From: Synechococcus sp. HK01-R
GTDB taxonomy: Bacteria; Cyanobacteriota; Cyanobacteriia; PCC-6307; Cyanobiaceae
NCBI RefSeq assembly: GCF_014217855.1
Contig: NZ_CP059059.1
Location: 1,550,001-1,614,000, forward strand
DNA length: 64,000 nucleotides
Reading direction: 5' to 3'
Shown here: positions 1 to 64,000 of the stretch, one piece after another
Layout: every line of letters begins with the position of its first letter
How positions within the stretch are numbered: the stretch's first letter is position 1
Notes under the pieces: generated by a model
What the model was told of the DNA's origin: nothing
Databases searched by the model: none
The model's input: the letters and a program-made list of their open reading frames with translations, nothing else
Made by a program: the position numbers and the translations under genes

Positions 1-2
1 GC

Positions 3-611
3 GAAGCGATTACTGGAACTCCCTATCTGGGTGCTGATCAACTCGCTGCGGCCTGCGGTTCCGATGCCCCCGCCGGCACTGAAACCCATGGTGTGTCACC
101 GGAAGGTGCCCCTTGGACACGTTTCAGTGTGATGTCCCCCGCCCGTGCCGCTCAACAGGATCGTGAGCTTCGTTCCGGGGTCACTGGCACCGCCTATGAG
201 CAGGGGAGCCGCATCACCGGCCCTTTTGATATGGCCGGCGGAAAAGTCACGGGTACCGAGCAGTTTCGCTTCGATAACCGCGAATTCCAGAACCGGCAAC
301 AGCGACAGTTCCAGCCCACCGTGGCTGTGGTGAGTGAGCCTCCCACCAAGCCTGTCTCTCGGGTCACCGGCGAGGGTTCGTCCACCAAGGTCACCGGCGA
401 CGACTGGGACCGTGGTGAGCACGTCACGGGTACGGAAGGGGCTTCAGCCCGCCGTCGCAATCCTTCCCGTCCTGGCCCGATGAGCGCCATGTCGTCCTTC
501 GAACGCAAGCGCAACCAGGAAACGGAGTGGCCCGTCAGCCGTGTGACCGGCTCCTCTGGCAACACCGACAAAGGATCGCTGATCACCGTCTCCGGCGGCG
601 CTCGGGGCTGA
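3..611 (+). CDS. csoS2: Carboxysome assembly protein CsoS2, C-terminal part (5' end outside window)
   Basis: CsoS2 is the intrinsically disordered scaffold that ties Rubisco to the alpha-carboxysome shell. Only the last ~200 residues are present; the reading frame is open from base 3. The visible part carries the repeat signature of the middle/C-terminal regions: many V-T-G or I-T-G triplets (SGVTGT, SRITGP, GKVTGT, SRVTGE, TKVTGD, EHVTGT, SRVTGS) and the terminal peptide ending GSLITVSGGARG, the highly conserved CsoS2 C-terminus that contacts the shell. csoSCA starts 7 bases downstream on the same strand. Family identity is clear from the motifs and from the cso gene order; the N-terminal Rubisco-binding repeats lie off the edge. 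Confidence 0.95.
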   Translation, partial: EAITGTPYLGADQLAAACGSDAPAGTETHGVSPEGAPWTRFSVMSPARAAQQDRELRSGVTGTAYEQGSRITGPFDMAGGKVTGTEQFRFDNREFQNRQQRQFQPTVAVVSEPPTKPVSRVTGEGSSTKVTGDDWDRGEHVTGTEGASARRRNPSRPGPMSAMSSFERKRNQETEWPVSRVTGSSGNTDKGSLITVSGGARG

Positions 612-618
612 TCGAAGA

Positions 619-2409
619 ATGGTTCGCTCCCAACCATCGGCACGGAGCGGGCGCCCACTGGCTCCCACGGCTCCCACACGTCGTCAGCTGCAGTTGGCTC
701 AGGCCCTCTCCAGCTCAACTGAGATGGGACCCAACCAGGATCAACCCGGATCGGATCCAGTTGCTACCACCCGCAGTGCCGCCCTTGAACGGCGTAAGGC
801 GCTGACCACTGCGGGCAAAGCGGCAGTGGTGAATGATGCTCGTTTGTCCAGTGGACGGATTCGTTCAAGTCAGGACACCCGACGACCTGTCGTGCAGCGC
901 CCCTCCTGGATTCGCCGGGATCAATCGGCTGAACTTCAGCCTCAGGCATGCTCTCCTTCCGCTCGATTTCAAGCGGCCACAGTGTCTCGCAGAGGTGTGT
1001 TGGCTGCCCATCCCCTCACCCAGCTCTCCGAGAACAACAGGCTCCAGGCCTATGAACTGGAGGTCAAGGGACGTTTTGATCGCATCGTTCCTGTTCTCCA
1101 GAGGGTTTCAGCCTTCCAACACGACGCTGATTTCATTACCCAGGCTCAACGCTTAGCTCGGGCCGAGCTCGGATTTGATCTACCCGATCACATCCTTGAG
1201 AAAGCATGGGTGCGTCCCCTCGACATGCGCGCCCTGTTTGCCTGGTGTGTGTTCCAGGCCCATCAATCCCTGAGCGAGCGTTTCTTTCTCGATGACCCTC
1301 TCGGCGGTGCGTCCGGGAGTCAGCGCGCTGAGCAGTTCAACACTTTCTTGCTCGACTGCGGTTTCCATCTGCTTGATGTCACTCCCTGCGCGGATGGTCG
1401 TTTAGCCCATTCCATTGCCTACGCCCTCCGCATTCCCTTCAGTGCCGTGCGGCGTCGCTCCCATGCCGGAGCCATGTTCGACGTGGAAAACACGGTCAAT
1501 CGTTGGGTCAAAACCGAGCATCGCCGTTTTCGCGAACATGTTCCCAACGAGCCCCATGCCCCTACGCGTTATTTGAAAGTGGTTACGTACCACTTCAGTT
1601 CTTTAGATCCATCCCACCAAGGCTGTGCCGCCCACGGCAGCAACGACTCCCTGGCGGCCTCTGCAGGTTTGCAACGCCTCAAGGATTTCCGTGAAGCCGT
1701 TGAGAACAGCTTCTGCTGTGGTGCTTCGGTGGATCTTTTATTGATCGGTCTCGACACTGACACCGATGCGATCCGGGTTCATGTTCCGGATCGTGATGGT
1801 GCGATCAAGCTTGATCAATGGTTGTGTGCTGCAACTCTTTATGAGAGCACCGCCTGTCTGCAGGCTGATCAGGCTCGTGAGGCGGTCATCGCTGCGGTGG
1901 AAACCCACTCCACGACGGCTCCTGATCCGGGCATGGTGCGCTTCATTGCTGAGTTACTGATCAACAATTTCTCCCAACAGGATTACGTCCGTGCCCTGCA
2001 CCACGGGCCCTATCCCGATGCAGGCCATGCTGAACGCTTTATCGGTGTCGGCATCGGGTTCAAGGAGGTGCATCTACGCAACCTCACCTACTTCGCCCAT
2101 CTCGACACTGTTGAGGAAGGTGCTCCGGATCTCGATGTCGGCGTCAAGATCTTCAAGGGACTCAATGTTTCAAGGGATCTGCCAATCCCTGTCGTTGTCC
2201 GCTTCGATTACTCAGGCAAGGTTCCTGGTGCCAGAGAGCGGGCTGTCGCTGATTGCCATCGCGTCAACCAAGCGATCGCCGCCCGCTACACGGAGCTTGT
2301 TGACGCCGGCCTGCTCCACACCATGCTCACGGTCCGAGATCGTGACAACCCCTCCCCTGCCGAAACGGTAGGGTCCTCCCTCGATCCTGTCCGTCAGGAG
2401 GCTCACTGA
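619..2409 (+). CDS. csoSCA: Carboxysomal carbonic anhydrase CsoSCA (CsoS3, beta-type)
   Basis: Converts bicarbonate to CO2 inside the alpha-carboxysome. The product has 596 residues, versus about 515 in Halothiobacillus, because of a long basic, probably disordered N-terminus (about residues 1-120). The zinc ligands are recognisable: Cys257 (TPCADGR, with the Asp259-Arg pair), His325 (TYHF) and Cys336 (QGCAAHG); the 68- and 11-residue spacings resemble those of the known enzyme. Residues 54-69 (AALERRKALTTAGKAA) look like a CsoS2 N-terminal Rubisco-binding repeat (see findings). The start is the ATG 7 bases after the csoS2 stop; csoS4A begins 2 bases after the stop. Confidence 0.95.
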   Translation: MVRSQPSARSGRPLAPTAPTRRQLQLAQALSSSTEMGPNQDQPGSDPVATTRSAALERRKALTTAGKAAVVNDARLSSGRIRSSQDTRRPVVQRPSWIRRDQSAELQPQACSPSARFQAATVSRRGVLAAHPLTQLSENNRLQAYELEVKGRFDRIVPVLQRVSAFQHDADFITQAQRLARAELGFDLPDHILEKAWVRPLDMRALFAWCVFQAHQSLSERFFLDDPLGGASGSQRAEQFNTFLLDCGFHLLDVTPCADGRLAHSIAYALRIPFSAVRRRSHAGAMFDVENTVNRWVKTEHRRFREHVPNEPHAPTRYLKVVTYHFSSLDPSHQGCAAHGSNDSLAASAGLQRLKDFREAVENSFCCGASVDLLLIGLDTDTDAIRVHVPDRDGAIKLDQWLCAATLYESTACLQADQAREAVIAAVETHSTTAPDPGMVRFIAELLINNFSQQDYVRALHHGPYPDAGHAERFIGVGIGFKEVHLRNLTYFAHLDTVEEGAPDLDVGVKIFKGLNVSRDLPIPVVVRFDYSGKVPGARERAVADCHRVNQAIAARYTELVDAGLLHTMLTVRDRDNPSPAETVGSSLDPVRQEAH

Positions 2410-2411
2410 TC

Positions 2412-2738
2412 ATGCTCATCGTCAAGGTCATCAAGCCACTCGTCTCAACCAATCGGATCCCCGATTTTGAGCACAAGCATCTTCAGGTCGTCCTCGATGG
2501 CAGCACCAAAAAAGTGGCTGTTGATGCCGTCGGTGCCAAGCCCGGAGACTGGGTCATCTGCGTTTCCAGCTCTGCTGCCCGTGAGGCTGCCGGCAGCAAG
2601 TCTTATCCCAGTGACCTCACCATCGTTGGGATCATTGACCATTGGGAGCCCGATCCCCCGAAACCTCCCTCCACACCATCCGCACCTGCAGCGTCCCCTG
2701 CAGCTCCCCCAACCCCACCCCAGGGGGCTGCAGGCTGA
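2412..2738 (+). CDS. csoS4A: Carboxysome vertex protein CsoS4A (BMC-P) with proline-rich tail
   Basis: A pentameric EutN/CcmL-family shell protein that caps icosahedral vertices. Residues 1-79 form the whole conserved domain (MLIVKVIKPLVSTNR at the start, IVGIIDHWE at the end), which is the usual family length of about 83. It then continues as a 29-residue tail of Pro, Ala, Ser and Thr with 12 prolines. The stop overlaps the csoS4B start by one base (TGATG), so translation of the two vertex proteins is probably coupled. The tail is an unusual extension; its reading frame is set by the overlap, so it is not a run-on. Confidence 0.95.
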   Translation: MLIVKVIKPLVSTNRIPDFEHKHLQVVLDGSTKKVAVDAVGAKPGDWVICVSSSAAREAAGSKSYPSDLTIVGIIDHWEPDPPKPPSTPSAPAASPAAPPTPPQGAAG

Positions 2739-2989
2739 TGGAAATCATGCAGGTGCGGGGAACACTGATTTGCACGTATCGGGTCGCCGGACTTGATCAC
2801 ATGCACCTGCGCATTCTGGAAAACAACAAAGGCAAGAAACTTGTGGCTGTTGATCCCGTTGGTGCTCGAGAAGGGAACTGGGTTTTTACTGCCAGCGGCT
2901 CTGCGGCCCGTCATGCCTGTCCTGATAACACGGTCCTCACTGATCTCACCATCGGCGGGATCATCGATCACTGGACGCCGGATGGATAA
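2738..2989 (+). CDS. csoS4B: Carboxysome vertex protein CsoS4B (BMC-P)
   Basis: The second pentameric vertex protein of the alpha-carboxysome; 83 residues, the normal family length. Starting at the ATG in the TGATG overlap with csoS4A gives MEIMQVRGTL and ends IIDHWTPDG. The frame stays open further upstream, but that part is out of frame with csoS4A and does not match the family, so the overlap start is preferred. It shares the DPVGAREGNWVF and TIGGIIDHW core with CsoS4A but lacks the proline-rich tail. Confidence 0.94.
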   Translation: MEIMQVRGTLICTYRVAGLDHMHLRILENNKGKKLVAVDPVGAREGNWVFTASGSAARHACPDNTVLTDLTIGGIIDHWTPDG

Positions 2990-3033
2990 CTGATCGCCCC
3001 GTCCCGCTTCGTTCCATCCACTCCCTCCTCACC

Positions 3034-3717
3034 ATGGCCACTCCAACGCCCCGCCGTCGCTCTTCCGCTGGTTCCAGCCCGTCGGCTGCTTCCTCAGGTG
3101 CTTCTGTTCCCTCCACGTCCAGCGGAGCGCTGACCCCTGCGGCCGCGACCCCAGCGGCAAGCACCTCCGCAGCGGCTGACAAGACAACGCCGGCTGTCAA
3201 AAACACACCGGCTGCCAAGGCAACTGTCGATGTGACCGCCGTTGCCGCAGCCACAAGCACACGCCGCAGTGCTAGTTCCAGCACCACAAGCAGCCGTCGC
3301 AGCACAAGCGCGAGCCGATCGGGTACGAGTCGCTCGACCAGCACACGATCCAGCAGCGCTTCCGGTGGTGCCGCTCGCCGTGCCTCCTCGAGTGTCTCTG
3401 CGGCTGCAACGCCTGCACCGATCAAGGGCATTGCCCTCGGCATGATCGAAACCCGTGGGATGGTGCCTGCAATTGAAGCGGCCGATGCGATGACCAAAGC
3501 TGCCGAGGTGCAGCTGATCAGTCGCGAGTACGTCGGCGGTGGCTACGTGACCGTCATGGTGCGCGGTGAGACCGGTGCGGTGAACGCCGCTGTTCGCGCA
3601 GGCGCTGATGCCTGTGAGCGAGTAGGCGATGGCCTGGTGGCCGCCCATATCATTGCGCGTCCCCATCAGGAGGTTGAGCCTGCCTTGGTGGCGACCGGCG
3701 CCCGTCGCCGCCTCTGA
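3034..3717 (+). CDS. csoS1E: Carboxysome shell protein of the CsoS1E type (BMC-H with long disordered N-terminus)
   Basis: A single bacterial-microcompartment (BMC) domain lies at about residues 130-215 (IKGIALGMIETRGMVPAIEAAD ... VNAAVRAGADACERVGDGLVAAHIIARPH), the fold of hexameric shell proteins. It is preceded by about 130 residues of Ser/Thr/Ala/Pro with many Arg and Lys, clearly low-complexity and basic. Marine Synechococcus cso operons are known to carry such a gene after csoS4B, called csoS1E. The arm could face the lumen and touch Rubisco or CsoS2, or the cytosol; the sequence does not say. The gene lies 44 bases after csoS4B and is followed by an 84-base gap before ndhF4. Confidence 0.85.
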   Translation: MATPTPRRRSSAGSSPSAASSGASVPSTSSGALTPAAATPAASTSAAADKTTPAVKNTPAAKATVDVTAVAAATSTRRSASSSTTSSRRSTSASRSGTSRSTSTRSSSASGGAARRASSSVSAAATPAPIKGIALGMIETRGMVPAIEAADAMTKAAEVQLISREYVGGGYVTVMVRGETGAVNAAVRAGADACERVGDGLVAAHIIARPHQEVEPALVATGARRRL

Positions 3718-3750
3718 GTGGAATGGCGTTCCCGGACTCCCAATTCCGCT

Positions 3751-3756
3751 TAGATT
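3751..3756 (+). promoter_or_regulatory. Candidate -10 element upstream of ndhF4
   Basis: TAGATT in the csoS1E-ndhF4 gap fits the cyanobacterial TANNNT -10 pattern, and similar TAGATT boxes sit upstream of dnaA and ychF in this window. No convincing -35 is visible. It could allow the CO2-uptake genes to be transcribed apart from the shell genes. Confidence 0.35.
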
Positions 3757-3758
3757 CT

Positions 3759-3803
3759 CCGGCCAACGCGCCTTCGGCCGGAAACGTCTGAGTTCTTTTT
3801 TTT
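3759..3803 (+). other. GC-rich stem-loop followed by T8 tract before ndhF4
   Basis: CCGGCC (3759-3764) can pair with GGCCGG (3776-3781) around an 11-base loop, and eight T occupy 3796-3803. The T run lies 14 bases beyond the stem, too far for a canonical intrinsic terminator, and it runs into the TTG start of ndhF4. It may act as an attenuator, a processing site or a U-rich translation enhancer. Confidence 0.4.
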
Positions 3804-5646
3804 GAGCACGTTTTCCACCCTGACCATTGAGACCGCCTGGCTGATCCCCCTCTATGGATTGGCAGGAACCCTCGTGGCCCTTCCATGGGCCGCTGGCTGG
3901 TTTCGCAGGGATGCGCATCGCCCCCCCGCTTACCTCAACATCCTTCTCACCCTGATTGCCTTTGTGCATGGGAGTTGGGTGTTGCGTGAGGTGATGCTCA
4001 ATGGGCCTGTGTCTCTTGAGTTTCCCTGGCTGGCTTTTGCAGACCTGCAGCTCAACATCAGCTTCAGCCTGTCGCTGACCAACCTGGCGGCTCTTGAACT
4101 GATCACGGGTCTCAGCCTTCTGGCTCAGTTCTATTCACTCGGTTATCTCGATAAGGAGTGGGCCCTTGCCCGTTTCTTCGCTCTCCTCGGCTTTTTCGAG
4201 GGTGCGATGTCTGGAGTCGTGCTCAGTGACTCCCTGTTTCAGAGCTATTTCCTGCTGGAGATGCTCACCCTGTCCACCTACCTGCTGGTGGGGTTCTGGT
4301 ACGCCCAGCCGCTGGTGATCACCGCTGCCAGGGATGCCTTTCTCACCAAGCGCGTCGGCGATGTCCTCCTGCTGATGGGGGTGGTGTCTCTGGCTGCCTG
4401 GTCTGGAGTCATGGGCTTTCAGGATCTTTACGCCTGGTCAGCAACGCAACCCATGACCCCCATTGCCGCGACCCTGCTGGGTTTAGGTCTGATTGCTGGC
4501 CCGGTCGGAAAGTGCGCCCAGTTCCCCATGCACCTCTGGCTGGATGAAGCGATGGAGGGTCCGAACCCAGCTTCGATTTTGCGCAATTCCGTCGTTGTCA
4601 CCTGCGGCGCCATCGTTCTCCTCAAGGTGATGCCCCTGCTGCAGCAGGCTCCCGTCACCCTGGTGGTCCTTCAGGTGATTGGAATCATCAGTGCCCTTGG
4701 CGGCTCGCTGGTTTCGATTGCCCAGGTGGATATCAAACGGAATCTCTCCTATTCCACAACGGCGTATCTGGGCCTCGTCTTTATCGCCATTGCGTTGCAG
4801 GTGCCCGTCCTTGCACTCCTGCTGCTCTTTGCCCACGCCGTTTCCAAAGCTCTGCTGTCCATGAGCGTGGGTGGCGTGATCGCAGCCACCAATTGCCAGG
4901 ACATCACCGAACTCGGGGGGCTCGGTTCCCGTATGCCGGCAACCTCCGGATCCTTTCTGATCGGTTCGCTGGGTCTTGTTGGTTGTCTCCCGTTTGGGGG
5001 CTTCCTCTGCCTGGCCCAGTCTGTGGAGTTGATTGGCGCTCGTGAACCTGCCCTGGTTGTCGTGTTTCTCGTGACCAATGCGCTGACGGCCCTCAACCTC
5101 ACCCGCGTCTACCGCCAGGTGTTCCTGGGCCAGTCCCTGGCCAAGACCAGGAGAGCCGCGGAGATCAATTGGCAAATGGCCCTGCCGATGGTGGCGCTGT
5201 CTGTGATCGTTCTGATCACCCCGTTGTTGCTGATTCGCCTGGAGTCTCTGGATGGGCTGCTCGCTTTCCCCGTCTGGGCGGCCGCGCTTGTGGTTGGCAG
5301 TGGCCTGGTGGGACTTCTCATCGGAGCCTTGATCCCTCTGAATAAAGCCTGGTCCCGTTCCCTGAATCCCATTCTTCGCTGGTTCCAGGATCTCCTCGCT
5401 TTTGACTTCTATACCGAGCGCTTCTACCGCCTCACGATCGTGAATGTGGTAGCTGCCTTTTCAAAACTGGCTGATCGCTTTGATCGCACGGTGGTCGATG
5501 GTGTGCTCCATTTCCTGGCTCGTTTCTCCCTTCAAAGCGCCGATGGTCTCAAATTGAGCATCAGCGGTCAGAGCCAGAGCTACGTGCTCACGGTGGTGGC
5601 GGCGATTGTGCTGCTGCTGTTCAGCCTCAGCTGGCTTCTGAACTGA
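3802..5646 (+). CDS. ndhF4: NAD(P)H dehydrogenase subunit NdhF4 (CO2-uptake NDH-1)
   Basis: An NADH-quinone oxidoreductase chain-5-like membrane subunit (614 residues, many hydrophobic helices; proton-antiporter-like core with WLDEAMEGPNPASI and the AHAVSKALL segment). The gene neighbours ndhD4 and chpX identify it as the NdhF4 of the low-affinity, constitutive CO2-uptake complex in thylakoids. The only reasonable start is TTG at 3802, giving MSTFSTLTIETAWLIPLYGLAG; it sits inside a run of eight T and has no clear Shine-Dalgarno. ndhD4 starts 1 base after the stop. Confidence 0.92.
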   Translation: MSTFSTLTIETAWLIPLYGLAGTLVALPWAAGWFRRDAHRPPAYLNILLTLIAFVHGSWVLREVMLNGPVSLEFPWLAFADLQLNISFSLSLTNLAALELITGLSLLAQFYSLGYLDKEWALARFFALLGFFEGAMSGVVLSDSLFQSYFLLEMLTLSTYLLVGFWYAQPLVITAARDAFLTKRVGDVLLLMGVVSLAAWSGVMGFQDLYAWSATQPMTPIAATLLGLGLIAGPVGKCAQFPMHLWLDEAMEGPNPASILRNSVVVTCGAIVLLKVMPLLQQAPVTLVVLQVIGIISALGGSLVSIAQVDIKRNLSYSTTAYLGLVFIAIALQVPVLALLLLFAHAVSKALLSMSVGGVIAATNCQDITELGGLGSRMPATSGSFLIGSLGLVGCLPFGGFLCLAQSVELIGAREPALVVVFLVTNALTALNLTRVYRQVFLGQSLAKTRRAAEINWQMALPMVALSVIVLITPLLLIRLESLDGLLAFPVWAAALVVGSGLVGLLIGALIPLNKAWSRSLNPILRWFQDLLAFDFYTERFYRLTIVNVVAAFSKLADRFDRTVVDGVLHFLARFSLQSADGLKLSISGQSQSYVLTVVAAIVLLLFSLSWLLN

Positions 5647-5647
5647 G

Positions 5648-7162
5648 GTGAACGCCATGCTCTTGACCGTTCTTCTGCTGATCCCCTTTGGCGGGGCCCT
5701 CCTGATCTCTTGCCTGCCTGCCGGTACCCAGTCCGGTGGCATCAGGCGCGTGTCTCTGATGGTGTTGGCGATTCAGTGCCTGGCAGGGCTTCCGTTGCTC
5801 TGGGCCTTCGATTCCGCTCAGCAAGGTTTTCAGCTGGTTGAACGCATGCCATGGCTGCCCAGTCTTGGGCTCGACTACTCCCTCGCCGTCGATGGCCTTT
5901 CACTGCCGTTAGTGCTGATGAACGGAGTGCTCTGCCTGGTGGCAGCGTTTGCGTCCCGCAGCATTGAGAATCGGCCACGCATCTACTTCTCTCTCCTGCT
6001 GATCATCAGCGGTGCGGTGAATGGTGCCTTCCTGGCTCAGAACCTGTTGCTCTTCTTCCTGTTCTACGAATTGGAGCTCATTCCCCTCTGGCTGCTGATT
6101 GCGGTCTGGGGTGGCGCCAATCGCGCCTATGCCTCCACGAAATTTCTGATCGTCACCGCCGTTTCAGGGATTTTGATTCTGGCGGCATTCCTGGGAATGG
6201 CTGTCTTGACCGGCAGCGTTGATTTCGGCCTCCATCCTGTCCTCAGCTCCCAGATGGGGATTGTCAGCCAGTTGGTGCTGATGGGTGCTCTGCTGATCGG
6301 CTTCGGAATCAAGATTCCACTTTTTCCTTTCCATACTTGGCTGCCGGATGCTCACACCGAAGCCTCGACGCCGGTGTCCGTGCTTCTGGCAGGGGTCCTG
6401 CTCAAGCTGGGCACCTATGGTCTTCTGCGTTTCTGTCTTGGACTCTTCCCTGAGGCCTGGGCTGTCGCTGCTCCGTGGCTAGCCACCTGGGCGGCGGTGT
6501 CTGTGCTCTATGGATCCTTGGCCGCAATTGCCCAGACCGATATGAAGCGAATGGTGGCCTACAGCTCCGTGGGGCATATGGGCTATGTGCTGCTGGCGGC
6601 GGCAGCAGCCACCCCTGTTGCCCTGGAGGGCGCCCTTTTCCAGATGGTCAGCCATGGTTTGATTTCGGCGATTCTTTTCCTTGTCGTGGGTGTGGTTTAT
6701 TCGCGCACTGGCACCAGGGATCTGAATGTGTTGCGGGGCCTTCTCAACCCTCAGCGTGGCCTTCCATTGAGTGGCTCTTTGATGATCATCGGCGTCATGG
6801 CTAGTGCTGGCATTCCGGGGATGGCCGGCTTCATTGCCGAATTCCTGATTTTCCGAGGCAGTCTTGAGAGCTTCACCACAGCCACCCTGCTCAGCATGGT
6901 GGGCTCGGGTCTCACAGCGGTTTACTTCCTGCTGCTTGTCAATCGTGCCTTTTTTGGACGCTTGGCAATCACCGCTGGTGACGATGTCAACCCCCGGGTG
7001 CTTGAACCGGTTCCTTTTCAGGATCAAATGCCGGCCATCCTTCTCAGTTTTGGGGTCCTGATTCTCGGTTTGGCCCCTGATCTTCTGGTCGGTCTGAGCG
7101 AGGCGGCGACGACCGGCCTCAGTCAGCTCGCTCTCACCACCCTGCCCGGAGGCCTCTCCTGA
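5648..7162 (+). CDS. ndhD4: NAD(P)H dehydrogenase subunit NdhD4 (CO2-uptake NDH-1)
   Basis: A chain-4-type proton-pumping membrane subunit of NDH-1, 504 residues with about 14 hydrophobic segments. Visible family features are the FYELELIPLWLLI segment and the FPFHTWLPDAHTEA region, both typical of NuoM/NdhD. Together with NdhF4 it forms the distal membrane module that drives ChpX-catalysed CO2 hydration. The start is GTG at 5648 (MNAMLLTVLLL); an ATG three codons later is the alternative. The stop overlaps the chpX ATG by one base. Confidence 0.92.
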   Translation: MNAMLLTVLLLIPFGGALLISCLPAGTQSGGIRRVSLMVLAIQCLAGLPLLWAFDSAQQGFQLVERMPWLPSLGLDYSLAVDGLSLPLVLMNGVLCLVAAFASRSIENRPRIYFSLLLIISGAVNGAFLAQNLLLFFLFYELELIPLWLLIAVWGGANRAYASTKFLIVTAVSGILILAAFLGMAVLTGSVDFGLHPVLSSQMGIVSQLVLMGALLIGFGIKIPLFPFHTWLPDAHTEASTPVSVLLAGVLLKLGTYGLLRFCLGLFPEAWAVAAPWLATWAAVSVLYGSLAAIAQTDMKRMVAYSSVGHMGYVLLAAAAATPVALEGALFQMVSHGLISAILFLVVGVVYSRTGTRDLNVLRGLLNPQRGLPLSGSLMIIGVMASAGIPGMAGFIAEFLIFRGSLESFTTATLLSMVGSGLTAVYFLLLVNRAFFGRLAITAGDDVNPRVLEPVPFQDQMPAILLSFGVLILGLAPDLLVGLSEAATTGLSQLALTTLPGGLS

Positions 7163-8283
7163 TGCCCCACACCACGCCCCCGCTGCCCGATCACGAGGAG
7201 CTGGTCTCTCGCCTGCTCGCGGACGTTCCCTTGCTCGCTGACACTCCTGACCATCTTCTCCAGGTCGTGAATGTGCTCGAGAGTTACGGCCTCGTGCTGG
7301 ATGCTTACAGCCGCAACCTGGTGTATCAGGGGCAGACCCAGCTGCTCAATCCCTTCCCGACCCTTCGTTTTTTCCACGAGGGTTTCAGCCTCCAGCGCCT
7401 CTGGAGCCATTGGATCGGTGATCGGATCAACTTCGAATACGCCGAGTACTGCCAGAAGGCGATGTTTTGGCATGGCACCGGAGGGCTGGATGCCTACCTC
7501 GACAGTGATCCCTTCCAGACGGTTTGTGATCGGATCATTCGCCTCAAAGCCCGTCGCGATCCGCTGTTGGCGCTGGTGAATGGACTGTTTCCGGGTTTCG
7601 CACCCGAGGCGATTCGCTCACTCACCACCATCTATGCCCTTGGGCTGTTCTGGCGTGTGATGAGCGATATGTTTGTTGACCTTGCCCGTCGCTATCGCAT
7701 CGGTGAGGTGGCTTGCGTCAACGATGTGGTCCATCACATCCGTGATGGTCTGGTGGCTGCCGCCGCCAATCCGATCACCTACGAGGTGCAGGTCGGTGGT
7801 GAGACCATTTGGATCCTCCCGCCTGAAGCTGGCCTTACCTTCCTGGTGGATGTGGCTGTCCCTTATGTGGAGGCGGTGTTCTTCCGCGGGATGCCTTTCC
7901 TGGGAACCGTGTCGTACAACGCCCAGGCTCAGCAGATCTCTCCGGATCAAAGCAGCTTCCGCTACGGAGCGCTCTATGCCGACCCGCTTCCAAGCATGGG
8001 GGCGGGGATCCCTCCGAGCCTTTGCATGCAAGACATGTATCGCCACCTTCCCGATGAGCTCAGCCGCTGGTACGACAGCCATGGCCGAGGGCAGGCTGAT
8101 GTTCATGTGCAGATCTGTATCAGCTTCCAGAAGTCGATGTTCTGTGTCACCAACGCGGCGATTGCTGGCACCATGCCCCATCCTCTCAATGTCCAGGATC
8201 CCGAGTCACAGGCGGCCAACCATGCCTATGCGTCTGCCTGGGCTGAGCGATTGATGGGGACTCGCAGGGATGCTCTGCTCTAA
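7162..8283 (+). CDS. chpX: CO2 hydration protein ChpX (CupB)
   Basis: A soluble subunit that binds the NdhD4/NdhF4 membrane module and converts CO2 to bicarbonate vectorially, acting as an unusual carbonic anhydrase. The 373-residue product has the expected family features, including SHWIGDRINFEYAEYCQKAMFWHG and the central ALGLFWRVMSDMFVDLARRY. The gene overlaps ndhD4 by one base and is followed by a PCD-like gene and cbbX, so carbon uptake and Rubisco care are contiguous. Assignment to ChpX/CupB rather than ChpY/CupA rests on linkage to ndhF4/ndhD4 type genes and to the cso locus. Confidence 0.92.
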   Translation: MPHTTPPLPDHEELVSRLLADVPLLADTPDHLLQVVNVLESYGLVLDAYSRNLVYQGQTQLLNPFPTLRFFHEGFSLQRLWSHWIGDRINFEYAEYCQKAMFWHGTGGLDAYLDSDPFQTVCDRIIRLKARRDPLLALVNGLFPGFAPEAIRSLTTIYALGLFWRVMSDMFVDLARRYRIGEVACVNDVVHHIRDGLVAAAANPITYEVQVGGETIWILPPEAGLTFLVDVAVPYVEAVFFRGMPFLGTVSYNAQAQQISPDQSSFRYGALYADPLPSMGAGIPPSLCMQDMYRHLPDELSRWYDSHGRGQADVHVQICISFQKSMFCVTNAAIAGTMPHPLNVQDPESQAANHAYASAWAERLMGTRRDALL

Positions 8284-8297
8284 GTTCAGCGAAGCGT

Positions 8298-8594
8298 GTG
8301 CGTGTCGTTGTGCAGGATCAATCAGGGCGGCATCAATCAGGGCGGCATCAGTGGGAAGAGCGCAATCGTCCGGTCCGGCTTGAGCGCCGCGTTGAATTCG
8401 AGACCTACGGCGCCACCCGTGATTTTTTAGATCGTCTTGGCGCTTTCAGTGAAGAACAGCAACGCTTTCCGGATATCAGTTTTGGCCGCACTTACGTGAA
8501 TCTCACCTTGCGGCCTCTCGATCTCGAGGAGGGAGCTCCTTTGCAGGCTGAGGATCATGCCTTTGCGGCAGCGGTCGATGGACTCATCGATTGA
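8298..8594 (+). CDS. PCD-like alpha-carboxysome Rubisco assembly factor (acRAF type)
   Basis: A 98-residue protein; the part from about residue 30 onward ([22 protein letters not shown] ... [15 protein letters not shown] ... [13 protein letters not shown]) resembles pterin-4a-carbinolamine dehydratase-like proteins that accompany cso loci and assist Rubisco assembly, rather than a true dehydratase. The N-terminal 25 residues include a duplicated QSGRH from a 15-base tandem repeat. The GTG at 8298 is the chosen start; a GTG at 8310 is also possible. It overlaps the cbbX start region. Confidence 0.75.
8317..8346 (+). repeat. 15-base perfect tandem duplication (2 copies)
   Basis: The unit atcaatcagggcggc occurs at 8317-8331 and again at 8332-8346, then a partial copy (atca). 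It lies in the PCD-like gene and adds five residues in frame (SGRHQ twice), with no effect on the conserved domain. Confidence 0.95.
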
Positions 8595-9492
8595 CCTTGC
8601 GGCCAGCTTCGCCGATTCAGGCGTTGCTGAGGTATTAGCGCAGCTTGATCGCGATCTTGTTGGCTTGCGTCCTGTTAAGACGCGCATTCGTGAGATTGCA
8701 GCATTGCTTTTAGTGGATCGTGCTCGGGAGACCCTGGATCTGCCCAGCTCTGCACCCTCCCTGCACATGTCCTTCACGGGGCGTCCGGGAACTGGGAAAA
8801 CGACAGTTGCGATCCGGATCTCCCAAATCCTTCATCGTCTCGGCTATTTGCGAAAAGGCCATGTGGTCACTGTGACCCGTGATGATCTTGTTGGTCAATA
8901 TGTAGGCCATACCGCACCTAAAACCCGTGAAATGATCAAGCGCGCCCAGGGCGGTGTTCTGTTTGTTGATGAGGCTTACTATCTTTATAAGCCAGGCAAT
9001 GAGCGGGATTACGGGGCTGAAGCGATCGAAATTCTTCTTCAGGATATGGAGAAGCAGCGCTCAGAGTTTGTTGTGATTTTTGCCGGTTATAAAGATCGCA
9101 TGCAGGAGTTCTATCAGTCCAACCCCGGTCTCTCCTCCCGAGTCGCTCATCACATTGATTTTCCCGACTATAGCGATTCGGAGCTGATGGAGATTGCCCT
9201 TCTATTGCTGCATCAGCAGAACTACAGCTTCACTGATTCGGCTCAGCAAGCCTTTGCCGACTACATCGCACGCCGCCGGCTTCTGCCCTTCTTTGCTAAT
9301 GCACGCTCAATCCGCAACGCTCTTGATCGTTTGCGACTCCGGCAGGCGAATCGGCTGTTTTCAAGAATGGCCGAACCGCTCAATCGTGAGGATCTGATTA
9401 CGATTGAAGCCAGCGATGTATTGGCGAGCAGGGTGTTTCAGGGGGAAGTCGAAGGAGAGGATCCTGCTCGTCCGCTCACTCCCGGCCCCTAA
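8578..9492 (+). CDS. cbbX: AAA+ Rubisco activase CbbX
   Basis: A hexameric AAA+ ATPase that removes inhibitory sugar phosphates from Rubisco. The features are the Walker [10 protein letters not shown], the pore-loop region [19 protein letters not shown], the Walker [13 protein letters not shown] and sensor region [11 protein letters not shown]. Starting at ATG 8578 gives [20 protein letters not shown], which matches the N-terminus of proteobacterial CbbX; an in-frame ATG at 8557 would add 7 residues. Either way the start lies inside the upstream PCD-like gene, so the two are probably co-translated. CbbX is best known as the activase of red-type Rubisco; its presence next to an alpha-carboxysome locus is characteristic of alpha-cyanobacteria. 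Confidence 0.92.
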
Positions 9493-9502
9493 GTCGTTGG
9501 CC

Positions 9503-9727
9503 TCAGTGCTTCGGTTGCTCAAGATCGCGGCGGATCAGGGCCAGTAAGTAAGACGGTGCCTTGTAGCGGGTGGGAAGGCAGCGGTTGAGGGTTTCCAGAT
9601 GGCCCCAGCAAACGGTTTTCTGGATGTCTTGGGTGCTGCGACCTTCCTTCAGCAAGCGGCGCAGGGCCTTGCAGTAGAGGGGGTAGCCCGCCTCCAGTTC
9701 TCCGATGGTCAGCTTGGCCTGGGCCAT
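9503..9727 (-). CDS. DUF3136 family small protein
   Basis: A 74-residue soluble protein conserved in marine picocyanobacteria (DUF3136). It begins MAQAKLTIGELEAGYPLYCKAL and contains a helix-rich segment with LLKEGRSTQDIQKTVCWGHLETLN. No function is known. It is convergent with cbbX, with only 10 bases between the stops and no terminator-like hairpin. Confidence 0.8.
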   Translation of the reverse strand: MAQAKLTIGELEAGYPLYCKALRRLLKEGRSTQDIQKTVCWGHLETLNRCLPTRYKAPSYLLALIRRDLEQPKH

Positions 9728-9798
9728 GGGATCGCGCAGCGCAACTCCAACCTATGCAACCGGCTGCCCCTCAGTCGATCGTTGGCGGCTGGCCCGCG

Positions 9799-10308
9799 TC
9801 AGCTGTTCGGACCCAGTCCGGCCAGGTGGAGCACCAGTTGGCTGTTGTGGTCCCGGGCGAGTTGTTCGACCTCCTGGATCGGCCCCTGCAGCCAGCGCGC
9901 GACCTGAAGCATGGCGCTCAGGTCAAGGGCGTGATTCACCCTGTTTTCCAGGCCGCTAAGACGACTGAGCGTGCCCTGCTCCACTCCGAGGGATTGGAGC
10001 CAGTCCCGCAGTGGCGCACTGAGCTGGTGGTGGCAGGCCTCCAGCCAGAGATTCCAGTCGTCGTCATGGTGATTCGGAATCTGCAGGCTGATCTGGATGC
10101 TTTCGCTGGGATCCAGCAGGGTGGTGGTGACCCGTTGCGGCGTGCTGCCGGAGTAGAGCAGCTGCCAGCCCTGGCCGATCAGGGTGCGGGCGGCTTGATC
10201 ACGGAGATCCAGGCTGAGCAGTAAAGCAGTTGAGTCTGGGTCAGGGAGTTCAGCTTCAACTGGCCCGCCGCTGCTCACCCATGGGGTGGTTTGGGAAAAT
10301 GATGGCAT
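9799..10308 (-). CDS. Conserved hypothetical protein
   Basis: A 169-residue soluble protein that I do not recognise. It has an acidic N-terminus, a QGWQLLYSGSTPQRV stretch suggesting a beta strand pair, and a C-terminal helical half (ALDLSAMLQVARWLQGPIQEVEQLARDHNSQ). No signal peptide or membrane segment is seen. It runs ahead of the DUF3136 gene on the same strand, 71 bases upstream, so the two may share a transcript. Confidence 0.65.
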   Translation of the reverse strand: MPSFSQTTPWVSSGGPVEAELPDPDSTALLLSLDLRDQAARTLIGQGWQLLYSGSTPQRVTTTLLDPSESIQISLQIPNHHDDDWNLWLEACHHQLSAPLRDWLQSLGVEQGTLSRLSGLENRVNHALDLSAMLQVARWLQGPIQEVEQLARDHNSQLVLHLAGLGPNS

Positions 10309-10403
10309 TACCGCGGTTCAAAAGCTGAACTCTGACTAAAAGGCAAGGCAAGGAGGCCGCGGTGAGCTGGATGACACCGTTACCGAATCCGCACCGGCGG
10401 TGG

Positions 10404-10805
10404 TCACCCCATCCAGGCCACGCAATCGATTTCCACCCGGGCACCCTTGGGAAGTGCTGCCACCTGCACGCAGGCCCTGGCTGGACTGACTCCGGCACCG
10501 AAGACCTCCGCGTAGAGGGCATTCACTTTTTGGAAATCGTTCAGATCCACCAGGAACACCGTGGTCCGCACCACCCGGGAGGCATCGGCTCCTGCGGCCT
10601 TGAGGACTGCAAGCAGGTTGCTGAGCACCTGACGGGTTTCCGCCTCCACATCGCCCGCTCCCACCATGGCGCCTGTGGCCGGATCGAGGGGGATCTGGCC
10701 GGAGCAGTAGAGCCATCCCCCCGCAAGGACAGCCTGGTTGTAGGGACCGACTGGAGCCGGTGCGGCGTCCGTGGTGATCGCCTCAGGATGGATGGGGGAG
10801 GTCAT
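10404..10805 (-). CDS. ridA: RidA family enamine/imine deaminase
   Basis: RidA hydrolyses reactive 2-aminoacrylate-type enamines released by PLP enzymes. The 133-residue protein has the whole YjgF/YER057c/UK114 signature: GPYNQAVLAGGWLYCSGQIPLDP near the start, the middle NLLAVLKAAGADASRVVRTTVFLVDLNDF, and the substrate-binding Arg in SPARACVQVAALPKGARVEIDCVA. Start chosen at the ATG giving MTSPIHPEAI; an ATG five codons upstream would overlap the divergent ABC gene more. It is divergent from that ATPase gene. Confidence 0.92.
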   Translation of the reverse strand: MTSPIHPEAITTDAAPAPVGPYNQAVLAGGWLYCSGQIPLDPATGAMVGAGDVEAETRQVLSNLLAVLKAAGADASRVVRTTVFLVDLNDFQKVNALYAEVFGAGVSPARACVQVAALPKGARVEIDCVAWMG

Positions 10806-10848
10806 GGTGGAGTCGCACAATGGACAGGCATCATCACCCTCGAGGGTT

Positions 10849-11937
10849 ATGGCGGGTCGCGAATCAGAGGTCGCGCCGGTTGCGGTGTCGGGCCTCTGGC
10901 ACCGCTACCCGGGGCGAGAGCGGGACTGGACGCTTCAGGGGATCGATCTGCACCTGCAGCCAGGTGAGCTCGTGGGATTGCTGGGTCCGTCCGGCTGTGG
11001 CAAGACCACGCTGCTGCGCCTGATTGCAGGTTTCGAGCAGCCCTCGCGTGGTGAGGTGCACCTGCAGGGTGAGCTGGCGGCAGATGGCCAACGCTCACTG
11101 CCCCCCGAGCGTCGCGGGGTGGGCATGGTGTTTCAGGACTACGCTCTGTTTCCCCATCTCAATGCTTGGGAGAACACCTGTTTTGGACTGCGCCGGGGAC
11201 AGGACACCAGTCGGGCTTCGTGGTTGCTTGAGTTGCTTGGGCTGGAGCGGCTGACCGGCCGCTATCCCCATGAATTATCTGGAGGCCAGCGCCAGCGCTT
11301 GGCCCTGGCGAGGGCTCTGGCCCCGGCTCCTGCGGTGGTGTTGCTGGATGAACCCTTCTCCAACCTCGATGTGGAGGTCAGGCTTCGCTTGCGCAGTGAA
11401 CTGCCAGCGGTGCTCAGTCGCTGTGGCACCTCGGGCATTCTGGTCACCCATGACCCTGGCGAAGCGCTAGCGATTTGCGACCGGGTTGCCGTGATGCAGG
11501 ACGGTCTGCTGCATCAATGCGCGTCTCCTCGCACTCTGGTGGAGTCGCCGGCCACCCCGTTTGTCGGTCGTTTTGTTTTGCAGGGCAATCTTCTGCCTGT
11601 ACAAACCGATGGCAGCGGCCATCTGCACTGTTCGCTCGGCCGATTCCGGATGCCTTCCGGCCTTGGGGAGCGGGATCTGGCAGAGGCCTCCGTGTTGGTG
11701 GATCCCGCGGCAATCACCCTGGTCCCAGATCCCACCGCTGAGGCCTGCGTCATGGGTCGAGAGTTCCTAGGTCGTGAATGGCTTTACAGGGTCGAGGCGG
11801 GAGCCCGTCAGTTGCGCCTGCGCCTGCCGCTCCAGAGCGATTACCAGCGGGGGACCCGTTGTCGACTCGCCCTGCGCCCCGGAGAAACCGTGCTGCTCTA
11901 TCCGCAGCGTTTAGTTCTAGAAGCGCTTGGTCAATAA
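10849..11937 (+). CDS. ABC transporter ATP-binding protein, iron(III)-type (FutC/FbpC-like)
   Basis: An ATPase of a Fe3+/sulfate/spermidine-class importer, 362 residues. Walker A GPSGCGKTTLL, Q-loop VFQDYALFPHLNAWENT, signature LSGGQRQRLALARAL, Walker B VVLLDEPFSNLD and the H-loop ILVTHDPGEAL are all intact. After residue ~240 comes a TOBE-type regulatory domain (GNLLPVQ ... EASVLVDPAAITLVPD). The start at 10849 follows a gaggg ribosome site; an upstream in-frame ATG at 10771 would run into ridA. No permease or binding-protein gene is adjacent, so the partner genes are elsewhere. The iron specificity is inferred. Confidence 0.85.
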   Translation: MAGRESEVAPVAVSGLWHRYPGRERDWTLQGIDLHLQPGELVGLLGPSGCGKTTLLRLIAGFEQPSRGEVHLQGELAADGQRSLPPERRGVGMVFQDYALFPHLNAWENTCFGLRRGQDTSRASWLLELLGLERLTGRYPHELSGGQRQRLALARALAPAPAVVLLDEPFSNLDVEVRLRLRSELPAVLSRCGTSGILVTHDPGEALAICDRVAVMQDGLLHQCASPRTLVESPATPFVGRFVLQGNLLPVQTDGSGHLHCSLGRFRMPSGLGERDLAEASVLVDPAAITLVPDPTAEACVMGREFLGREWLYRVEAGARQLRLRLPLQSDYQRGTRCRLALRPGETVLLYPQRLVLEALGQ

Positions 11938-11962
11938 CTGAGCTGCGCCCTGAGCCGGGCCC

Positions 11963-12721
11963 TCAGCCACGCCACTGATCCTTGTGCCGGCGCAGTGCCC
12001 CCAGCTCCTCCGCATCGTTGGCGCGCATCATCAGGTTGGTTTCCCGTTCGATTCCGATCGTGCTCGGCAGGCTGCAACTGCCCCTGGCCCTGAGGGCCCC
12101 GACCTCCTGCCAGCGCTTGTGGATTGCCGGTGCATCCGGCCGCAGGGCTGCCGCCCAGCGCAGATTCGCTTCGGTGTATTCATGGGCGCAATGGACGCCC
12201 GTCTGCAGTGGGAGCTGGCTGAAGCGTTGCAACGCCTCGTGCATCTGCGCCGCACTGCCTTCGAACAGGCGACCACACCCCCCGCTGAAGAGCGTGTCTC
12301 CGCAGAACAGGGCCGGAGGCCTCGTCCCCTGAGCCGAGAGCAGAAACGCCACATGGGCCCTGGTATGGGCCGGAACCTCCAGCACCTCCAGTTCCCCATC
12401 CAGCAGGGTGAGCCGGTCCCCCTCCCGCACCGAGACGGTTTGAAAGGGGATGCGTTCCAGGTCGGCCAGAGCGGCGATCACCGCCGCATCGGGCCAGCGG
12501 AGCAGGAGTTCGGGGGTGCCGCCGATGTGATCCGCATGGTGATGGGTCTGCAGCACGGCTTCGAGCCGCAGTTCGCGCTCCTCAAGCCAGTCGATCACCG
12601 GTGAGGCCACCGCCGGGTCGACCACGACCGCAGCATCTCCCGCCACCCAGATCCACACGATGTTGTCCTGCAGGACGGGCAGGGGGTGAATGCCGTCATG
12701 GGTCGTGCCGGAAGGTGGCAT
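11963..12721 (-). CDS. gloB: Hydroxyacylglutathione hydrolase (glyoxalase II)
   Basis: A metallo-beta-lactamase-fold hydrolase (252 residues) that splits S-lactoylglutathione in methylglyoxal detoxification. The binuclear metal motif is [10 protein letters not shown] (His60-61-62, Asp64, His65), with further ligands in the [22 protein letters not shown] and [14 protein letters not shown] segments. Length and C-terminal helical region ([12 protein letters not shown]) fit GloB. It is convergent with the ABC ATPase gene (25-base gap) and divergent from hisG. Confidence 0.93.
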
Positions 12722-12724
12722 CGT

Positions 12725-12730
12725 TAAAGT
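12725..12730 (+). promoter_or_regulatory. Candidate -10 element of hisG
   Basis: TAAAGT fits TANNNT and lies 20 bases before the hisG ATG in the 29-base gloB-hisG divergent gap. No clear -35 is seen. Confidence 0.25.
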
Positions 12731-12750
12731 CCAGGTCGACGCATCACTCC

Positions 12751-13401
12751 ATGATCACCGTCGCCCTGGCAAAGGGAGCACTGCTGAAAGATTCGGTGGC
12801 TCGTTTTGCTGCAGCCGGTCTCGATTTTCAGGCGGTTCTCGATCCTGATAACCGCCAGTTGATGGTCCCTTCCGCCTGTGGTCGGGCCAGGGCCTTGCTG
12901 GTGCGCAACGGTGATGTGCCGGTCTACGTGGCCTATGGACAGGCCCAGCTGGGTGTGGTCGGTTACGACGTGCTGCGCGAGCACCAGATGCCAGTGGCCC
13001 AGTTGGTGGATCTCGGTTTCGGCGGCTGTCGGATGTCCGTGGCTGTGAAGGCCAGCAGCGGCTACCAGCGCGCAGCGGATCTTCCCCCCCACTGCCGGGT
13101 GGCGAGCAAGTTCACCCAGTGCGCCCGCACCTATTTCGACGCTCTCGATCTGCCTGTCGAACTTGTGCATCTCACCGGTTCGGTCGAGCTCGGACCAATT
13201 ACCGGAATCGCAGAGGCGATTGTGGATCTGGTCGCCACCGGCCGCACCCTGCGGGACAACGGACTTGTGGCGATCGAGGATCTTTTCTTTTCCACGGCCC
13301 GTCTCGTGGGGCATCCCCTTTCACTCCGCCTGGATCGTGGAGATCTGCGCGGAATTGTTGATGCCATGCGTGCCTGCACACCCCAGCCGGCGGCCAGTTG
13401 A
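12751..13401 (+). CDS. hisG: ATP phosphoribosyltransferase, short form
   Basis: First enzyme of histidine synthesis. The 216-residue product is the short HisG_S type that lacks the regulatory C-terminal domain, so it should need a HisZ partner encoded elsewhere. It starts [19 protein letters not shown] and shows the expected [25 protein letters not shown] and [21 protein letters not shown] motifs for PRPP binding. Start at 12751, as the longer frame upstream does not match the family. The stop overlaps the next ATG by one base, a translational coupling to an ABC exporter. Confidence 0.94.
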
Positions 13402-15221
13402 TGGCCACATCGGACTTTCAGCGGGTCAGGCGCCTGGGGCGCTATCTCGGTCGCGACCGGCGCCGGTTGCTGCTCACGCTGGTTCTGCTGGTGCCCGTCG
13501 CTCTTGCTGGTGCGATCCAGCCGTTGCTGGTCGGCCAGGCGATTGCTGTGCTTCGGCGTGTTGGGGGTGCTTCCAGGGAGTCGGTGCTGCCCCTGCTTCA
13601 GGCCATGGAGACCCCAGCGGCGATGCGCTTACTGGTGGGCACGCTGCTGGTGTCGGTGTTCCTGCGCCTTGGTCTGCAGGGGCTGCAGTCCTTCAACATC
13701 CAGGCCGTAGGGCAGCGGCTCACGTCCCGGATTCGCGAGGATCTGTTCTCCCATGCCATGCAGCTGTCACTTCGCTTCCATGACCGGATGCCTGTCGGCA
13801 AGCTGCTGACGCGCCTCACCAGCGATGTGGATGCCCTCGCTGAAGTGTTCGGTAGCGGGGCTGTCGGTGTTCTTGGTGATTTGGTCAGCCTGCTGGTGAT
13901 CGCGATCACGATGTTGTTGGTGGAGTGGCGCCTGGGCTTGCTCCTGCTGGTGGCTCAGGTCCCGGTGACGCTGATGATCCTTTGGCTGCAACGTCGCTAT
14001 CGAAAGGCGAACTACCGCGTGCGTGAAGAGCTCTCCCAGCTCAACGCCGATTTCCAGGAAAACCTCCAGGGATTGGAGGTGGTGCAGATGTTCCGTCGCG
14101 AAGCGGTGAATGCAGCTCGCTTCGAACGCACCGGCCACGCGTACCGGCGGGCTGTCAACGGCACGATCTTTTACGACAGCAGCATCTCCGCCTTTATCGA
14201 GTGGGTGGCCCTCGGAGCCGTTGCCGTTGTGCTGGCCCTGGGCGGCTGGATGGTGAGCGGTGGGGCCATGGGCCTTGGAACCCTCACCACATTCATCCTC
14301 TATTCCCAGCGATTGTTTGACCCCCTGCGCCAGCTGGCTGAGCGTTTCACCCAGATCCAGGGGGGGCTCACCGCTGTCGAGCGGATCGGCGAGTTGCTCG
14401 AGGAGCCTCTGGAGATCGTTGACCGCAGCAGCGAGATGAAGCCCAGGCCCGTCGGCCCCTCGCTTGTGGCCGTTCCAGCCAACAGGGGCGAGGTGGTGTT
14501 CGAGAACGTGTCGTTTGCCTATCGGCCCGATGAGCCGATTCTGCACAACCTGAGCTTCCGCATCGCCCCTGGTGAACATGTGGCCCTGGTGGGTCCAACC
14601 GGTTCGGGTAAGAGCACCGTCATCCGTCTCCTCTGCCGTCTTTATGAGCCCCAAGAGGGGCGGATCCTTCTCGACGGAGAGGACATCCGCGATCTGCCTG
14701 TGCCTGAGTTGCGTCGTCAGCTGGGGGTCGTGCTTCAGGACACCTTCCTGTTCAGCGGCAGCGTGGCGGACAATTTGCGTCTCGATGTTCCGCTCGATGA
14801 TCGGCGTCTCGGCGAAATCTGCCGGGATCTCGGTCTCGCCCCTTTGCTGGAGCGTCTGCCTGAGGGGCTGGCTTCGGAGCTTCGAGAGCGTGGTGGCAAC
14901 CTCTCCTCTGGAGAACGCCAGTTGCTCGCTGTGGCGAGGGTGGCGATTCGCAATCCCACGGTGTTGGTGATGGATGAGGCGACAGCCTTCATGGATCCCT
15001 CCACGGAAGCAACGCTGCAACGGGATCTCGATCGCCTTCTGGAACGACGCACTGCCGTGGTGATTGCCCATCGTCTGGCAACGGTGGAGGCGGCGGATCG
15101 CATTCTTGTGTTGCGACGGGGGCAGTTGATCGAGCAGGGCACCCACCGCGAGTTGCGGGCCCTTGGAGGCCTCTACGCCGAACTGGCTGAATTGCAGGAG
15201 CGTGGTCTGGCCAGGCTTTGA
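13401..15221 (+). CDS. ABC exporter, fused membrane and ATPase domains (MsbA/LmrA type)
   Basis: A half-transporter of 606 residues. An N-terminal six-helix ABC membrane domain (about 1-330, first helix LLLTLVLLVPVALAGAI) is followed by a nucleotide-binding domain with Walker A GPTGSGKSTVIRL, Q-loop VLQDTFLFSGSVADNL, signature LSSGERQLLAVARV, Walker B VLVMDEATAFMD and the H-loop VIAHRLATV. It likely works as a homodimer exporting a lipid or hydrophobic compound; the substrate cannot be told. The start ATG at 13401 overlaps the hisG stop. Its 3' end overlaps the convergent hydrolase by 49 bases. Confidence 0.9.
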   Translation: MATSDFQRVRRLGRYLGRDRRRLLLTLVLLVPVALAGAIQPLLVGQAIAVLRRVGGASRESVLPLLQAMETPAAMRLLVGTLLVSVFLRLGLQGLQSFNIQAVGQRLTSRIREDLFSHAMQLSLRFHDRMPVGKLLTRLTSDVDALAEVFGSGAVGVLGDLVSLLVIAITMLLVEWRLGLLLLVAQVPVTLMILWLQRRYRKANYRVREELSQLNADFQENLQGLEVVQMFRREAVNAARFERTGHAYRRAVNGTIFYDSSISAFIEWVALGAVAVVLALGGWMVSGGAMGLGTLTTFILYSQRLFDPLRQLAERFTQIQGGLTAVERIGELLEEPLEIVDRSSEMKPRPVGPSLVAVPANRGEVVFENVSFAYRPDEPILHNLSFRIAPGEHVALVGPTGSGKSTVIRLLCRLYEPQEGRILLDGEDIRDLPVPELRRQLGVVLQDTFLFSGSVADNLRLDVPLDDRRLGEICRDLGLAPLLERLPEGLASELRERGGNLSSGERQLLAVARVAIRNPTVLVMDEATAFMDPSTEATLQRDLDRLLERRTAVVIAHRLATVEAADRILVLRRGQLIEQGTHRELRALGGLYAELAELQERGLARL

Positions 15222-15955
15222 AGCCATCCCCTGAGTGCCGAGGCCAGGGCCTCAGGGTGGCTTTGCATCGGCAGATGGCCGCAGTCGGGGAGGCTGACCA
15301 AGGCGTGCTGAGGGCTATAGCCAGCCAGATGACGCACATAACCGGGCTCCATCACCCGGTCCTGGCTGCCGCTGATCCAGAGGTTCTCCACCTCAAGTCT
15401 GGACACCAGCTCCGTTATGGCCCTGATCGATCCGCGGCAGGTGCTGTTCACCAGCAAGCCGAGCGCTGCCCGCCGCTCTGCCTGGAACGGTCCGAGGGGA
15501 AGGGGCAAGGCTGGGCGCATCAGGACCACCAGCCGCCCCCCCTGCCTCAGGCGCTGAAAAGGCCTCGGTTGGTAGATGCCGCCTCCGGCCGCGATCAGCA
15601 CCAGGGCCTTAAGGCTGTCAGGTGCCTGCTGCTGAAGATGGTCTGCCGCATGGAGAACCACGCTGGCCCCAAGCGAATGGCCCATCAACACCAGAGGTCG
15701 GCCATCTGCCCGTCGTAAGGCCTGCACGGCGAGCCAGCGGCCATAGGCGGGAAGGGTTGGCGCCAGATCCCTGGGACGCTTGAGGTCTCCGAAACCTGGC
15801 AGGTCCGGGCACCACAGGGGGATCGATGCAGGAGCAACGCTGCCCCCCTGATCTGCATTCCCCTCCCCAGCGGCCCAGGCCTTCTGGAAGGGCTCCCAGA
15901 CCCGGCTGCTCAGCAGCCAGCCATGGATGCCGATGAGAAGGGGAGCGGAGGTCAT
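15173..15955 (-). CDS. Alpha/beta hydrolase fold protein
   Basis: A soluble hydrolase of about 260 residues. It opens MTSAPLLIGIHGWLLSSRVWEPF, where HGW forms the oxyanion region, and has the nucleophile elbow GHSLGAS and the late GCGHL-like DCGHLPMQSHPE for the catalytic His. The start at 15955 gives the family N-terminus; an ATG 19 codons upstream adds a non-homologous basic stretch. Substrate unknown. Convergent and overlapping with the ABC exporter gene by 49 bases; divergent from the GNAT gene. Confidence 0.82.
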   Translation of the reverse strand: MTSAPLLIGIHGWLLSSRVWEPFQKAWAAGEGNADQGGSVAPASIPLWCPDLPGFGDLKRPRDLAPTLPAYGRWLAVQALRRADGRPLVLMGHSLGASVVLHAADHLQQQAPDSLKALVLIAAGGGIYQPRPFQRLRQGGRLVVLMRPALPLPLGPFQAERRAALGLLVNSTCRGSIRAITELVSRLEVENLWISGSQDRVMEPGYVRHLAGYSPQHALVSLPDCGHLPMQSHPEALASALRGWLQSLARPRSCNSASSA

Positions 15956-16014
15956 CAGACGGCGCAACGGCCTCCATGCTGACCGCAGACAGGGGCGGTG
16001 CGTCAGGATCATGC

Positions 16015-16536
16015 ATGAATCGCACCGCCTGGGTGATCAGCACCCCTTTGCTCTCTCCTCAGTCGATGGTGGAGGCCTATGGAGAAGGCGCGCGACTCTG
16101 CAGCTCGCCCAATCCCCAGGTGAGCCTGGTCTTCAGTAGCTCCAGACCCCTTGATTTGGTGGAGCTCGAGCGTTTACTGGAGGCTGTGGGCTGGAGCCGC
16201 CGCCCGGTGCGGCGAGTGCGCCGGGCTCTCGAGCACAGCCTGATCACGGTCGGACTCTGGCGGCATGACCCGAGGGTGCCGCGCCTGGTGGGTTTCGCGC
16301 GTTGCACAGGAGACGGGGTCTTGGAGGCCACGATCTGGGATGTGGCCATCCATCCGCTTTATCAGGGGGCGGGGCTCGGCCGGCAACTGATGGATTACCT
16401 GATCGATCTGCTGAGGGAGATGGGCACTGAGCGGGTCACTCTCTTTGCCGACCCCGGGGTGCTGCCCTTCTACGAACGCCTCGGTTGGGAGCTTGAGCCC
16501 AATGGTCATCGCTGCGGTTTTTGGTACGCCAGCTGA
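16015..16536 (+). CDS. GNAT family N-acetyltransferase
   Basis: An acetyl-CoA-dependent transferase of the cyanobacterial/plastid type. The core is seen in VGLWRHDPRVPRLVGFARCTGDGVLEATIWDVAIHP followed by the acetyl-CoA loop QGAGLGRQLMDYLI and the C-terminal VTLFADPGVLPFYERLGWE. A start at ATG 16015 gives 173 residues; another ATG at 16066 may be the true one, because the first ~20 residues look poorly conserved. It may acetylate proteins or small amines. Its 3' end overlaps the convergent glycosyltransferase gene by 31 bases. Confidence 0.82.
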   Translation: MNRTAWVISTPLLSPQSMVEAYGEGARLCSSPNPQVSLVFSSSRPLDLVELERLLEAVGWSRRPVRRVRRALEHSLITVGLWRHDPRVPRLVGFARCTGDGVLEATIWDVAIHPLYQGAGLGRQLMDYLIDLLREMGTERVTLFADPGVLPFYERLGWELEPNGHRCGFWYAS

Positions 16537-17270
16537 AGGAGAGGAGGTGGGCTCCCGTCATAGGCCGCGGCCAGGCTCTGGGCTGATTCCCCCTGTCGCC
16601 ACCGTTGGCGCAGCCGGGCGTTTCTCCAGCTTCGCCCGAGCACTCCATCCCGCTCCCATCGACGTCCATCGGTCTGGATGCAGCAGCTGAGAGGCCGTAA
16701 CGCCGCTCGCTGGCCGACCCGCTGCACCAGATCAAGATCCTCCATCAGAGGAAGGTCTTCAAAACCTCCGCTCGCGTCATAGAGGTGGCGATGGATTAGC
16801 AATCCTTGGTCTCCATAGGGGGTTTGAACCACTCGGCTGCGCAGGTTCACCAAGCGCTCCAGTCCCCGGCGAGCGGCTGTCGAGGGCTCGATGGTCAAGG
16901 GGAAGTACCAGGCATTGGTGGCGGCATCGGCGGCCCGCATCGCGTCTGCGACCGCCTCTGGCCATTGCCGGGGCAGCCGGCTGTCGGCATGGAGAAACAG
17001 AAGCCAGCTGTTGCCGGCCTGCCTCGCTCCGGTCGCCAGTTGGCGCCCCCTGCAGGCCGGAACGCTAGGCAGCACCCTTGCCCCAGCCAGTTCTGCCACC
17101 TCCGCACTGCGATCACCGCTGCCTCCATCCACCACCAGCAGCTCTGGGATGGGCGTGTAGCGCTGTAGATCGGCCAGGAGCAGCGGCAGGCGCGCGGCTT
17201 CGTTGAGGCATGGAATCACCACACTCAGCGCAGGCAGGGCGGCCTCCCGGTTGTTGCGCTCCGCCCTCAT
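16506..17270 (-). CDS. Glycosyltransferase, TIGR04283 (arsenosugar-type) family
   Basis: A GT2-fold enzyme of 254 residues, starting MRAERNNREAALPALSVVIPCLNEAARLPLLL with the nucleotide-binding LLVVDGGSGDRSAEVAELAGARVL. The combination with the next upstream gene (DUF2064 type) is typical of the TIGR04282/TIGR04283 pair that databases label arsenosugar biosynthesis glycosyltransferases; the functional label is from family annotation, not from this sequence. The ATG overlaps the upstream stop (ATGA), which fixes the start at 17270 and implies coupling. Confidence 0.82.
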   Translation of the reverse strand: MRAERNNREAALPALSVVIPCLNEAARLPLLLADLQRYTPIPELLVVDGGSGDRSAEVAELAGARVLPSVPACRGRQLATGARQAGNSWLLFLHADSRLPRQWPEAVADAMRAADAATNAWYFPLTIEPSTAARRGLERLVNLRSRVVQTPYGDQGLLIHRHLYDASGGFEDLPLMEDLDLVQRVGQRAALRPLSCCIQTDGRRWERDGVLGRSWRNARLRQRWRQGESAQSLAAAYDGSPPPLLQLAYQKPQR

Positions 17271-17926
17271 GCCAATGGTCCTGCCAGCCAAGGCCTCAGG
17301 TCCTGGAGGCGATCGAGGTCGTTGTGGCACTGCAGACAATGGGGACGGAGGCCCTGAGCCTCCGCACGCTGCAGCGTGTGGCTGAGCACCTGATCGCTGC
17401 CCCAGCTGATCCCAGTGAAGGGCCAGGTGACCGTGGGGCGGAGCAAGCATGACTGGAGTCCCATCAGCCAGTAGCCCCCATCAGCAGCCGGGCCCAGCAC
17501 GAGCGGATGTTGCCTGAGAGCCGCGATCGCGGCCCGTAGATCCTGGCGTGTCAGCTCAGGAAGATCGGTACCGATCAGCAGCACCGGGGCGCCTGGATGA
17601 CGTTGGCTGGCCTTGAGGACCTGCCGTCGCATGCGTTCCCCCAATCCCCCTTGGCCCTGCAGGCTGAACTCCCCTGGGCGATGGCCTAGCCAGCGACGGG
17701 CGGCACCCGGCCCGCAGCCGGAAAGGGCAATGCGCAGATGCAGGTGTCCGCTGGCTCTCAGCCCCTCCACCACCGCAAGGGTGTGGCGGGTGAGGCCGCG
17801 CTGAACCAGGGCTGCCCTTTCGGACCCGAGGCCGGCTGCCAGACGCCGCTTGCAGCGTCCGGCAGCCGGCCATCGCGTCATCATCACCAACACTGGCAGG
17901 GGGGATTGCCCTGCTGCTGCCTTCAT
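17267..17926 (-). CDS. DUF2064/TIGR04282 family glycosyltransferase-like protein
   Basis: A 219-residue protein related to nucleotidyl-sugar transferases. It starts MKAAAGQSPLPVLVMMTRWPAAGRCKRRLAAGLGSE, with the metal-binding GTDLPELTRQDLRAAIAAL and LVLGPAADGGYWLMGL segments characteristic of DUF2064 (TIGR04282). It partners the TIGR04283 glycosyltransferase gene immediately downstream. Its start overlaps the htrA stop (ATGA), so htrA, this gene and the glycosyltransferase form a coupled series. The radical-SAM arsenosugar gene (arsS) is not in the window. Confidence 0.82.
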   Translation of the reverse strand: MKAAAGQSPLPVLVMMTRWPAAGRCKRRLAAGLGSERAALVQRGLTRHTLAVVEGLRASGHLHLRIALSGCGPGAARRWLGHRPGEFSLQGQGGLGERMRRQVLKASQRHPGAPVLLIGTDLPELTRQDLRAAIAALRQHPLVLGPAADGGYWLMGLQSCLLRPTVTWPFTGISWGSDQVLSHTLQRAEAQGLRPHCLQCHNDLDRLQDLRPWLAGPLA

Positions 17927-19077
17927 TCCCCCCTGGGCAGTTCCGCCGGACGCACCGAGAGCTCCAGCTTTTTGCCGTCTCGCTCCACGATCAGGGGCAT
18001 TGCTTGTCCGACGCGGCCGCGATCGACGGCAAGCTGCACCTGAGAGGGATCCTTCACCTGGGTGCCGTTCACGCGGCGGATCAGATCGCAGGGGCGGATG
18101 CCACCGCGGGCGGCGGGGCTGCCTTCCACGACCTCGATCACCAGAACGGCATTGACCTCAGGCACTTTGCAGGTCTTGCTGGTGGCGTTGATTTCGCGAG
18201 CCAGCTGGGGTGTGAGACTTTGCAGCCTCACGCCGATGAACGGGTGCGAGGCCTGGCCGGTGCTGATGATCTGCTGGGCGATCCGCTTGGCGAGATTGAT
18301 CGGAATCGCAAAGCTGAGGCCAGCGCCGGGCGCTTGGCGGATCGCGGTGTTGATGCCGATCACCTGACCGGAGGCGTTGATCAGAGGCCCGCCGCTGTTG
18401 CCTGGATTCACGGCGGCATCGGTCTGGATGTAAGGCACCCGCTGGCCGGCACCCACGGCGTTCGTCCGCTCCACCGCGCTGATGATCCCAGCTGTGACGG
18501 TGTTGTTGAGTCCGAGCGGATTGCCGATCGCGATCGCCCATTCGCCTGGCTTCAGGTCGTCGGAATTGCCTAGGGGGGCTACGGGCAGTTTCTCCGCGAC
18601 CACCTTCACCACGGCTACATCGGTGAGGGGATCACCTCCCAGCACCTTGCCGCTGTAGCTGCGGCCATCGGGAAGTGTCACCGACACCTGGTCCGCTCCC
18701 TCCACCACATGGGCGTTGGTGAAGATCAGACCATCGGACCGGGTGATGAAGCCTGACCCCTGACCGGCCTGCTGCTGGATGGATGGTCCAGCCCCGAACA
18801 GATTGCCGAGGGGGTTGCTGACCCGCTTCAGGGTGTCGATTCGCACCACGGCCGGACCCACCCGCTCGACGGCGGAGACGATCACATTGCGACCTGGTTG
18901 AAGGGGCGCGGAGCTGGGGCCGTCACTCACGGATGGAGCGGGGCCTTCGGCAGGCTTGGGCTCTAGGCCGAGCCGCTGGCGCCAGGAGGGATTGCAGCCA
19001 GCAAGACCGACTCCAAGCATGCTGATGCCAAGCCAGAGGAGAAGGCGCTGCCTGGAGGTGGGCGCGGCGCTGGCCAT
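17923..19077 (-). CDS. htrA: HtrA/Deg-family periplasmic serine protease (putative lipoprotein)
   Basis: A trypsin-like protease with one PDZ domain, handling misfolded envelope proteins. It begins with a hydrophobic signal and lipobox LAGC (Cys28), so it is probably membrane-tethered. The catalytic triad is intact: His123 (TNAHVV), Asp153 (LTDVAVV) and Ser228 (GNSGGPL). The C-terminal PDZ domain (about 285-380) contains GSPAARGGIRPCDLIRRVNG. The 384-residue length is normal. It is divergent from dnaA with 90 bases between, and is followed by two coupled glycosyltransferase-family genes. Confidence 0.92.
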   Translation of the reverse strand: MASAAPTSRQRLLLWLGISMLGVGLAGCNPSWRQRLGLEPKPAEGPAPSVSDGPSSAPLQPGRNVIVSAVERVGPAVVRIDTLKRVSNPLGNLFGAGPSIQQQAGQGSGFITRSDGLIFTNAHVVEGADQVSVTLPDGRSYSGKVLGGDPLTDVAVVKVVAEKLPVAPLGNSDDLKPGEWAIAIGNPLGLNNTVTAGIISAVERTNAVGAGQRVPYIQTDAAVNPGNSGGPLINASGQVIGINTAIRQAPGAGLSFAIPINLAKRIAQQIISTGQASHPFIGVRLQSLTPQLAREINATSKTCKVPEVNAVLVIEVVEGSPAARGGIRPCDLIRRVNGTQVKDPSQVQLAVDRGRVGQAMPLIVERDGKKLELSVRPAELPRGE

Positions 19078-19137
19078 GGGATTGCGTGTGAGTTGCTCAG
19101 GGTCTCATTAAAGACGGACTGGCCGGCAGAAGGTGCG

Positions 19138-19143
19138 TAGATT
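19138..19143 (+). promoter_or_regulatory. Candidate -10 element of dnaA
   Basis: TAGATT fits TANNNT in the htrA-dnaA gap and lies 24 bases before the GTG start. A transcription start near 19150 would leave a leader of about 18 bases. No convincing -35 at the expected distance (cggact). Confidence 0.35.
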
Positions 19144-19167
19144 CGGCACCGATGGGATCGGATACGC

Positions 19168-20583
19168 GTGGTGCTGACCGGCAGCGAGCTGTGGAACAAG
19201 GTGCAGCACGCGCTCCAGAGCAACCTGAGCAAGCCCACCTTCGAAACCTGGATCCGACCAGCCCTCTGCACGGGCTTCGCCAATGGGGAGCTCACCCTGC
19301 AGGCCCCGAACAGCTTCGCCAGCAATTGGCTCCGTAAGAACTACGTCGCCACGATCGAGGAGGTTGCGACAGGCCTCCATGGGGCCAAGGTGACCGTGAG
19401 GGTTCTGGCCCGCGAGGACGAGCCTGCCGCCACCACGCTGTCAGCTGCCTCGTCTGGCGTCAGCGCCGGGAATGCCCAGTCATCGTCGGGAACGGCACCA
19501 GCGACACCCCCGACTGAGGGGGCGACGAGCCGCTCATCGCAACCACGACGTTTGCCGGGGTTGAACATGCGTTACGTGTTCAACAGGTTTGTGGTCGGCC
19601 CCAACAGCCGCATGGCCCATGCGGCGGCGCTGGCGGTCGCTGAGTCGCCAGGACGGGAGTTCAATCCGTTGTTCATCTGCGGTGGTGTGGGTTTGGGGAA
19701 AACCCACCTGATGCAGGCGATCGGTCACTACCGCCTGGAGATTGATCCTGAAGCGCGGGTCTCCTATGTCTCGACGGAAACCTTTACGAACGATCTGATT
19801 CAGGCGATCCGTAAGGACGGCATGCAGGCCTTTCGCGATCGCTATCGAGCTGCTGACTTGATTCTGGTCGATGACATTCAGTTCATCGAAGGGAAGGAAT
19901 ACACCCAGGAGGAGTTTTTCCACACCTTCAATGCGCTCCATGAGGCTGGGCGGCAGATTGTGATCGCCAGTGATCGCCCCCCCAGTCAGATCCCTCGTCT
20001 TCAGGAGCGCCTGATCTCCCGATTCTCGATGGGGCTGATCGCTGATATCCAAGCTCCAGACCTGGAGACGCGCATGGCGATTCTTCAGAAGAAGGCGGAG
20101 CAGGAGCGGGTTTCACTGCCAAGGGATCTCATCCAATACATCTCAGGCCGTTTCACGTCCAACATCCGTGAGCTGGAGGGGGCCCTGACCCGCGCCGTGG
20201 CCTTCGCTTCGATCACGGGTCTACCGATGACGGTGGAGTCGGTTGCGCCGATGCTCGACCCGAGTGGTCAGGGTGTTGAGGTCACACCCCAGCAGGTGAT
20301 CGACAAGGTGTCGGAAGTGTTTGATGTGTCAGCCGAGGACATGTGCAGCAGCAGCCGACGCCGCGCAGTCAGTCAGGCCCGTCAGGTGGGCATGTTTCTG
20401 ATGCGTCAGGGCACCGCCCTCAGCCTTCCACGTATTGGTGAGACCTTCGGGGGGAAGGACCACACCACGGTGATGTATGCGATCGAGCAGGTGGAAAAGA
20501 AGCTGGCCTCAGACCCCCAGCTCGCCAGCCAGGTGCAGAAGGTCAGGGACCTGCTGCAGATCGATTCCAGGCGCCGCCGCTGA
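19168..20583 (+). CDS. dnaA: Chromosomal replication initiator DnaA
   Basis: Initiator ATPase, 471 residues. Domain I opens with [25 protein letters not shown]; a Ser/Thr/Ala-rich domain II linker follows (about 90-130). The AAA+ domain holds Walker [11 protein letters not shown] (about 172-181), Walker [11 protein letters not shown] and sensor [20 protein letters not shown]; the DNA-binding domain IV ends with [19 protein letters not shown]. Start is GTG 19168 (a second GTG follows directly). It is flanked by htrA and the TrxR-Trx fusion rather than by dnaN; I see no cluster of DnaA boxes beside it, so no claim of an origin. Confidence 0.96.
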
Positions 20584-20588
20584 ATCGC

Positions 20589-21980
20589 TCAGACTGATGC
20601 ACCGAGGAGGGCATCAATGGCGCCTCGGAACTCGCTGCGCTGCTTCACGCCACGCCACTGCTGCTTGAGCTCCTTGCCATAGAACAGTTGCACCGTGGGG
20701 GTGCCATTCACTCCGGCCTGCTCGGCAATCGATTGATCAGCCTCGATGTCGATCTCCACCCCCTGGGCACGGCCCCCCAACTCATCGAGCACACGCTTGA
20801 GTTGTGGTTTGAGCACGTGGCAGGGGCCGCAGCTGGGGGAGGTGTACACCACCAGCAGGGGCTTGTCGCTGTCGTGATAGAGCTTGCGCAATGCATAGCT
20901 GCCCTTCTGCCAGAGGGCTTTGGGGTCATAGGTGGCTTCTGTGGCCGTTTCGCTGACTTGGGGTGTTGAGGCCTGGGCAGGCTCAACGCTGTCGCGCGAC
21001 ACGAGGGTGGCCAAATTGTTGTGGCTCAGCCAGCGCTCGGCTGCCAAAGCGGCCTGACAGCCGCTACCGGCGGCAGTGATGCCCTGGCGCCATTCCGCAT
21101 CAGCCACATCGCCAGCGGCATAAACGCCGTCCACCGAGGTCTCAGGCCTGCCTGGTGCGGTTAAGAGGTACCCCTTGTCATCGCAGTCCAGCTGTCCCTG
21201 CACCAGCTCGGTGTTGGGGGTGTGGCCGATGGCATAGAAGAGTCCGCGCACGGGGAGCTCCCGCTCTGCGCCGCTTTCCCGATTGCGAAGTCGCAGGGAC
21301 GTCAGCCAGTCGTCGCCTTCGGCATCGGCCACCTCGGTGTTCCAGTGGACGCTGATCTGGGGGTTGGCCTGCACCCGGTCGGCCATGGCCGCGCTGGCAC
21401 GTAACTGTCCAGAGCGCACGAGCAGGTGCACGTGGCTGCCGTATTTGGTGAGGTACACCGCTTCCTCGCATGCGGAATCACCACCGCCCACCACAGCGAG
21501 CTCTTCGTTGCGGAACTGGGGGGTGGCGCCATCGCAGATGGCACAGGCGCTGATGCCTTGGCTCCAGAAGCGCTCCTCCTGCGGCAGTCCCAGGCGATTG
21601 GCGCTAGCGCCAGTGGCCAGGATTAGCGCCTGGGTCTGGATGCTGCGGCCGTCGGCTTCGATGCGAAAGGGACGGCTGCTGAGGTCGATGGCATCGGCAT
21701 CAGCTTCGAGAAGGCGCGTTCCCCAGCGCTCTGCCTGGGCCTTCATGAGATCCATCAGGTCAGGGCCGAGCACCCCATCGGGGAACCCGGGGAAGTTCTC
21801 CACGTGGGTGGTGGTCATCAGTTGTCCGCCAGGGATGCCGCCCCGTTGGAAGCCAGTGATGAGAAGTGGGCTGAGGTTGGCTCGGGCGGCGTAGATCGCA
21901 GCTGTGTAGCCCGCAGGTCCGGAGCCAACGATGACCAGGTTTTCTGTGGCCAGGTGGTCAGCACCAATCTCTGCAGCCAT
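20589..21980 (-). CDS. NADPH-thioredoxin reductase fused to thioredoxin (NTRC type)
   Basis: A 463-residue fusion. The N-terminal flavoprotein part has the FAD motif [17 protein letters not shown], the redox pair Cys146-AI-Cys149, an NADP motif [13 protein letters not shown] and ends [24 protein letters not shown]. After a short linker (about 320-350) comes a thioredoxin domain with the active site CGPC at 384-387. The architecture equals NTRC, which passes NADPH reducing power to 2-Cys peroxiredoxin and biosynthetic enzymes, especially in darkness. It is convergent with dnaA (5-base gap). A CATAAT box (21996-22001, minus strand) may be its -10. Confidence 0.93.
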
Positions 21981-22097
21981 GGCTTAAGCGGATCGATTAT
22001 GAGTTGACTCTAAGTGAGCCTTCCCTCTGTCGTGATCGGAGGGGCGCGAATTGCATGAACGCCGACCCAAAATCATTGCCGTTTTTTAATAATTTCT

Positions 22098-22340
22098 TCA
22101 GATTTCGAGGGGGTCTTCCCAGCCTTCGTTGAACTGCGGGCGTTTGCTTGGTGCCCTTGAAACGCTCAGCACCGAGTCCTCCAGAAGCTCCGGGTGTTCA
22201 CCCATGCAGGTAATCCACTCTCTGAATTCCTGGGTCAATGCGTAGCTGTCTTCATAGCGCTCTGCGCTGTCCAGCACAGCGATCCTGGTGGTTGCCCAGC
22301 ATGTGGCGACGCTGACGCGACGTTGCATGGCTGCTTCCAT
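22098..22340 (-). CDS. Small hypothetical protein
   Basis: An 80-residue acidic protein I do not recognise. It starts MEAAMQRRVSVATCWATTRIAVLD (an ATG four codons in is an alternative) and contains YALTQEFREWITCMGEHPELLEDS. It lies 96 bases downstream of the helicase gene on the same strand, so it may be the last gene of that transcript. No domain, signal or membrane segment is seen. Confidence 0.55.
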   Translation of the reverse strand: MEAAMQRRVSVATCWATTRIAVLDSAERYEDSYALTQEFREWITCMGEHPELLEDSVLSVSRAPSKRPQFNEGWEDPLEI

Positions 22341-22436
22341 GATCGGCTCCCAGATGGTGACCAGGCTGCTTGTTGATGGGGACCCATCAGGCCTGAATTC
22401 GCAGAACGTCGCATTTTTCTCTGCAGAAATGTGTCG

Positions 22437-23945
22437 TCAACGCTGCAAAAAGCTGGGCAATTCCGGAGTGCGCATCTGGATCACGGCGCCGGCTCCATCA
22501 CCGACCGCCTCAAGAGGCAGGCTGGGTCCACGCCAGTTGCCTCCGGTTTCCGTTGCATCGTCCTCAGTCGTGGACAGGCTGCGGATGCGGTACGGCTCCG
22601 ACCAGGACCAGGTGCGCGCGTAGCTCATCAGTAGAGGATCGGCCGGGGCAAAGACGAAGGAGGGCTCCCTCGGCACCGCTTCCACGCTTGCGCGCTCCCC
22701 GCTCATGCGGACCGCCCGTGTAATGCCCTGCAGGAAGCGGCTGCGGGTGACCACGGTGGTCAGGTAAGCCACGACGCGCAACCTGGGGGCGTCGAATCCC
22801 TCTGCACACATGTCGATGCTGACGAGCCAGTCGGCATGGCCCTTTTGAAAGGCGCCCAGGCGGCGACTCGCGTCCGGATCCTGGGAGTGCACGAGATCCA
22901 CCCGATCGCCCTCCTCCTCCAGAAGTCGCGTGATGCTGCGCGCATGGTCGATGTCACGAGCCATCACGAGGCCCGCTGCCTCCCGATGGCGTTCGCGCAC
23001 TTTCTCGAGTTGTTTTCTGGCTCGCAGCAGCAGCTGCAGGGCAATGCTGCTGGAGTCGGACAGACGGATCGCCCTGCGCAGATTGCGGGCCCTCCAGCTC
23101 TCTCGCTGCTCTGCAGACAGTGGCGACACATCACGGTCCGGTAGTCCCTCGCGGCTGTGCTCCACCCATCCATCCTGAAATCGGAACTCCAGTGGCCGAA
23201 CATCGCCGGCGGCGATCAGTTCCCTTGGCTCCACACAGAGATCCGGACTGATCTGTTCCACAAGCTCCCCCTCACTCTCCACTCGCACCTTTCTTGCGGC
23301 GCAAAAGGCGAGGTTGTCGGCCCTGAAGGGGGTTCCTGTCAGACCCAGTCGCAGTCGACTTCCTTCGCTGAGTTCGAGGAAGGTGCGTCCCCAGATCGGC
23401 CCCTCTGGTTCCTCCGGATCCACGCCCAGATGATGGGCTTCGTCGGCAATGGCCAACAGGCGTTCAGGACACCAAAGACGGAGAGCTTCCCCCAGTCCCT
23501 CCAGTTGGCGGCCCGCTCCCTGGTAGGTCACCAGCCAGCCGTCTGCGTCGCCCAGCCCCTGTCCTGTCCATCGATCCCCCGACTCCAGCTCAGGGGATGG
23601 AGACCATTCCGCCAGTGTCAGTCCCAGGCGCTGAGCTGCCAGCTGCCACTGCTTCAGGATTGAAGTGCGATGGCAGAACACAAGAAAGCGATCGAGTCGC
23701 TGTTCTGAACGCATGCTGCGGAAGGCCAGCAAGGCGCCCAGGGTTTTGCCTGCTCCGGGGCCAGCATGGACAAGCACATCCCTGCCGCTGGTGTCTGGCT
23801 GAGACAGCCTGCGGCGCAATAGCTGAATCAGCTGCCGCTGCCAGACCCTGGGGCGGATCGTCTCGTCCCGGTTGGGCTCGCAGAGTTCAAAGGACGGGGG
23901 GACGATCAGTCTGCTCGGAAAGTTAGGTCTTTCTAACCATTCCAT
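22437..23945 (-). CDS. DEAD/DEAH-box superfamily 2 helicase
   Basis: A 502-residue helicase-like ATPase. Motifs are Walker A GPGAGKTLGALLAF, motif II IADEAHH, motif III GLTGTPFR, a helicase C-terminal part with VSIDMCAEGFDAPRLRVV (motif V) and the arginine-finger motif VI FLQGITRAVRM. This pattern matches SF2 proteins related to type III restriction or UvrB-like helicases. No restriction or methylase gene lies next to it; a role in DNA repair or RNA metabolism is possible. Start at ATG 23945. Confidence 0.85.
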   Translation of the reverse strand: MEWLERPNFPSRLIVPPSFELCEPNRDETIRPRVWQRQLIQLLRRRLSQPDTSGRDVLVHAGPGAGKTLGALLAFRSMRSEQRLDRFLVFCHRTSILKQWQLAAQRLGLTLAEWSPSPELESGDRWTGQGLGDADGWLVTYQGAGRQLEGLGEALRLWCPERLLAIADEAHHLGVDPEEPEGPIWGRTFLELSEGSRLRLGLTGTPFRADNLAFCAARKVRVESEGELVEQISPDLCVEPRELIAAGDVRPLEFRFQDGWVEHSREGLPDRDVSPLSAEQRESWRARNLRRAIRLSDSSSIALQLLLRARKQLEKVRERHREAAGLVMARDIDHARSITRLLEEEGDRVDLVHSQDPDASRRLGAFQKGHADWLVSIDMCAEGFDAPRLRVVAYLTTVVTRSRFLQGITRAVRMSGERASVEAVPREPSFVFAPADPLLMSYARTWSWSEPYRIRSLSTTEDDATETGGNWRGPSLPLEAVGDGAGAVIQMRTPELPSFLQR

Positions 23946-24005
23946 TCGTCCTGAGCATCCCTACCTTCCGGCCATCAGCCCTCTTGGGTTTTGCCCGCGC
24001 TGCCC

Positions 24006-24182
24006 ATGGCCAATCGTCGCTCCTCCTCACGCCCGAACAGGAACCCGCAGCTGCGCTTGGAGCAGTGTTGGCTGCACGAGTGCGACATCGATCCATTGAT
24101 CCTTAGGGCGCGCCTCCTCCGCCACCAGGGCCGTCGTGCGATGGCCCTGGCAGTGGAGCAGGAGGTGCAGCCGATGTTCTGA
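24006..24182 (+). CDS. Small basic hypothetical protein
   Basis: A 58-residue Arg-rich open frame starting MANRRSSSRPNRNPQLRLEQ and ending VEQEVQPMF. I do not recognise it. The divergent helicase gene and the convergent gene at 24191 leave a free slot exactly filled by this frame, which gives modest support. An ATG five codons upstream is possible. Confidence 0.45.
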   Translation: MANRRSSSRPNRNPQLRLEQCWLHECDIDPLILRARLLRHQGRRAMALAVEQEVQPMF

Positions 24183-24190
24183 GCCTTCGC

Positions 24191-24769
24191 TCAGAGCGCT
24201 TCGGTGTGATTGGCCAGGAGCAGCTCCACCTCTTTGAGGCCTGCGCTGGCCGCACTCCTGGCCAGATCAAAGTCCCCCTGGGCCTCATCCATCAGCCGGC
24301 CCGCCAGACGGTCGAGCAGATCATCTTTCTGTTCTTCGAGCAGCGCCAGCAGTTCGGTTTCAATCAACTGGCGCACAGCTGAGCGGTGCAGGTGTCGATC
24401 ACTGGCCTCGTCAAAGGTGCCTTGCACGAGCTCCTGAATGAAGAGCCGATGCACCTCGCTGCTGCGCAGAAAGCTCTCGGTGGCATTGATGATGCCGTCC
24501 ACCAGGGTGCGGTCCGGCTCAGACTCCTGGTCGGCAAGCTTGAACTCCCAGTCGAGATGGCGACGCTGCCAGCCAGCCGCGTGCAGGCTGGGCATCACGG
24601 TTTGGGAGAAGGTGTCAACCGACATCTCGTAGATGCGCTCCGCCAGGCGCTCACACCATTCGCGGCCATGCCCCTGAAGAACCGCCTGCATCGCCTGGCG
24701 CTCCACCGCATGGCCACCGTGATGGCTGTGGCAGACGCCGTCTGGACATTCGATCGCCGTGAGGCCCAT
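24191..24769 (-). CDS. Conserved hypothetical protein with His/Cys-rich N-terminus
   Basis: A 192-residue protein of unknown function. The first ~20 residues hold Cys9, Cys13 and a His-x-His-His-x-x-His run (ECPDGVCHSHHGGH), a plausible metal site, followed by a mostly helical, acidic body (ERLAERIYEMSVDTFSQ ... LLDRLAGRLMDEAQGDFDLARSAASAG). No membrane segment. It is divergent from the transhydrogenase operon with 122 bases between. Confidence 0.6.
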   Translation of the reverse strand: MGLTAIECPDGVCHSHHGGHAVERQAMQAVLQGHGREWCERLAERIYEMSVDTFSQTVMPSLHAAGWQRRHLDWEFKLADQESEPDRTLVDGIINATESFLRSSEVHRLFIQELVQGTFDEASDRHLHRSAVRQLIETELLALLEEQKDDLLDRLAGRLMDEAQGDFDLARSAASAGLKEVELLLANHTEAL

Positions 24770-24891
24770 GGGTTTGCGGAATGGGCCCTCTCCTTAGCCA
24801 GAGCAATCGATCAGGACGTCGATCTTCAGAAAAGCTCCCGGAATCGTGTACGCGACCCCGTAATCTCGGCTGGGTCGACGGCGTCACGATC

Positions 24892-26031
24892 TTGCCCAGA
24901 CTTTTAATACCTGTTGAAACCGCTGCAGGGGAAACCCGAGTAGCGGCTTCTCCTGAGACCGTCAGGAAGTTCATTGGCCTGGGCTGCACCGTTTCAGTGG
25001 AACGGGGTGCTGGTGCCAGGGCCGGTTTCGTGGATACGGCCTATGCCGATGCCGGAGCTGAGCTCGTAGCGGCAGCTGATGCGTCGTCCTGGAGCCAGGC
25101 CGACCTGCTGCTCTGCGTGCAGCCTCCCGCAGCGTCTGCGCTGGCAACCCTCCGCCGCGGTGCGCTGCTGGTCGGCTTGCTTTCTCCTTACAGCAACGCT
25201 GAGCTGGCGAGTGCTCTCCAGGGTGCAGGCCTCTCGGCCATGGCCCTGGAGTTGTTGCCCAGGATCAGTCGCGCCCAGTCGGCCGATGCCCTCTCCTCCC
25301 AGGCCAACATCGCCGGATACAAATCCGTGCTGCTCGGAGCCGGCGCCCTCGACCGTTATTTCCCGATGCTGATGACCGCAGCGGGCACCGTTCAACCCGC
25401 GCGGGTGGTGGTACTCGGTGCCGGTGTTGCCGGATTGCAAGCGGTGGCCACCGCCCGCCGTCTCGGCGCAGTCGTTTATGTCAGCGATATCCGGCCCGCC
25501 GTGAAGGAGCAGGTGGAATCGCTCGGTGCCCGGTTCATCGATCCCCCGGAGATGGAGGACAAGCCGGCTGAGTCGGGCGGTTATGCCAAACAGGCCTCGG
25601 AGGCGTTCCTGGCCGCCCAGCGCCAACAGTTGTCCGATCAGCTGGCCGAAGCTGATGTGGCGATCTGTACAGCTCAGGTGCCCGGTCGCCGTGCCCCCCG
25701 CCTGATCAGTGAAGACATGCTGGATCGGATGCGTCCCGGTGCGGTGGTGGTGGACCTTGCCGTGGCCCAGGGTGGAAACTGCGCTGACACCCAGCCCTCC
25801 CAGACCGTTGATCGCAAGGGCGTGAAGCTCATCGGCGCCAACGATCTGCCCTGCACAGTTCCCAATCACGCCAGTGCGCTCTATGCCCGCAATTTGCTGG
25901 CGCTACTGGAGCCCACCCTCAAGGATGGTCAGCTCAGCCTCGACACCGAGGACGAACTGATCGCTGGTTGTCTGATCGCCCAGGACGGCAGCATCCGCCG
26001 CGGCGACGTTCTCACCCCCGGAGCCAACTGA
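24892..26031 (+). CDS. pntA1: NAD(P) transhydrogenase alpha subunit, part 1
   Basis: The soluble NAD(H)-binding domain I of the proton-translocating transhydrogenase. The product has the alanine-dehydrogenase/PNT fold: RLLIPVETAAGETRVAASPETV at the start, the Rossmann motif VVVLGAGVAGLQAVATARRLGAVV and the NAD-binding VVVDLAVAQGGNCADT. The likely start is TTG 24892 (LPRLLIPVE); the longer frame upstream to 24781 has no family similarity. The alpha chain is split, as usual in many bacteria: the next gene is the membrane part. Confidence 0.92.
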   Translation: MPRLLIPVETAAGETRVAASPETVRKFIGLGCTVSVERGAGARAGFVDTAYADAGAELVAAADASSWSQADLLLCVQPPAASALATLRRGALLVGLLSPYSNAELASALQGAGLSAMALELLPRISRAQSADALSSQANIAGYKSVLLGAGALDRYFPMLMTAAGTVQPARVVVLGAGVAGLQAVATARRLGAVVYVSDIRPAVKEQVESLGARFIDPPEMEDKPAESGGYAKQASEAFLAAQRQQLSDQLAEADVAICTAQVPGRRAPRLISEDMLDRMRPGAVVVDLAVAQGGNCADTQPSQTVDRKGVKLIGANDLPCTVPNHASALYARNLLALLEPTLKDGQLSLDTEDELIAGCLIAQDGSIRRGDVLTPGAN

Positions 26032-26336
26032 TGGATTCAAGCTTTGTGAATGCCCTCTGGGTTTTGCTGCTCGGCAGCCTCCTGGGCCTGGAACTGATCG
26101 GCAAGGTGCCTCCCACCCTGCATACGCCTCTGATGAGCGGCGCTAACGCTATCTCCGGCATCACCGTGCTGGCGGCCCTGACGGCGATCATCAAATCGAA
26201 CGGGAGCATCCCTCTGCTGGTGCTTGGTTCTGTGTCTTTGGGCTTTGCCCTTTTCAACGTGATCGGGGGCTTCCTGGTGACCGATCGCATGCTCGCCATG
26301 TTCAGCCGCAAGCCCGCCCGCAAGGAGAACCGCTGA
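26031..26336 (+). CDS. pntA2: NAD(P) transhydrogenase alpha subunit, part 2 (membrane)
   Basis: A 101-residue membrane protein with about three hydrophobic helices, covering the C-terminal half of alpha (domain II). It starts MDSSFVNALWVLLLGSLLGLELIGKVPPTLHTPLMSGANAISGI, a typical PntA2 opening. The ATG overlaps the pntA1 stop by one base, and its stop overlaps the pntB start in the same way. The three genes form one operon. Confidence 0.93.
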   Translation: MDSSFVNALWVLLLGSLLGLELIGKVPPTLHTPLMSGANAISGITVLAALTAIIKSNGSIPLLVLGSVSLGFALFNVIGGFLVTDRMLAMFSRKPARKENR

Positions 26337-27757
26337 TGGACATTCTTCAGTACGTCATTGACCTGGTCGCCATCCTGTTGCTGGCCCTAGGCATCAAAGG
26401 TCTTTCGAAGGTGCGCTCTGCCCGGGGCGCCAATCAACTGGCAGCCGTTGCCATGGCGCTTGCCGTGCTCGGTCTGCTGATTCACTACCTGGGCACCAGT
26501 GGCATCAGCGTGGCTGCCTGGAGCTGGATCATCGGAGGCACCGTTGTGGGTGGTGTGCTGGGTGCCATCACGGCCCAGCGGGTCCCGATGACGTCCATGC
26601 CCGAAACCGTCGCTCTCTTCAACGGTTGCGGGGGCATGTCGTCGCTGTTGGTGGCACTGGCTGCGGCCTTCTACCCAAGCGAGCTCGATGCCACTGGCAT
26701 GGTCGCTGTGGTCTCGATCGTGATCTCGGTGTTCGTCGGTGCGATCACCTTCACTGGCTCGATCGTGGCCATGGCCAAGCTGCAGGGTTGGTTGTCGACG
26801 CCGGCCTGGATGCAGAGCAAGGCCCGCCATTTCGTCAACATTGCCCTGGCGGTCGCTTGCCTGGTGGCAGCGGTTGACCTGATTGCCAAGGGTGGTGTGA
26901 GTGCTCAGGGCCTCTGGCTTTTGGTGATCGCTTCCAGCCTGCTGGGCATCGGCGTGACCCTGCCCATCGGTGGGGCTGACATGCCTGTGGTGATCTCGCT
27001 GCTCAACAGCTACTCCGGTGTGGCAGCAGCAGCCGCCGGCTTTGTGGTCGGTAGCCAGTTGCTCATCGTGGCGGGGGCCATGGTCGGTGCAGCCGGCTTG
27101 ATCCTCACCCAGGTCATGTGCAATGGCATGAACCGCTCCCTGGTGTCCGTGCTCTTCGGAGGGGCCCTTGGAGCATCCGCAGCGGCCTCCGGTGGTGGTG
27201 GTGAATACACCAACATCACCAGCTGCAGCGTTGAGGAATGTGCCCTGACCCTCGAGGCTGCCGAACGGGTCGTGATCGTTCCTGGTTACGGCCTTGCCGT
27301 TGCTCAGGCTCAGCACACCCTGCGGGAAGTCACCCGCTCTCTGGAAGCAGCTGGCATCCAGGTCGATTACGCCATTCACCCAGTGGCTGGTCGCATGCCT
27401 GGTCACATGAACGTGCTCCTCGCCGAGGCCGATGTGCCCTACGAGCAGCTCAAAGAGATGGATGTGATCAACCCCGAGTTCCCTGCCACGGATGTGGTGC
27501 TGGTGCTGGGTGCCAATGACGTGGTCAACCCTCAGGCCAAGAACGATCCGAACTCGCCGCTTTACGGCATGCCTGTGCTGGATGTGCAGCAGGCCCGCAC
27601 GGTGTTTGTGGTGAAGCGGGGCATGAGTGCTGGTTACTCAGGCATTAAGAACGATCTGTTCGAACTGGCTAACACTTCGATGGTGTTTGGTGATGCCAAG
27701 AAGGTGCTGGGTGACCTGCTCGGGGAGCTCAAGGAGCTGGGCGTCGGGAAGAAATGA
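26336..27757 (+). CDS. pntB: NAD(P) transhydrogenase beta subunit
   Basis: The NADP(H)-binding subunit, 473 residues, with about eight N-terminal membrane helices and a C-terminal cytosolic Rossmann domain. Key segments are IVPGYGLAVAQAQH (the conserved GYG motif of domain III), AIHPVAGRMPGHMNVLLAEADVPYEQL and VLVLGANDVVNPQAKNDPNSP. The enzyme uses the proton gradient to make NADPH from NADH. The 3' end overlaps the next gene by 4 bases (ATGA). Confidence 0.95.
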   Translation: MDILQYVIDLVAILLLALGIKGLSKVRSARGANQLAAVAMALAVLGLLIHYLGTSGISVAAWSWIIGGTVVGGVLGAITAQRVPMTSMPETVALFNGCGGMSSLLVALAAAFYPSELDATGMVAVVSIVISVFVGAITFTGSIVAMAKLQGWLSTPAWMQSKARHFVNIALAVACLVAAVDLIAKGGVSAQGLWLLVIASSLLGIGVTLPIGGADMPVVISLLNSYSGVAAAAAGFVVGSQLLIVAGAMVGAAGLILTQVMCNGMNRSLVSVLFGGALGASAAASGGGGEYTNITSCSVEECALTLEAAERVVIVPGYGLAVAQAQHTLREVTRSLEAAGIQVDYAIHPVAGRMPGHMNVLLAEADVPYEQLKEMDVINPEFPATDVVLVLGANDVVNPQAKNDPNSPLYGMPVLDVQQARTVFVVKRGMSAGYSGIKNDLFELANTSMVFGDAKKVLGDLLGELKELGVGKK

Positions 27758-28833
27758 CCCAGCTGCTTCAGCAGCTGGGTGTTGCCGCCTATCGGCAACG
27801 TCTTCCCTGGTTAGGCGGAGACCTGCAAACCCTGCGGGACACCCTTCGCCCGATGCGGCTGCCTCCTGATCAGGGGCAGCCGCTTCAGATTCCAGTTCCA
27901 GCCCTGCGCAGTGGAGCCGCCCCTGCCGGGCAATTGCTTGCTGTTCTCGACCAACCCGCTTCCGGTCCTGCTCAGGCGCTGGTGGTGCTTCTCCATGGCC
28001 TGGGGGGCTCCAGTCGACGGGAAGGCATGCGTCGTCTTGGTTTATCCCTGCAGTCTTCGGGTTTTGCTGTGTTGCGGCTCAACCTGCGCGGGGCTGACCC
28101 CGGCCGTCATCTCGCCGCAGGCACCTATGCCGCTTGCTGCAACAGCGATCTCCTTCCCGTCCTCATGCGCGCTCGGGAGCTGGCCTCGGAGCTGGCTCAG
28201 GCCGCCGGCCGTCTTCAACCGCTTCCCCTTCTTGGTGCTGGCATCTCCTTGGGTGGCACCATGCTGCTGAATGCGGCGCTGGAGTCGGCCGGGGTTCTCG
28301 ATGGGTTGTTCTGCGCCAGTAGCCCTCTCGATCTGGCTGCCTGTAGTGCTTCGATTGAGCGCTCCCGCAATCGCATCTATCAGCGTTGGTTGTTGCAACG
28401 GCTCGTGCGCCAGACCTTGGCAGATCCCTTCGGTGTCACCGCCACAGAGGAGCAGCTCCTGAGGAAGACCCCACCTCGAAGCATCCGCGCGTTTGATGCA
28501 GCCATCACGGCACCGCGCTGGGGCTACGACTCTGTGGAGGAGTACTACCGCTGCGCCTCGCCCCTGGTCCGTTTGCTTGATCCCCAGGCCCGTAGGCGTC
28601 TGCCTCCCACCTTGCTGCTTCAGGCGCTGGATGATCCCTGGGTGCCAGCCCGAGCGGCGCAGGAGTTGCAGCGTTCGATCGGGGCTCTGAACCAGTCCGA
28701 TGCGGCTGAACCCCTGTCGATCCTGCTCACTGCACGGGGAGGCCACAACGGATTCCATGCATCTGGCGACAGCCTGACCGCAGGCTCCTGGTCGGATCGG
28801 TTGGCCAACGCCTGGTACCACCAGCTGCTGTGA
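27754..28833 (+). CDS. Alpha/beta hydrolase (YheT-like)
   Basis: A 359-residue hydrolase with the N-terminal cap style of the YheT/ABHD1 group. The HGLGGSSRREGMRRLG oxyanion loop, LNLRGADPGRH and the nucleophile elbow GAGISLGGTMLLN are clear; the catalytic Asp and His probably lie in ALDDPWVP and GGHNGF. The ATGA overlap with pntB suggests co-translation. Substrate unknown; carboxylesterase or lipase-like activity is the usual guess for the family. Confidence 0.8.
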   Translation: MTQLLQQLGVAAYRQRLPWLGGDLQTLRDTLRPMRLPPDQGQPLQIPVPALRSGAAPAGQLLAVLDQPASGPAQALVVLLHGLGGSSRREGMRRLGLSLQSSGFAVLRLNLRGADPGRHLAAGTYAACCNSDLLPVLMRARELASELAQAAGRLQPLPLLGAGISLGGTMLLNAALESAGVLDGLFCASSPLDLAACSASIERSRNRIYQRWLLQRLVRQTLADPFGVTATEEQLLRKTPPRSIRAFDAAITAPRWGYDSVEEYYRCASPLVRLLDPQARRRLPPTLLLQALDDPWVPARAAQELQRSIGALNQSDAAEPLSILLTARGGHNGFHASGDSLTAGSWSDRLANAWYHQLL

Positions 28834-28861
28834 CAGCAATCAGCGCCGTTGACGGCAGCGA

Positions 28862-29239
28862 TCAGGACGGCTGAGGATCGTTTGAAACAGATTGTGCTTC
28901 GGAGGGCTGCTGGAATGGTGTCCGGCGGATGACCCACTCGTTGCACGGTCGCCCACCCACCACATGCTCTTCGAGGATCTGCTGCACCCGCTCCGGTGTC
29001 ACATTCCCGTACCAGATGCCTTCAGGCCAGATCAGGAGCACGGGGCCCTGTTCACAGACTCGTAGGCAGTCAGCCTTGCTGCGCAGCACGATGCCCTGGG
29101 CCCGCTCAGGGTTCTCAAGATCCAGCTGGCGCACTCCCTGCTTGAGAGCCTCCCAGCTGGCGGCACCGATGCTGGGATCACAGCACTTCGCCTTGGCCGG
29201 CGTGGCACAGAGCAGCAGGTGATGGCTGGCCTGGATCAC
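28862..29239 (-). CDS. Thioredoxin-fold [2Fe-2S] ferredoxin-like protein
   Basis: A 125-residue protein of the (2Fe-2S) ferredoxin-domain family with a thioredoxin fold, related to the NuoE/NADP-reducing-hydrogenase ferredoxin domain. Cys11, Cys19/20, Cys58 and Cys62 ([10 protein letters not shown] ... [13 protein letters not shown]) supply the cluster ligands. It is coupled to dxr: the dxr stop overlaps this start (ATGA). The location suggests an electron-transfer role near the MEP pathway, but that is inference. Convergent with the hydrolase gene. Confidence 0.85.
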
Positions 29240-30489
29240 GCGGCCATGGCTGCCATGGGGATGCGTCGGGTGCCGCGCTGTACCTGTTCACGCACCACAT
29301 CTCGAGCCCACTGATCCACGGCCAGCACGTCGTCGAGTTGGGGATGATCCATGCGATCGGACTTGTGACGCTCGCAGGTGGCGTCGATGAGATCGGGAAT
29401 GTCGAGGAAGTGAATGCGCTCCTGCAGGAACTGGGCGACCGCTTCCTCATTCGCCGCATTGAGCACGGCTGGCATCGTGCCACCGGCGCGGCCAGCCGCG
29501 TAGGCCAGCTCCATGCAGGGATATTTGGCGGGGTCAGGGCTCCGGAAGCTGAGCTGCCCCACCTCCGTGAGGTTGAGGCGACGCCACGGTGTTTCAAGCC
29601 GTTCCGGCCAGCTCAGGCAGTAGAGGATTGGCAATTTCATATCCGGCCAGCCCAGCTGGGCCAGCACCGAGGAATCGGCCAGCTCGACCATCGAGTGGAT
29701 GATGCTTTGAGGGTGGATCACGATCTCGATGTGGTCGTAGTCGAGACCGAACAGGTAATGGGCCTCGATCACCTCCAGACCTTTGTTCATGAGGGAGGCG
29801 GAATCCACCGTGATCTTGCGGCCCATGCTCCAGTTGGGATGGGAGGTGGCATCAGCCACGGTGGCTTTCTCCAGATCGGCGGCCTCCCAGTCACGGAATG
29901 CACCACCGGAGGCGGTGAGCTGAATGCGGCGCAGGCCTGGGGTGGGGACACCGGTGGAGAGGCTGGCGTTTTCAGCCCAGGGGGTTCCTTGCAGGCACTG
30001 GAAGATCGCGGAGTGTTCCGAGTCGGCTGGCAGCAGGCGGCTGCCACTCTTCTTCAGTTCCGGTAAGACCACCGGCCCAGCGGCGATCAGTGTTTCCTTA
30101 TTGGCGAGGGCCAGATCCTTTCCGGCGCGCACGGCCGCCAGGGTGGGCAGCAGACCGGCGCAGCCAACGATGCCTGTCACCACAAGATCGGCCGTGTCCC
30201 AAGCGGCTGCGACGTTGAGTCCGTTGGCGCCACCCACCAGTTGCGGCAGGGTCTCGGGTTGTCGATCGGTGGGCAGGGCGTTGAGACGGTCCTGGAGTTC
30301 GGGCAGCAGGCTGTCGTCTGCCAAGGCCACCACTTCAGGGCTGTGCTGGCTGATCTGCTCCACCAGCAGTGGAAGGTTGCGCCCGGCGCTGAGGGCCACC
30401 ACCCGGAAGCGCTCTGGGAATTCCTGGGCGATCTCCAGGGTTTGGGTGCCGATCGAGCCCGTGGAGCCCAGCACGCTGATGGCTTTCAC
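29236..30489 (-). CDS. dxr: 1-deoxy-D-xylulose 5-phosphate reductoisomerase
   Basis: Second enzyme of the MEP isoprenoid route: NADPH-dependent conversion of DXP to MEP. The 417-residue protein opens [23 protein letters not shown] (NADP-binding GSTGSIG), contains [31 protein letters not shown] and [13 protein letters not shown], and a C-terminal domain with [14 protein letters not shown]. Start at 30489; the SNF-family transporter gene is divergent. Isoprenoids feed carotenoids and chlorophyll, matching crtL and chlI in this window. Confidence 0.96.
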
Positions 30490-30566
30490 GTCGATCCGGC
30501 AAGTGTCAACAGTTTCCCATGCCGAACCCTGGCAAACTGCCGCTCAGGCGAGGAGATCTGGCGGCG

Positions 30567-31907
30567 ATGGCGGTGAAGGAGCACTGGAAGTCAGGTCTTG
30601 GTTTTGTTCTGGCCGCGGCGGGTAGTGCGGTCGGGCTGGGCAACCTCTGGGGATTCGCCTATCGCGCCTCCCAGGGGGGCGGTGGCGCGTTTCTGCTCCT
30701 CTATGTGCTGATTGTGTTGGTGGTGTGTCTGCCGGTCCTCGTGGCGGAGATGGTGCTGGGTCGCAGCACAGGCCACAGCCCCCTGATCGCACCAGTGACC
30801 GCGGCTGGTCGCCGCTGGCAACCGATGGGCTGGCTGTTTATCGCGGCGGCGAGCGGCATCCTGGCCTTCTACGCCGTTTTGATGGGATGGACCGGTCACA
30901 CCCTGCTCCATGCCCTACTGGTGGGACTGCCATCAGACCTGGCGGCAGCCGAGAGCTTCTTTGGGGTGATTAGCGGCGGCAACAGTGCCGTGCTGGGACA
31001 GTTGTTCAGTCTTGTGCTCACCGCATTGGTGGTGGCTGCAGGAGTGCAAGCCGGTATCGAACGGCTGTCTCGATGGGCGCTGCCTCTGCTGTTTGTGTTG
31101 CTGATCGGACTGGCGCTTTGGGCCTCCGGTTTGGAGGGAGCAGCCGAGGGGCGTCACACCTTTCTGCTCAACTTCGATCCCCGGGAGCTGACTGACTTCA
31201 CCACCATTCGCAATGCCTTCACCCAGGCGTTTTTTTCGATTGGGGCAGGCATCGGCTGCATCCTTGCCTATGCGGCCTATCTCGACCGCCGCAATCATCT
31301 GCCGCGGGAAGCGATTGCCGTTGTGGGGATGGACACCGCCGTCGGATTGCTCGCCGGACTTGTCACCTTCCCGGTGGTGATGAGTTTTGGTCTGAAGGAT
31401 GTGGTGAGTGGTTCCACCGTGGGCACCCTGTTTATCGCTCTGCCCACCGGCCTCGCTTCCCTGGGGCTCACGGGACGGGTGGTGGCGGTGCTGTTTTTCT
31501 TCCTTGCCTACATCGCCGCGATCACCTCATCGGTGTCGCTCCTGGAGGTGCCGGTGGCCTCACTGATGGATCGGCTCGGTTGGAGTCGGCGGCGGGCGGT
31601 GTGGATCAGTGCGGCGTTGATTTTTGTGGCCGGTCTCCCTGCGGCCACGTCGATCCCGGTGTTGGAGGTGATGGATTCGATCTTCGGGGGGGTCATGCTG
31701 ATCCTTGGTGGGCTGTTGATCGCTGTGCTGCTTGGTTGGGTGGTTCCTGCCCGTTTCGACGACGATCTCAAGGGCAGTGCTACTCCGGCTGCCTTACGCC
31801 GTTGGTTGCTGTTTGTGCTGCGTTGGATTTCCCCGCCCGTGATCGCCGTGGGCCTGGTGATCAGTCTGGTGGATCTGCTCAGGGGGTGGGGCTGGTTGGC
31901 GAGTTGA
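30567..31907 (+). CDS. Sodium-dependent transporter, SNF (NSS) family
   Basis: An 11-12 helix neurotransmitter:sodium symporter-family protein. The family start MAVKEHWKSGLGFVLAAAGSAVGLGNLWGFAYRASQGGGGAF includes the sodium and substrate-site residues of TM1 (GSAVGLGNLWGF). It probably imports an amino acid, perhaps with sodium; the substrate is unclear. The ATG at 30567 is preceded by AGGAG at 30551-30555. An upstream in-frame ATG at 30519 exists but would leave only 29 bases to the dxr start. Confidence 0.88.
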   Translation: MAVKEHWKSGLGFVLAAAGSAVGLGNLWGFAYRASQGGGGAFLLLYVLIVLVVCLPVLVAEMVLGRSTGHSPLIAPVTAAGRRWQPMGWLFIAAASGILAFYAVLMGWTGHTLLHALLVGLPSDLAAAESFFGVISGGNSAVLGQLFSLVLTALVVAAGVQAGIERLSRWALPLLFVLLIGLALWASGLEGAAEGRHTFLLNFDPRELTDFTTIRNAFTQAFFSIGAGIGCILAYAAYLDRRNHLPREAIAVVGMDTAVGLLAGLVTFPVVMSFGLKDVVSGSTVGTLFIALPTGLASLGLTGRVVAVLFFFLAYIAAITSSVSLLEVPVASLMDRLGWSRRRAVWISAALIFVAGLPAATSIPVLEVMDSIFGGVMLILGGLLIAVLLGWVVPARFDDDLKGSATPAALRRWLLFVLRWISPPVIAVGLVISLVDLLRGWGWLAS

Positions 31908-31910
31908 TGA

Positions 31911-32330
31911 TCAAATCAACTGATGCAGGTGGCGAGACGCCAATTGCACCTCCCGAAGGAAGCAGAGCGACGCCAGCATCAGCAGGGCCATTGCCGAGAT
32001 GAATAGGGGTGCCACGACCACCGTGAGATTCAGTCTGGAGATCACGCTGAAGAACATCACAGCCACCACGGCGGCAATGAGCAGGGTGGAACCTGTGAGC
32101 AGTTCAATCGCCCGGATCGTCAGTTGCATGCGCCGGCGATAGCAACGCCGCTCCTGCTCATCGATTGGGTTCCCAGCCAGAACACCCTCCTTGGCGCGCT
32201 TGGCGGCATCCACAATCCGTGCCAATCGGGTGGAGATCACGTTCAGTAGAGCGCCGATGCCGGCAAGAAGGAACACCGGAGCCACCGAAAGCTGAATCGC
32301 CTTGGAAAGCGTCTCCGGTTGCATCACCAT
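31911..32330 (-). CDS. DUF2721 family membrane protein
   Basis: A 139-residue protein with an N-terminal hydrophobic segment (LSVAPVFLLAGIGALLNVISTRL), a charged middle (ARIVDAAKRAKEGVLAGNPIDEQERRCYRRRMQ) and two C-terminal hydrophobic helices; it fits DUF2721, small inner-membrane proteins of unknown role. A later ATG (two codons in) could be the start. Convergent with the SNF gene, with a 3-base gap. Confidence 0.75.
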   Translation of the reverse strand: MVMQPETLSKAIQLSVAPVFLLAGIGALLNVISTRLARIVDAAKRAKEGVLAGNPIDEQERRCYRRRMQLTIRAIELLTGSTLLIAAVVAVMFFSVISRLNLTVVVAPLFISAMALLMLASLCFLREVQLASRHLHQLI

Positions 32331-32360
32331 CAGATCCTCTAGACCTGCACCATCTTCACT

Positions 32361-32609
32361 ATGGCCACCATGCTCTGGCTCAAACGCTGGAATTTCATTG
32401 AGCGCGCCAAGTTGGAGCGTGAGCTTTGGGAGGCTTTTGAGGCTCGCGAGAACCTTGAGGCTAAGATTGAGGAACTGCAGGCCTGGATCGGTGCTGCGGA
32501 ACCGTCGGAGCCCACCCTGGCGGATCAGCGCTTCCGTCTGGAGGTCTGGACCACCACGTTGGCGCGGATCCGCAAGATCGAAGCGATGATGGCTGGGAAA
32601 CGGCGCTGA
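32361..32609 (+). CDS. Small helical hypothetical protein
   Basis: An 82-residue soluble, highly charged protein (MATMLWLKRWNFIERAKLERELWEAFEARENLEAKIEELQAWIG ...) with heptad-like Leu spacing suggestive of a coiled coil. I do not recognise the family. Its slot between two oppositely oriented genes and the lack of a competing frame support it as real. An ATG three codons in is an alternative start. Confidence 0.6.
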   Translation: MATMLWLKRWNFIERAKLERELWEAFEARENLEAKIEELQAWIGAAEPSEPTLADQRFRLEVWTTTLARIRKIEAMMAGKRR

Positions 32610-32615
32610 GTGTCC

Positions 32616-34127
32616 TCAGCAGCGTCGCCATTCAGTAACGCCACCCGGCTTATCGATGAGCTCGATCCCTTGGCCCGTCAGTTCGGCGCGGATCCGATCG
32701 GCTTCGGCGAAATCCTTGGCCTGTTTCGCTGCCTGACGAGCGGCAATCGCCGCTTCGATGGCGCTGGGGTCGCAGGATTCGGCATCTTCAGGCTCCAGCC
32801 CCGATGCCTCCGAGCGCAATCCGAGCACCCCGGCAAGCTCCCGCAACAACAACCAGCGCTGCTCCAAAAGGGGCTGCTCGTCATCGGTTTGCTCGGGAAT
32901 GTCACCGCGATCAAGGCGATTGGCAAGCCCGCGCAGGGGTCTGGCAAGGTCGAACAGCACGGCCAGAGCGCCTGAACTGTTGAGGTCATCGTCCATGGCG
33001 TCGATGAAGCGTTGGCGTGCGCCCAGCAACGGCTCATCTGAGAACGTCATCTGACCGGGGATCTGCTCGATCGTGATCGCTCCCTCCGGCAGGGGCGCGG
33101 GCTCCCGCCATCCCAGGCTGGAAGCATGGTGTTCGCCCAGCCCGAGGGCAGCGTTGAGACCCTTCCAACCTGTGGTGGCCGCCTCCAGTGCTTCCGCTGT
33201 GAAGTCGAGCGGTTTGCGGTAGTGGGCCTGCAAGACGAACAGACGCAGGGTCATGGCGGAGATTCCGCTCTCCAGCAGGGCCCTGATGGTGGTGAAGTTA
33301 CCCAGCGACTTGCTCATCTTTTCGCCCCCCACGTTCACCATGCCGTTGTGCAGCCACACCTGGGCCAGCTCCTTGCCGGTGGCAGCCTCCGATTGCGCGA
33401 TCTCGTTCTCGTGGTGGGGGAAGACCAGGTCGGCGCCACCCAGGTGAATGTCGATCGTCTCCCCCAATTCCTCCCGCACCATCGCTGAACACTCGATGTG
33501 CCAGCCCGGTCGCCCCTCGCCCCAGGGTGAGGGGAAGCTGGGTTCGTCGGTTTTGGCGCCCTTCCAGAGGGCGAAATCGAAGGGGTGTTGCTTACGGGCT
33601 TCTTCGGCATCGGCGACGCGGCCGTCGGCATTGGTCTGTTGTTCACTGAGATCGCGGCCGCTGAGCTTGCCGTATCCGGCGTGTTTCATCACAGCGAAAT
33701 ACACATCACCATCAGCGGAATAAGCGGCTCCTTTGGCCTCAAGCTCACTGATGAAGGCGCGGATGCCATCGAGGCAGCGGGTGGCCCGGGGCATGCGGTC
33801 GGGCCGCAGAATCCCGAGGGCATCCATATCGGTATGGAAAGCCGCGATGTTGCGCTCGCTCACCGCATCCATCGAGCTGTTTTCTTCGGCTGCGCGTTTG
33901 AGAATCTTGTCGTCGATGTCGGTGAAGTTCTGCACGAAGGTCACCGCATACCCACGCCAGATCAGATAGCGACGCAGGACGTCCCAGTTGATGTAGCTGC
34001 GGGCATGGCCCAAATGGCAGAGGTCGTAGACCGTCACACCGCAGCAGTAAATGCTCACCTGGTCCTCCCTCAGCGGCTGGAAGGTTTCCGTGCGGCGGGT
34101 GAGAGTGTTGGTGAACCGCAGGGGCAC
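32616..34127 (-). CDS. cysS: Cysteinyl-tRNA synthetase
   Basis: Class I aminoacyl-tRNA synthetase, 503 residues. The HIGH-type motif is CHLGHARSY, preceded by the zinc-binding YCCGVTVYD; the KMSKS motif is [11 protein letters not shown]. The catalytic region [29 protein letters not shown] is intact. The C-terminal anticodon-binding domain is of normal length. It is downstream of polA on the same strand (42-base gap) and convergent with a small helical gene. Confidence 0.96.
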
Positions 34128-34169
34128 AGGGCAAGCGCAGTGGGCTGGGGGGAGGCTACGGCGTGGGGC

Positions 34170-37100
34170 TTACTTCGCCTCCATCCAATTCGCGCCCACG
34201 CCGGTTTCCACCAGGAGTGGCACGCTCAGCTGCAGGGCGTTTTCCATGGTCTGCACGACGAGGGTGCGCACGCTGTCCAGGGCCGAGGGATCCACCTCCA
34301 GCACGAGTTCGTCGTGCACCTGCAGCAGCAGGCGTGCCGGTAACCCTTGTTGGTCTAAAGCGGTCTGCAGCTGAATCATGGCCAGTTTGATGATGTCGGC
34401 GCTGGAGCCTTGAATCGGTGCGTTGGCGGCGGCGCGCAGCTGCTGCGCCTCCATGCCTCCCCGCCGTGCCACATCGAGATCGATGTCCAGTGGATCCTTG
34501 CCAAGCAGTCGGCCGAGCCCATTGCGATCGAAGTGGAAGGGCCGGCGCCGGCCCAGGATTGTCTCGACGTAGCCGCGACTCAGCGCCAGACGCTCCTGGA
34601 GTTCCAGGAAGGCAAACACCTTCGGATAACGGTGCCGGTATTTGCTGAGGAACTCCTTGGCTTCCGCCTGGTTCACGCCGGTTTCCCGCGCGAACCGTTG
34701 GGCACCCATGCCGTAGATCACCCCGAAATTGATGGTCTTGCCCAGGCGGCGCTCATCGCTGCTCACCTCGGGTTTGTCGAGCAGCACTCTGGCCGTGAGT
34801 GCATGCACGTCATCACCATCTCGGTAGGCCTGCTGCAGCACCTCCTCACCGGAGAGATGGGTAAGGATGCGGAGCTCGATTTGGGAGTAATCAGCACTCA
34901 GCAGCTTCCAGCCTTCTTGGGGCAGGAACGCCTTGCGGATTCGGCGGGAGAACTCCGTCCGCACGGGGATGTTTTGCAGGTTGGGATTGCTGCTGCTCAG
35001 TCGACCTGTGGCGGTGACCGCCTGGTTGAAATCGGTGTGAACGCGGGCGGTTTCCGCTTCAACCAGCTGGGGCAGGGCATCCACGTAGGTGCTCTTGAGC
35101 TTGCTGAGCATCCGATGCTCCAGCACTAGGGGGACCACCGGATGGTCGGCTTCCAGTTTCTCCAGTACGGCTGCATCGGTGCTGAAGCCCGTTTTCGTGC
35201 GGCGCGATTTCTTGCGGTCGAGGCCAAGGGTCTCGAAGAGCAATTCGCCGAGCTGCTTTGGAGAGGCGAGGTTGAAGTCAACTCCCGCAGCTTGCTTCGC
35301 CTCCGCTTCCAGTCGTTCCAGGGTCTGGCCCATCTCGGAGGAGAGCTCCGCCAGATAGGGGGTGTCGATGCGGATCCCCGTGGCCTCCATCAGCGCCAGC
35401 ACTGGCTCAAGGGGGAGTTCCACCCGCTCGAGCAGCTCGGTCAGCTGGGGACCCATCACCTCCAGGCTGTGGCGCAGATCGATGGCCAGGCGTCGCGTGA
35501 GGTGCACGTCCATGCCGCAGTAAAGGGCGGCCTGATCGACGGGGACGTCCGCGAAGCAGCTGGCCTTCCCCTCCTTTGCCTTGCCCACCAGATCGCTGAA
35601 TAGCGTGGGGCGGAAGCCGTAGTCGCGCTCGGCCATCGCATCAAGGCCGTGCTTAGCCGCTGCATCACGTAGATAGTCCGCCAGCAGGGTGTCCATCACC
35701 ACGCCGCCAAGGGGGAGGCCATGGCGCAACAGGATCAGACGGTCATATTTGGCGTTCTGGAGGGCCTTGGGATGCTCGGGGCTGGCCAGCCACGGTGCCA
35801 GTTGCTCGAGCACCGTTTCAAGCGGCAGCTGTTGGAGGCTTTTGGAACTCTCGGGGCTGTTGGCAATGTCGAGGCTGTTGTCAATGTCGAGGCCGGGTTC
35901 TGTAGGCGGGGTGTGTCCCACCGGGATGTAGGCCAGGTCGCTGAGTTCAGCTCCCCAGCAGACCCCGATCCCGACCAATTGGGCTTTAAACGGGTTCAGG
36001 TCACTGGTCTCGGTGTCGAGGGCCACCGGGGCTTCGGGGGTGCGGCAGGCCATCAGTCGCTCGATCAGGGCGCTGAGTTGTGCCGGGCTGGTGATCAGCT
36101 GGGGGGCTAGGGCCGGGAGGCTGGCTCCGTCGACAGCCGCAGCCGTGTTGCTGTCGGGCACTGTGTCGACTGGGGGGCTGGAGTTGACGGAGGGTTTTGA
36201 GGAATGCTCCGTTGTCTCCAGCAGATGGCCATTCGCCGTCAGGCCGCCGCTTGAGAAGGTCGCCACGAAAGTGGGCACCTGGCGGACCAGGCTGTTGAGC
36301 TCAAGCTCTTTCAGGCGGGTGGTGAGCGTTTCGGCATCCACCGTGCCCAGATCGAGCTCAGGATCCTCTGGCAGGGGAATGTCCACAAGGATCTCCGCCA
36401 GTTTGCGCGAGAGGTAAGCGTTGTCGCGATCGGCGCTGAGCTTGCCCTTCAGGGCACCCTTGATGGCACCTCGGCTGGCTTTCGCCCCTTCGGCCTCCAC
36501 TTCCTCCAGCACCCGGTAGACGCCATCGAGGTCGCCGTTTTCCTTGAGCAGATTGATGGCGGTCTTGGGGCCGACGCCCTTCACTCCGGGGATGTTGTCG
36601 GAGCTATCGCCTGTGAGGGCCTTCAGGTCCACCACGGAGGTGGGATGCACGCCCAGCTTCGCCTCCACGCCGGCTTCGTCGATCAACGTGGGGCCGCTGT
36701 TTTTGGCATATGGGCCACCGCCCATGTAGAGCACTGCGATGTCGCGCTGGTCATCCACCAGCTGGAACAGGTCTCGGTCGCCGCTGAGGATTCGCACGCG
36801 CCAGCCATCGCCTGCGGCGCGATTCGCCAGGGTGCCGAGCACGTCATCGGCCTCGTAGCCCGGGGCCAGGCAAAGGGGCAGACGCAACTGTTCGCGCAGG
36901 ATCACCTGCAGCTGCTCCAGATCCTGGAAGAACACGTCGGGGGCCACATCCCGGTGCGCCTTGTAGTTGGCGTCTGCCACATGGCGAAACGTGGGTTCAG
37001 CCGTGTCGAAGGCAATCGCCACGCCCGTGGGTTTTAACCCCTTGCAGTTGTCCAGGAGGGCTTTGAGGAAGCCGTAGGTGACGCTGGTGGGCAGTCCATC

Positions 37101-37235
37101 TTTGGTGGCAAGACCACCCTCACCACCCTTGGTGAAGGCGTAGAAGCTTCGGAAGGCCAGGGAATGGCCGTCCACCAGAAGCAGCAGCGGTCGATCCTTT
37201 CCCTCAGATGTCACGGTGTGCTCGGGCAGGGGCAA
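34170..37235 (-). CDS. polA: DNA polymerase I with intact 3'-5' exonuclease
   Basis: A 1021-residue polymerase. Residues 1-300 form the 5' nuclease (LLLVDGHSLAFRSFYAF; ALTGDSSDNIPGVKGVGPKTA). A Ser/Pro linker (about 330-390) follows. The 3'-5' exonuclease motifs are present: ALDTETSDLNPFKAQL (Exo I), NAKYDRLIL (Exo II) and YCGMDVHLTRRL (Exo III). The polymerase part has LLSADYSQIELRILTHLSGEE, the finger helix RRLGKTINFGVIYGMG and the palm VHDELVLEVD. So it should proofread. An in-frame 18-base repeat adds part of a linker. HlyD-type gene lies upstream on the same strand, 18 bases away. Confidence 0.95.
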   Translation of the reverse strand: MPLPEHTVTSEGKDRPLLLLVDGHSLAFRSFYAFTKGGEGGLATKDGLPTSVTYGFLKALLDNCKGLKPTGVAIAFDTAEPTFRHVADANYKAHRDVAPDVFFQDLEQLQVILREQLRLPLCLAPGYEADDVLGTLANRAAGDGWRVRILSGDRDLFQLVDDQRDIAVLYMGGGPYAKNSGPTLIDEAGVEAKLGVHPTSVVDLKALTGDSSDNIPGVKGVGPKTAINLLKENGDLDGVYRVLEEVEAEGAKASRGAIKGALKGKLSADRDNAYLSRKLAEILVDIPLPEDPELDLGTVDAETLTTRLKELELNSLVRQVPTFVATFSSGGLTANGHLLETTEHSSKPSVNSSPPVDTVPDSNTAAAVDGASLPALAPQLITSPAQLSALIERLMACRTPEAPVALDTETSDLNPFKAQLVGIGVCWGAELSDLAYIPVGHTPPTEPGLDIDNSLDIANSPESSKSLQQLPLETVLEQLAPWLASPEHPKALQNAKYDRLILLRHGLPLGGVVMDTLLADYLRDAAAKHGLDAMAERDYGFRPTLFSDLVGKAKEGKASCFADVPVDQAALYCGMDVHLTRRLAIDLRHSLEVMGPQLTELLERVELPLEPVLALMEATGIRIDTPYLAELSSEMGQTLERLEAEAKQAAGVDFNLASPKQLGELLFETLGLDRKKSRRTKTGFSTDAAVLEKLEADHPVVPLVLEHRMLSKLKSTYVDALPQLVEAETARVHTDFNQAVTATGRLSSSNPNLQNIPVRTEFSRRIRKAFLPQEGWKLLSADYSQIELRILTHLSGEEVLQQAYRDGDDVHALTARVLLDKPEVSSDERRLGKTINFGVIYGMGAQRFARETGVNQAEAKEFLSKYRHRYPKVFAFLELQERLALSRGYVETILGRRRPFHFDRNGLGRLLGKDPLDIDLDVARRGGMEAQQLRAAANAPIQGSSADIIKLAMIQLQTALDQQGLPARLLLQVHDELVLEVDPSALDSVRTLVVQTMENALQLSVPLLVETGVGANWMEAK
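35855..35890 (-). repeat. 18-base tandem repeat inside polA (2 near-identical copies)
   Basis: ggctgttggcaatgtcga (35855-35872) and ggctgttgtcaatgtcga (35873-35890) differ at one base. The duplicated stretch encodes DIDNS/DIANS in the spacer of the exonuclease domain. It is a small in-frame expansion. Confidence 0.9.
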
Positions 37236-37253
37236 GAAGGGGCATTGTCGCCG

Positions 37254-38429
37254 TCAGTCGCGCTTTTTGGCCCAGGGGGGCAGATCGATGAACACCTTGG
37301 ATCCCGGTTGAACGCCATTGAGAATGGCCGTTTGGCTGCCGCTGCTCGCACCGAGCTCTACCGCTTGAAATTGGGGCTGATCGTTTTTGCCGACGAGCAA
37401 CACACCCGGCTTGCCGTTCTCGGTCACGATGGCCACCGTGGGCACCAGGGTGCTGATCGCCGTGCGGCCAGTCTGGAAGTCCACATCTGCTGTCATCCCG
37501 ATCCGCAGTCGGGGAGGTGGGTTGAGGAGATCGAGCTCCACTTCGAAGGAGATGACGTTGTCGAGTTTTTCGGCGCGAGGTGCAATGTCGCGCACCCGTG
37601 CGTTGAACCGCTGATCGGGGAATGCATCCACACGCACGATGGCGTCCTGGCCGATCCGGATGCGACCGATATCGCTTTCTGGCACCTTCGCGGCCACTTC
37701 GAGCCCCTGGGAGAGCTCAACGATTGAGGAGCTGGTCGCGCCGGCGGTTGCGGAGGCGGTTGTGGTGGGGGTGACGAAGGCGCCGGGCTCGGCATAACGC
37801 TGGGTGATTACGCCGCTGAAAGGGGCGCGGATCAGGAGCTCTCCACCCTCCACCTGGCGTTGTTGGATTCGCTCTCGTGCAGCAGCCAGGGCCGCCTTGC
37901 TGGAGAGGTAAGCCGCTCGGATGTCGTCCACGTCCGCACGGCTGATGGCACCGCTGGCAAAAAGCGATTGCTGGCGCGCATAATCCGCGGCTTTGGCGTC
38001 GTAATCAGCCTTGGCCTGGCGTTCGAGGGCCATTAACTCGTCGAGCCGGTCGCGGTAGTCGCCGCTGTCCATGCGGGCGAGTACTTGGCCTTGTTTGACC
38101 GAGTCGCCTTCTTCCACGAAAAGCGCTTCCAGGCGCCCTTGCTGCTTGGGGCTCACATTCACGCGACGTACCGCCTCCAGTTCGCCACTGGCGGTGACCA
38201 CCCCGGGTAACGAGCCCCGTTCGGCACTCACCGTGTAAGGCGTGAGGTTTCGGGTTCGGTTGCGGCCGGGACCCAGGGTCCAGATGCTGGCGCCACCGGC
38301 AATCAGCACCACCCCTGCGATCACGGCAACGGTGCGGCGTCGATGGCGTTGAAGGCCACTGAGTGGGATGAGACGAGGCAAACCCAGCTCCTGAGGTGAG
38401 GTGCGGGGCGGGCGGTTGGTGGTGGCCAT
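37254..38429 (-). CDS. Periplasmic adaptor (HlyD / membrane fusion) protein
   Basis: A 391-residue membrane-fusion protein with an N-terminal anchor ([18 protein letters not shown]). The lipoyl-like hairpin [33 protein letters not shown], a coiled-coil segment rich in Ala/Gln/Arg ([19 protein letters not shown]), and the beta-barrel end [10 protein letters not shown]-like [20 protein letters not shown] are clear. It should work with an RND or ABC export pump, but none is adjacent, so the partner is unknown. Start at 38429 ([11 protein letters not shown]). Divergent from ychF. Confidence 0.88.
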
Positions 38430-38544
38430 GCCCCACAGACGCAATTGCGACCAGTCTCGCTGGCTGGCGGTCTTGCTGTGGTCTGCGCGCGTGTTGTTGG
38501 GGTGACTGTTCTCTGAACAGCAGTGGTCCGCTGTGGGCCGCAGG

Positions 38545-38550
38545 TAGATT
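38545..38550 (+). promoter_or_regulatory. Candidate -10 element of ychF (implies leaderless transcript)
   Basis: TAGATT fits TANNNT, and only 7 bases (cccgccc) separate it from the ychF ATG. If it is used, transcription would start at about the start codon. It lies in the 128-base divergent gap with the HlyD gene. Confidence 0.35.
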
Positions 38551-38557
38551 CCCGCCC

Positions 38558-39649
38558 ATGCTTAAAGCCGGAATCGTCGGGCTGCCCAATGTCGGCAAGT
38601 CCACCCTGTTCAACGCGTTGGTCGCCAATGCGCAGGCGCAGGCTGCCAATTTTCCCTTCTGCACGATCGAACCCAACGTGGGCACTGTTGCGGTGCCTGA
38701 TCCACGCTTGCAGCAACTGTCAGATCTGAGCAGCAGCAAGGAGTTGATTCCCACCCGGATGGAGTTCGTCGACATCGCCGGTTTGGTGAAGGGAGCCAGC
38801 CAGGGTGAGGGCCTGGGCAACAAGTTCCTCGCCAACATCCGCGAAGTGGACGCGATTGTGCATGTGGTCCGCTGCTTCGAGGATGACGATGTCATTCATG
38901 TATCGGGTTCCGTGGGGCCGGCCAGGGATGCGGAGGTGATCAACCTGGAGTTGGGGCTGGCTGATCTGTCCCAGATCGAGAAGCGCCGCGAACGGCTCAA
39001 GAAGCAGATGCGCACCAGTCAAGAGGCGCAGGTGGAAGACGCCGCTCTGGAACGGATCCAAGAGGTGCTCGAGCAGGGGGGAGCCGCACGCAGCGTGCCG
39101 CTGAGCGATGAGGAGGCCGCCATGATCAAGCCCCTTGGTCTGCTCACCGCTAAGCCGATTATTTATGCCACCAATGTGAGTGAAGACGACCTTTCCGCGG
39201 GGAACAGTTTCTGCGAGGAGGTGGTGGCGTTGGCCCAGCAGGAGGGTGCAGAAACCGTACGCATCTCTGCCCAGGTGGAAGCCGAGCTGATTGAGCTCGG
39301 GGATGAGGAGCGCAGCGATTACCTCGAGGGGCTCGGAGTGAGCGAAGGCGGGTTGCAGAGCCTGATCCGGGCCACCTACCGATTGCTGGGTCTGCGCACC
39401 TACTTCACGACGGGTGAGAAGGAGACCCGTGCCTGGACCTTCCGTGCGGGCATGACCGCTCCCCAGGCCGCCGGGGTGATCCATACCGATTTCGAGCGGG
39501 GCTTCATTCGGGCGCAGACGATTGGCTGGGAGAAGCTGCTGGAGGCCGGTTCGCTGGCTGAAGCCCGCAACAAGGGCTGGCTACGGAGTGAAGGGAAGGA
39601 CTATGTGGTGGCGGAAGGGGATGTGATGGAGTTTCTCTTTAATGTTTGA
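38558..39649 (+). CDS. ychF: Redox-regulated ATPase YchF (OBG-like)
   Basis: A 363-residue GTPase-fold ATPase of the OBG/YchF family, linked to ribosome and oxidative-stress control. It starts [22 protein letters not shown] (P-loop), with [22 protein letters not shown] (G3 region) and the C-terminal TGS-like domain [23 protein letters not shown]. The start is fixed by the family N-terminus; the frame is open upstream but the extra residues are Cys/Trp-rich and unlike the family. Confidence 0.96.
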
Positions 39650-39686
39650 ACCCCTAGCGCTTCACCGGGTCTCCCTGCCGATTGCC

Positions 39687-40052
39687 TCATAGGGCGTCGA
39701 TCGCCTGCATCGCCGGCACGAAATCTTTGCTGTTCTGATCAAAGTCATCGCAGCTTTTGTTCATGGCGTCGGTGGTGAGGGCCACCACGCGCAGAGCCTG
39801 AGGGGAGCGGAGCCAGTCGGCCTGTGACTGCCAACCGTTGTTGGCGATGCCGCTGCTGATGATGCGCTGGGCGCGTTCGGCGCTGTAGCCGGCATGGCGC
39901 TCCTTGCAACCCGCATAGGCGGCCAGGCCTACCAGGGCTTTCCGGATCTCCTGGGGACTCTCGCCAGCAAAGATTGCGGACGGAAGTGGGGCGGCCAGCG
40001 TCAGGCTGAGGCCTGCGGCGCTGAGCAGCCCCTGGCAGCGTCGAATGGCCAT
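39687..40052 (-). CDS. Exported hypothetical protein
   Basis: A 121-residue protein with a signal peptide (RRCQGLLSAAGLSLTLAAPLPSAIFAG) and a mature part of about 95 residues containing ALVGLAAYAGCKERHAGYSAERAQRIISSGIANNGW and two further Cys (Cys in MNKSCDDF). I do not know the family. An ATG start at 40052 places the signal correctly; upstream ATGs lie over the convergent-side SemiSWEET start. Divergent from SemiSWEET. Confidence 0.65.
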   Translation of the reverse strand: MAIRRCQGLLSAAGLSLTLAAPLPSAIFAGESPQEIRKALVGLAAYAGCKERHAGYSAERAQRIISSGIANNGWQSQADWLRSPQALRVVALTTDAMNKSCDDFDQNSKDFVPAMQAIDAL

Positions 40053-40114
40053 GACGTGCGTCCTCATTGAGACAAGACTGGCGGAACTGTATGGAGCCCT
40101 GTGGCTCATTGGGC

Positions 40115-40399
40115 ATGTCTGTTGACGCGATCGGTTATCTGGCGGCGCTGCTCACCACCTTCAGTTTTTTTCCGCAGGCGCTCAAAACCTTGCGCAGTAA
40201 TGACACTCGCTCGATCTCTCTGTCGATGTACGGCCTGTTCACCCTTGGGCTGGCCACCTGGGCGCTCTTCGGGCTGCTGACGGGCAATGGGCCGGTGATC
40301 GCTGCCAATTTGGTCACCCTGGTGCCAGCGGTCTTTGTGCTGCAAGCCAAGTTGCGCCATCGCCTTCAGCGTGGCTCGTCGCCCTCGGTGATTCAGTAG
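40115..40399 (+). CDS. SemiSWEET-type sugar transporter
   Basis: A 94-residue three-helix PQ-loop protein that dimerises to form a sugar uniporter. It begins MSVDAIGYLAALLTTFSFFPQALKTLRSNDTRSISLSMYGLFTLGLATWALFGLL; the PQ-loop (FFPQALK) and the Asn/Asp-like N in GNGPVIAANLVTL are present. Upstream ATGs in the frame would add non-membrane residues. Its 3' end overlaps the convergent Coq4 gene by 7 bases. Confidence 0.85.
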   Translation: MSVDAIGYLAALLTTFSFFPQALKTLRSNDTRSISLSMYGLFTLGLATWALFGLLTGNGPVIAANLVTLVPAVFVLQAKLRHRLQRGSSPSVIQ

Positions 40400-41070
40400 A
40401 CGGCGCTGAAGGGCTCTCCCTCAGCAATTCGGAGGCCTAAGTCTTCACGCCATTGCTGAAGGGGTTTGTCCCAGCCTTCCTCCCATTTCTGGGTCACCAG
40501 AGGGGCTGCCTCGAGGCCGATGCGGCTGCCATGGGCGATCGCCCTGCTGATGCTTTCCAGCTCTTTGGGCTGGAGGCGGAAGGCTCGGAAGCCCGAAAGC
40601 AGGTTGAGAAGCACGAAGGCCGGGAAGCCGATCTGGGTGGCGGTGATCGCCAGAACCCCGGATTCGCCTGCAGCTTCCGTGTTGAAACCTGCCACCACGT
40701 GATGCAGATCGTGGGTGGTCGCGATCCGCTGGGTCAGCCAGAGCGCTTCTGTGCTCGTGTCCCGCGGTCGGAAGAACTCCGGGTCGTAGTTGAGCCGCCG
40801 GATCATGCCGGCATAGGCGCGGCCAAGACTGCCTTCCGGCAACCGCTCCAGGGCGTCCACGTCCGGCTGGAAGGGTGGGTAGCGCTGTTCGAGGAGTTCG
40901 CGACCGCCCGGCAGGGCCCTGAAGCGTTCGATGCAGAGCTCCATCGCTTGGCTGTCGATGAAGTTGTCGACCAGATCAGCGACGCTGTCCAGCCCCCCAT
41001 CCGTCCGGGCCAGCTCCCGAAGGATGGTCATGTTGCGCACGGAGCGCAGCAGTTCCCGGGCTTTGCTCAT
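40393..41070 (-). CDS. Coq4 family protein
   Basis: A 225-residue protein with the Coq4 signature metal motif: HDLHH followed 11 residues later by Glu (His120-Asp121-x-x-His124-x11-Glu136), inside ATTHDLHHVVAGFNTEAAGESGVL. In eukaryotes Coq4 takes part in coenzyme Q biosynthesis. Cyanobacteria are expected to use plastoquinone instead, so the role here is open; plastoquinone or lipid handling is possible. Its start region lies 95 bases inside the 3' end of the MFS gene. Confidence 0.85.
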   Translation of the reverse strand: MSKARELLRSVRNMTILRELARTDGGLDSVADLVDNFIDSQAMELCIERFRALPGGRELLEQRYPPFQPDVDALERLPEGSLGRAYAGMIRRLNYDPEFFRPRDTSTEALWLTQRIATTHDLHHVVAGFNTEAAGESGVLAITATQIGFPAFVLLNLLSGFRAFRLQPKELESISRAIAHGSRIGLEAAPLVTQKWEEGWDKPLQQWREDLGLRIAEGEPFSAVY

Positions 41071-42352
41071 CGGTCTCCAGGGGCAGAGGAATCGCCGCCA
41101 GACCCGCTGTATAGCGAGGCCTGACGCTCTTGAGCAGCGGGGTGCTGCAGACGCAGATCAGGGCCATGAGGAGCCAGAGCACCAGGCCGTGCCCCTGGGA
41201 GTCGAGCAGGGTGCCGGCGATGAGAGGGGCACCGGTGGCGCTGATCGCGAAGCACTGGGAGAAGAGGGCCATCGCCAGGCCGCGATGCTGCAATGGCGTT
41301 TCTTCAACCATTGCTTCGGCCGCTGTCGGCAGAAAGGCTGCTTCACCGAAGGCGACGGGAAGCACCGCCAGGGGGATCAGGCTGACGCCACCGCTCCATA
41401 GCGCGGAGCCAGCCAGCAGTAAGCAGCCCACCGCAAAGCTCACGAGGCCAAGGCCCAGCCCGAAACGGAGGCTGCGGCGCGCCACCCAGTTGCCGACCGG
41501 CCACTGCAGCACCACCAGCAGGCTCAGCTGAAGGGCAATCAATCCGCCGCTCCAGGCTTCGCTCAGGGCGGGGCGCTCCAGACCACCGCGCACCAGGTCG
41601 AGGGGCAGAGCGCTTTGCATCAGGGCGATCATGCCTGTGGCCACGATGCTCAAGGCCAGCACCGGCAGCAGGGGCAGAAGCCAGCGTCCACCGGCGCTGG
41701 CGGCCGGCTCCTTGAGGAGAGGCCTCTCAGTGCCCTGGGGATGCAGCAGGGCATCACGACCATCGGGGAGAGGTCTCCAGGCCAGCAGGGTCAGCATCGC
41801 CAGCACCGCGGCCGCTTCCACCAGAAACACACCTCGGATCAGGCCCAGGCCGGCAAGCACTGCTCCCGTCAGGGCACCCATCGCAACCCCAAGGGCGTCA
41901 GCACTGCGGGCCAGGGCGTAGCCCCGGCTGGAGGGGAAGGAGCCTGTGCTGAGTGGGACGGCCAGTTCGATCGCTGGGAAGTAGAACCCCGCGGCAACGC
42001 CGATTAACAGCTGGCCACTCACGTAGCCCTCAAATCCGTGGGCCTGCAGCAGTACCAGATCGGCGATCAGGGCCAGCAATGCTGCGGCCCTCACCGGCCA
42101 GGAGCAGCTCAGCCCGCGGTCGAGCATGAGTCCGCTGAGGAGTCTGGCCACGGTTCCGATCAGGGCGGAAGCCGCAAGCCCCTGTCCCACCTGGCTGGCC
42201 GAGAGGTCCACCTGGTGAAAAATGATCGGTGTCATGTAGATCACGCCACCAGCCCCGAGCGAGGCGATCCAGCGAATCACTGCCAGTTCCTGCAGTGCTG
42301 CGGGAAACTGGTGCCACCAGTTCAAGGGCCTTGGCCTTGCGACGACGCTCAA
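40976..42352 (-). CDS. MFS transporter
   Basis: A 458-residue major facilitator protein with about 12 hydrophobic helices (first VIRWIASLGAGGVIYMTPIIFH; then LLALIADLVLLQAHGF, ALTGAVLAGLGLIRGVFLVEAAAVLAML, and so on). Start ATG 42352 (MSVVARPRPLNWWHQ); a TTG at 42325 (LNWWHQFPAALQEL) may be the real one. The last ~31 residues are charged and overlap the Coq4 gene, which is unusual. Substrate unknown; the neighbouring Coq4 gene does not identify it. Confidence 0.8.
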   Translation of the reverse strand: MSVVARPRPLNWWHQFPAALQELAVIRWIASLGAGGVIYMTPIIFHQVDLSASQVGQGLAASALIGTVARLLSGLMLDRGLSCSWPVRAAALLALIADLVLLQAHGFEGYVSGQLLIGVAAGFYFPAIELAVPLSTGSFPSSRGYALARSADALGVAMGALTGAVLAGLGLIRGVFLVEAAAVLAMLTLLAWRPLPDGRDALLHPQGTERPLLKEPAASAGGRWLLPLLPVLALSIVATGMIALMQSALPLDLVRGGLERPALSEAWSGGLIALQLSLLVVLQWPVGNWVARRSLRFGLGLGLVSFAVGCLLLAGSALWSGGVSLIPLAVLPVAFGEAAFLPTAAEAMVEETPLQHRGLAMALFSQCFAISATGAPLIAGTLLDSQGHGLVLWLLMALICVCSTPLLKSVRPRYTAGLAAIPLPLETDEQSPGTAALRAQHDHPSGAGPDGWGAGQRR

Positions 42353-43977
42353 CAGGACGATTTCCTCAACAGTGGTTGGGCGTTGGACTGCTGGCCAGTC
42401 TGCTGCTTTCCCCGACGTTCCTGCGTCCGCTACGCGCCGCGGAGCAGCTGCAAGTGCAGCTCGACGGTATGTCGATACCCTTTCAGATCACTGATCTGGT
42501 GGCCTGGGTGCGGGCTAACGGGCGCAGTACGAGTGAACTGGCGATCTGGCTGAACCTGCTGGAACCTGAGAGCCGTGAAGGCGTTCTGGCCCTGCTGAAG
42601 GCCCCCTTGATCAATGACCGGAGCATGGCCCGTCAGATGCTCGGCAGTTGGGCCGGCCGTCGCCTGCTCGATGAAGTGGCCGACATCGTCCGTGTTGATG
42701 AAGACAGCCAGGGCATCACTGTCCTGACGACTCTGGAGATGCTCCTGGAGCGTCAGGAGCAGGTCAGCAGTCTTGATCTGCTTGAGGCGCTGCCCGCCGA
42801 GCGGGTGCAGCTTGACCTCGATGCTCTGCTGCAGGTGGCCAGCCAGTGGCGTCAGCAGCTGGAGCGTCAGCAGCAGCTCGTCCGACGTCTCTCCAGCGAG
42901 TCTGTGGAGCAGGCCGAAGAGCGAGTTAGCGACGTCGGAACCATTGACGGGGGCAGTGCCCTGGCGGCTGGCCAGGCTCCCGATCCCGAACTCCAGCTGC
43001 TCACGGTGCCCCACCGCTCCCGTCCGCTCAGGTTGCAGATCTGGCCTGCCAGTCCTGGTGCGCCCCAACGACAGTCCTGGTTGGTGTGGATGCCGGGGTT
43101 GGGTGGCAGCCCTGACCATTTCCGTTGGCTCGGCCGTGATCTCAGTGCCCGTGGCTGGCCGGTGCTGGTGCTGGAGCATCCCGGCAGCGACGCCGACGCC
43201 GTGCAGGCGCTGCTCGATGGCCGTCGTTCTCCACCGGGCGCTGAGGTGTTGCCGGATCGGCTCCGGGACCTCGAGGCCGTGCTCATGGCACGCCGGGAGG
43301 GGAGCCTTCAGTTGCCCGGTCAGCAGTTGGTCCTCGGTGGTCACTCCCTTGGTGCCCTCACCGCCCTGCTGGCTGCCGGGGCGCAACCCCAGCCAGGGTT
43401 GCAGCGTCGTTGTGCCGTGGCCCTGGATGGTTTGCCCCTTGGCAATCTTTCCCGTTTGCTCCAGTGCCAAGTGGAGGATGTGCGTCTCCCCCAGCTGACC
43501 CCTCCCAGGGAGCTGGTGGGGGTGATCGGCATGAACAGTTTCGGGAGTCTGCTCTGGCCCCGGGATCGCCCCATTGATGTGGCGGTGCCTGTGCTTTTGA
43601 CCGGGGGCACCCTCGATCTGATTACCCCTCCCCAGAGCGAGCAGCTGGGGTTGATGCTCGCCGTGTCTCCCCACCCCGCCAGTCGCGCTGCGCTCGTGCA
43701 GGGAGCGAGCCACTTCTCACCGGTGCGGGTGGAGGGTCAGGCTGGAGGTGGCCGGGGTGAGGATCTGTTCCAGCTCGGGGAAGAGCTGGTGGGGGTGCAG
43801 CCGCTTCAGGTGCAGGCCCTTCTGGAAGCGGAGATCATCAGCTTTCTCGATCAGCTGGAGGGACCAGCGTTGCCCTCAGCGCCGCCAGCAGAGACCAGGG
43901 TCCTGCATCGCCGGATTGGTGAGCTGCATCTGCATCGACTCGATCGCGGTGGTGCAGCCCGTTTGCTCGCTCAGTAG
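42331..43977 (+). CDS. Secreted alpha/beta hydrolase with DUF1400 domain
   Basis: A 548-residue protein if read from TTG 42331 (LALRRRSTGRFPQQWLGVGLLASLLLSP). It has a hydrophobic signal/anchor, a DUF1400-type segment (AEQLQVQLDGMSIPFQITDLVAWV ... ILLERQEQ-like coiled region) and a hydrolase domain with WMPGLGGSPDHFRWLGRDL and nucleophile elbow VLGGHSLGALTALLAAG. The start is not certain: no ATG is available, and the frame runs further upstream into the divergent MFS start. The 3' end overlaps the convergent permease by 7 bases. Confidence 0.78.
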   Translation: MALRRRSTGRFPQQWLGVGLLASLLLSPTFLRPLRAAEQLQVQLDGMSIPFQITDLVAWVRANGRSTSELAIWLNLLEPESREGVLALLKAPLINDRSMARQMLGSWAGRRLLDEVADIVRVDEDSQGITVLTTLEMLLERQEQVSSLDLLEALPAERVQLDLDALLQVASQWRQQLERQQQLVRRLSSESVEQAEERVSDVGTIDGGSALAAGQAPDPELQLLTVPHRSRPLRLQIWPASPGAPQRQSWLVWMPGLGGSPDHFRWLGRDLSARGWPVLVLEHPGSDADAVQALLDGRRSPPGAEVLPDRLRDLEAVLMARREGSLQLPGQQLVLGGHSLGALTALLAAGAQPQPGLQRRCAVALDGLPLGNLSRLLQCQVEDVRLPQLTPPRELVGVIGMNSFGSLLWPRDRPIDVAVPVLLTGGTLDLITPPQSEQLGLMLAVSPHPASRAALVQGASHFSPVRVEGQAGGGRGEDLFQLGEELVGVQPLQVQALLEAEIISFLDQLEGPALPSAPPAETRVLHRRIGELHLHRLDRGGAARLLAQ

Positions 43978-44990
43978 CGAACCCTCGGATCCAGCAGCGC
44001 CACCAGAAGATCCACCAGCACGCTCACCATCACCACCAGGGCAGCCACGACCACCACAATCCCTTGCACCACCGGGTAATCGCGCTGGTTGATGCTTTCC
44101 TGCAAACGCAGGGCGATCCCCGGCCAAGAGAAGGTCACTTCGATCAGCAGGGCGCCACCGATCAGCGAGGCCACAGTGATTCCGGCGATGGTGAGGACGG
44201 GCAAGAGGGCATTGGGCAGGGCGTGCCGCAGCACCACCTGTGCTTCGCTCAGCCCGCGACTGCGGGCCGCTTCCACGTAATCGGAGCGAAGGGCACGGCG
44301 CAGGTTCAGGCGCAGGGCGTTGGTGAACACGCCACTGAGCAACAACCCAAGGGTGCAGGCGGGTAACACCAGGTGGCGCAGGGCGCCCTGCAGCGCTGCC
44401 CAATTGCCACTGCTGAGACTGTCGAGGATCAGAAAACCGCTGCCGCTCGGTGGCACAAGGCTGGGGGGGAAGCGGCCGCCCACCGGCAGCCATCCCAGGA
44501 TCACGGCAAACAGCAGCTGCACCAGCATCGCCACCCAGAAGGGTGGAAGTGCATAGGTGCCGATCCCGTAAAAGCGTCCGGCGAGATCGAGCTTCCCCTC
44601 GGGGCGGGCAATGCCGCTGAAGCCAACGGCCAGGCCGCTCACGGCCGCGATCAGTAGGGCGGTGAGACTGAGTTCCAGGCTGGCGGGCAGCGCCTTGGCA
44701 ATGATCTGCCCCACTGGTTCCTGGTTGATCAGCGCCTGGCCCAGGTCGCCGTGGAGGAGACCTTGAAGAAAGTCGAGGTATTGATGGCTGAGGGGTAGGT
44801 CGAGCCCCAAGCGTTGGCGGAGCAAGGCCTTGGCTGCCGCTGGGGCTCGACTGCCGAGCACAGCATCGACAGGATCGCCAGGGGCAACTCGCAGCAGCAG
44901 AAACACCAGACTGGCGATCAGCCAGAGCATGAGAGGCGCCAGGGCGAGGCGTGTGGCGCAGTAGCGCAGTAGCTCACGACCCCGTGCCAT
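43971..44990 (-). CDS. ABC transporter permease (DppB/OppB type)
   Basis: A 339-residue six-helix permease. It starts MARGRELLRYCATRLALAPLMLWLIASLVFLLLRVAPGDPVDAVLG, the classical DppB opening, and holds the EAA loop (EAARSRGLSEAQVVLRHALPNALLPVLTIAG). The ATG overlaps the binding-protein stop by one base. No second permease or ATPase genes are near, so the complete importer must recruit components from elsewhere or work differently. Confidence 0.88.
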   Translation of the reverse strand: MARGRELLRYCATRLALAPLMLWLIASLVFLLLRVAPGDPVDAVLGSRAPAAAKALLRQRLGLDLPLSHQYLDFLQGLLHGDLGQALINQEPVGQIIAKALPASLELSLTALLIAAVSGLAVGFSGIARPEGKLDLAGRFYGIGTYALPPFWVAMLVQLLFAVILGWLPVGGRFPPSLVPPSGSGFLILDSLSSGNWAALQGALRHLVLPACTLGLLLSGVFTNALRLNLRRALRSDYVEAARSRGLSEAQVVLRHALPNALLPVLTIAGITVASLIGGALLIEVTFSWPGIALRLQESINQRDYPVVQGIVVVVAALVVMVSVLVDLLVALLDPRVRY

Positions 44991-46597
44991 CAGAGTCCCC
45001 TCGCCTGAGCGGAGCGTTTCTTGAGTTGGGAGAGCTGTAGCAATCCGCTTCCATCGAACCGGGGTCTGTCTAGATCGGTCTGGGCCCAGGCCTTTGGCGT
45101 CACCAGCCAAACGGGTAGGTAGGCCGCTCCCTGAGCAGCTATGGCATCCACCCGTGCCAGTTGTTGCAGACGCTGCTGGCCCAGGAGACTGTCGCTACGA
45201 CGCAGGGCCAGCTCGAGGCCAGGGCGGGTCCAGAAGCTGCCGCTGCTCACGGCCTCGCCTGCTTCGCAAAGCGAGCCCTGCGACCTGTTGCAGCTGAGCA
45301 GGGGCACCAGGAACGCCTCCGGGTCGGGGTAGGTGCCTCCCCAGTCGAGCATCACCGCTTTGAACGCCCCTTCACCGAGCTGACGGTAGACCGTGGTCGA
45401 CTCCACGCCCTCCAGGTTGAGCTTGATGCAGTCCTGCAGATCCCGCCTCAGCTGGGCCTGCCAGGTGAGGGCCATCAACCGGTCGGAGGGCACATTCGAG
45501 CGGTAGGTGAAGGGCACGTTGAGGGGCTTGCCCTGGCAGTAGCCAGCCTGTTGCAGCAACCGGCGTGCTGTCGCCGGGGCATAGGTGGGCCAGGGTTCGC
45601 TTGCGCCCCCTCGAAGGGCCGGAGGAATCAGAGAGCGGAGGGGCTGGCGTTGTCCGTGGCTCACCCTGCGACTGATCAGGTCCCGGTCGAGGCTGTGGGC
45701 GAGAGCCCTGCGTACCAGCTGGTTATGCAGCGGTGGGGCATTGCTGAGCAGAGTGACGTAGCCGATGGTCAGAGCGGGGCCGCTGCTCTCCAGCAGCAGT
45801 CCCTGTTTGGCGCGCCGATCGAGGGCCAAACGCTGGTCTTCATCGATGGAATCGGAAAGCAGCACATCCACTTCGCCACTGCGCAGGGCCCCGAACAGAG
45901 CCGTGGAATTGCTGAGGTTGACCAGGTCAAGTCCGCCATTGCTAGGTGTCTCGCCCCAATACTCAGGAAAGGGCGTGAGGCGCTGCTGAGTGGCGTTGAA
46001 GCGCGTGAGTTTGTAGGGGCCCGTGCCGATGAAGCGGTCATTGAGAAAGCGATCGCGATGGTCGGCGTACGCCGTTGGGGAGACCGGCGTCAGGTAGGGG
46101 GAGGTGAGCAGGCTTTCTAGTGAGCTCGAGGGACGGCTCAGCCGCAATCTGAGCAGAAAGGGGGTTGGCGTTTCGATGCTCTCGATCCGATCCCCCACTA
46201 CATAACTCTGGGTGCCGATGCGCAGAAAACGACGCAGGCTGAAGGCCATGGCATCGGCATCGAAGCGGCTGCCGTCGTGGAACAACACATCCCGGCGGAG
46301 CGGGATCTCCACCGTGCGCCCCCCATCGCTGAGCTGGGGTTGGGCTGCAGCCAGCTGGGGGGTCAGCGTCCCGTTCTTTGAGCGGCGGTAGAGAGTGTCA
46401 CCGAGGGCGCTGAGCAGTTGGAGGGTGCCCGTGGTGCTTGCCTGGGCTGGGTCGAGGGACACGATGCGTCCAGCGCTCGCCACCGTCAGTCGATCACTGC
46501 TGCGTTGCTGCTGGCAGGCCAGCTGGCTGCTGCCAAGGACGAGCAGCAGGGACGCAGCCATCCAGCAGGAGCGGGAAGGGCGGCACGGCTGCTGCAC
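44990..46597 (-). CDS. ABC transporter solute-binding lipoprotein (peptide/nickel type)
   Basis: A 535-residue SBP_bac_5-family protein with lipobox SQLAC after a hydrophobic signal (MAASLLLVLGSSQLAC; the ATG 12 codons in is an alternative start). The mature part has the family markers RIVSLDPAQASTTGTLQLLSALGDTLY, DVLFHDGSRFDADAMAFSLRRFL and FIGTGPYKLTRF. It likely captures a peptide or similar ligand in the periplasm. It is coupled to the permease gene (TGATG). Confidence 0.88.
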   Translation of the reverse strand: MQQPCRPSRSCWMAASLLLVLGSSQLACQQQRSSDRLTVASAGRIVSLDPAQASTTGTLQLLSALGDTLYRRSKNGTLTPQLAAAQPQLSDGGRTVEIPLRRDVLFHDGSRFDADAMAFSLRRFLRIGTQSYVVGDRIESIETPTPFLLRLRLSRPSSSLESLLTSPYLTPVSPTAYADHRDRFLNDRFIGTGPYKLTRFNATQQRLTPFPEYWGETPSNGGLDLVNLSNSTALFGALRSGEVDVLLSDSIDEDQRLALDRRAKQGLLLESSGPALTIGYVTLLSNAPPLHNQLVRRALAHSLDRDLISRRVSHGQRQPLRSLIPPALRGGASEPWPTYAPATARRLLQQAGYCQGKPLNVPFTYRSNVPSDRLMALTWQAQLRRDLQDCIKLNLEGVESTTVYRQLGEGAFKAVMLDWGGTYPDPEAFLVPLLSCNRSQGSLCEAGEAVSSGSFWTRPGLELALRRSDSLLGQQRLQQLARVDAIAAQGAAYLPVWLVTPKAWAQTDLDRPRFDGSGLLQLSQLKKRSAQARGL

Positions 46598-46624
46598 GGC
46601 GATTGATCTTCAGCTGCCAGCCAT

Positions 46625-46831
46625 TCAAGGGCGCCGAGCCTGGCTGTGGGGCAGAGCCGGCTCGGGACGGGTGATCTGTTGCAGGGAAATTTCGAAGACG
46701 CCAGAGCCACCCTTGGGCTGGAGGGGCCAGCGGCGGACCCAGCAGCGGTTGTGGTCTCCGTCGATGCTGATGACCTGGAAGAGATCGTTGGTGTTGTCGA
46801 TCCGAATGCAGTCACCCTGGTGAAGATCCAT
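46625..46831 (-). CDS. Small hypothetical protein
   Basis: A 68-residue protein starting MDLHQGDCIRIDNTNDLFQVISIDGDHNRCWVRRWPLQPKGGSGVFEISLQQITRPEP. The short beta-rich pattern (GDCIRIDN ... FQVISID ... CWVRRWP) looks like an SH3-like or KOW-like barrel. Starts at ATG 46831; a frame with ATG at 46894 would add 21 residues. It lies 27 bases upstream of the binding-protein gene on the same strand, so they may share a transcript. Confidence 0.6.
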   Translation of the reverse strand: MDLHQGDCIRIDNTNDLFQVISIDGDHNRCWVRRWPLQPKGGSGVFEISLQQITRPEPALPHSQARRP

Positions 46832-47007
46832 GGTGGAATGCGACGCGTTCGCGATGCAGCGTTGCCCCGGGGCGTGGATCAATTCGTTCGGCATGAACCG
46901 GATGAAGCACAGATCGGCAAATGCAGACCTGTCCTGTGATGGTTCTTACAACTCTGCCCCATGCAGGGGGGTGGCTGCCAGGGTCGGCGGCAACGGTCAG
47001 GAATCGC

Positions 47008-48342
47008 TCAGAGACAGCCCAGATGGGCGGCGATCCCCCGGATCTCCGGTCGTGCCGTGATCGCGGCAAGGGCCTTGTCGAGGTTGCCGTTGCTCACTTC
47101 GTGCGTAATCACAACGATCTCGGCGCCTGCATCGCTGGCATCGAATTGCACGATCGATTGGATGGAAACACCGTGATCGCCGAAGCTTGTGCCGATTTGG
47201 CCAATCACCCCGGGGGTGTCGTCGGTGTGGAAACGCAGATAATTCCGTTGCCGGATCGCGCTGCTCTCCACCAGGTGGCAGGCACGCCAGCTGCTGGCAG
47301 CCAGTAGAGGATCGAGCTGGCCATCGGTGTCGTTGAGCTGTTGGATGCCGGCGATGTTGAGGATGTCGGCCACCACGGCGGAGGCGGTGGGGCCGGCGCC
47401 GGCTCCGGGGCCGTAGAACATCACGCGCCCGATTGGATCCCCCTCCACGAGGATGGCGTTGTTGACACCGTGCACCCCGGCCAGGGGGTGATCCAGGGGG
47501 ACCAGGGTTGGCTGCACCCGAACGGCTAGCGGGAGAGAGGGGCCTCCATCACGGTCTGCGTTGTCAGCGTCTGTGTTGTCAGCGCGCTCGGCAACGGCCA
47601 GGAGTTTGACGCCGTAGTCGAGCTGGGTGGCGTAGTCCACGTCGCGGCTCTGCAGGCTGCTGATGCCATCGGTGGGGATTCCGGCACGGGGGATCGGACC
47701 GCCGAAGGCCAGGCCAGCCAGGATTGCGATCTTGTCGGCGGCATCCAGGCCATCCACGTCGGCAGCCGGGTCGGCTTCGGCGTAGCCCAGCTCCTGAGCA
47801 TCGCGAAGCACGGCGTCGTAGTCGGCCCCCTCCTGGGCCATGCGGCTGAGGATGTAATTGGTGGTGCCATTGATGATGCCGCTCACCCTCTGAATGCGGT
47901 TGCCGCCGAGGGATTGCTTGAGCGGTTCGATGATCGGAATGCCACCGCCCACGGCTGCTTCGATCAGCACGTAGACCCCTGCAGAGGCGGCTGCTGCTGC
48001 GATCTCCTCGCCGTGACGTGCGATCACGGCCTTGTTGGCGGTGACCACCGACTTGCCGGCAGCGATCGCTCGCATGATCAGGGTGCGGGCCGGTTCAATC
48101 CCACCCATGACCTCCACCACCACATGGACATTGGGGTCATCGACCACCGCCTCGGGGTTGGTGGTCAGGCAATCGGCTGGTAGCTCCACGGGGCGTGGGC
48201 GATTGAGGTCGCGTACGGCCACGCGCACCAGGTCAAGATCAGCGACCAGTGGATGGCGACCATCAGGGGTCTGCAGGATCTCGGCTACGCCGCCACCCAC
48301 GGTGCCCAGGCCCAACAGGCCAATGCCGATCCTTGTCGCCAT
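47008..48342 (-). CDS. hom: Homoserine dehydrogenase
   Basis: Makes homoserine for threonine and methionine synthesis. The 444-residue enzyme begins MATRIGIGLLGLGTVGGGVAEIL (NADP-binding GLGTVGGGV), contains TANKAVIARHGEEI, the catalytic region GGGIPIIEPLK and GIINGTTNYILS, AEADPAADVDGLDAADKIAILA, and ends in an ACT regulatory domain (RFHTDDTPGVIGQIGTSFGDHGVSI). A 15-base repeat adds DNTDADNADRD in a surface loop. The ACT domain predicts feedback control by an amino acid, probably threonine. Confidence 0.95.
   Translation of the reverse strand: MATRIGIGLLGLGTVGGGVAEILQTPDGRHPLVADLDLVRVAVRDLNRPRPVELPADCLTTNPEAVVDDPNVHVVVEVMGGIEPARTLIMRAIAAGKSVVTANKAVIARHGEEIAAAAASAGVYVLIEAAVGGGIPIIEPLKQSLGGNRIQRVSGIINGTTNYILSRMAQEGADYDAVLRDAQELGYAEADPAADVDGLDAADKIAILAGLAFGGPIPRAGIPTDGISSLQSRDVDYATQLDYGVKLLAVAERADNTDADNADRDGGPSLPLAVRVQPTLVPLDHPLAGVHGVNNAILVEGDPIGRVMFYGPGAGAGPTASAVVADILNIAGIQQLNDTDGQLDPLLAASSWRACHLVESSAIRQRNYLRFHTDDTPGVIGQIGTSFGDHGVSIQSIVQFDASDAGAEIVVITHEVSNGNLDKALAAITARPEIRGIAAHLGCL
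47554..47583 (-). repeat. 15-base tandem repeat inside hom (2 near-identical copies)
   Basis: gtctgcgttgtcagc (47554-47568) and gtctgtgttgtcagc (47569-47583) differ at one base. In the protein this gives NADNTDADNA-like acidic repeats on the minus strand, an in-frame surface-loop expansion. Confidence 0.9.
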
Positions 48343-48378
48343 GGGGATGTGTCCGATCCGTTTATCGATCCAACGACT

Positions 48379-48840
48379 CTATGAAGTGGAGGGGTCGCTC
48401 CCTGTCTCGAGCTGTCGTGCTTGGGCCTGCATCATGCGCAGGATGTTGAGGAAGCCGTTGGCCCTGGATGGGGTGAGGCTGGCCTGGAGTCCCGTGGCGG
48501 CGATGAAGGCTGGATCGACCGCCTGCACCTGCTGCGGGGTGAGGCCGCTGAGTCCCTGAATCAGGAGGGCGAGCAATCCCTTGGTGATCAGGGCATCGGA
48601 AGCCCCCTGCCAGAGGACGCGACCGTCATCAAGCTGGGCATCGATGAACACCTGGGAGACGCAGCCCTGCACCTTGCGGTCGTCGGTTTGCAGCTCCGGG
48701 GGCATGTCTGGCAGCTTTTTGGCGAGCCATAGCACGTATTCGTAACGCTTGCGTGGGTCTGGCGTGCCACTTAGCCGTTCTGCCAGTTTGTCCAGGCTTG
48801 CGCTGCCGTATCGGCTTTCGCTGCTCTCCTTCCCGTTCAT
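48379..48840 (-). CDS. sufE: SufE cysteine-desulfurase activator
   Basis: A 153-residue SufE-type sulfur acceptor for Fe-S cluster assembly. The reactive Cys60 lies in RKVQGCVSQVFIDAQ, with the flanking features WLAKKLPDMPPELQTDDRKVQGC and ALITKGLLALLIQGLSGLTPQQV typical of the family. It accepts persulfide from SufS. Starts at ATG 48840; the hom gene follows 36 bases downstream on the same strand. Confidence 0.93.
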   Translation of the reverse strand: MNGKESSESRYGSASLDKLAERLSGTPDPRKRYEYVLWLAKKLPDMPPELQTDDRKVQGCVSQVFIDAQLDDGRVLWQGASDALITKGLLALLIQGLSGLTPQQVQAVDPAFIAATGLQASLTPSRANGFLNILRMMQAQARQLETGSDPSTS

Positions 48841-48843
48841 GCC

Positions 48844-49320
48844 TTATGAGCTGCGGCGTGAGCGACGCACACTAACGACCAAGCCGGCGCTACCCAGTAG
48901 GGCCGTGATGCCAGCCCACTGGAACAGTCCCTGGTGCCCATGGGGCTGTTCGCTCACCTGATCCAGCTGCACCTGGCCATTGCGGACCGGCAGTTCCAGG
49001 TAGTCGCGGTGGCCAGGGCCGCCATCCACCTGCAGGTCCACCCGGCCGTTCCGCAGATCGGGGGGGAGGGTCAACGCCAGGCGTCCGTCCTCCCCCATCC
49101 GGCCCAGCTCCTGTCCAGGGCTGCCATCAGCCTTCAGAAGCCGCACGACGGCATCCTTGGCAGGCTCACCGCTCGAAAAACTGCTGCTCAGTTCGAGCGA
49201 TCCGTTCAGATAGTGCAGGCTGCTTTCAATCGCGTGGGCCGCGGCCTGGCGAGGCACGGCCACATTCGCAGCGGCCAGTCCGAGAGCCAGAAGCGGGCTC
49301 ATGCGCAGCAGGGAGGCCAT
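48844..49320 (-). CDS. Exported hypothetical protein with C-terminal membrane anchor
   Basis: A 158-residue protein with a signal peptide (LLRMSPLLALGLAAANVAVPRQAAAHA), a beta-rich, Gly/Asp-containing middle resembling the Ni/Co-transporter accessory or DUF4198 style (ESSLHYLNGSLELSSSFSSGEPAKDAVVRLLKADGSPGQEL) and a C-terminal helix plus Arg-rich tail (LFQWAGITALLGSAGLVVSVRRSRRSS). A role in metal uptake is suggested only by this resemblance. It lies 3 bases upstream of sufE on the same strand. Confidence 0.6.
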   Translation of the reverse strand: MASLLRMSPLLALGLAAANVAVPRQAAAHAIESSLHYLNGSLELSSSFSSGEPAKDAVVRLLKADGSPGQELGRMGEDGRLALTLPPDLRNGRVDLQVDGGPGHRDYLELPVRNGQVQLDQVSEQPHGHQGLFQWAGITALLGSAGLVVSVRRSRRSS

Positions 49321-49379
49321 GAATCGCAGCTAAGGAGGCCCCCATCCTGTGGGATCCAGCAGCCCTTGGCTAGCCGTGC

Positions 49380-49610
49380 CTAGCGACCGGAGGACCAACG
49401 CCTGGCCACGTTGGCCTTTGGTGTCTGAACCATCGAACCCATTGCCTGCAGCATCATCTCCAGCGCCTGACTCCCTTCGCGACGGCCGGCCAACTCACGG
49501 GCAATCACCTGCTGCGCGAGGGTCGGTGCCTCCTGACCATGCTGCTGAAGTCTCTGGGCAAGGCTGATTGGGCTGGCCTGAGACACAACGGATGCATGCA
49601 CTGCGCACAT
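49380..49610 (-). CDS. Small hypothetical protein
   Basis: A 76-residue protein starting MCAVHASVVSQASPISLAQRLQQHGQEAPTLAQQVIAREL. I do not recognise the family. An alternative TTG start at 49658 would overlap the preceding stop by three bases and give 92 residues; the ATG was preferred. No domain or signal is seen. Confidence 0.5.
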   Translation of the reverse strand: MCAVHASVVSQASPISLAQRLQQHGQEAPTLAQQVIARELAGRREGSQALEMMLQAMGSMVQTPKANVARRWSSGR

Positions 49611-49654
49611 CCTGTCAAACAGGATCGGCACGGATCGAATCAGGGTGCCTCGGC

Positions 49655-50248
49655 TCAACAGCTTGTAAGGAGCCTGCAGCCGCTTTCGCAGACCCAGCCA
49701 TCAAAGGGCTGATCCCAGGCCTCTCGTGGCAGTGGCTGTTCGTGGACGCAGGCCTCAGGGAGCACCACCAAGGCGGGAATCGCTCCCCAGTCGGCTTGGG
49801 CGCGCAGCCGGTCGTAGTACCCGCCGCCATAGCCCAAGCGGGTGCCCGCTTCATCGATCGCCAGGGCGGGAACGAGCAGCAGGCTCAGCTGCTGCGCCTT
49901 TAGCGCAGTCGTTCCGACCGGGGCAGGGATGCCGCAACCGTCGCGTGCCAGGGGGCCGCTCTCCCAGCGGCGATACTCCAGGCGTCCTTGGCCATCGGCG
50001 TGGGGCAGCGCGGCCGCGCGACTCAGACAGAACCGCAGCGGCCGTAGGTCCACCTCCCCCTCCAGGGGCCAGAAGAGCCCCACCGCTCCCGGAAGGAGTC
50101 CCAGGTGCTCGCGGCGTTCGATCTCCCGTTGCACCTGTTGGCGGATCCGCTCCTCAAGATCGCCCTGCTGGGTCAGGGCAGCGCGCCGCAGTCCCCGCAG
50201 TTGCTGGCGTAGCGCTGCTTTGTCTTCAGCCGCAGTTCTCCCGTTCAT
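49655..50248 (-). CDS. 5-formyltetrahydrofolate cyclo-ligase family protein
   Basis: ATP-dependent conversion of 5-formyl-THF to 5,10-methenyl-THF. The 197-residue protein has the family N-terminus EDKAALRQQLRGLRRAALT, the core VGLFWPLEGEVDLRPLRF and the nucleotide/metal motif GTRLGYGGGYYDRLRAQAD. Its stop overlaps a possible TTG start of the next gene. Upstream is ruvC on the same strand. Confidence 0.9.
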   Translation of the reverse strand: MNGRTAAEDKAALRQQLRGLRRAALTQQGDLEERIRQQVQREIERREHLGLLPGAVGLFWPLEGEVDLRPLRFCLSRAAALPHADGQGRLEYRRWESGPLARDGCGIPAPVGTTALKAQQLSLLLVPALAIDEAGTRLGYGGGYYDRLRAQADWGAIPALVVLPEACVHEQPLPREAWDQPFDGWVCESGCRLLTSC

Positions 50249-50312
50249 GGCAGCAGCTCCAGCGACCGATCAGGGGCCGATGCCTCGATCCCGCCTTGGT
50301 CAGGGTTGTTGC

Positions 50313-50795
50313 TCATTGCTGGAACCAACCGGTGAGCGCCACCGCCAGGGCATCGGCGGCATCGTCGGGCCGCGGCGGCTCGCTCAGATCGAGTTCGCGC
50401 ATCACCGCCTCGAGCACTTCATCCTTGTCGGCATGGCCATGACCGGTGAGGGCCTGCTTGATCTGCATCGGCGGAAACTCCACAGCCGGAATCCGGAAGC
50501 GGGCCAGAGTCATCATCAAGACTCCGCGGGCTTGCACCACCGAAATCGTGGTGCTGGAGCGGTAGAAAAAAAACTTCTCCACGGCTGCCAGATCTGGTTT
50601 CCAGCTGCGGATCAGCAGGCGCAAGTCATGGGCGATCTCCACCATGCGCTCCCCTTCGGAGCGACCTGGATCGGTGCGGATCATGCCGCAGTCGAGCATG
50701 CGCTGCTGACCCGGCACCTGGCCTGAGCGGGCCGTGACCTCGATCAGGCCGTAACCCACTCGGGCGAGGCCTGGATCAAGACCGAGGATCCGCAT
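50313..50795 (-). CDS. ruvC: Holliday junction endodeoxyribonuclease RuvC
   Basis: A 160-residue resolvase acting with RuvAB. The catalytic acids are visible: Asp7 ([15 protein letters not shown]), Glu73 ([11 protein letters not shown]) and a C-terminal pair in [22 protein letters not shown] run of eight T codes the KFFFY segment and could be slip-prone. The length equals the normal family size. Downstream of chlI on the same strand, 20 bases apart. Confidence 0.94.
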
Positions 50796-50815
50796 CGGTC
50801 GGACGGCGGTTCCGT

Positions 50816-51904
50816 TCAGGCCGCCAGGGCCAGTTCGAAGGCGCCGCGATCGCTGCCTTCACCGCGCTCAAACACCTTGCAGAACACCTTCACCACCCTG
50901 TCGCCGGAATCCACTTGCTCGAGCGGGTCCTTGCGCAGGCGGTGACGCAGGCAGCAGGAGGCCACTCGGGCCACGTCGTCTTCACTGACTTCCGTACGGC
51001 CTTCGAATGCCGCAAGGGCCCTCGCCGCCCGGTTCGTGACGATGTCACCCCGCAGGCCATCGACATCCAGCTCACCGCAGATGGCCGAGATGCGCAGGCG
51101 CAGGTCGTCGTCGATCTGCACCTGGGGTAAGCGATTCTGCGCTTCAACAACCCTTTGCTGCAAAGCGTTCTGGTTGGTTTCCACCGCGGAGCTAAAGCCC
51201 TCGGGGTCGCTGTCGAAGGCCGTGCGCTGATCGACCACCTGCACGCGCAGCTCTGGGTCGCGCACCGTGCGCACCTCCACGCTCATGCCAAAGCGGTCGA
51301 GCAGCTGCGGGCGTAGTTCACCCTCCTCAGGGTTGCCAGAACCGATCAACACGAAGCGGGCTGGGTGGCGGACCGACACCCCTTCCCGTTCCACCGTGTT
51401 CCAGCCGGAGGCAGCTGAATCGAGCAGAACATCCACCAGGTGATCGTCGAGAAGGTTCACCTCATCGACGTAGAGCAGGCCGCGATTGGCTTTGGCCAGC
51501 AGTCCAGGCTCGAAGGCGCGCACACCCTCGCTGAGTGCCTTTTCGATATCGATGGTGCCGCAAAGGCGGTCTTCCGTTGCACCCAGGGGGAGGTCCACCA
51601 TGGGCACCTGGCGAGTTTCGGTGGTCAGGCTTTCGCCATGCTCCAGGCGCTGGCGCACCTCGCTGCTCTGGAGGTCAGGGTCGGTGGCCGAGCTGTTGTA
51701 GGGATCGCCGGCTACCACCTCGATGCCAGGCAGTAGATCCGCCAAGGCACGGATGGTGGTGGATTTCCCCGTGCCGCGGTCACCCATGATCATCACACCG
51801 CCGATGCGGGGATCGATCACGTTGAGCAGCAGGGCCAGTTTCATCTCCTCCTGGCCGATCACGGCGGTGAAGGGGAAAACCCTGCGCTTCCGGGTTGAAC
51901 TCAC
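50816..51904 (-). CDS. chlI: Magnesium chelatase subunit ChlI
   Basis: AAA+ ATPase subunit of Mg-chelatase, the first committed step of chlorophyll synthesis. The 362-residue product has Walker [18 protein letters not shown], Walker [22 protein letters not shown], the sensor [19 protein letters not shown] and the C-terminal helical lid. It works with ChlD and ChlH. The start at 51904 overlaps the DUF3370 stop by 4 bases (ATGA), so its translation is probably coupled to that gene. Confidence 0.96.
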
Positions 51905-53361
51905 GGGCTGACGCGCTGCACAGAGATGGATTGTTTCACAGGCAGGACGGTGAGCACCTGCGGTGGGGTGGCATCAGCCGGATACACCAGCCTGACCCGC
52001 ACCTTGCGGCTCTGGCCCGGGGCCAGGGTGACTTGGCCGAGGACAGGCCCTTCCTGCCCCTGTCGCAGCACCAGATGCAGGCGCCGTCGGCCGAGGGGCC
52101 GTCCGTTGGCCCCATCCAAGCCGCTCACTTCCAGCGGTCCTCTGAACATCACAGGACCGCTGGCCGGGGTCTTGAAGCGCAGGCTGCTGCTGGTGCTGCC
52201 GGTCTTGAAGGGGGATTCCAGCGCGATCGCGACCCTGCGGCTTCCGGGCCCGGGGTTGTGGAGCGGCAGGGTGAGGTCGTATTCGACGCCGTAGTTGCCG
52301 TGGGCGGCCCAGGCGGTGCCTTCCGAGAACACCTTGAGCTCTGCGGTTTGCACCTGCCCGGTGCCGAGATCGCCACGTTCAAGGCTGCTGATCGGCCAGG
52401 AGATCGCTTTGTCCTGGACGATCAGGCTGTTGGAGCCGGGATCACTGAGGGTGGCCCGCCAGAGGCTGCCGATCTGGACGCCGCTGACCCTGGAATAGAT
52501 GATCTTTCCCTTGCTTCCCCGCGGCGTGGGCCGGTGCTCTTTAGGGCTGAGCGTGCCAGCGTCTAGCAATGACTGCCAGTAGGATACCGGCGGCGCTGAG
52601 GCTCCTTCGCCGTAGGCCGCCAGGGTGGCGACGTAGACCGGGGCTGAGCTGCGAAGGCGCAGCTGCAGGTTGCGGCCATTGAGCAGAGGGTCGAGGCCTG
52701 CCACCGGAATTGGCAGCACCACCAGAGGGCTGGCTTCTCCGGGACTGATCTCCCAGCGGCTCGTTAGCTCTTGAGCCTGGTTGCCTCGGAGCAGATCCCC
52801 GGCCACGCGGCTGCCAGGCCCTGCCGCGATCGGACTGCTGGTTTCCGCCATCAGCGATGGCAGCGGCAGGAAGGGGGCGGCTGTTTGCCCCTTGCGGGTG
52901 GCCTGGGAAAGGGAGGTGCTCCCCCCGAGCAGCTCCAGGGTCACAGGCTCATCCCCTGCCGGCTCCGCTACCAGTGCCAGCCAGAGGGTGGAATCGAGCG
53001 ACTCCGGTTTACCCGCATACACGTGGTGGCTGAACATGTCAAAGCGACCGCTCAAAGGCAGATTGAGGCCTGGGGCGTCCGGGAAGGTTGAAAGCAGGAT
53101 CCCTTCACCGGTGATCAGTTCGGGGTTGTTGTCGTTGACCATCAACACCCCATCCAGTTGTCCAGGCAGGGGGCGAACGCTCTGCTGGCGCTGGATGATC
53201 TCAGCGGTCTTCGGCTTGGCGTCTTCGCCCGCCAGCGCGGGGCCGACTGCTAAGGCGGTTGCTATGCCGACTGCTACGCCGACTGCTGCGCCAGCTGCAA
53301 CGCCAGCTGTGGCGAGCGTGCGGCTGAGGGCGGCGAAGGACATCAGCGGTTGGGCCGTCAT
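51901..53361 (-). CDS. DUF3370 family exported protein
   Basis: A 486-residue periplasmic or outer-membrane associated protein of a cyanobacterial family with unknown function (DUF3370). It starts with a hydrophobic signal of repeating Ala-Gly/Val units (RTLATAGVAAGAAVGVAVGIATALAVGPALAG), coded partly by a 12-base repeat. The mature part has NDNNPELITGEGILLSTFPDAPGLNLPLSGRFDMFSHHVYAG, which is a typical DUF3370 opening, and a late segment EYDLTLPLHNPGPGSRRVAIALES. It overlaps chlI (ATGA) and the beta-lactamase-fold gene in the same way. Confidence 0.82.
   Translation of the reverse strand: MTAQPLMSFAALSRTLATAGVAAGAAVGVAVGIATALAVGPALAGEDAKPKTAEIIQRQQSVRPLPGQLDGVLMVNDNNPELITGEGILLSTFPDAPGLNLPLSGRFDMFSHHVYAGKPESLDSTLWLALVAEPAGDEPVTLELLGGSTSLSQATRKGQTAAPFLPLPSLMAETSSPIAAGPGSRVAGDLLRGNQAQELTSRWEISPGEASPLVVLPIPVAGLDPLLNGRNLQLRLRSSAPVYVATLAAYGEGASAPPVSYWQSLLDAGTLSPKEHRPTPRGSKGKIIYSRVSGVQIGSLWRATLSDPGSNSLIVQDKAISWPISSLERGDLGTGQVQTAELKVFSEGTAWAAHGNYGVEYDLTLPLHNPGPGSRRVAIALESPFKTGSTSSSLRFKTPASGPVMFRGPLEVSGLDGANGRPLGRRRLHLVLRQGQEGPVLGQVTLAPGQSRKVRVRLVYPADATPPQVLTVLPVKQSISVQRVSP
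53261..53308 (-). repeat. Four 12-base tandem units in the DUF3370 signal-peptide coding region
   Basis: Units gctatgccgact, gctacgccgact, gctgcgccagct and gcaacgccagct run head to tail at 53261-53308. They encode an Ala/Gly/Val-rich repeat in the hydrophobic part of the signal, so unit number would change signal length by four residues each. Confidence 0.85.
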
Positions 53362-54536
53362 GGCGTGGTGCTGGCGGTCGCTCCTGTTTTAGGCGGCTTG
53401 CGCACCACCGGTGGTTTGGGCTTCAGCACCGGTGCCATGGCAGCGGCCATCTCGCGGATCAGTTCGGTGGAGCGGGGGTCGTTGAAAGGCCCTTTCACCA
53501 CAAATGCAGCAACGGCTCTGCTGCCATCGGGGAGCTCGATCAGTCCCGCGTCGGCATAGGCGATGCCGATGTCCCCGGTTTTGTTCAATACCCGATAGCC
53601 CTTGATCATCAGGCTGTCGTCAGGGTCTCCCTGTTCGCCGCCCAGGCCTTTCAGCAGGCCTCCAGGCAGCAGTCGGTTGGTCCGTGAGGTGCCCATCACC
53701 TCTCGGAACAGATCACGGCTCCTGGGCCCCAGGGTTTCGCCGGTGTCCACCAGCGCGATGGAGCGGGCCAGGTCGCGGGCGCTGGTGGTGTTGGTGCCCT
53801 CCAGATCCGGAAGCCAGTTGTTCACCGCTGTGGCGCTCAGGCCGAGGGCGTTGAAGCGTGCATTGAGCTCTTCCTTGCCGCCGACCCTTTCGATCAGCAG
53901 GTTGGTGGCGCTGTTGTCACTCACCCGGATCATTTCTGTGGCCACCTCATGGGTGGGGAAACGGGTGCCGATCGGTTTGGAGGCCATCCATCCAGCGCCG
54001 CCGCCAACGGTGGTTTTCGTGAGGGTGAGGGGTTCGTTCCAGCTGAGGGTGCCAGCATCCAGCAACTCCAGGGCCACCAGCAGGATCGGGGTTTTAATCG
54101 AGCTCGCCGCAGGCAGCGCGGTGTCGGGATTCAGCTGGGCGTAGCGGCCGTCATCGAGCAGCAGCAGGAAGGCGCTGACTTGTAAATCCTTCTGGGAGGC
54201 AGCCAGTTCCTGCCAGCGTTGGCTGAGGGCTGTGAGTTCGGTTTTGGTTTCGAAACGACCGAGGCTGGAGGCGAAGCCGCTGCGGCGCGTGGTGCTTGGA
54301 AGGGCCTGGGGTCCTGTGCTGATCGCCCCCTGCAGGAGCTTGGGGTTCAGCCAGTCGGGTAAGGGCATCCCGCTAGCCCCTGCGCCAGTGCCTCCCTGGG
54401 ACACATGGGGGGCGAGCATCTTCAGGGCGGAGCCACTGATCACGCCAAGGCCGATGCCCATGAGCATAAGGCGCACCAGCAGCATGAGGGGGCGGCGCCA
54501 GCCAGCTTCTGGGCGACGGGATCGGCTGCTGCTCAC
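53358..54536 (-). CDS. Class A beta-lactamase-fold serine hydrolase, membrane-anchored
   Basis: A 392-residue protein with an N-terminal anchor (LMLLVRLMLMGIGLGVISGSAL) and a beta-lactamase/transpeptidase fold. The motifs are SxxK (Ser145-Ser-Ile-Lys148), SDN (206-208) and KTG (319-321). The omega-loop sequence is PDLEGTNTT, not the usual ExxLN. This may be an active beta-lactamase or a peptidoglycan-related hydrolase. Its stop overlaps the DUF3370 start, so it heads a coupled series ending in chlI. Confidence 0.82.
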   Translation of the reverse strand: MSSSRSRRPEAGWRRPLMLLVRLMLMGIGLGVISGSALKMLAPHVSQGGTGAGASGMPLPDWLNPKLLQGAISTGPQALPSTTRRSGFASSLGRFETKTELTALSQRWQELAASQKDLQVSAFLLLLDDGRYAQLNPDTALPAASSIKTPILLVALELLDAGTLSWNEPLTLTKTTVGGGAGWMASKPIGTRFPTHEVATEMIRVSDNSATNLLIERVGGKEELNARFNALGLSATAVNNWLPDLEGTNTTSARDLARSIALVDTGETLGPRSRDLFREVMGTSRTNRLLPGGLLKGLGGEQGDPDDSLMIKGYRVLNKTGDIGIAYADAGLIELPDGSRAVAAFVVKGPFNDPRSTELIREMAAAMAPVLKPKPPVVRKPPKTGATASTTP

Positions 54537-54562
54537 CGTTGGGCTGCAAGGGTCTGCCGAGG

Positions 54563-55309
54563 TTAAGAGCGGTCCCGGTGAATCGCCCAGCGGAGCTGAC
54601 GCACCATGCCGCGGACGAGAGCGACCTCTTCGCTCCTGACCATGGCTCGCTGCAACAGGCCACGCAGCTTGGCCATGCGTGCATGGGCGGTGTGCTCCAG
54701 GAGAAAGCCAACCTCCAGCAGCAGTGCTTCCGCATCCTTCAGGCAGGGCTCTAGCTCGCTGGGACCAGCTGGTGAGGGCTGGCTGTCATTGGGGGCGCTG
54801 CCACGGCGTAGGCGTTCCAGTTCGTGGAGCACCACCGCAACGGCATGGGAGAGGTTGAGGGAGGGGTAGCTGGCGTGGCTGTGCAGCTGAATCACCCGCT
54901 GGCTGAGCAGCAGCTCATCGTTGCTGAGGCCCCGGTCCTCCCGCCCGAACACCAGCGCCGCCCGCGGGCTGTCGCCGTCCCCTGCTTCCGGAGCGTTCAG
55001 CAGCCAGGGCAGCACCTGTTCAGGCGGATGCAAGGGAATCTCGCCATGGTCGAGCCGTCCGCAGGTGGCCACGACCCGCCGGCAGTCCGCCAGGGCACTG
55101 ATCAGGTCGGGGTAACAGCGAGCCTGCTCGAGCACCGCCAGACCGTGCACGGCCATGCGCTGAGCCTCGGGGTCAGCGCTGGAGCAGCGAGGTGCCACCA
55201 GGCGTAGGTCTTGGATTCCGAAATTGGCGCAGAGCCTGGCGACGCTCCCCACGTTGAGCGGTCCTGAGGGTTCGACCAGCACCACGCAGAGTTGTTGGGT
55301 GGGGCTCAT
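54563..55309 (-). CDS. RNA methyltransferase, TrmJ/TrmH (SPOUT) family
   Basis: A 248-residue SPOUT methyltransferase, likely tRNA 2'-O-methylase TrmJ. It starts [38 protein letters not shown], and has the SAM-knot regions ALVFGREDRGLSNDELLL and LNLSHAVAVVLHEL. The start overlaps the cytM stop (ATGA), which fixes it at 55309; longer upstream frames have no similarity. Confidence 0.9.
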   Translation of the reverse strand: MSPTQQLCVVLVEPSGPLNVGSVARLCANFGIQDLRLVAPRCSSADPEAQRMAVHGLAVLEQARCYPDLISALADCRRVVATCGRLDHGEIPLHPPEQVLPWLLNAPEAGDGDSPRAALVFGREDRGLSNDELLLSQRVIQLHSHASYPSLNLSHAVAVVLHELERLRRGSAPNDSQPSPAGPSELEPCLKDAEALLLEVGFLLEHTAHARMAKLRGLLQRAMVRSEEVALVRGMVRQLRWAIHRDRS

Positions 55310-55719
55310 TCGAGGGATTTGAGATGGGCGAGCAGATCGGCCATCGTTTGAGGTTCGACTTCGAAGCGGGGCATGGGTGGCGTCGCGCCACTCACCACCT
55401 GGTGAATCAGTGAGGGGTCGCTGCGGCGGTCGGCGATGCCATGCAGATTCGGGCCCACCAGCCCTTGGCCTGCCAGGCCATGGCAGCCGGCGCAATTGAT
55501 TCGGAAGATCTGGCCGCCATGGTCGGCATCACCACTGAGTTGGAGGGTGGCGCGCACGTAGGGATCCCGTCCTGCGCTGCCCATCACCCAGAGGGTCAGC
55601 ACGATGCAGGTCATGGCTGCAACACTCACCAGCGCGGCGATCAGGCCCCGCTTCTGCCCCACGGGCCCTACAGCAGTTGATGACGGAGCTGTCACGGTCG
55701 CGGCCTGGCCATGAAACAA
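55306..55719 (-). CDS. cytM: Membrane-anchored cytochrome c (cytochrome cM type)
   Basis: A 137-residue monoheme cytochrome. One transmembrane helix (about 25-47, [20 protein letters not shown]) precedes the heme site Cys76-AG-Cys79-His80; the distal Met is probably Met116 in TPPMPRF. The class-I pattern with an N-terminal anchor matches cytochrome cM, an electron carrier unlike soluble petJ. It is divergent from petG, 32 bases between the starts. Confidence 0.88.
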
Positions 55720-55751
55720 TTGTGCTCAATCTTTTCATCGGTCGCGACGAC

Positions 55752-55865
55752 ATGATCGAACCTCTGCTCTGCGGCATCGTTCTGGGTCTGATCCCCGTCA
55801 CCCTGGTGGGTCTGTTTGTTGCTGCCTGGAACCAGTACCGCCGGGGCAGTGCCCTGGGGGGCTGA
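55752..55865 (+). CDS. petG: Cytochrome b6f subunit PetG
   Basis: A 37-residue single-helix subunit of the cytochrome b6f complex ([37 protein letters not shown]), the normal length and sequence. Its stop lies inside the convergent rsmD gene, so 68 of its 114 bases are covered by the 3' end of rsmD. The start is the ATG at 55752. Confidence 0.97.
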
Positions 55866-56430
55866 TCAGCAGCAGTCCGCTGTTGCCATAGCGCCGCTGG
55901 TCCCTGAGTTGCCAACCCTGAGGCAGCTCGGGGATTGCTTGTATGGCGTGTTCGCAGATCACCAGCGCTCCATCGCGGAGCCATTGACCTCTGAGCAGTA
56001 AGTCCAGGCCTGGCGCATACAACCCCGCGGCGTAGGGGGGATCGAAATACACCAGGTCAAATCCAGGGTCAGATTCAGGTCGCCCTGTGCCAAGCCAGCG
56101 TCTGAGGTCGGCACAAATCACGCTGTGGCTTGGTGATGGCGATAAGCCAGTGGCGGTGGCCGCCATGTTCTCGCGGCAGATTGCTGCAGTGCCTGGATTC
56201 TTCTCAATAGCGAGCACCCTCATCGCCCCCCTGAGCATCGCTTCGCAACCCATCACGCCACTGCCGCTGCAGAGGTCAAGCCAATGGCAGCCGTGGAGTT
56301 CTGGGGCCAGCATGTTCATCACCGCCTGCCGCACAAGGCCTGTGGTGGGACGGGTGCCGTCACCTTTCGGGCTTTTGAGGCGGCGGCCTCCACTCAGTCG
56401 CAGCTCACCCTTGGCTGTGCTTCCTTTCAC
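55798..56430 (-). CDS. rsmD: 16S rRNA (guanine966-N2)-methyltransferase RsmD
   Basis: A 210-residue SAM-dependent methylase. It has the RsmD start of [29 protein letters not shown], motif [21 protein letters not shown] and the catalytic [19 protein letters not shown] at 56430 overlaps the hisH stop (GTGA), giving a coupled start; an ATG 10 codons upstream (56460) is the alternative and would add MARAQRPLPG. The 3' end overlaps convergent petG. Confidence 0.9.
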
Positions 56431-57062
56431 GCCTGGCAAGGGCCGCTGCGCTCGAGCCATTGCAGCCAGCGTTGAAGCAATCGCTGCCCTGCGTCACCTG
56501 ATTTTTCAGGATGAAACTGGCAAGCCCCCAGCTGCCCGCTCCAGACCATGGCTGTGGCCTGACCTCGGCCGAAGGGCGCGCTGGCAGCGAGCACCTCAGG
56601 CTGCTCTGGAGCAGCGGCATAGGAATGAACGAAATACATCCATTCCTCTGGGTCATCGTGTCCGAGAAGCGGGCAGGGATGCGACACCTGGAGAGGTGCC
56701 CAGCCCATGTGGGGGATGCGCTCTCCGGCATCATCCGGAAGCCGCCTCACATGGCCCTTCAGCAGGCCAAGCCCGGGGCGTCTGCCTTCCTCGCTGCGTT
56801 CAAATAAGAGTTGAAGACCTAGGCAGATTCCCAGCAGCGGTTTCGCTTCGGCGTGCCACTGCTGCAGGTGGGGGATGAGGCCTGTCTGCTCAAGCTGAGC
56901 CATTGCTGGGTCGAAGGCTCCGACACCAGGAAGGATCAACGCATCGCAGGACGCCAGATTGTCTGGGTCATGGACCATCCCTAGCGGCTGATCGAGACGT
57001 GCGAATGAGGTCTGCACCGAGTGCAGGTTCCCCATCCCGTAATCAATCAGCCCAATCCTCAA
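56427..57062 (-). CDS. hisH: Imidazole glycerol phosphate synthase, glutamine amidotransferase subunit
   Basis: Supplies ammonia to HisF in histidine synthesis. The 211-residue type-1 amidotransferase has the nucleophile Cys80 in LLGICLGLQLLFE, the oxyanion sequence ILPGVGAFDPAM and the His-Glu of CQFHPEKSGDAGQ near the end. Start ATG 57062. It is downstream of trxA with a 16-base gap and coupled to rsmD at its 3' end. Confidence 0.96.
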   Translation of the reverse strand: MRIGLIDYGMGNLHSVQTSFARLDQPLGMVHDPDNLASCDALILPGVGAFDPAMAQLEQTGLIPHLQQWHAEAKPLLGICLGLQLLFERSEEGRRPGLGLLKGHVRRLPDDAGERIPHMGWAPLQVSHPCPLLGHDDPEEWMYFVHSYAAAPEQPEVLAASAPFGRGQATAMVWSGQLGACQFHPEKSGDAGQRLLQRWLQWLERSGPCQA

Positions 57063-57078
57063 GGTGATGGGGAAGTGA

Positions 57079-57402
57079 TCAGAGGTACTTGGAGATCGTG
57101 CCGGAGAGGGTCGCCTTGGGAACGGCGCCGACCACGGTGTCGACCTTCTGGCCGCCCTTGAACACCATCAGCGTGGGGATGCTGCGAATGCCGTATTGGC
57201 TGGCGACGTTTGGATTTTCGTCGGTGTTCAGCTTGAACACTTTGATTTTGCCTTCGAATTCCTTGGCGATTTCGTCGACGATCGGAGCCACCATGCGGCA
57301 GGGGCCGCACCAGGGGGCCCAGAAGTCGACCAGCACAGGCATGTCGCTCTGGAGCACGTCCTGCTCGAAGGAGGCGTCGGTGACGGCAGCAGCGCTGGAC
57401 AT
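57079..57402 (-). CDS. trxA: Thioredoxin
   Basis: A 107-residue m-type thioredoxin. It has [24 protein letters not shown] with the active CGPC at 32-35, followed by [26 protein letters not shown] (cis-Pro loop). It reduces target enzymes with electrons from thioredoxin reductases. A TAAGTT box (minus strand, 57428-57433) is a weak candidate for its -10. Confidence 0.97.
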
Positions 57403-57639
57403 TCGATCTGACCTGGATTTTCACTGAAACTTAGCAACCATCAGCGGATTTATTCAGTGCCGAGATGGTGACTGAGGCGAACTGTGATGCTCGCCGGGGG
57501 AAGACAAAAAGCCCGAGCGCGTCGGGCCGGGGGGTGTGAGGAGTGTGTGGGCCGGAGCCCCCACAAGGGCAAGGTTAACGCTTGTCTTGATGGTGTCGCA
57601 CGGGTCTTATTTTGCGACTTTCTTGGTTTTGGGGTTGGC
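57403..57639. other. Non-coding gap between trxA and guaB3
   Basis: 237 bases with no credible gene. It contains a minus-strand terminator-like hairpin and, nearer guaB3, a second hairpin with stem TGTGGG/CCCACA. A longer plus-strand frame passing through it (57484-57951) runs antisense to guaB3 and is not supported. Confidence 0.75.
57506..57527 (-). terminator. Rho-independent terminator downstream of guaB3
   Basis: GCCCGA (57527-57522 read on the minus strand) pairs with TCGGGC around a 5-base loop, followed at once by TTTTT (57510-57506). This is a canonical intrinsic terminator about 110 bases after the guaB3 stop, and it would also insulate trxA. Confidence 0.75.
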
Positions 57640-58803
57640 TTATTTGCCCATGCCCAGCTGCTGGGCTTTCTGATAAACCTTGCCTTCGGTGAGCAGGGAG
57701 GGGGCAACGACGACCTCCACCTGTTGCATGTCGCGGATGGTTTGAGCCCCGAGGGTTCCCATCGAGGTTTTGAGGCATCCCAACAGGTTGTGGGTGCCAT
57801 CATCCAGTTTCGCGGGACCCCGCAGGATGCGCTCCAGGCTGCCGGTGCTGCCGACGTTGATGCGAGTACCCCTGGGCAGGACTGGGCTCGGGGTGGCCAT
57901 GCCCCAGTGGAAGCCACGGCCGGGGGCTTCCTCGGCGCGAGCGATCGGTGAGCCGATCATCACGGCATCGGCTCCACAGGCGATGCACTTGCAGATGTCA
58001 CCACCGGTGACGATGCCGCCATCGGCAATGATCGGAACGTAGCGGCCGCTTTCACGCTGGTAGTCCTCCCGGGCGGCGGCGCAGTCAGCCACGGCAGTCG
58101 CCTGGGGGATGCCCACACCAAGGACTCCCCTGGATGTGCAGGCGGCTCCGGGGCCGATGCCCACCATCACGCCGGCGGCGCCAGCGCGCATCAGCTGCAG
58201 GGCCACGTCGTAGGTGACGCAGTTGCCGATCACGACGGGGACTCCCATGTCCCGGCAGAGGGCTTCCAGGTCGAGGGTGTCTTGCCCTTCTGGACCGATG
58301 TGGTTGGTGGAGACCACGGTGGCCTGCACGAAGAAGAGGTCGGCACCGGCCTCAGCGATTGCTTTGCCGAATCGCATGGCAGCCACGGGGGTGCCGCTCA
58401 CCGCAGCGATGCCACCTTTGGCTTTGATGTCTTGGATGCGCTTGCGGATCAGGCTCTCCTGAACAGGCTGGCTGTAGATCTCCTGCATCAGGGGGACGAA
58501 GGCGTCCTTGCCTACCGCTGCAATGCGGTCGAGAACGGCGTTCGGGTCTTCGTAGCGGGTCTGAACACCCTCAAGGTTGAGCACACCCAGGGCCCCCAGT
58601 TGAGAGAGCTGAACGGCCATGTCCACATCCACCACACCATCCATGGCGCTGGCGATGATCGGAATCTCCCGTTCGATGCCCCCCAGGCTCCAGCGGGTGT
58701 CTGTGACCTCGGGATCAACGGTTCGACCGCCGGGCACAAGGGCGATCTCGTCGATGCCATAGGCCCGGCGGACAACCTTGGAGCGACCGAGCTGAATGTT
58801 CAC
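57640..58803 (-). CDS. guaB3: GuaB3-family IMP dehydrogenase-related protein
   Basis: A 387-residue TIM-barrel protein of the GuaB3 group, which in cyanobacteria acts as an IMP dehydrogenase without CBS regulatory domains. Start GTG 58803 gives VNIQLGRSKVVRRAYGIDEIALVPGGRTVDPEVTDTRWSLGGIEREIPIIASAMDGVVDV. The catalytic Cys is in GPGAACTSRGVLGVG, preceded by GAAGVMVGIG; the family end is ...LGMGK. No CBS domains occur. The longer upstream frame to 58935 has no family match. A CAAD gene lies upstream. Confidence 0.92.
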   Translation of the reverse strand: MNIQLGRSKVVRRAYGIDEIALVPGGRTVDPEVTDTRWSLGGIEREIPIIASAMDGVVDVDMAVQLSQLGALGVLNLEGVQTRYEDPNAVLDRIAAVGKDAFVPLMQEIYSQPVQESLIRKRIQDIKAKGGIAAVSGTPVAAMRFGKAIAEAGADLFFVQATVVSTNHIGPEGQDTLDLEALCRDMGVPVVIGNCVTYDVALQLMRAGAAGVMVGIGPGAACTSRGVLGVGIPQATAVADCAAAREDYQRESGRYVPIIADGGIVTGGDICKCIACGADAVMIGSPIARAEEAPGRGFHWGMATPSPVLPRGTRINVGSTGSLERILRGPAKLDDGTHNLLGCLKTSMGTLGAQTIRDMQQVEVVVAPSLLTEGKVYQKAQQLGMGK

Positions 58804-58852
58804 CGCAAGCCAATGAAGATCCAGACAAGCTACCAAGCGGTGTTGAAGGGGC

Positions 58853-59479
58853 TCAGCCCTTGCCGCCGCCCCGGAACTCTTGCCAGCGGCCACTGACGGC
58901 GGTGAACACCTTGCGCCGCTCATCACTCCGAACAAGACGAGTGACAGAGAACCAGGCCAACCAGCTCACTCCCGCCAGTTCGAACAGGCGTGGGGCCAGA
59001 GGAACCGTGGCGATTGCCGCAAGGATGCCGCTGTAGATCCGCATGACCAGGATCAAGCCAACCAGGCCTACCCCCAGCAGCAGAGGCTGACGCAGGCGCT
59101 GCCATTGATGATCAAGATCCTGTTCCTGCCACCAGCTGCGTAGCTTTTCGCTGAGCAGATCCCATTCCCCGCCTTCACCGTTCTCGAGACCGGCCTGGCC
59201 AGGGTCGGGGCTCATGGCTGCTGGCACGGTGACGCGGCTGGCAATGGCCGGATCGAGAGGTGCCGGTGTGACCGCTGCTTCGATGCTGGCGGCTGGCTCA
59301 GTGGCAGTTGCCGACTCTTGGCCCAGGATCGTGGGGCTCGTGTCTTCAGCGCTCGCGCTGGCAGTGCTTGTCTCGGGGGTTCTTGAAGGGGTTGGCTCGC
59401 TCGGCACGGCGGCTGTGTCCTGCAACGGCTGCTCGATGCCCGCCCCTGGGGTGCTGCTGCTGGAGGGGTCGGTCGTCAT
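58853..59479 (-). CDS. CAAD/CURT1-like membrane protein
   Basis: A 208-residue protein with a long Ser/Thr/Ala/Pro acidic N-terminus (about 1-120) and a CAAD-type C-terminal domain: amphipathic helix WDLLSEKLRSWWQEQDLDHQWQRL, two transmembrane helices (LLLGVGLVGLILVMRIYSGILAAIATV and LFELAGVSWLAWFSV) and the end LVRSDERRKVFTAVSGRWQEF. This domain relates to the CURT1 proteins that curve thylakoid membranes. The gene is divergent from gyrA; between them are 142 bases. Confidence 0.85.
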   Translation of the reverse strand: MTTDPSSSSTPGAGIEQPLQDTAAVPSEPTPSRTPETSTASASAEDTSPTILGQESATATEPAASIEAAVTPAPLDPAIASRVTVPAAMSPDPGQAGLENGEGGEWDLLSEKLRSWWQEQDLDHQWQRLRQPLLLGVGLVGLILVMRIYSGILAAIATVPLAPRLFELAGVSWLAWFSVTRLVRSDERRKVFTAVSGRWQEFRGGGKG

Positions 59480-59591
59480 GGCAGCCGCGTTGGTTCACGC
59501 GCAGGAAGCTTAAAGGCGTCTGCCCGCAGTGGCGACTCTTGCGGCTGATTCCGTAGCGATCCCTCACGCAAGACGTCTGAACCGTTCGCGA

Positions 59592-59597
59592 TAAACT
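59592..59597 (+). promoter_or_regulatory. Candidate -10 element of gyrA
   Basis: TAAACT fits TANNNT and stands 24 bases before the gyrA ATG. A -35 is not clear (caagac at the expected distance). Confidence 0.3.
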
Positions 59598-59621
59598 GAT
59601 TGCAGGCAAATCAGGTCTTTT

Positions 59622-62252
59622 ATGGCGGATCCAGTGGGGCCCGGCAGCGGCGGTCCCGGAGAATCCGACGGTCGGATCATTCAGACGGATCTGCGCAACG
59701 AGATGTCGCGCTCCTATCTGGAGTACGCGATGAGCGTGATCGTCGGGCGCGCCCTGCCTGACGCACGCGATGGACTCAAGCCAGTGCATCGACGCATCCT
59801 CTATGCGATGTACGAGCTGGGGCTGACGAGCGATCGGCCCTACAGGAAATGCGCCCGTGTGGTGGGTGAGGTGCTGGGTAAGTACCACCCCCACGGCGAC
59901 ACGGCGGTGTACGACGCCCTAGTGCGGATGGCCCAGAACTTCTCGATGTCGATGCCCCTCATTGATGGGCACGGCAACTTCGGTTCGGTCGATAACGACC
60001 CGCCGGCGGCCATGCGTTACACCGAATCGCGGCTCCAGGCGCTCACCACCGACAGCCTGCTGGAGGACATCGAGGCGGAAACGGTTGATTTCGCCGACAA
60101 CTTCGACGGCTCCCAGCAGGAGCCCACCGTGCTGCCTGCCCGGATCCCCCAGCTGTTGCTCAACGGGTCAGCCGGCATCGCCGTGGGAATGGCGACCAAC
60201 ATCCCGCCCCACAACCTCGTTGAGCTCATCAACGGACTCTTGGCGCTGATCGAGAACCCGGAGCTCGATGACAACGCTCTGATTCAGATCATTCCGGGCC
60301 CCGATTTCCCCACCGGTGGTCAGATCCTGGGCCGCTCCGGCATCCGCGAGACCTATCGCAGTGGCCGTGGTTCGGTGACGATGCGCGGGGTCGCGGCGAT
60401 CGAAACACTGGAGGTGCCTGGCCGGCCCGATCGAGACGCGGTGATCATCACCGAGTTGCCTTACCAAACCAACAAGGCGGCGCTGATCGAGCGCATCGCC
60501 GAGATGGTGAATGACAAGAAATTGGAGGGCATCTCCGATATCCGCGATGAAAGCGATCGCGATGGCATGCGCATCGTGGTGGAGCTGCGCCGTGATGCTT
60601 ACCCGCAGGTGGTGCTGAATAACCTGTTCAAGCTCACTCCACTGCAAAGCAATTTCAGCGCTCACATGCTGGCGCTGGTGAATGGGGAGCCGATCCTGCT
60701 CACCTTGCGCAAGATGCTGCAGGTGTTCCTCGACTTCCGGGTCGAGACGATTGAGCGGCGCACCCGCTACCTGCTGCGTAAGGCCGAAGAGCGCGACCAC
60801 ATCCTTCTGGGCTTGCTGCTGGCCCTTGATCAGCTCGACCCGATCATTGCCCTGATCCGGGCTGCTCCCGATACGGCCACGGCTCGTCAGCAGCTGCAGG
60901 ACCGCCATGGCCTAAGCGAGATCCAGGCTGACGCCATCCTTCAGATGCAGCTGCGCAGGCTTACGGCCCTGGAAGCGGACAAGATCCGTCTTGAGCACGA
61001 GGATCTGGTCACCAAAATTGCCGACTACAAGGACATCCTCGGCCGTCGCGAGCGAGTGTTCGGAATCATTCAGGACGAGCTCACGCAGCTGCGTGAGCGC
61101 TACCCGATTCAGCGCCGCACGGAGATTCTCGATCTCGCTAGTGGGCTGGAAGATATCGACCTGATCGCCAATGAGCGCTCGGTGGTGCTGCTCACCGAAA
61201 CCGGCTACCTCAAGCGCATGCCGGTGAGCGAGTTTGAAGCCACCAGTCGCGGCACCCGCGGCAAGGCCGGCACCCGTAGCCAGGGAGAGGAGGCCGTGAA
61301 GCTGTTTATCGGCTGCAACGATCACGACACCCTGCTGCTGTTCAGTGACCGGGGGGTCTCCTATGTCCTGCCGGCGTATCGGGTGCCTCAGTGCAGCCGC
61401 ACCGCCAAGGGCACGCCGGTGGTGCAGTTGCTGCCAATCCCGCGCGAGGAATTGATCACCTCGCTGCTGGCGGTCTCGGAGTTCAACGACGACACCGATC
61501 TGTTGATGCTCACCCAGGGCGGCTTCATCAAGCGCACACGCCTGTCTGCCTTCAGCAACATCCGCTCCAACGGTTTGATCGCGATCGGTCTTGAAGAGGG
61601 AGATGCCCTCACCTGGGTGCGCCTGGCTGTGCCGGGCGACAGCGTCTTGATTGGCTCCAAAGCTGGCATGACCATCCATTTCCGCCTCAGCGATGAGGAG
61701 CTGCGGCCTCTTGGACGCACAGCACGGGGTGTGCGTTCGATGAATCTGCGCGATGGTGATGCCCTGGTGAGCATGGACGTGTTGCCGGTGGAGCTGGCCG
61801 ATCGGGTGGCCCAGAGCAGCGACGACGACTCCGAGGATGATGAGGCTGGCGCTGCCAGCGATGGCCCGTGGGTGCTGGTGGCCTCGGCCTCCGGATTGGG
61901 TAAGCGGGTGCCGGTCACCCAATTCCGCCTTCAGAAGCGGGCGGGTATGGGCCTGCGGGCGATGAAGTTCCGCACCGAAGCTGATGCCTTGGTGGGTCTG
62001 CGCGTGCTTGGTGCCGGCGAAGAGGTGTTGCTGGTGAGCGAGAAGGGCGTGATTGTGCGCACCAGCGCCGATTCCATTCCTCAGCAGTCACGGGCGGCCA
62101 CGGGGGTGCGGCTGCAGCGGCTTGATAAGGGCGATCGTCTCTCAGAGGTCGTGTTGGTGCCGCCGGAAGCCGAGTCTGATGAGGCGACCGACGCTGAAAC
62201 TGAAGACGAAGCTGCTGAGGCTGCCGCCAGCGCTGAGCCCCAGGACAGCTGA
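59622..62252 (+). CDS. gyrA: DNA gyrase subunit A
   Basis: An 876-residue type II topoisomerase subunit. The catalytic Tyr133 is in [10 protein letters not shown]; the quinolone region [15 protein letters not shown] shows Thr at the position equal to E. coli Ser83 and Asp at 87. The C-terminal DNA-wrapping domain has the repeated blades and a GyrA-box-like GTRGKAG. An acidic loop ([16 protein letters not shown], about residue 730) and an acidic Glu/Asp/Ala tail extend it. The crtL start is 2 bases after the stop. Confidence 0.97.
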
Positions 62253-62254
62253 CC

Positions 62255-63508
62255 TTGGCTGAACTGGTGGATGTGCTGGTGCTCGGGGGCGGCCCTGCCG
62301 CCCTCTGCATCGCCTCGGAACTGAACCAACGCGGTGTGGCTGTTGCGGGCATTGCCTCCGATCCGGTGGATGCCCCCTGGCCGAACACCTACGGCATCTG
62401 GGCCGATGAACTCAAAGCGGTAGGTCTCGAGCACTTGCTGGAGCACCGCTGGAGCGACACCGTCAGTTATTTCGGCGCAGGCGGCTCAACGGCTCAGGAT
62501 CAGAGCCATGCCCACGGGAACGACTACGGCCTGTTCGATCGGGCCGCCTTGCAGCGCTATTGGCTGGAGCGGGCTGATGGGGTGGTGTGGCACCAAGACA
62601 AGGCCGAACGGGTGGACGTCACCGGTGCCACCACCAGCGTCAGCTGTGCATCGGGCACCACCTTGCAGGCGCGCTTGGTGATTGATGCCTCCGGCTCGCG
62701 CACGCCCCACATTCGCCGCCCTGATCAGGGGCCGGTGGCCGGCCAGGCGGCCTACGGCGTGGTGGGGCGCTTCTCCAAGCCTCCAATCCAGGCGGGTCGG
62801 TTTGTGTTGATGGACTACCGCTGTGATCACCTCAGTGAGCAGCAGCGCAGCGAGCCACCCACGTTCCTGTATGCGATGGATCTGGGCGATGGGGTGTTCT
62901 TCGTGGAGGAGACGTCGCTCGCCTTGGCACCGGGGGTGCCCTACGACGTGCTCAAGCAACGGCTCCAGCAGCGCTTGGATCAACGCGGTGTGGCGATCAC
63001 CGAGGTGATCCATGAGGAGTTCTGCCTCTTCCCGATGAACCTGCCGCTGCCAGACAGGAGCCAGCCGCTGCTGGCTTTTGGTGGTGCGGCGAGCATGGTG
63101 CACCCAGCCTCGGGCTACATGGTGGGATCGCTGCTGCGGCGGGGGCCTGATCTGGCTCAGGCCATTGCTGAATCCATCGCCAACCCAAGCCTTGGCTCAG
63201 CGGCCTTGGCGCATCGGGGCTGGCAAGCGCTGTGGCCGATCGAGTTGGTGCTGCGCCATCAGCTTTTTCAGTTCGGCCTGGGCCGCTTGATGGGTTTCAA
63301 CGAAGCCTTGCTGCGCACCCACTTCGCCACGTTCTTTTCACTGCCAAGAGAGGAGTGGTTTGGCTTCCTCACCAATACGTTGCCGTTGCCCAGGTTGATG
63401 GCGGTGATGCTGCGTTTGTTTGCCCTGTCGCCCTGGGAGTTGCGGCGGGGGTTGGTGTTGGGGGCTGGGACGCATCAACGTCCCACGTTCCTCCAATCGG
63501 CCGGTTGA
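62255..63508 (+). CDS. crtL: Lycopene beta-cyclase (CrtL)
   Basis: Cyclises lycopene to beta-carotene. The 417-residue flavoprotein has the dinucleotide motif VDVLVLGGGPAALCIASEL, the family-specific WPNTYGIWADELKAVGLEHLLEHRW and the C-terminal VHPASGYMVGSLLRRGPDLA and LFQFGLGRLMGFN. It starts at TTG 62255 (LAELVDVLV); a GTG 4 codons in is possible. Its 3' end overlaps the convergent GH57 gene by 34 bases. Coupled closely to gyrA, 2 bases apart. Confidence 0.93.
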   Translation: MAELVDVLVLGGGPAALCIASELNQRGVAVAGIASDPVDAPWPNTYGIWADELKAVGLEHLLEHRWSDTVSYFGAGGSTAQDQSHAHGNDYGLFDRAALQRYWLERADGVVWHQDKAERVDVTGATTSVSCASGTTLQARLVIDASGSRTPHIRRPDQGPVAGQAAYGVVGRFSKPPIQAGRFVLMDYRCDHLSEQQRSEPPTFLYAMDLGDGVFFVEETSLALAPGVPYDVLKQRLQQRLDQRGVAITEVIHEEFCLFPMNLPLPDRSQPLLAFGGAASMVHPASGYMVGSLLRRGPDLAQAIAESIANPSLGSAALAHRGWQALWPIELVLRHQLFQFGLGRLMGFNEALLRTHFATFFSLPREEWFGFLTNTLPLPRLMAVMLRLFALSPWELRRGLVLGAGTHQRPTFLQSAG

Positions 63509-64000
63509 ATCAGGGGGAAAAGGGCATCCTCCGCTTCTACTTCCTCCAGCCATTGATCGGGCAGGTCTTCACGCCCATCAATCGCTGCCATCAGCCGCCA
63601 GAAGCGCTCAAGGTGGCGCTCGATCCTTTCCTTGGCGAGTTCGGTGGTGGTGCCGGCCCGCAGGATGAAGCTCCAGTCGGATGACTGGGCTAGCAGCAGC
63701 TCTCGGCCCGCCTGGTGGAGCAGCCGCAGATCGGCCTCACTGCCAACGCCACGGCTGCAGCGCTCCACCATCGCCCTCCCGGCCCGACTCCACTCCGGCA
63801 CGATCCAGGCGTTGCTCTGATTGAGCCAGTAGTCGTGGAAGCCCCCCTGGCCCCAGCTCGATGGACAGGGGTCGCACAGTTGGAGATTGGGCTGGCTGCT
63901 GAGCACGCCTCGCAGCGTGCTGAAGCTCACGCCCTCGCTCGGAGCCTGACGAAACAGTTCACCCAGGAAGCGAGGGCCTTCAAACCACCAATGGCCGAAC
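63475..64000 (-). CDS. GH57 family 1,4-alpha-glucan branching enzyme, C-terminal part (5' end outside window)
   Basis: The minus frame is open from the window edge and starts FGHWWFEGPRFLGELFRQAPSEGVSFST, the diagnostic GH57/DUF1957 sequence around the conserved HWW. It continues with CDPCPSSWGQGGFHDYWLNQSNAWIVPEWSRAGRAM and an extended helical C-terminal region (RLLHQAGRELLLAQSSDWSFILRAGTTTELAKERIERHLERFW). It should form alpha-1,6 branches in glycogen. About 175 residues are present; the catalytic N-terminal part lies beyond the end. It overlaps convergent crtL. Confidence 0.9.
   Translation of the reverse strand, partial: FGHWWFEGPRFLGELFRQAPSEGVSFSTLRGVLSSQPNLQLCDPCPSSWGQGGFHDYWLNQSNAWIVPEWSRAGRAMVERCSRGVGSEADLRLLHQAGRELLLAQSSDWSFILRAGTTTELAKERIERHLERFWRLMAAIDGREDLPDQWLEEVEAEDALFPLIQPADWRNVGR

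Follow-up and report, generated by a model that had tools for sequence, protein, structure and literature searches.

The 64,000-nucleotide stretch of DNA analyzed here, hereafter the window, is G000:C1:1550001-1614000 of a 2.48-Mb genome and opens on the end of csoS2, which is followed after a gap of 7 nt by csoSCA. The position beside csoS2 and three consecutive Pfam domains, CsoSCA_N at residues 131-223 (E 5.1e-41), CsoSCA_cat at 240-470 (E 3.2e-116) and CsoSCA_C at 471-587 (E 1.6e-55), identify the 596-residue product as the carboxysomal carbonic anhydrase. The features discussed below are as follows:

3..611, + strand: 3' end of csoS2, the putative donor gene of the repeat (Pfam CsoS2_M; upstream sequence; genome search)
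619..2409, + strand: csoSCA, carboxysomal beta-class carbonic anhydrase, 596 aa (open reading frame; the three Pfam domains above)
664..693, + strand: PTAPTRRQLQ, residues 16-25, the cyanobacterial PTAPx[R/K]R element and a candidate general anchor
772..825, + strand: CsoS2 N1-type repeat core, residues 52-69 (RSAALERRKALTTAGKAA), with the exact pattern RxxxxxRRxxxxxxGK and homology to csoS2 N1
826..888, + strand: N1 arm, residues 70-90, with the conserved GRIRSSQDTRRP at 79-90 (nt 853-888)
895..918, + strand: QRPSWIRR, residues 93-100, a conserved tail element
2412-2738: first of two EutN/CcmL-type (csoS4-like) genes after csoSCA, the second of which ends at 2989
3034-3717: BMC-domain gene

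Among the downstream genes, the first csoS4-like pentamer gene encodes a Pro/Ala-rich C-terminal tail, PKPPSTPSAPAASPAAPPTPPQ; an ATG at which the next gene may start overlaps with the stop codon. The BMC-domain shell protein has a Ser/Thr/Ala/Arg-rich N-terminal extension of about 130 residues and resembles the CsoS1E described in PMC4499774.

Residues 1-130 of CsoSCA form a tail preceding the folded CsoSCA_N domain, and its MVR start is kept across marine tails. The preliminary description called this region basic and low in order, which is borne out by its composition (19 R and 2 K against 5 D and 3 E) and by the mostly low confidence of AlphaFold2: pLDDT is below 50 at residues 1-19, 34-49 and 58-126, and the model of the whole protein has two helices before residue 130, both of low confidence, at 21-33 (block pLDDT 67 and 48) and 51-64 (50 and 37). 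The same description gave residues 54-69 as AALERRKALTTAGKAA, correctly, and likened them to a CsoS2 N-terminal repeat; the likeness is real, but the motif was bounded too narrowly, as the full pattern starts two residues earlier, at R52. Residues 52-67, RSAALERRKALTTAGK (nt 772-819), match exactly the RxxxxxRRxxxxxxGK given as the CsoS2 motif in PMC10614612, the residues being R52-SAALE-R58R59-KALTTA-G66K67. Among the six-frame stop-to-stop segments of at least 60 aa in the window (79,646 residues), the CsoSCA tail is the single match to the strict pattern, and 52 of 200,000 shuffles of the tail (~1 in 3,800) contained it. The tail holds one copy, whereas CsoS2 is characterized by several repeats per chain. 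An acidic residue following the first basic residue has been described as a feature of CsoS2 N-repeats (Cai 2015, PMC4499774). It is absent here (S53) and missing in 52 of the 57 CsoSCA tails, being present in 5; it is not general in CsoS2 either, as none of the 75 N3 repeats has it.

The N1 repeat of csoS2 lies upstream of the window, at G000:C1:1548242-1548349, and CsoS2 of this genome begins MARLSSRELALERRKALTTAGKKASVAAGGKANRVRTASDARPTRT. Residues 52-91 of CsoSCA, searched against the whole genome in six frames up to E 10, gave two matches, the query itself and csoS2 N1 with its arm, the latter at E 1.3e-4 with 58% over 37 residues (query residues 1-37). Within this genome, 14 of 16 positions are identical between the CsoSCA copy and N1, and ALERRKALTTAGK is a run of 13 consecutive identical residues. 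Across the 31 genomes of the window's genus, 26 csoSCA-length and 27 csoS2-length frames were found at E <0.01 and nothing else; a third protein with the module was considered and rejected, since the next matches start from E 0.23.

Profile comparisons point to the same repeat. An HMM of 44 CsoS2 N1 units, built from loci whose CsoSCA does not have the motif, scored all 57 distinct tails at 21.4-41.6 bits, compared with 11.3 bits for the best of 5,700 shuffles. With profiles that include marine CsoS2, the median scores of the 57 distinct motif tails were 28.1 bits for N1, 10.4 for N2 and 5.0 for N3, and N1 was the CsoS2 repeat closest to the CsoSCA copy in all 29 loci having both. Repeat position 9 is mostly K, R or Q in N1 and in the CsoSCA copies, in contrast to E or D in N2 and N3. 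TT[SA] is the usual reading of the CsoSCA copies at positions 12-14, as it is of marine N1, and N1 of the other loci most often has S at position 12 and G at position 14. Against PDB chain sequences, the best match of the tail was CsoS2 of 8wxb, residues 4-42 (E 0.013), a protein that we take to be that of Prochlorococcus MED4.

The likeness extends past the motif, where GRIRSSQDTRRP in CsoSCA faces NRVRTASDARP in CsoS2 N1. The arm pattern R[VIL]R[STN]xx[DE], which was composed after the sequences had been seen, follows the motif in 55 of the 57 distinct CsoSCA tails and in 64 of 75 CsoS2 N1 repeats, compared with 0 of 75 N2, 0 of 75 N3 and 39 of 114,000 shuffles. An arm-only HMM from nonmarine CsoS2 gave a weak signal: 33 of the 57 tails scored above the 99th percentile of the shuffles and none above the best shuffle.

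On these comparisons, the CsoSCA block is homologous to CsoS2 N1, and the simplest reading is that it is a copy of marine-type N1. The suggestion that the carbonic anhydrase may have its own copy of the scaffold's motif thus holds, both in the alignment to CsoS2 of the same genome and in marine CsoSCA at large (below); the expected alignment to the N-repeats of that CsoS2 could be narrowed to one repeat, N1, including its downstream arm. The idea that csoS2 and csoSCA evolve in concert, or have recently undergone gene conversion, found no support: over 54 nt, the nucleotide identity of N1 and the CsoSCA copy averaged 0.611 within loci and 0.622 between loci. When the 29 loci (a few genomes being present twice) were paired at random, 4,918 of 5,000 pairings reached the observed identity. 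As copies from the same genome are no more alike than copies from different genomes, we see no sign of continuing exchange between the two genes.

Of the CsoSCA examined, 54 of the 57 belonging to two marine Synechococcus genera have the block (26/28 in the genus of the window and 28/29 in the second), compared with 0 of the 30 from other genera, the latter genomes being a chosen subset of those with a match. Of the genome sets, g1 includes three genomes without a match (G317, G322 and G332) and g5 has 32 genomes with a match, from which G329, G342 and G346 were left out. We call the two genera marine Synechococcus because they clustered with loci such as WH7803, and the name is to be understood in that sense. 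In the locus set, which overlaps with these genomes (e.g., L068 is G246) so that the counts are not summed, the exact motif occurs in 22 of the 69 loci with a readable tail. All 22 are titled Synechococcus; the motif is present in 0 of the 14 loci titled Prochlorococcus and in none of those titled Cyanobium or Vulcanococcus. The anticipated presence of the motif in homologous CsoSCA proteins is therefore confirmed for marine Synechococcus but not for the loci titled Prochlorococcus. The first ATG, or else the first GTG or TTG, was taken as the start of each tail, and some starts are guesses; L060, which has no N-terminal end, was dropped.

The three marine genomes where the block is missing, G162 (L077/L159), G193 (L091/L160) and G181 (L137/L161), all keep PTAPTRR and have an intact CsoS2 N1. 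Compared with its relative G112, G162 has a tail shortened by 24 residues, with the motif gone and the arm retained; in G181 and G193, the whole stretch between PTAPTRRQLQ and QPAWxRR is absent. The three exceptions are deletions rather than decay and, with PTAPTRR kept in each, show that the block is dispensable somewhere. Degenerate remnants in the motif-negative lineages were looked for and rejected: one of 77 distinct negative tails (L119) has four of the five key residues, and we read this partial match as chance because it overlaps the PTAP element. A separate case is the CsoSCA of G049 (L093/L168), which sits on a long branch and, as read, has a 138-residue tail with neither PTAP element nor N1 block; either its docking differs or its start codon is misplaced.

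A quick tree of 112 folded-domain sequences needs four changes of the motif label, compared with a mean of 32.6 for shuffled labels. That tree splits the marine Synechococcus rows, three of the four changes being forced by starred branches, and would imply two origins in marine Synechococcus. Against this candidate, a tree with these rows held together had a log-likelihood higher by 10.3 and a p-AU of 0.671, such that a single origin is not rejected. On the grouped tree, one gain and two deletions would do.

The rates of change differ strongly along the tail. For 56 distinct marine tails (L015, with an undetermined residue, being excluded), the dN/dS of the N1 core was ~0.08 and that of residues 16-25 ~0.07, against ~0.06 for the part of the folded domain at residues 131-185; residues 93-100 gave ~0.11, the arm (70-90) ~0.29 and the linker (26-49) ~0.66. 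All of these values are rough because synonymous differences are near saturation (pS ~0.7). The pace of change in the N1 core is close to that of the folded domain, and the linker preceding the core drifts. Since the set was picked by the motif, its R, RR and GK columns could not vary; A61, L62, A69, R80 and R82, none of them used for the selection, are also invariant in the set.

The PTAP element, here PTAPTRR at residues 16-22, precedes the N1 copy by 20-30 residues in each of the 57 distinct motif tails. Its P16, A18 and P19 are invariant in 45 CsoSCA, and a PTAP-like element is found in 151 of 169 loci (some genomes twice). PTAPx[R/K]R is reported from 87% of cyanobacterial sequences as a possible binding motif (PMC10614612). 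Before residue 131, marine tails also have a conserved QPGWVRR (window 895-918) and, in many, NLSRSSLP. The freshwater CsoSCA tails (L036-L044, L047, L050, L052 and others; Vulcanococcus and Cyanobium-like) have instead a block LSKVLRQRELA followed by RRVRPVA, and this block is possibly another docking element. The block bears a vague likeness to CsoS2 elements, but a second, freshwater-type capture found no support: with HMMs of N1, N2 and N3, none of the 22 distinct tails scored beyond the 99th percentile of the shuffles. Four of the 22 passed that level with an HMM made from the end of the N-terminal domain of CsoS2, the best score being 8.9 bits against 8.7 for the best shuffle, and hhalign gave a probability of 0.3% (E 0.2).

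On the side of Rubisco, we checked the contacts named for H. neapolitanus in PMC10614612. In the cyanobacterial rows of CbbL, D99 is found in 62/62 rows with a residue, S345 and F346 in 66/66 and G362 in 65/66; in CbbS, Y96 is found in 74/74 rows and D94 in 73/74. Position 72 of CbbL (H. neapolitanus numbering) is Phe in 62/62 cyanobacterial rows (four further rows have no residue, and some genomes appear twice); the cbbL of this genome is L072:5245-6657. In H. neapolitanus the residue is Tyr, and Y72 is called conserved in alpha-carboxysome Rubisco in PMC10614612, with which the cyanobacterial rows do not agree. Phe72 can stack with an arginine, the contact described for CsoS2, but has no hydroxyl for the bond made by the Arg of Halothiobacillus CsoSCA. 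The N-terminal repeats are the part of CsoS2 reported to bind Rubisco (PMC11365436, PMC12918739), and density at the Rubisco site of native Cyanobium carboxysomes was assigned to the CsoS2 N-peptide (PMC9314367). The CbbL of the Cyanobium carboxysome entries also has Phe at 72 and matches the CbbL here over 470 residues; a Phe72 Rubisco thus evidently accepts N-repeats.

We consider it probable, at about 0.7, that early in the history of marine Synechococcus N1 was copied from CsoS2 into the neighboring csoSCA and then retained under selection, and that it is a candidate CsoS2-type Rubisco grip. Under this reading, N1 with about 20 residues of its arm would have been placed in the disordered N-terminal tail of the adjacent gene product. 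The block would form a short helix in the groove of form IA Rubisco that is used by the CsoS2 N-peptide, its Arg pair and Lys contacting Rubisco, such that CsoSCA and CsoS2, sharing the N1 motif, may grip Rubisco alike. CsoSCA is reported to be a hexamer in Cyanobium and H. neapolitanus (PMC11086599, PMC12646314) and could offer up to six such grips. The conserved PTAPTRR would serve as a second, more general anchor, and the two elements together would tether the carbonic anhydrase in the Rubisco-CsoS2 network, sharing sites with CsoS2 or competing for them. The CsoSCA and CsoS2 of H. neapolitanus are competitors for a single Rubisco site but co-occur in condensates (PMC10614612), and the same would be expected here with a shared motif.

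A wider reading is more tentative, and we would put it somewhat below even odds: that a short module, by moving to the next gene of the operon, changed how an ocean lineage docks its carbonic anhydrase, and that CsoSCA is a bivalent tether whose hexamer has six PTAPxRR anchors and six N1 grips with their arms. Phe72, with no hydroxyl for the Halothiobacillus-type bond, may have favored the N1 docking mode, and the strains with natural deletions would indicate where the module is unneeded. Several observations weaken the idea of an N1 grip as such. Three of 57 genomes deleted the block, repeat position 2 mostly has no acidic residue and position 9 is mostly K, R or Q; the arm-only HMM is weak; and CsoSCA of H. 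neapolitanus uses another peptide, with contacts between CsoSCA and the shell also reported (PMC12646314).

The alternative that fares best, though still unlikely in our judgment, accepts a true N1 copy but gives it a minor role, with PTAPx[R/K]R anchoring CsoSCA as in other cyanobacteria and the block adding weak extra valency or being dispensable. It fits the retention of PTAPTRR in the three block-deleted genomes, the spread of the PTAP-like element over 151 of 169 loci (some genomes twice), the naming of PTAPx[R/K]R as a possible binding motif in PMC10614612 and the fact that Prochlorococcus and the freshwater relatives examined manage without the block. It is at odds with the constraint on the N1 core, which equals that on PTAPTRRQLQ and the folded domain, and with the retention of the block in 54 of 57 genomes. 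Clearly less probable is that the module of N1 type, whether in CsoS2 or in CsoSCA, serves to bind something other than the Rubisco groove, such as the shell, another region of CsoS2 or CsoSCA itself. K, R or Q at position 9 (E or D in N2 and N3) means that N1-type repeats might act unlike the other repeats, the arm is common to N1 and the CsoSCA copies and absent from N2 and N3, and the CsoSCA-shell contacts in H. neapolitanus would also agree; all residues of the published Rubisco-binding pattern are nevertheless present, and it is for Rubisco binding that the CsoS2 N-terminal repeats have been reported. That a short basic motif arose in a disordered tail by chance or convergence is scarcely credible: the strict pattern alone does arise in ~1 of 3,800 tail shuffles, but the homology tests already contradict this explanation through the 13 consecutive residues identical with N1, the arm in common, HMM scores above every shuffle and csoS2 N1 as the only other match in the genome.

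The case for an N1 copy acting as the grip matters beyond this locus, as the solved alpha-carboxysome case, that of H. neapolitanus, relies on a peptide that this CsoSCA does not have. An abundant lineage of ocean phototrophs now offers a defined and conserved candidate docking element, a known partner site and close relatives with a natural deletion, and with these three the question of docking is directly testable with short peptides. The N1 block also hints at a tag with which enzymes might be loaded into cyanobacterial alpha-carboxysomes, and it clearly exemplifies the passage of a short binding module from scaffold to cargo.

The presence of a CsoS2 motif in CsoSCA is already in print for a handful of sequences, and the idea is thus partly known. 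PMC10614612 (2023) notes that RxxxxxRRxxxxxxGK occurs in "a handful" of CsoSCA from Prochlorococcus, takes this as suggestive of an evolutionary relationship and found no consensus motif across CsoSCA. The motif and the protein are the same as here; what differs is the distribution, as two marine Synechococcus genera have the motif as a rule and the 14 loci titled Prochlorococcus do not have it. The PTAPx[R/K]R element of the same study is present here as PTAPTRR, separate from the N1 copy. In the accessible text of the literature covered (PMC11086599, PMC12646314, PMC12918739, PMC9314367, PMC11365436, PMC4499774 and PMC13249358, mostly without subscription papers and preprints), the motif is nowhere called general in marine Synechococcus, and there is no mention of the copying of N1 with its arm or of genomes that have deleted the motif. 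New here are the wide occurrence of the motif in marine Synechococcus, its origin from N1 with the arm, the constraint on it, its natural deletion in some genomes and the CbbL Phe72 in 62/62 rows.

Compared with CsoS2 N1, the CsoSCA copy has the same exact RxxxxxRRxxxxxxGK and an arm ~9-13 residues downstream; it differs in standing as a single copy in the tail of a carbonic anhydrase, with Ser in place of Glu after the first Arg and Ala in place of Lys after GK. As in H. neapolitanus, the precedent invoked for it, the element sits in the disordered N-terminal tail of the same enzyme, a tail proposed to dock on Rubisco (PMC10614612). The peptide there is a different one, PRLDLIEQA, without the CsoS2 motif, and it binds deeper in the groove, with its Arg bonded to the hydroxyl of CbbL Tyr72, a position that is Phe here. 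PRLDLIEQA is reported to be nonconserved across species (PMC10614612), and it is absent from residues 1-130 of this CsoSCA, where the N1 copy would provide a CsoS2-type grip instead.
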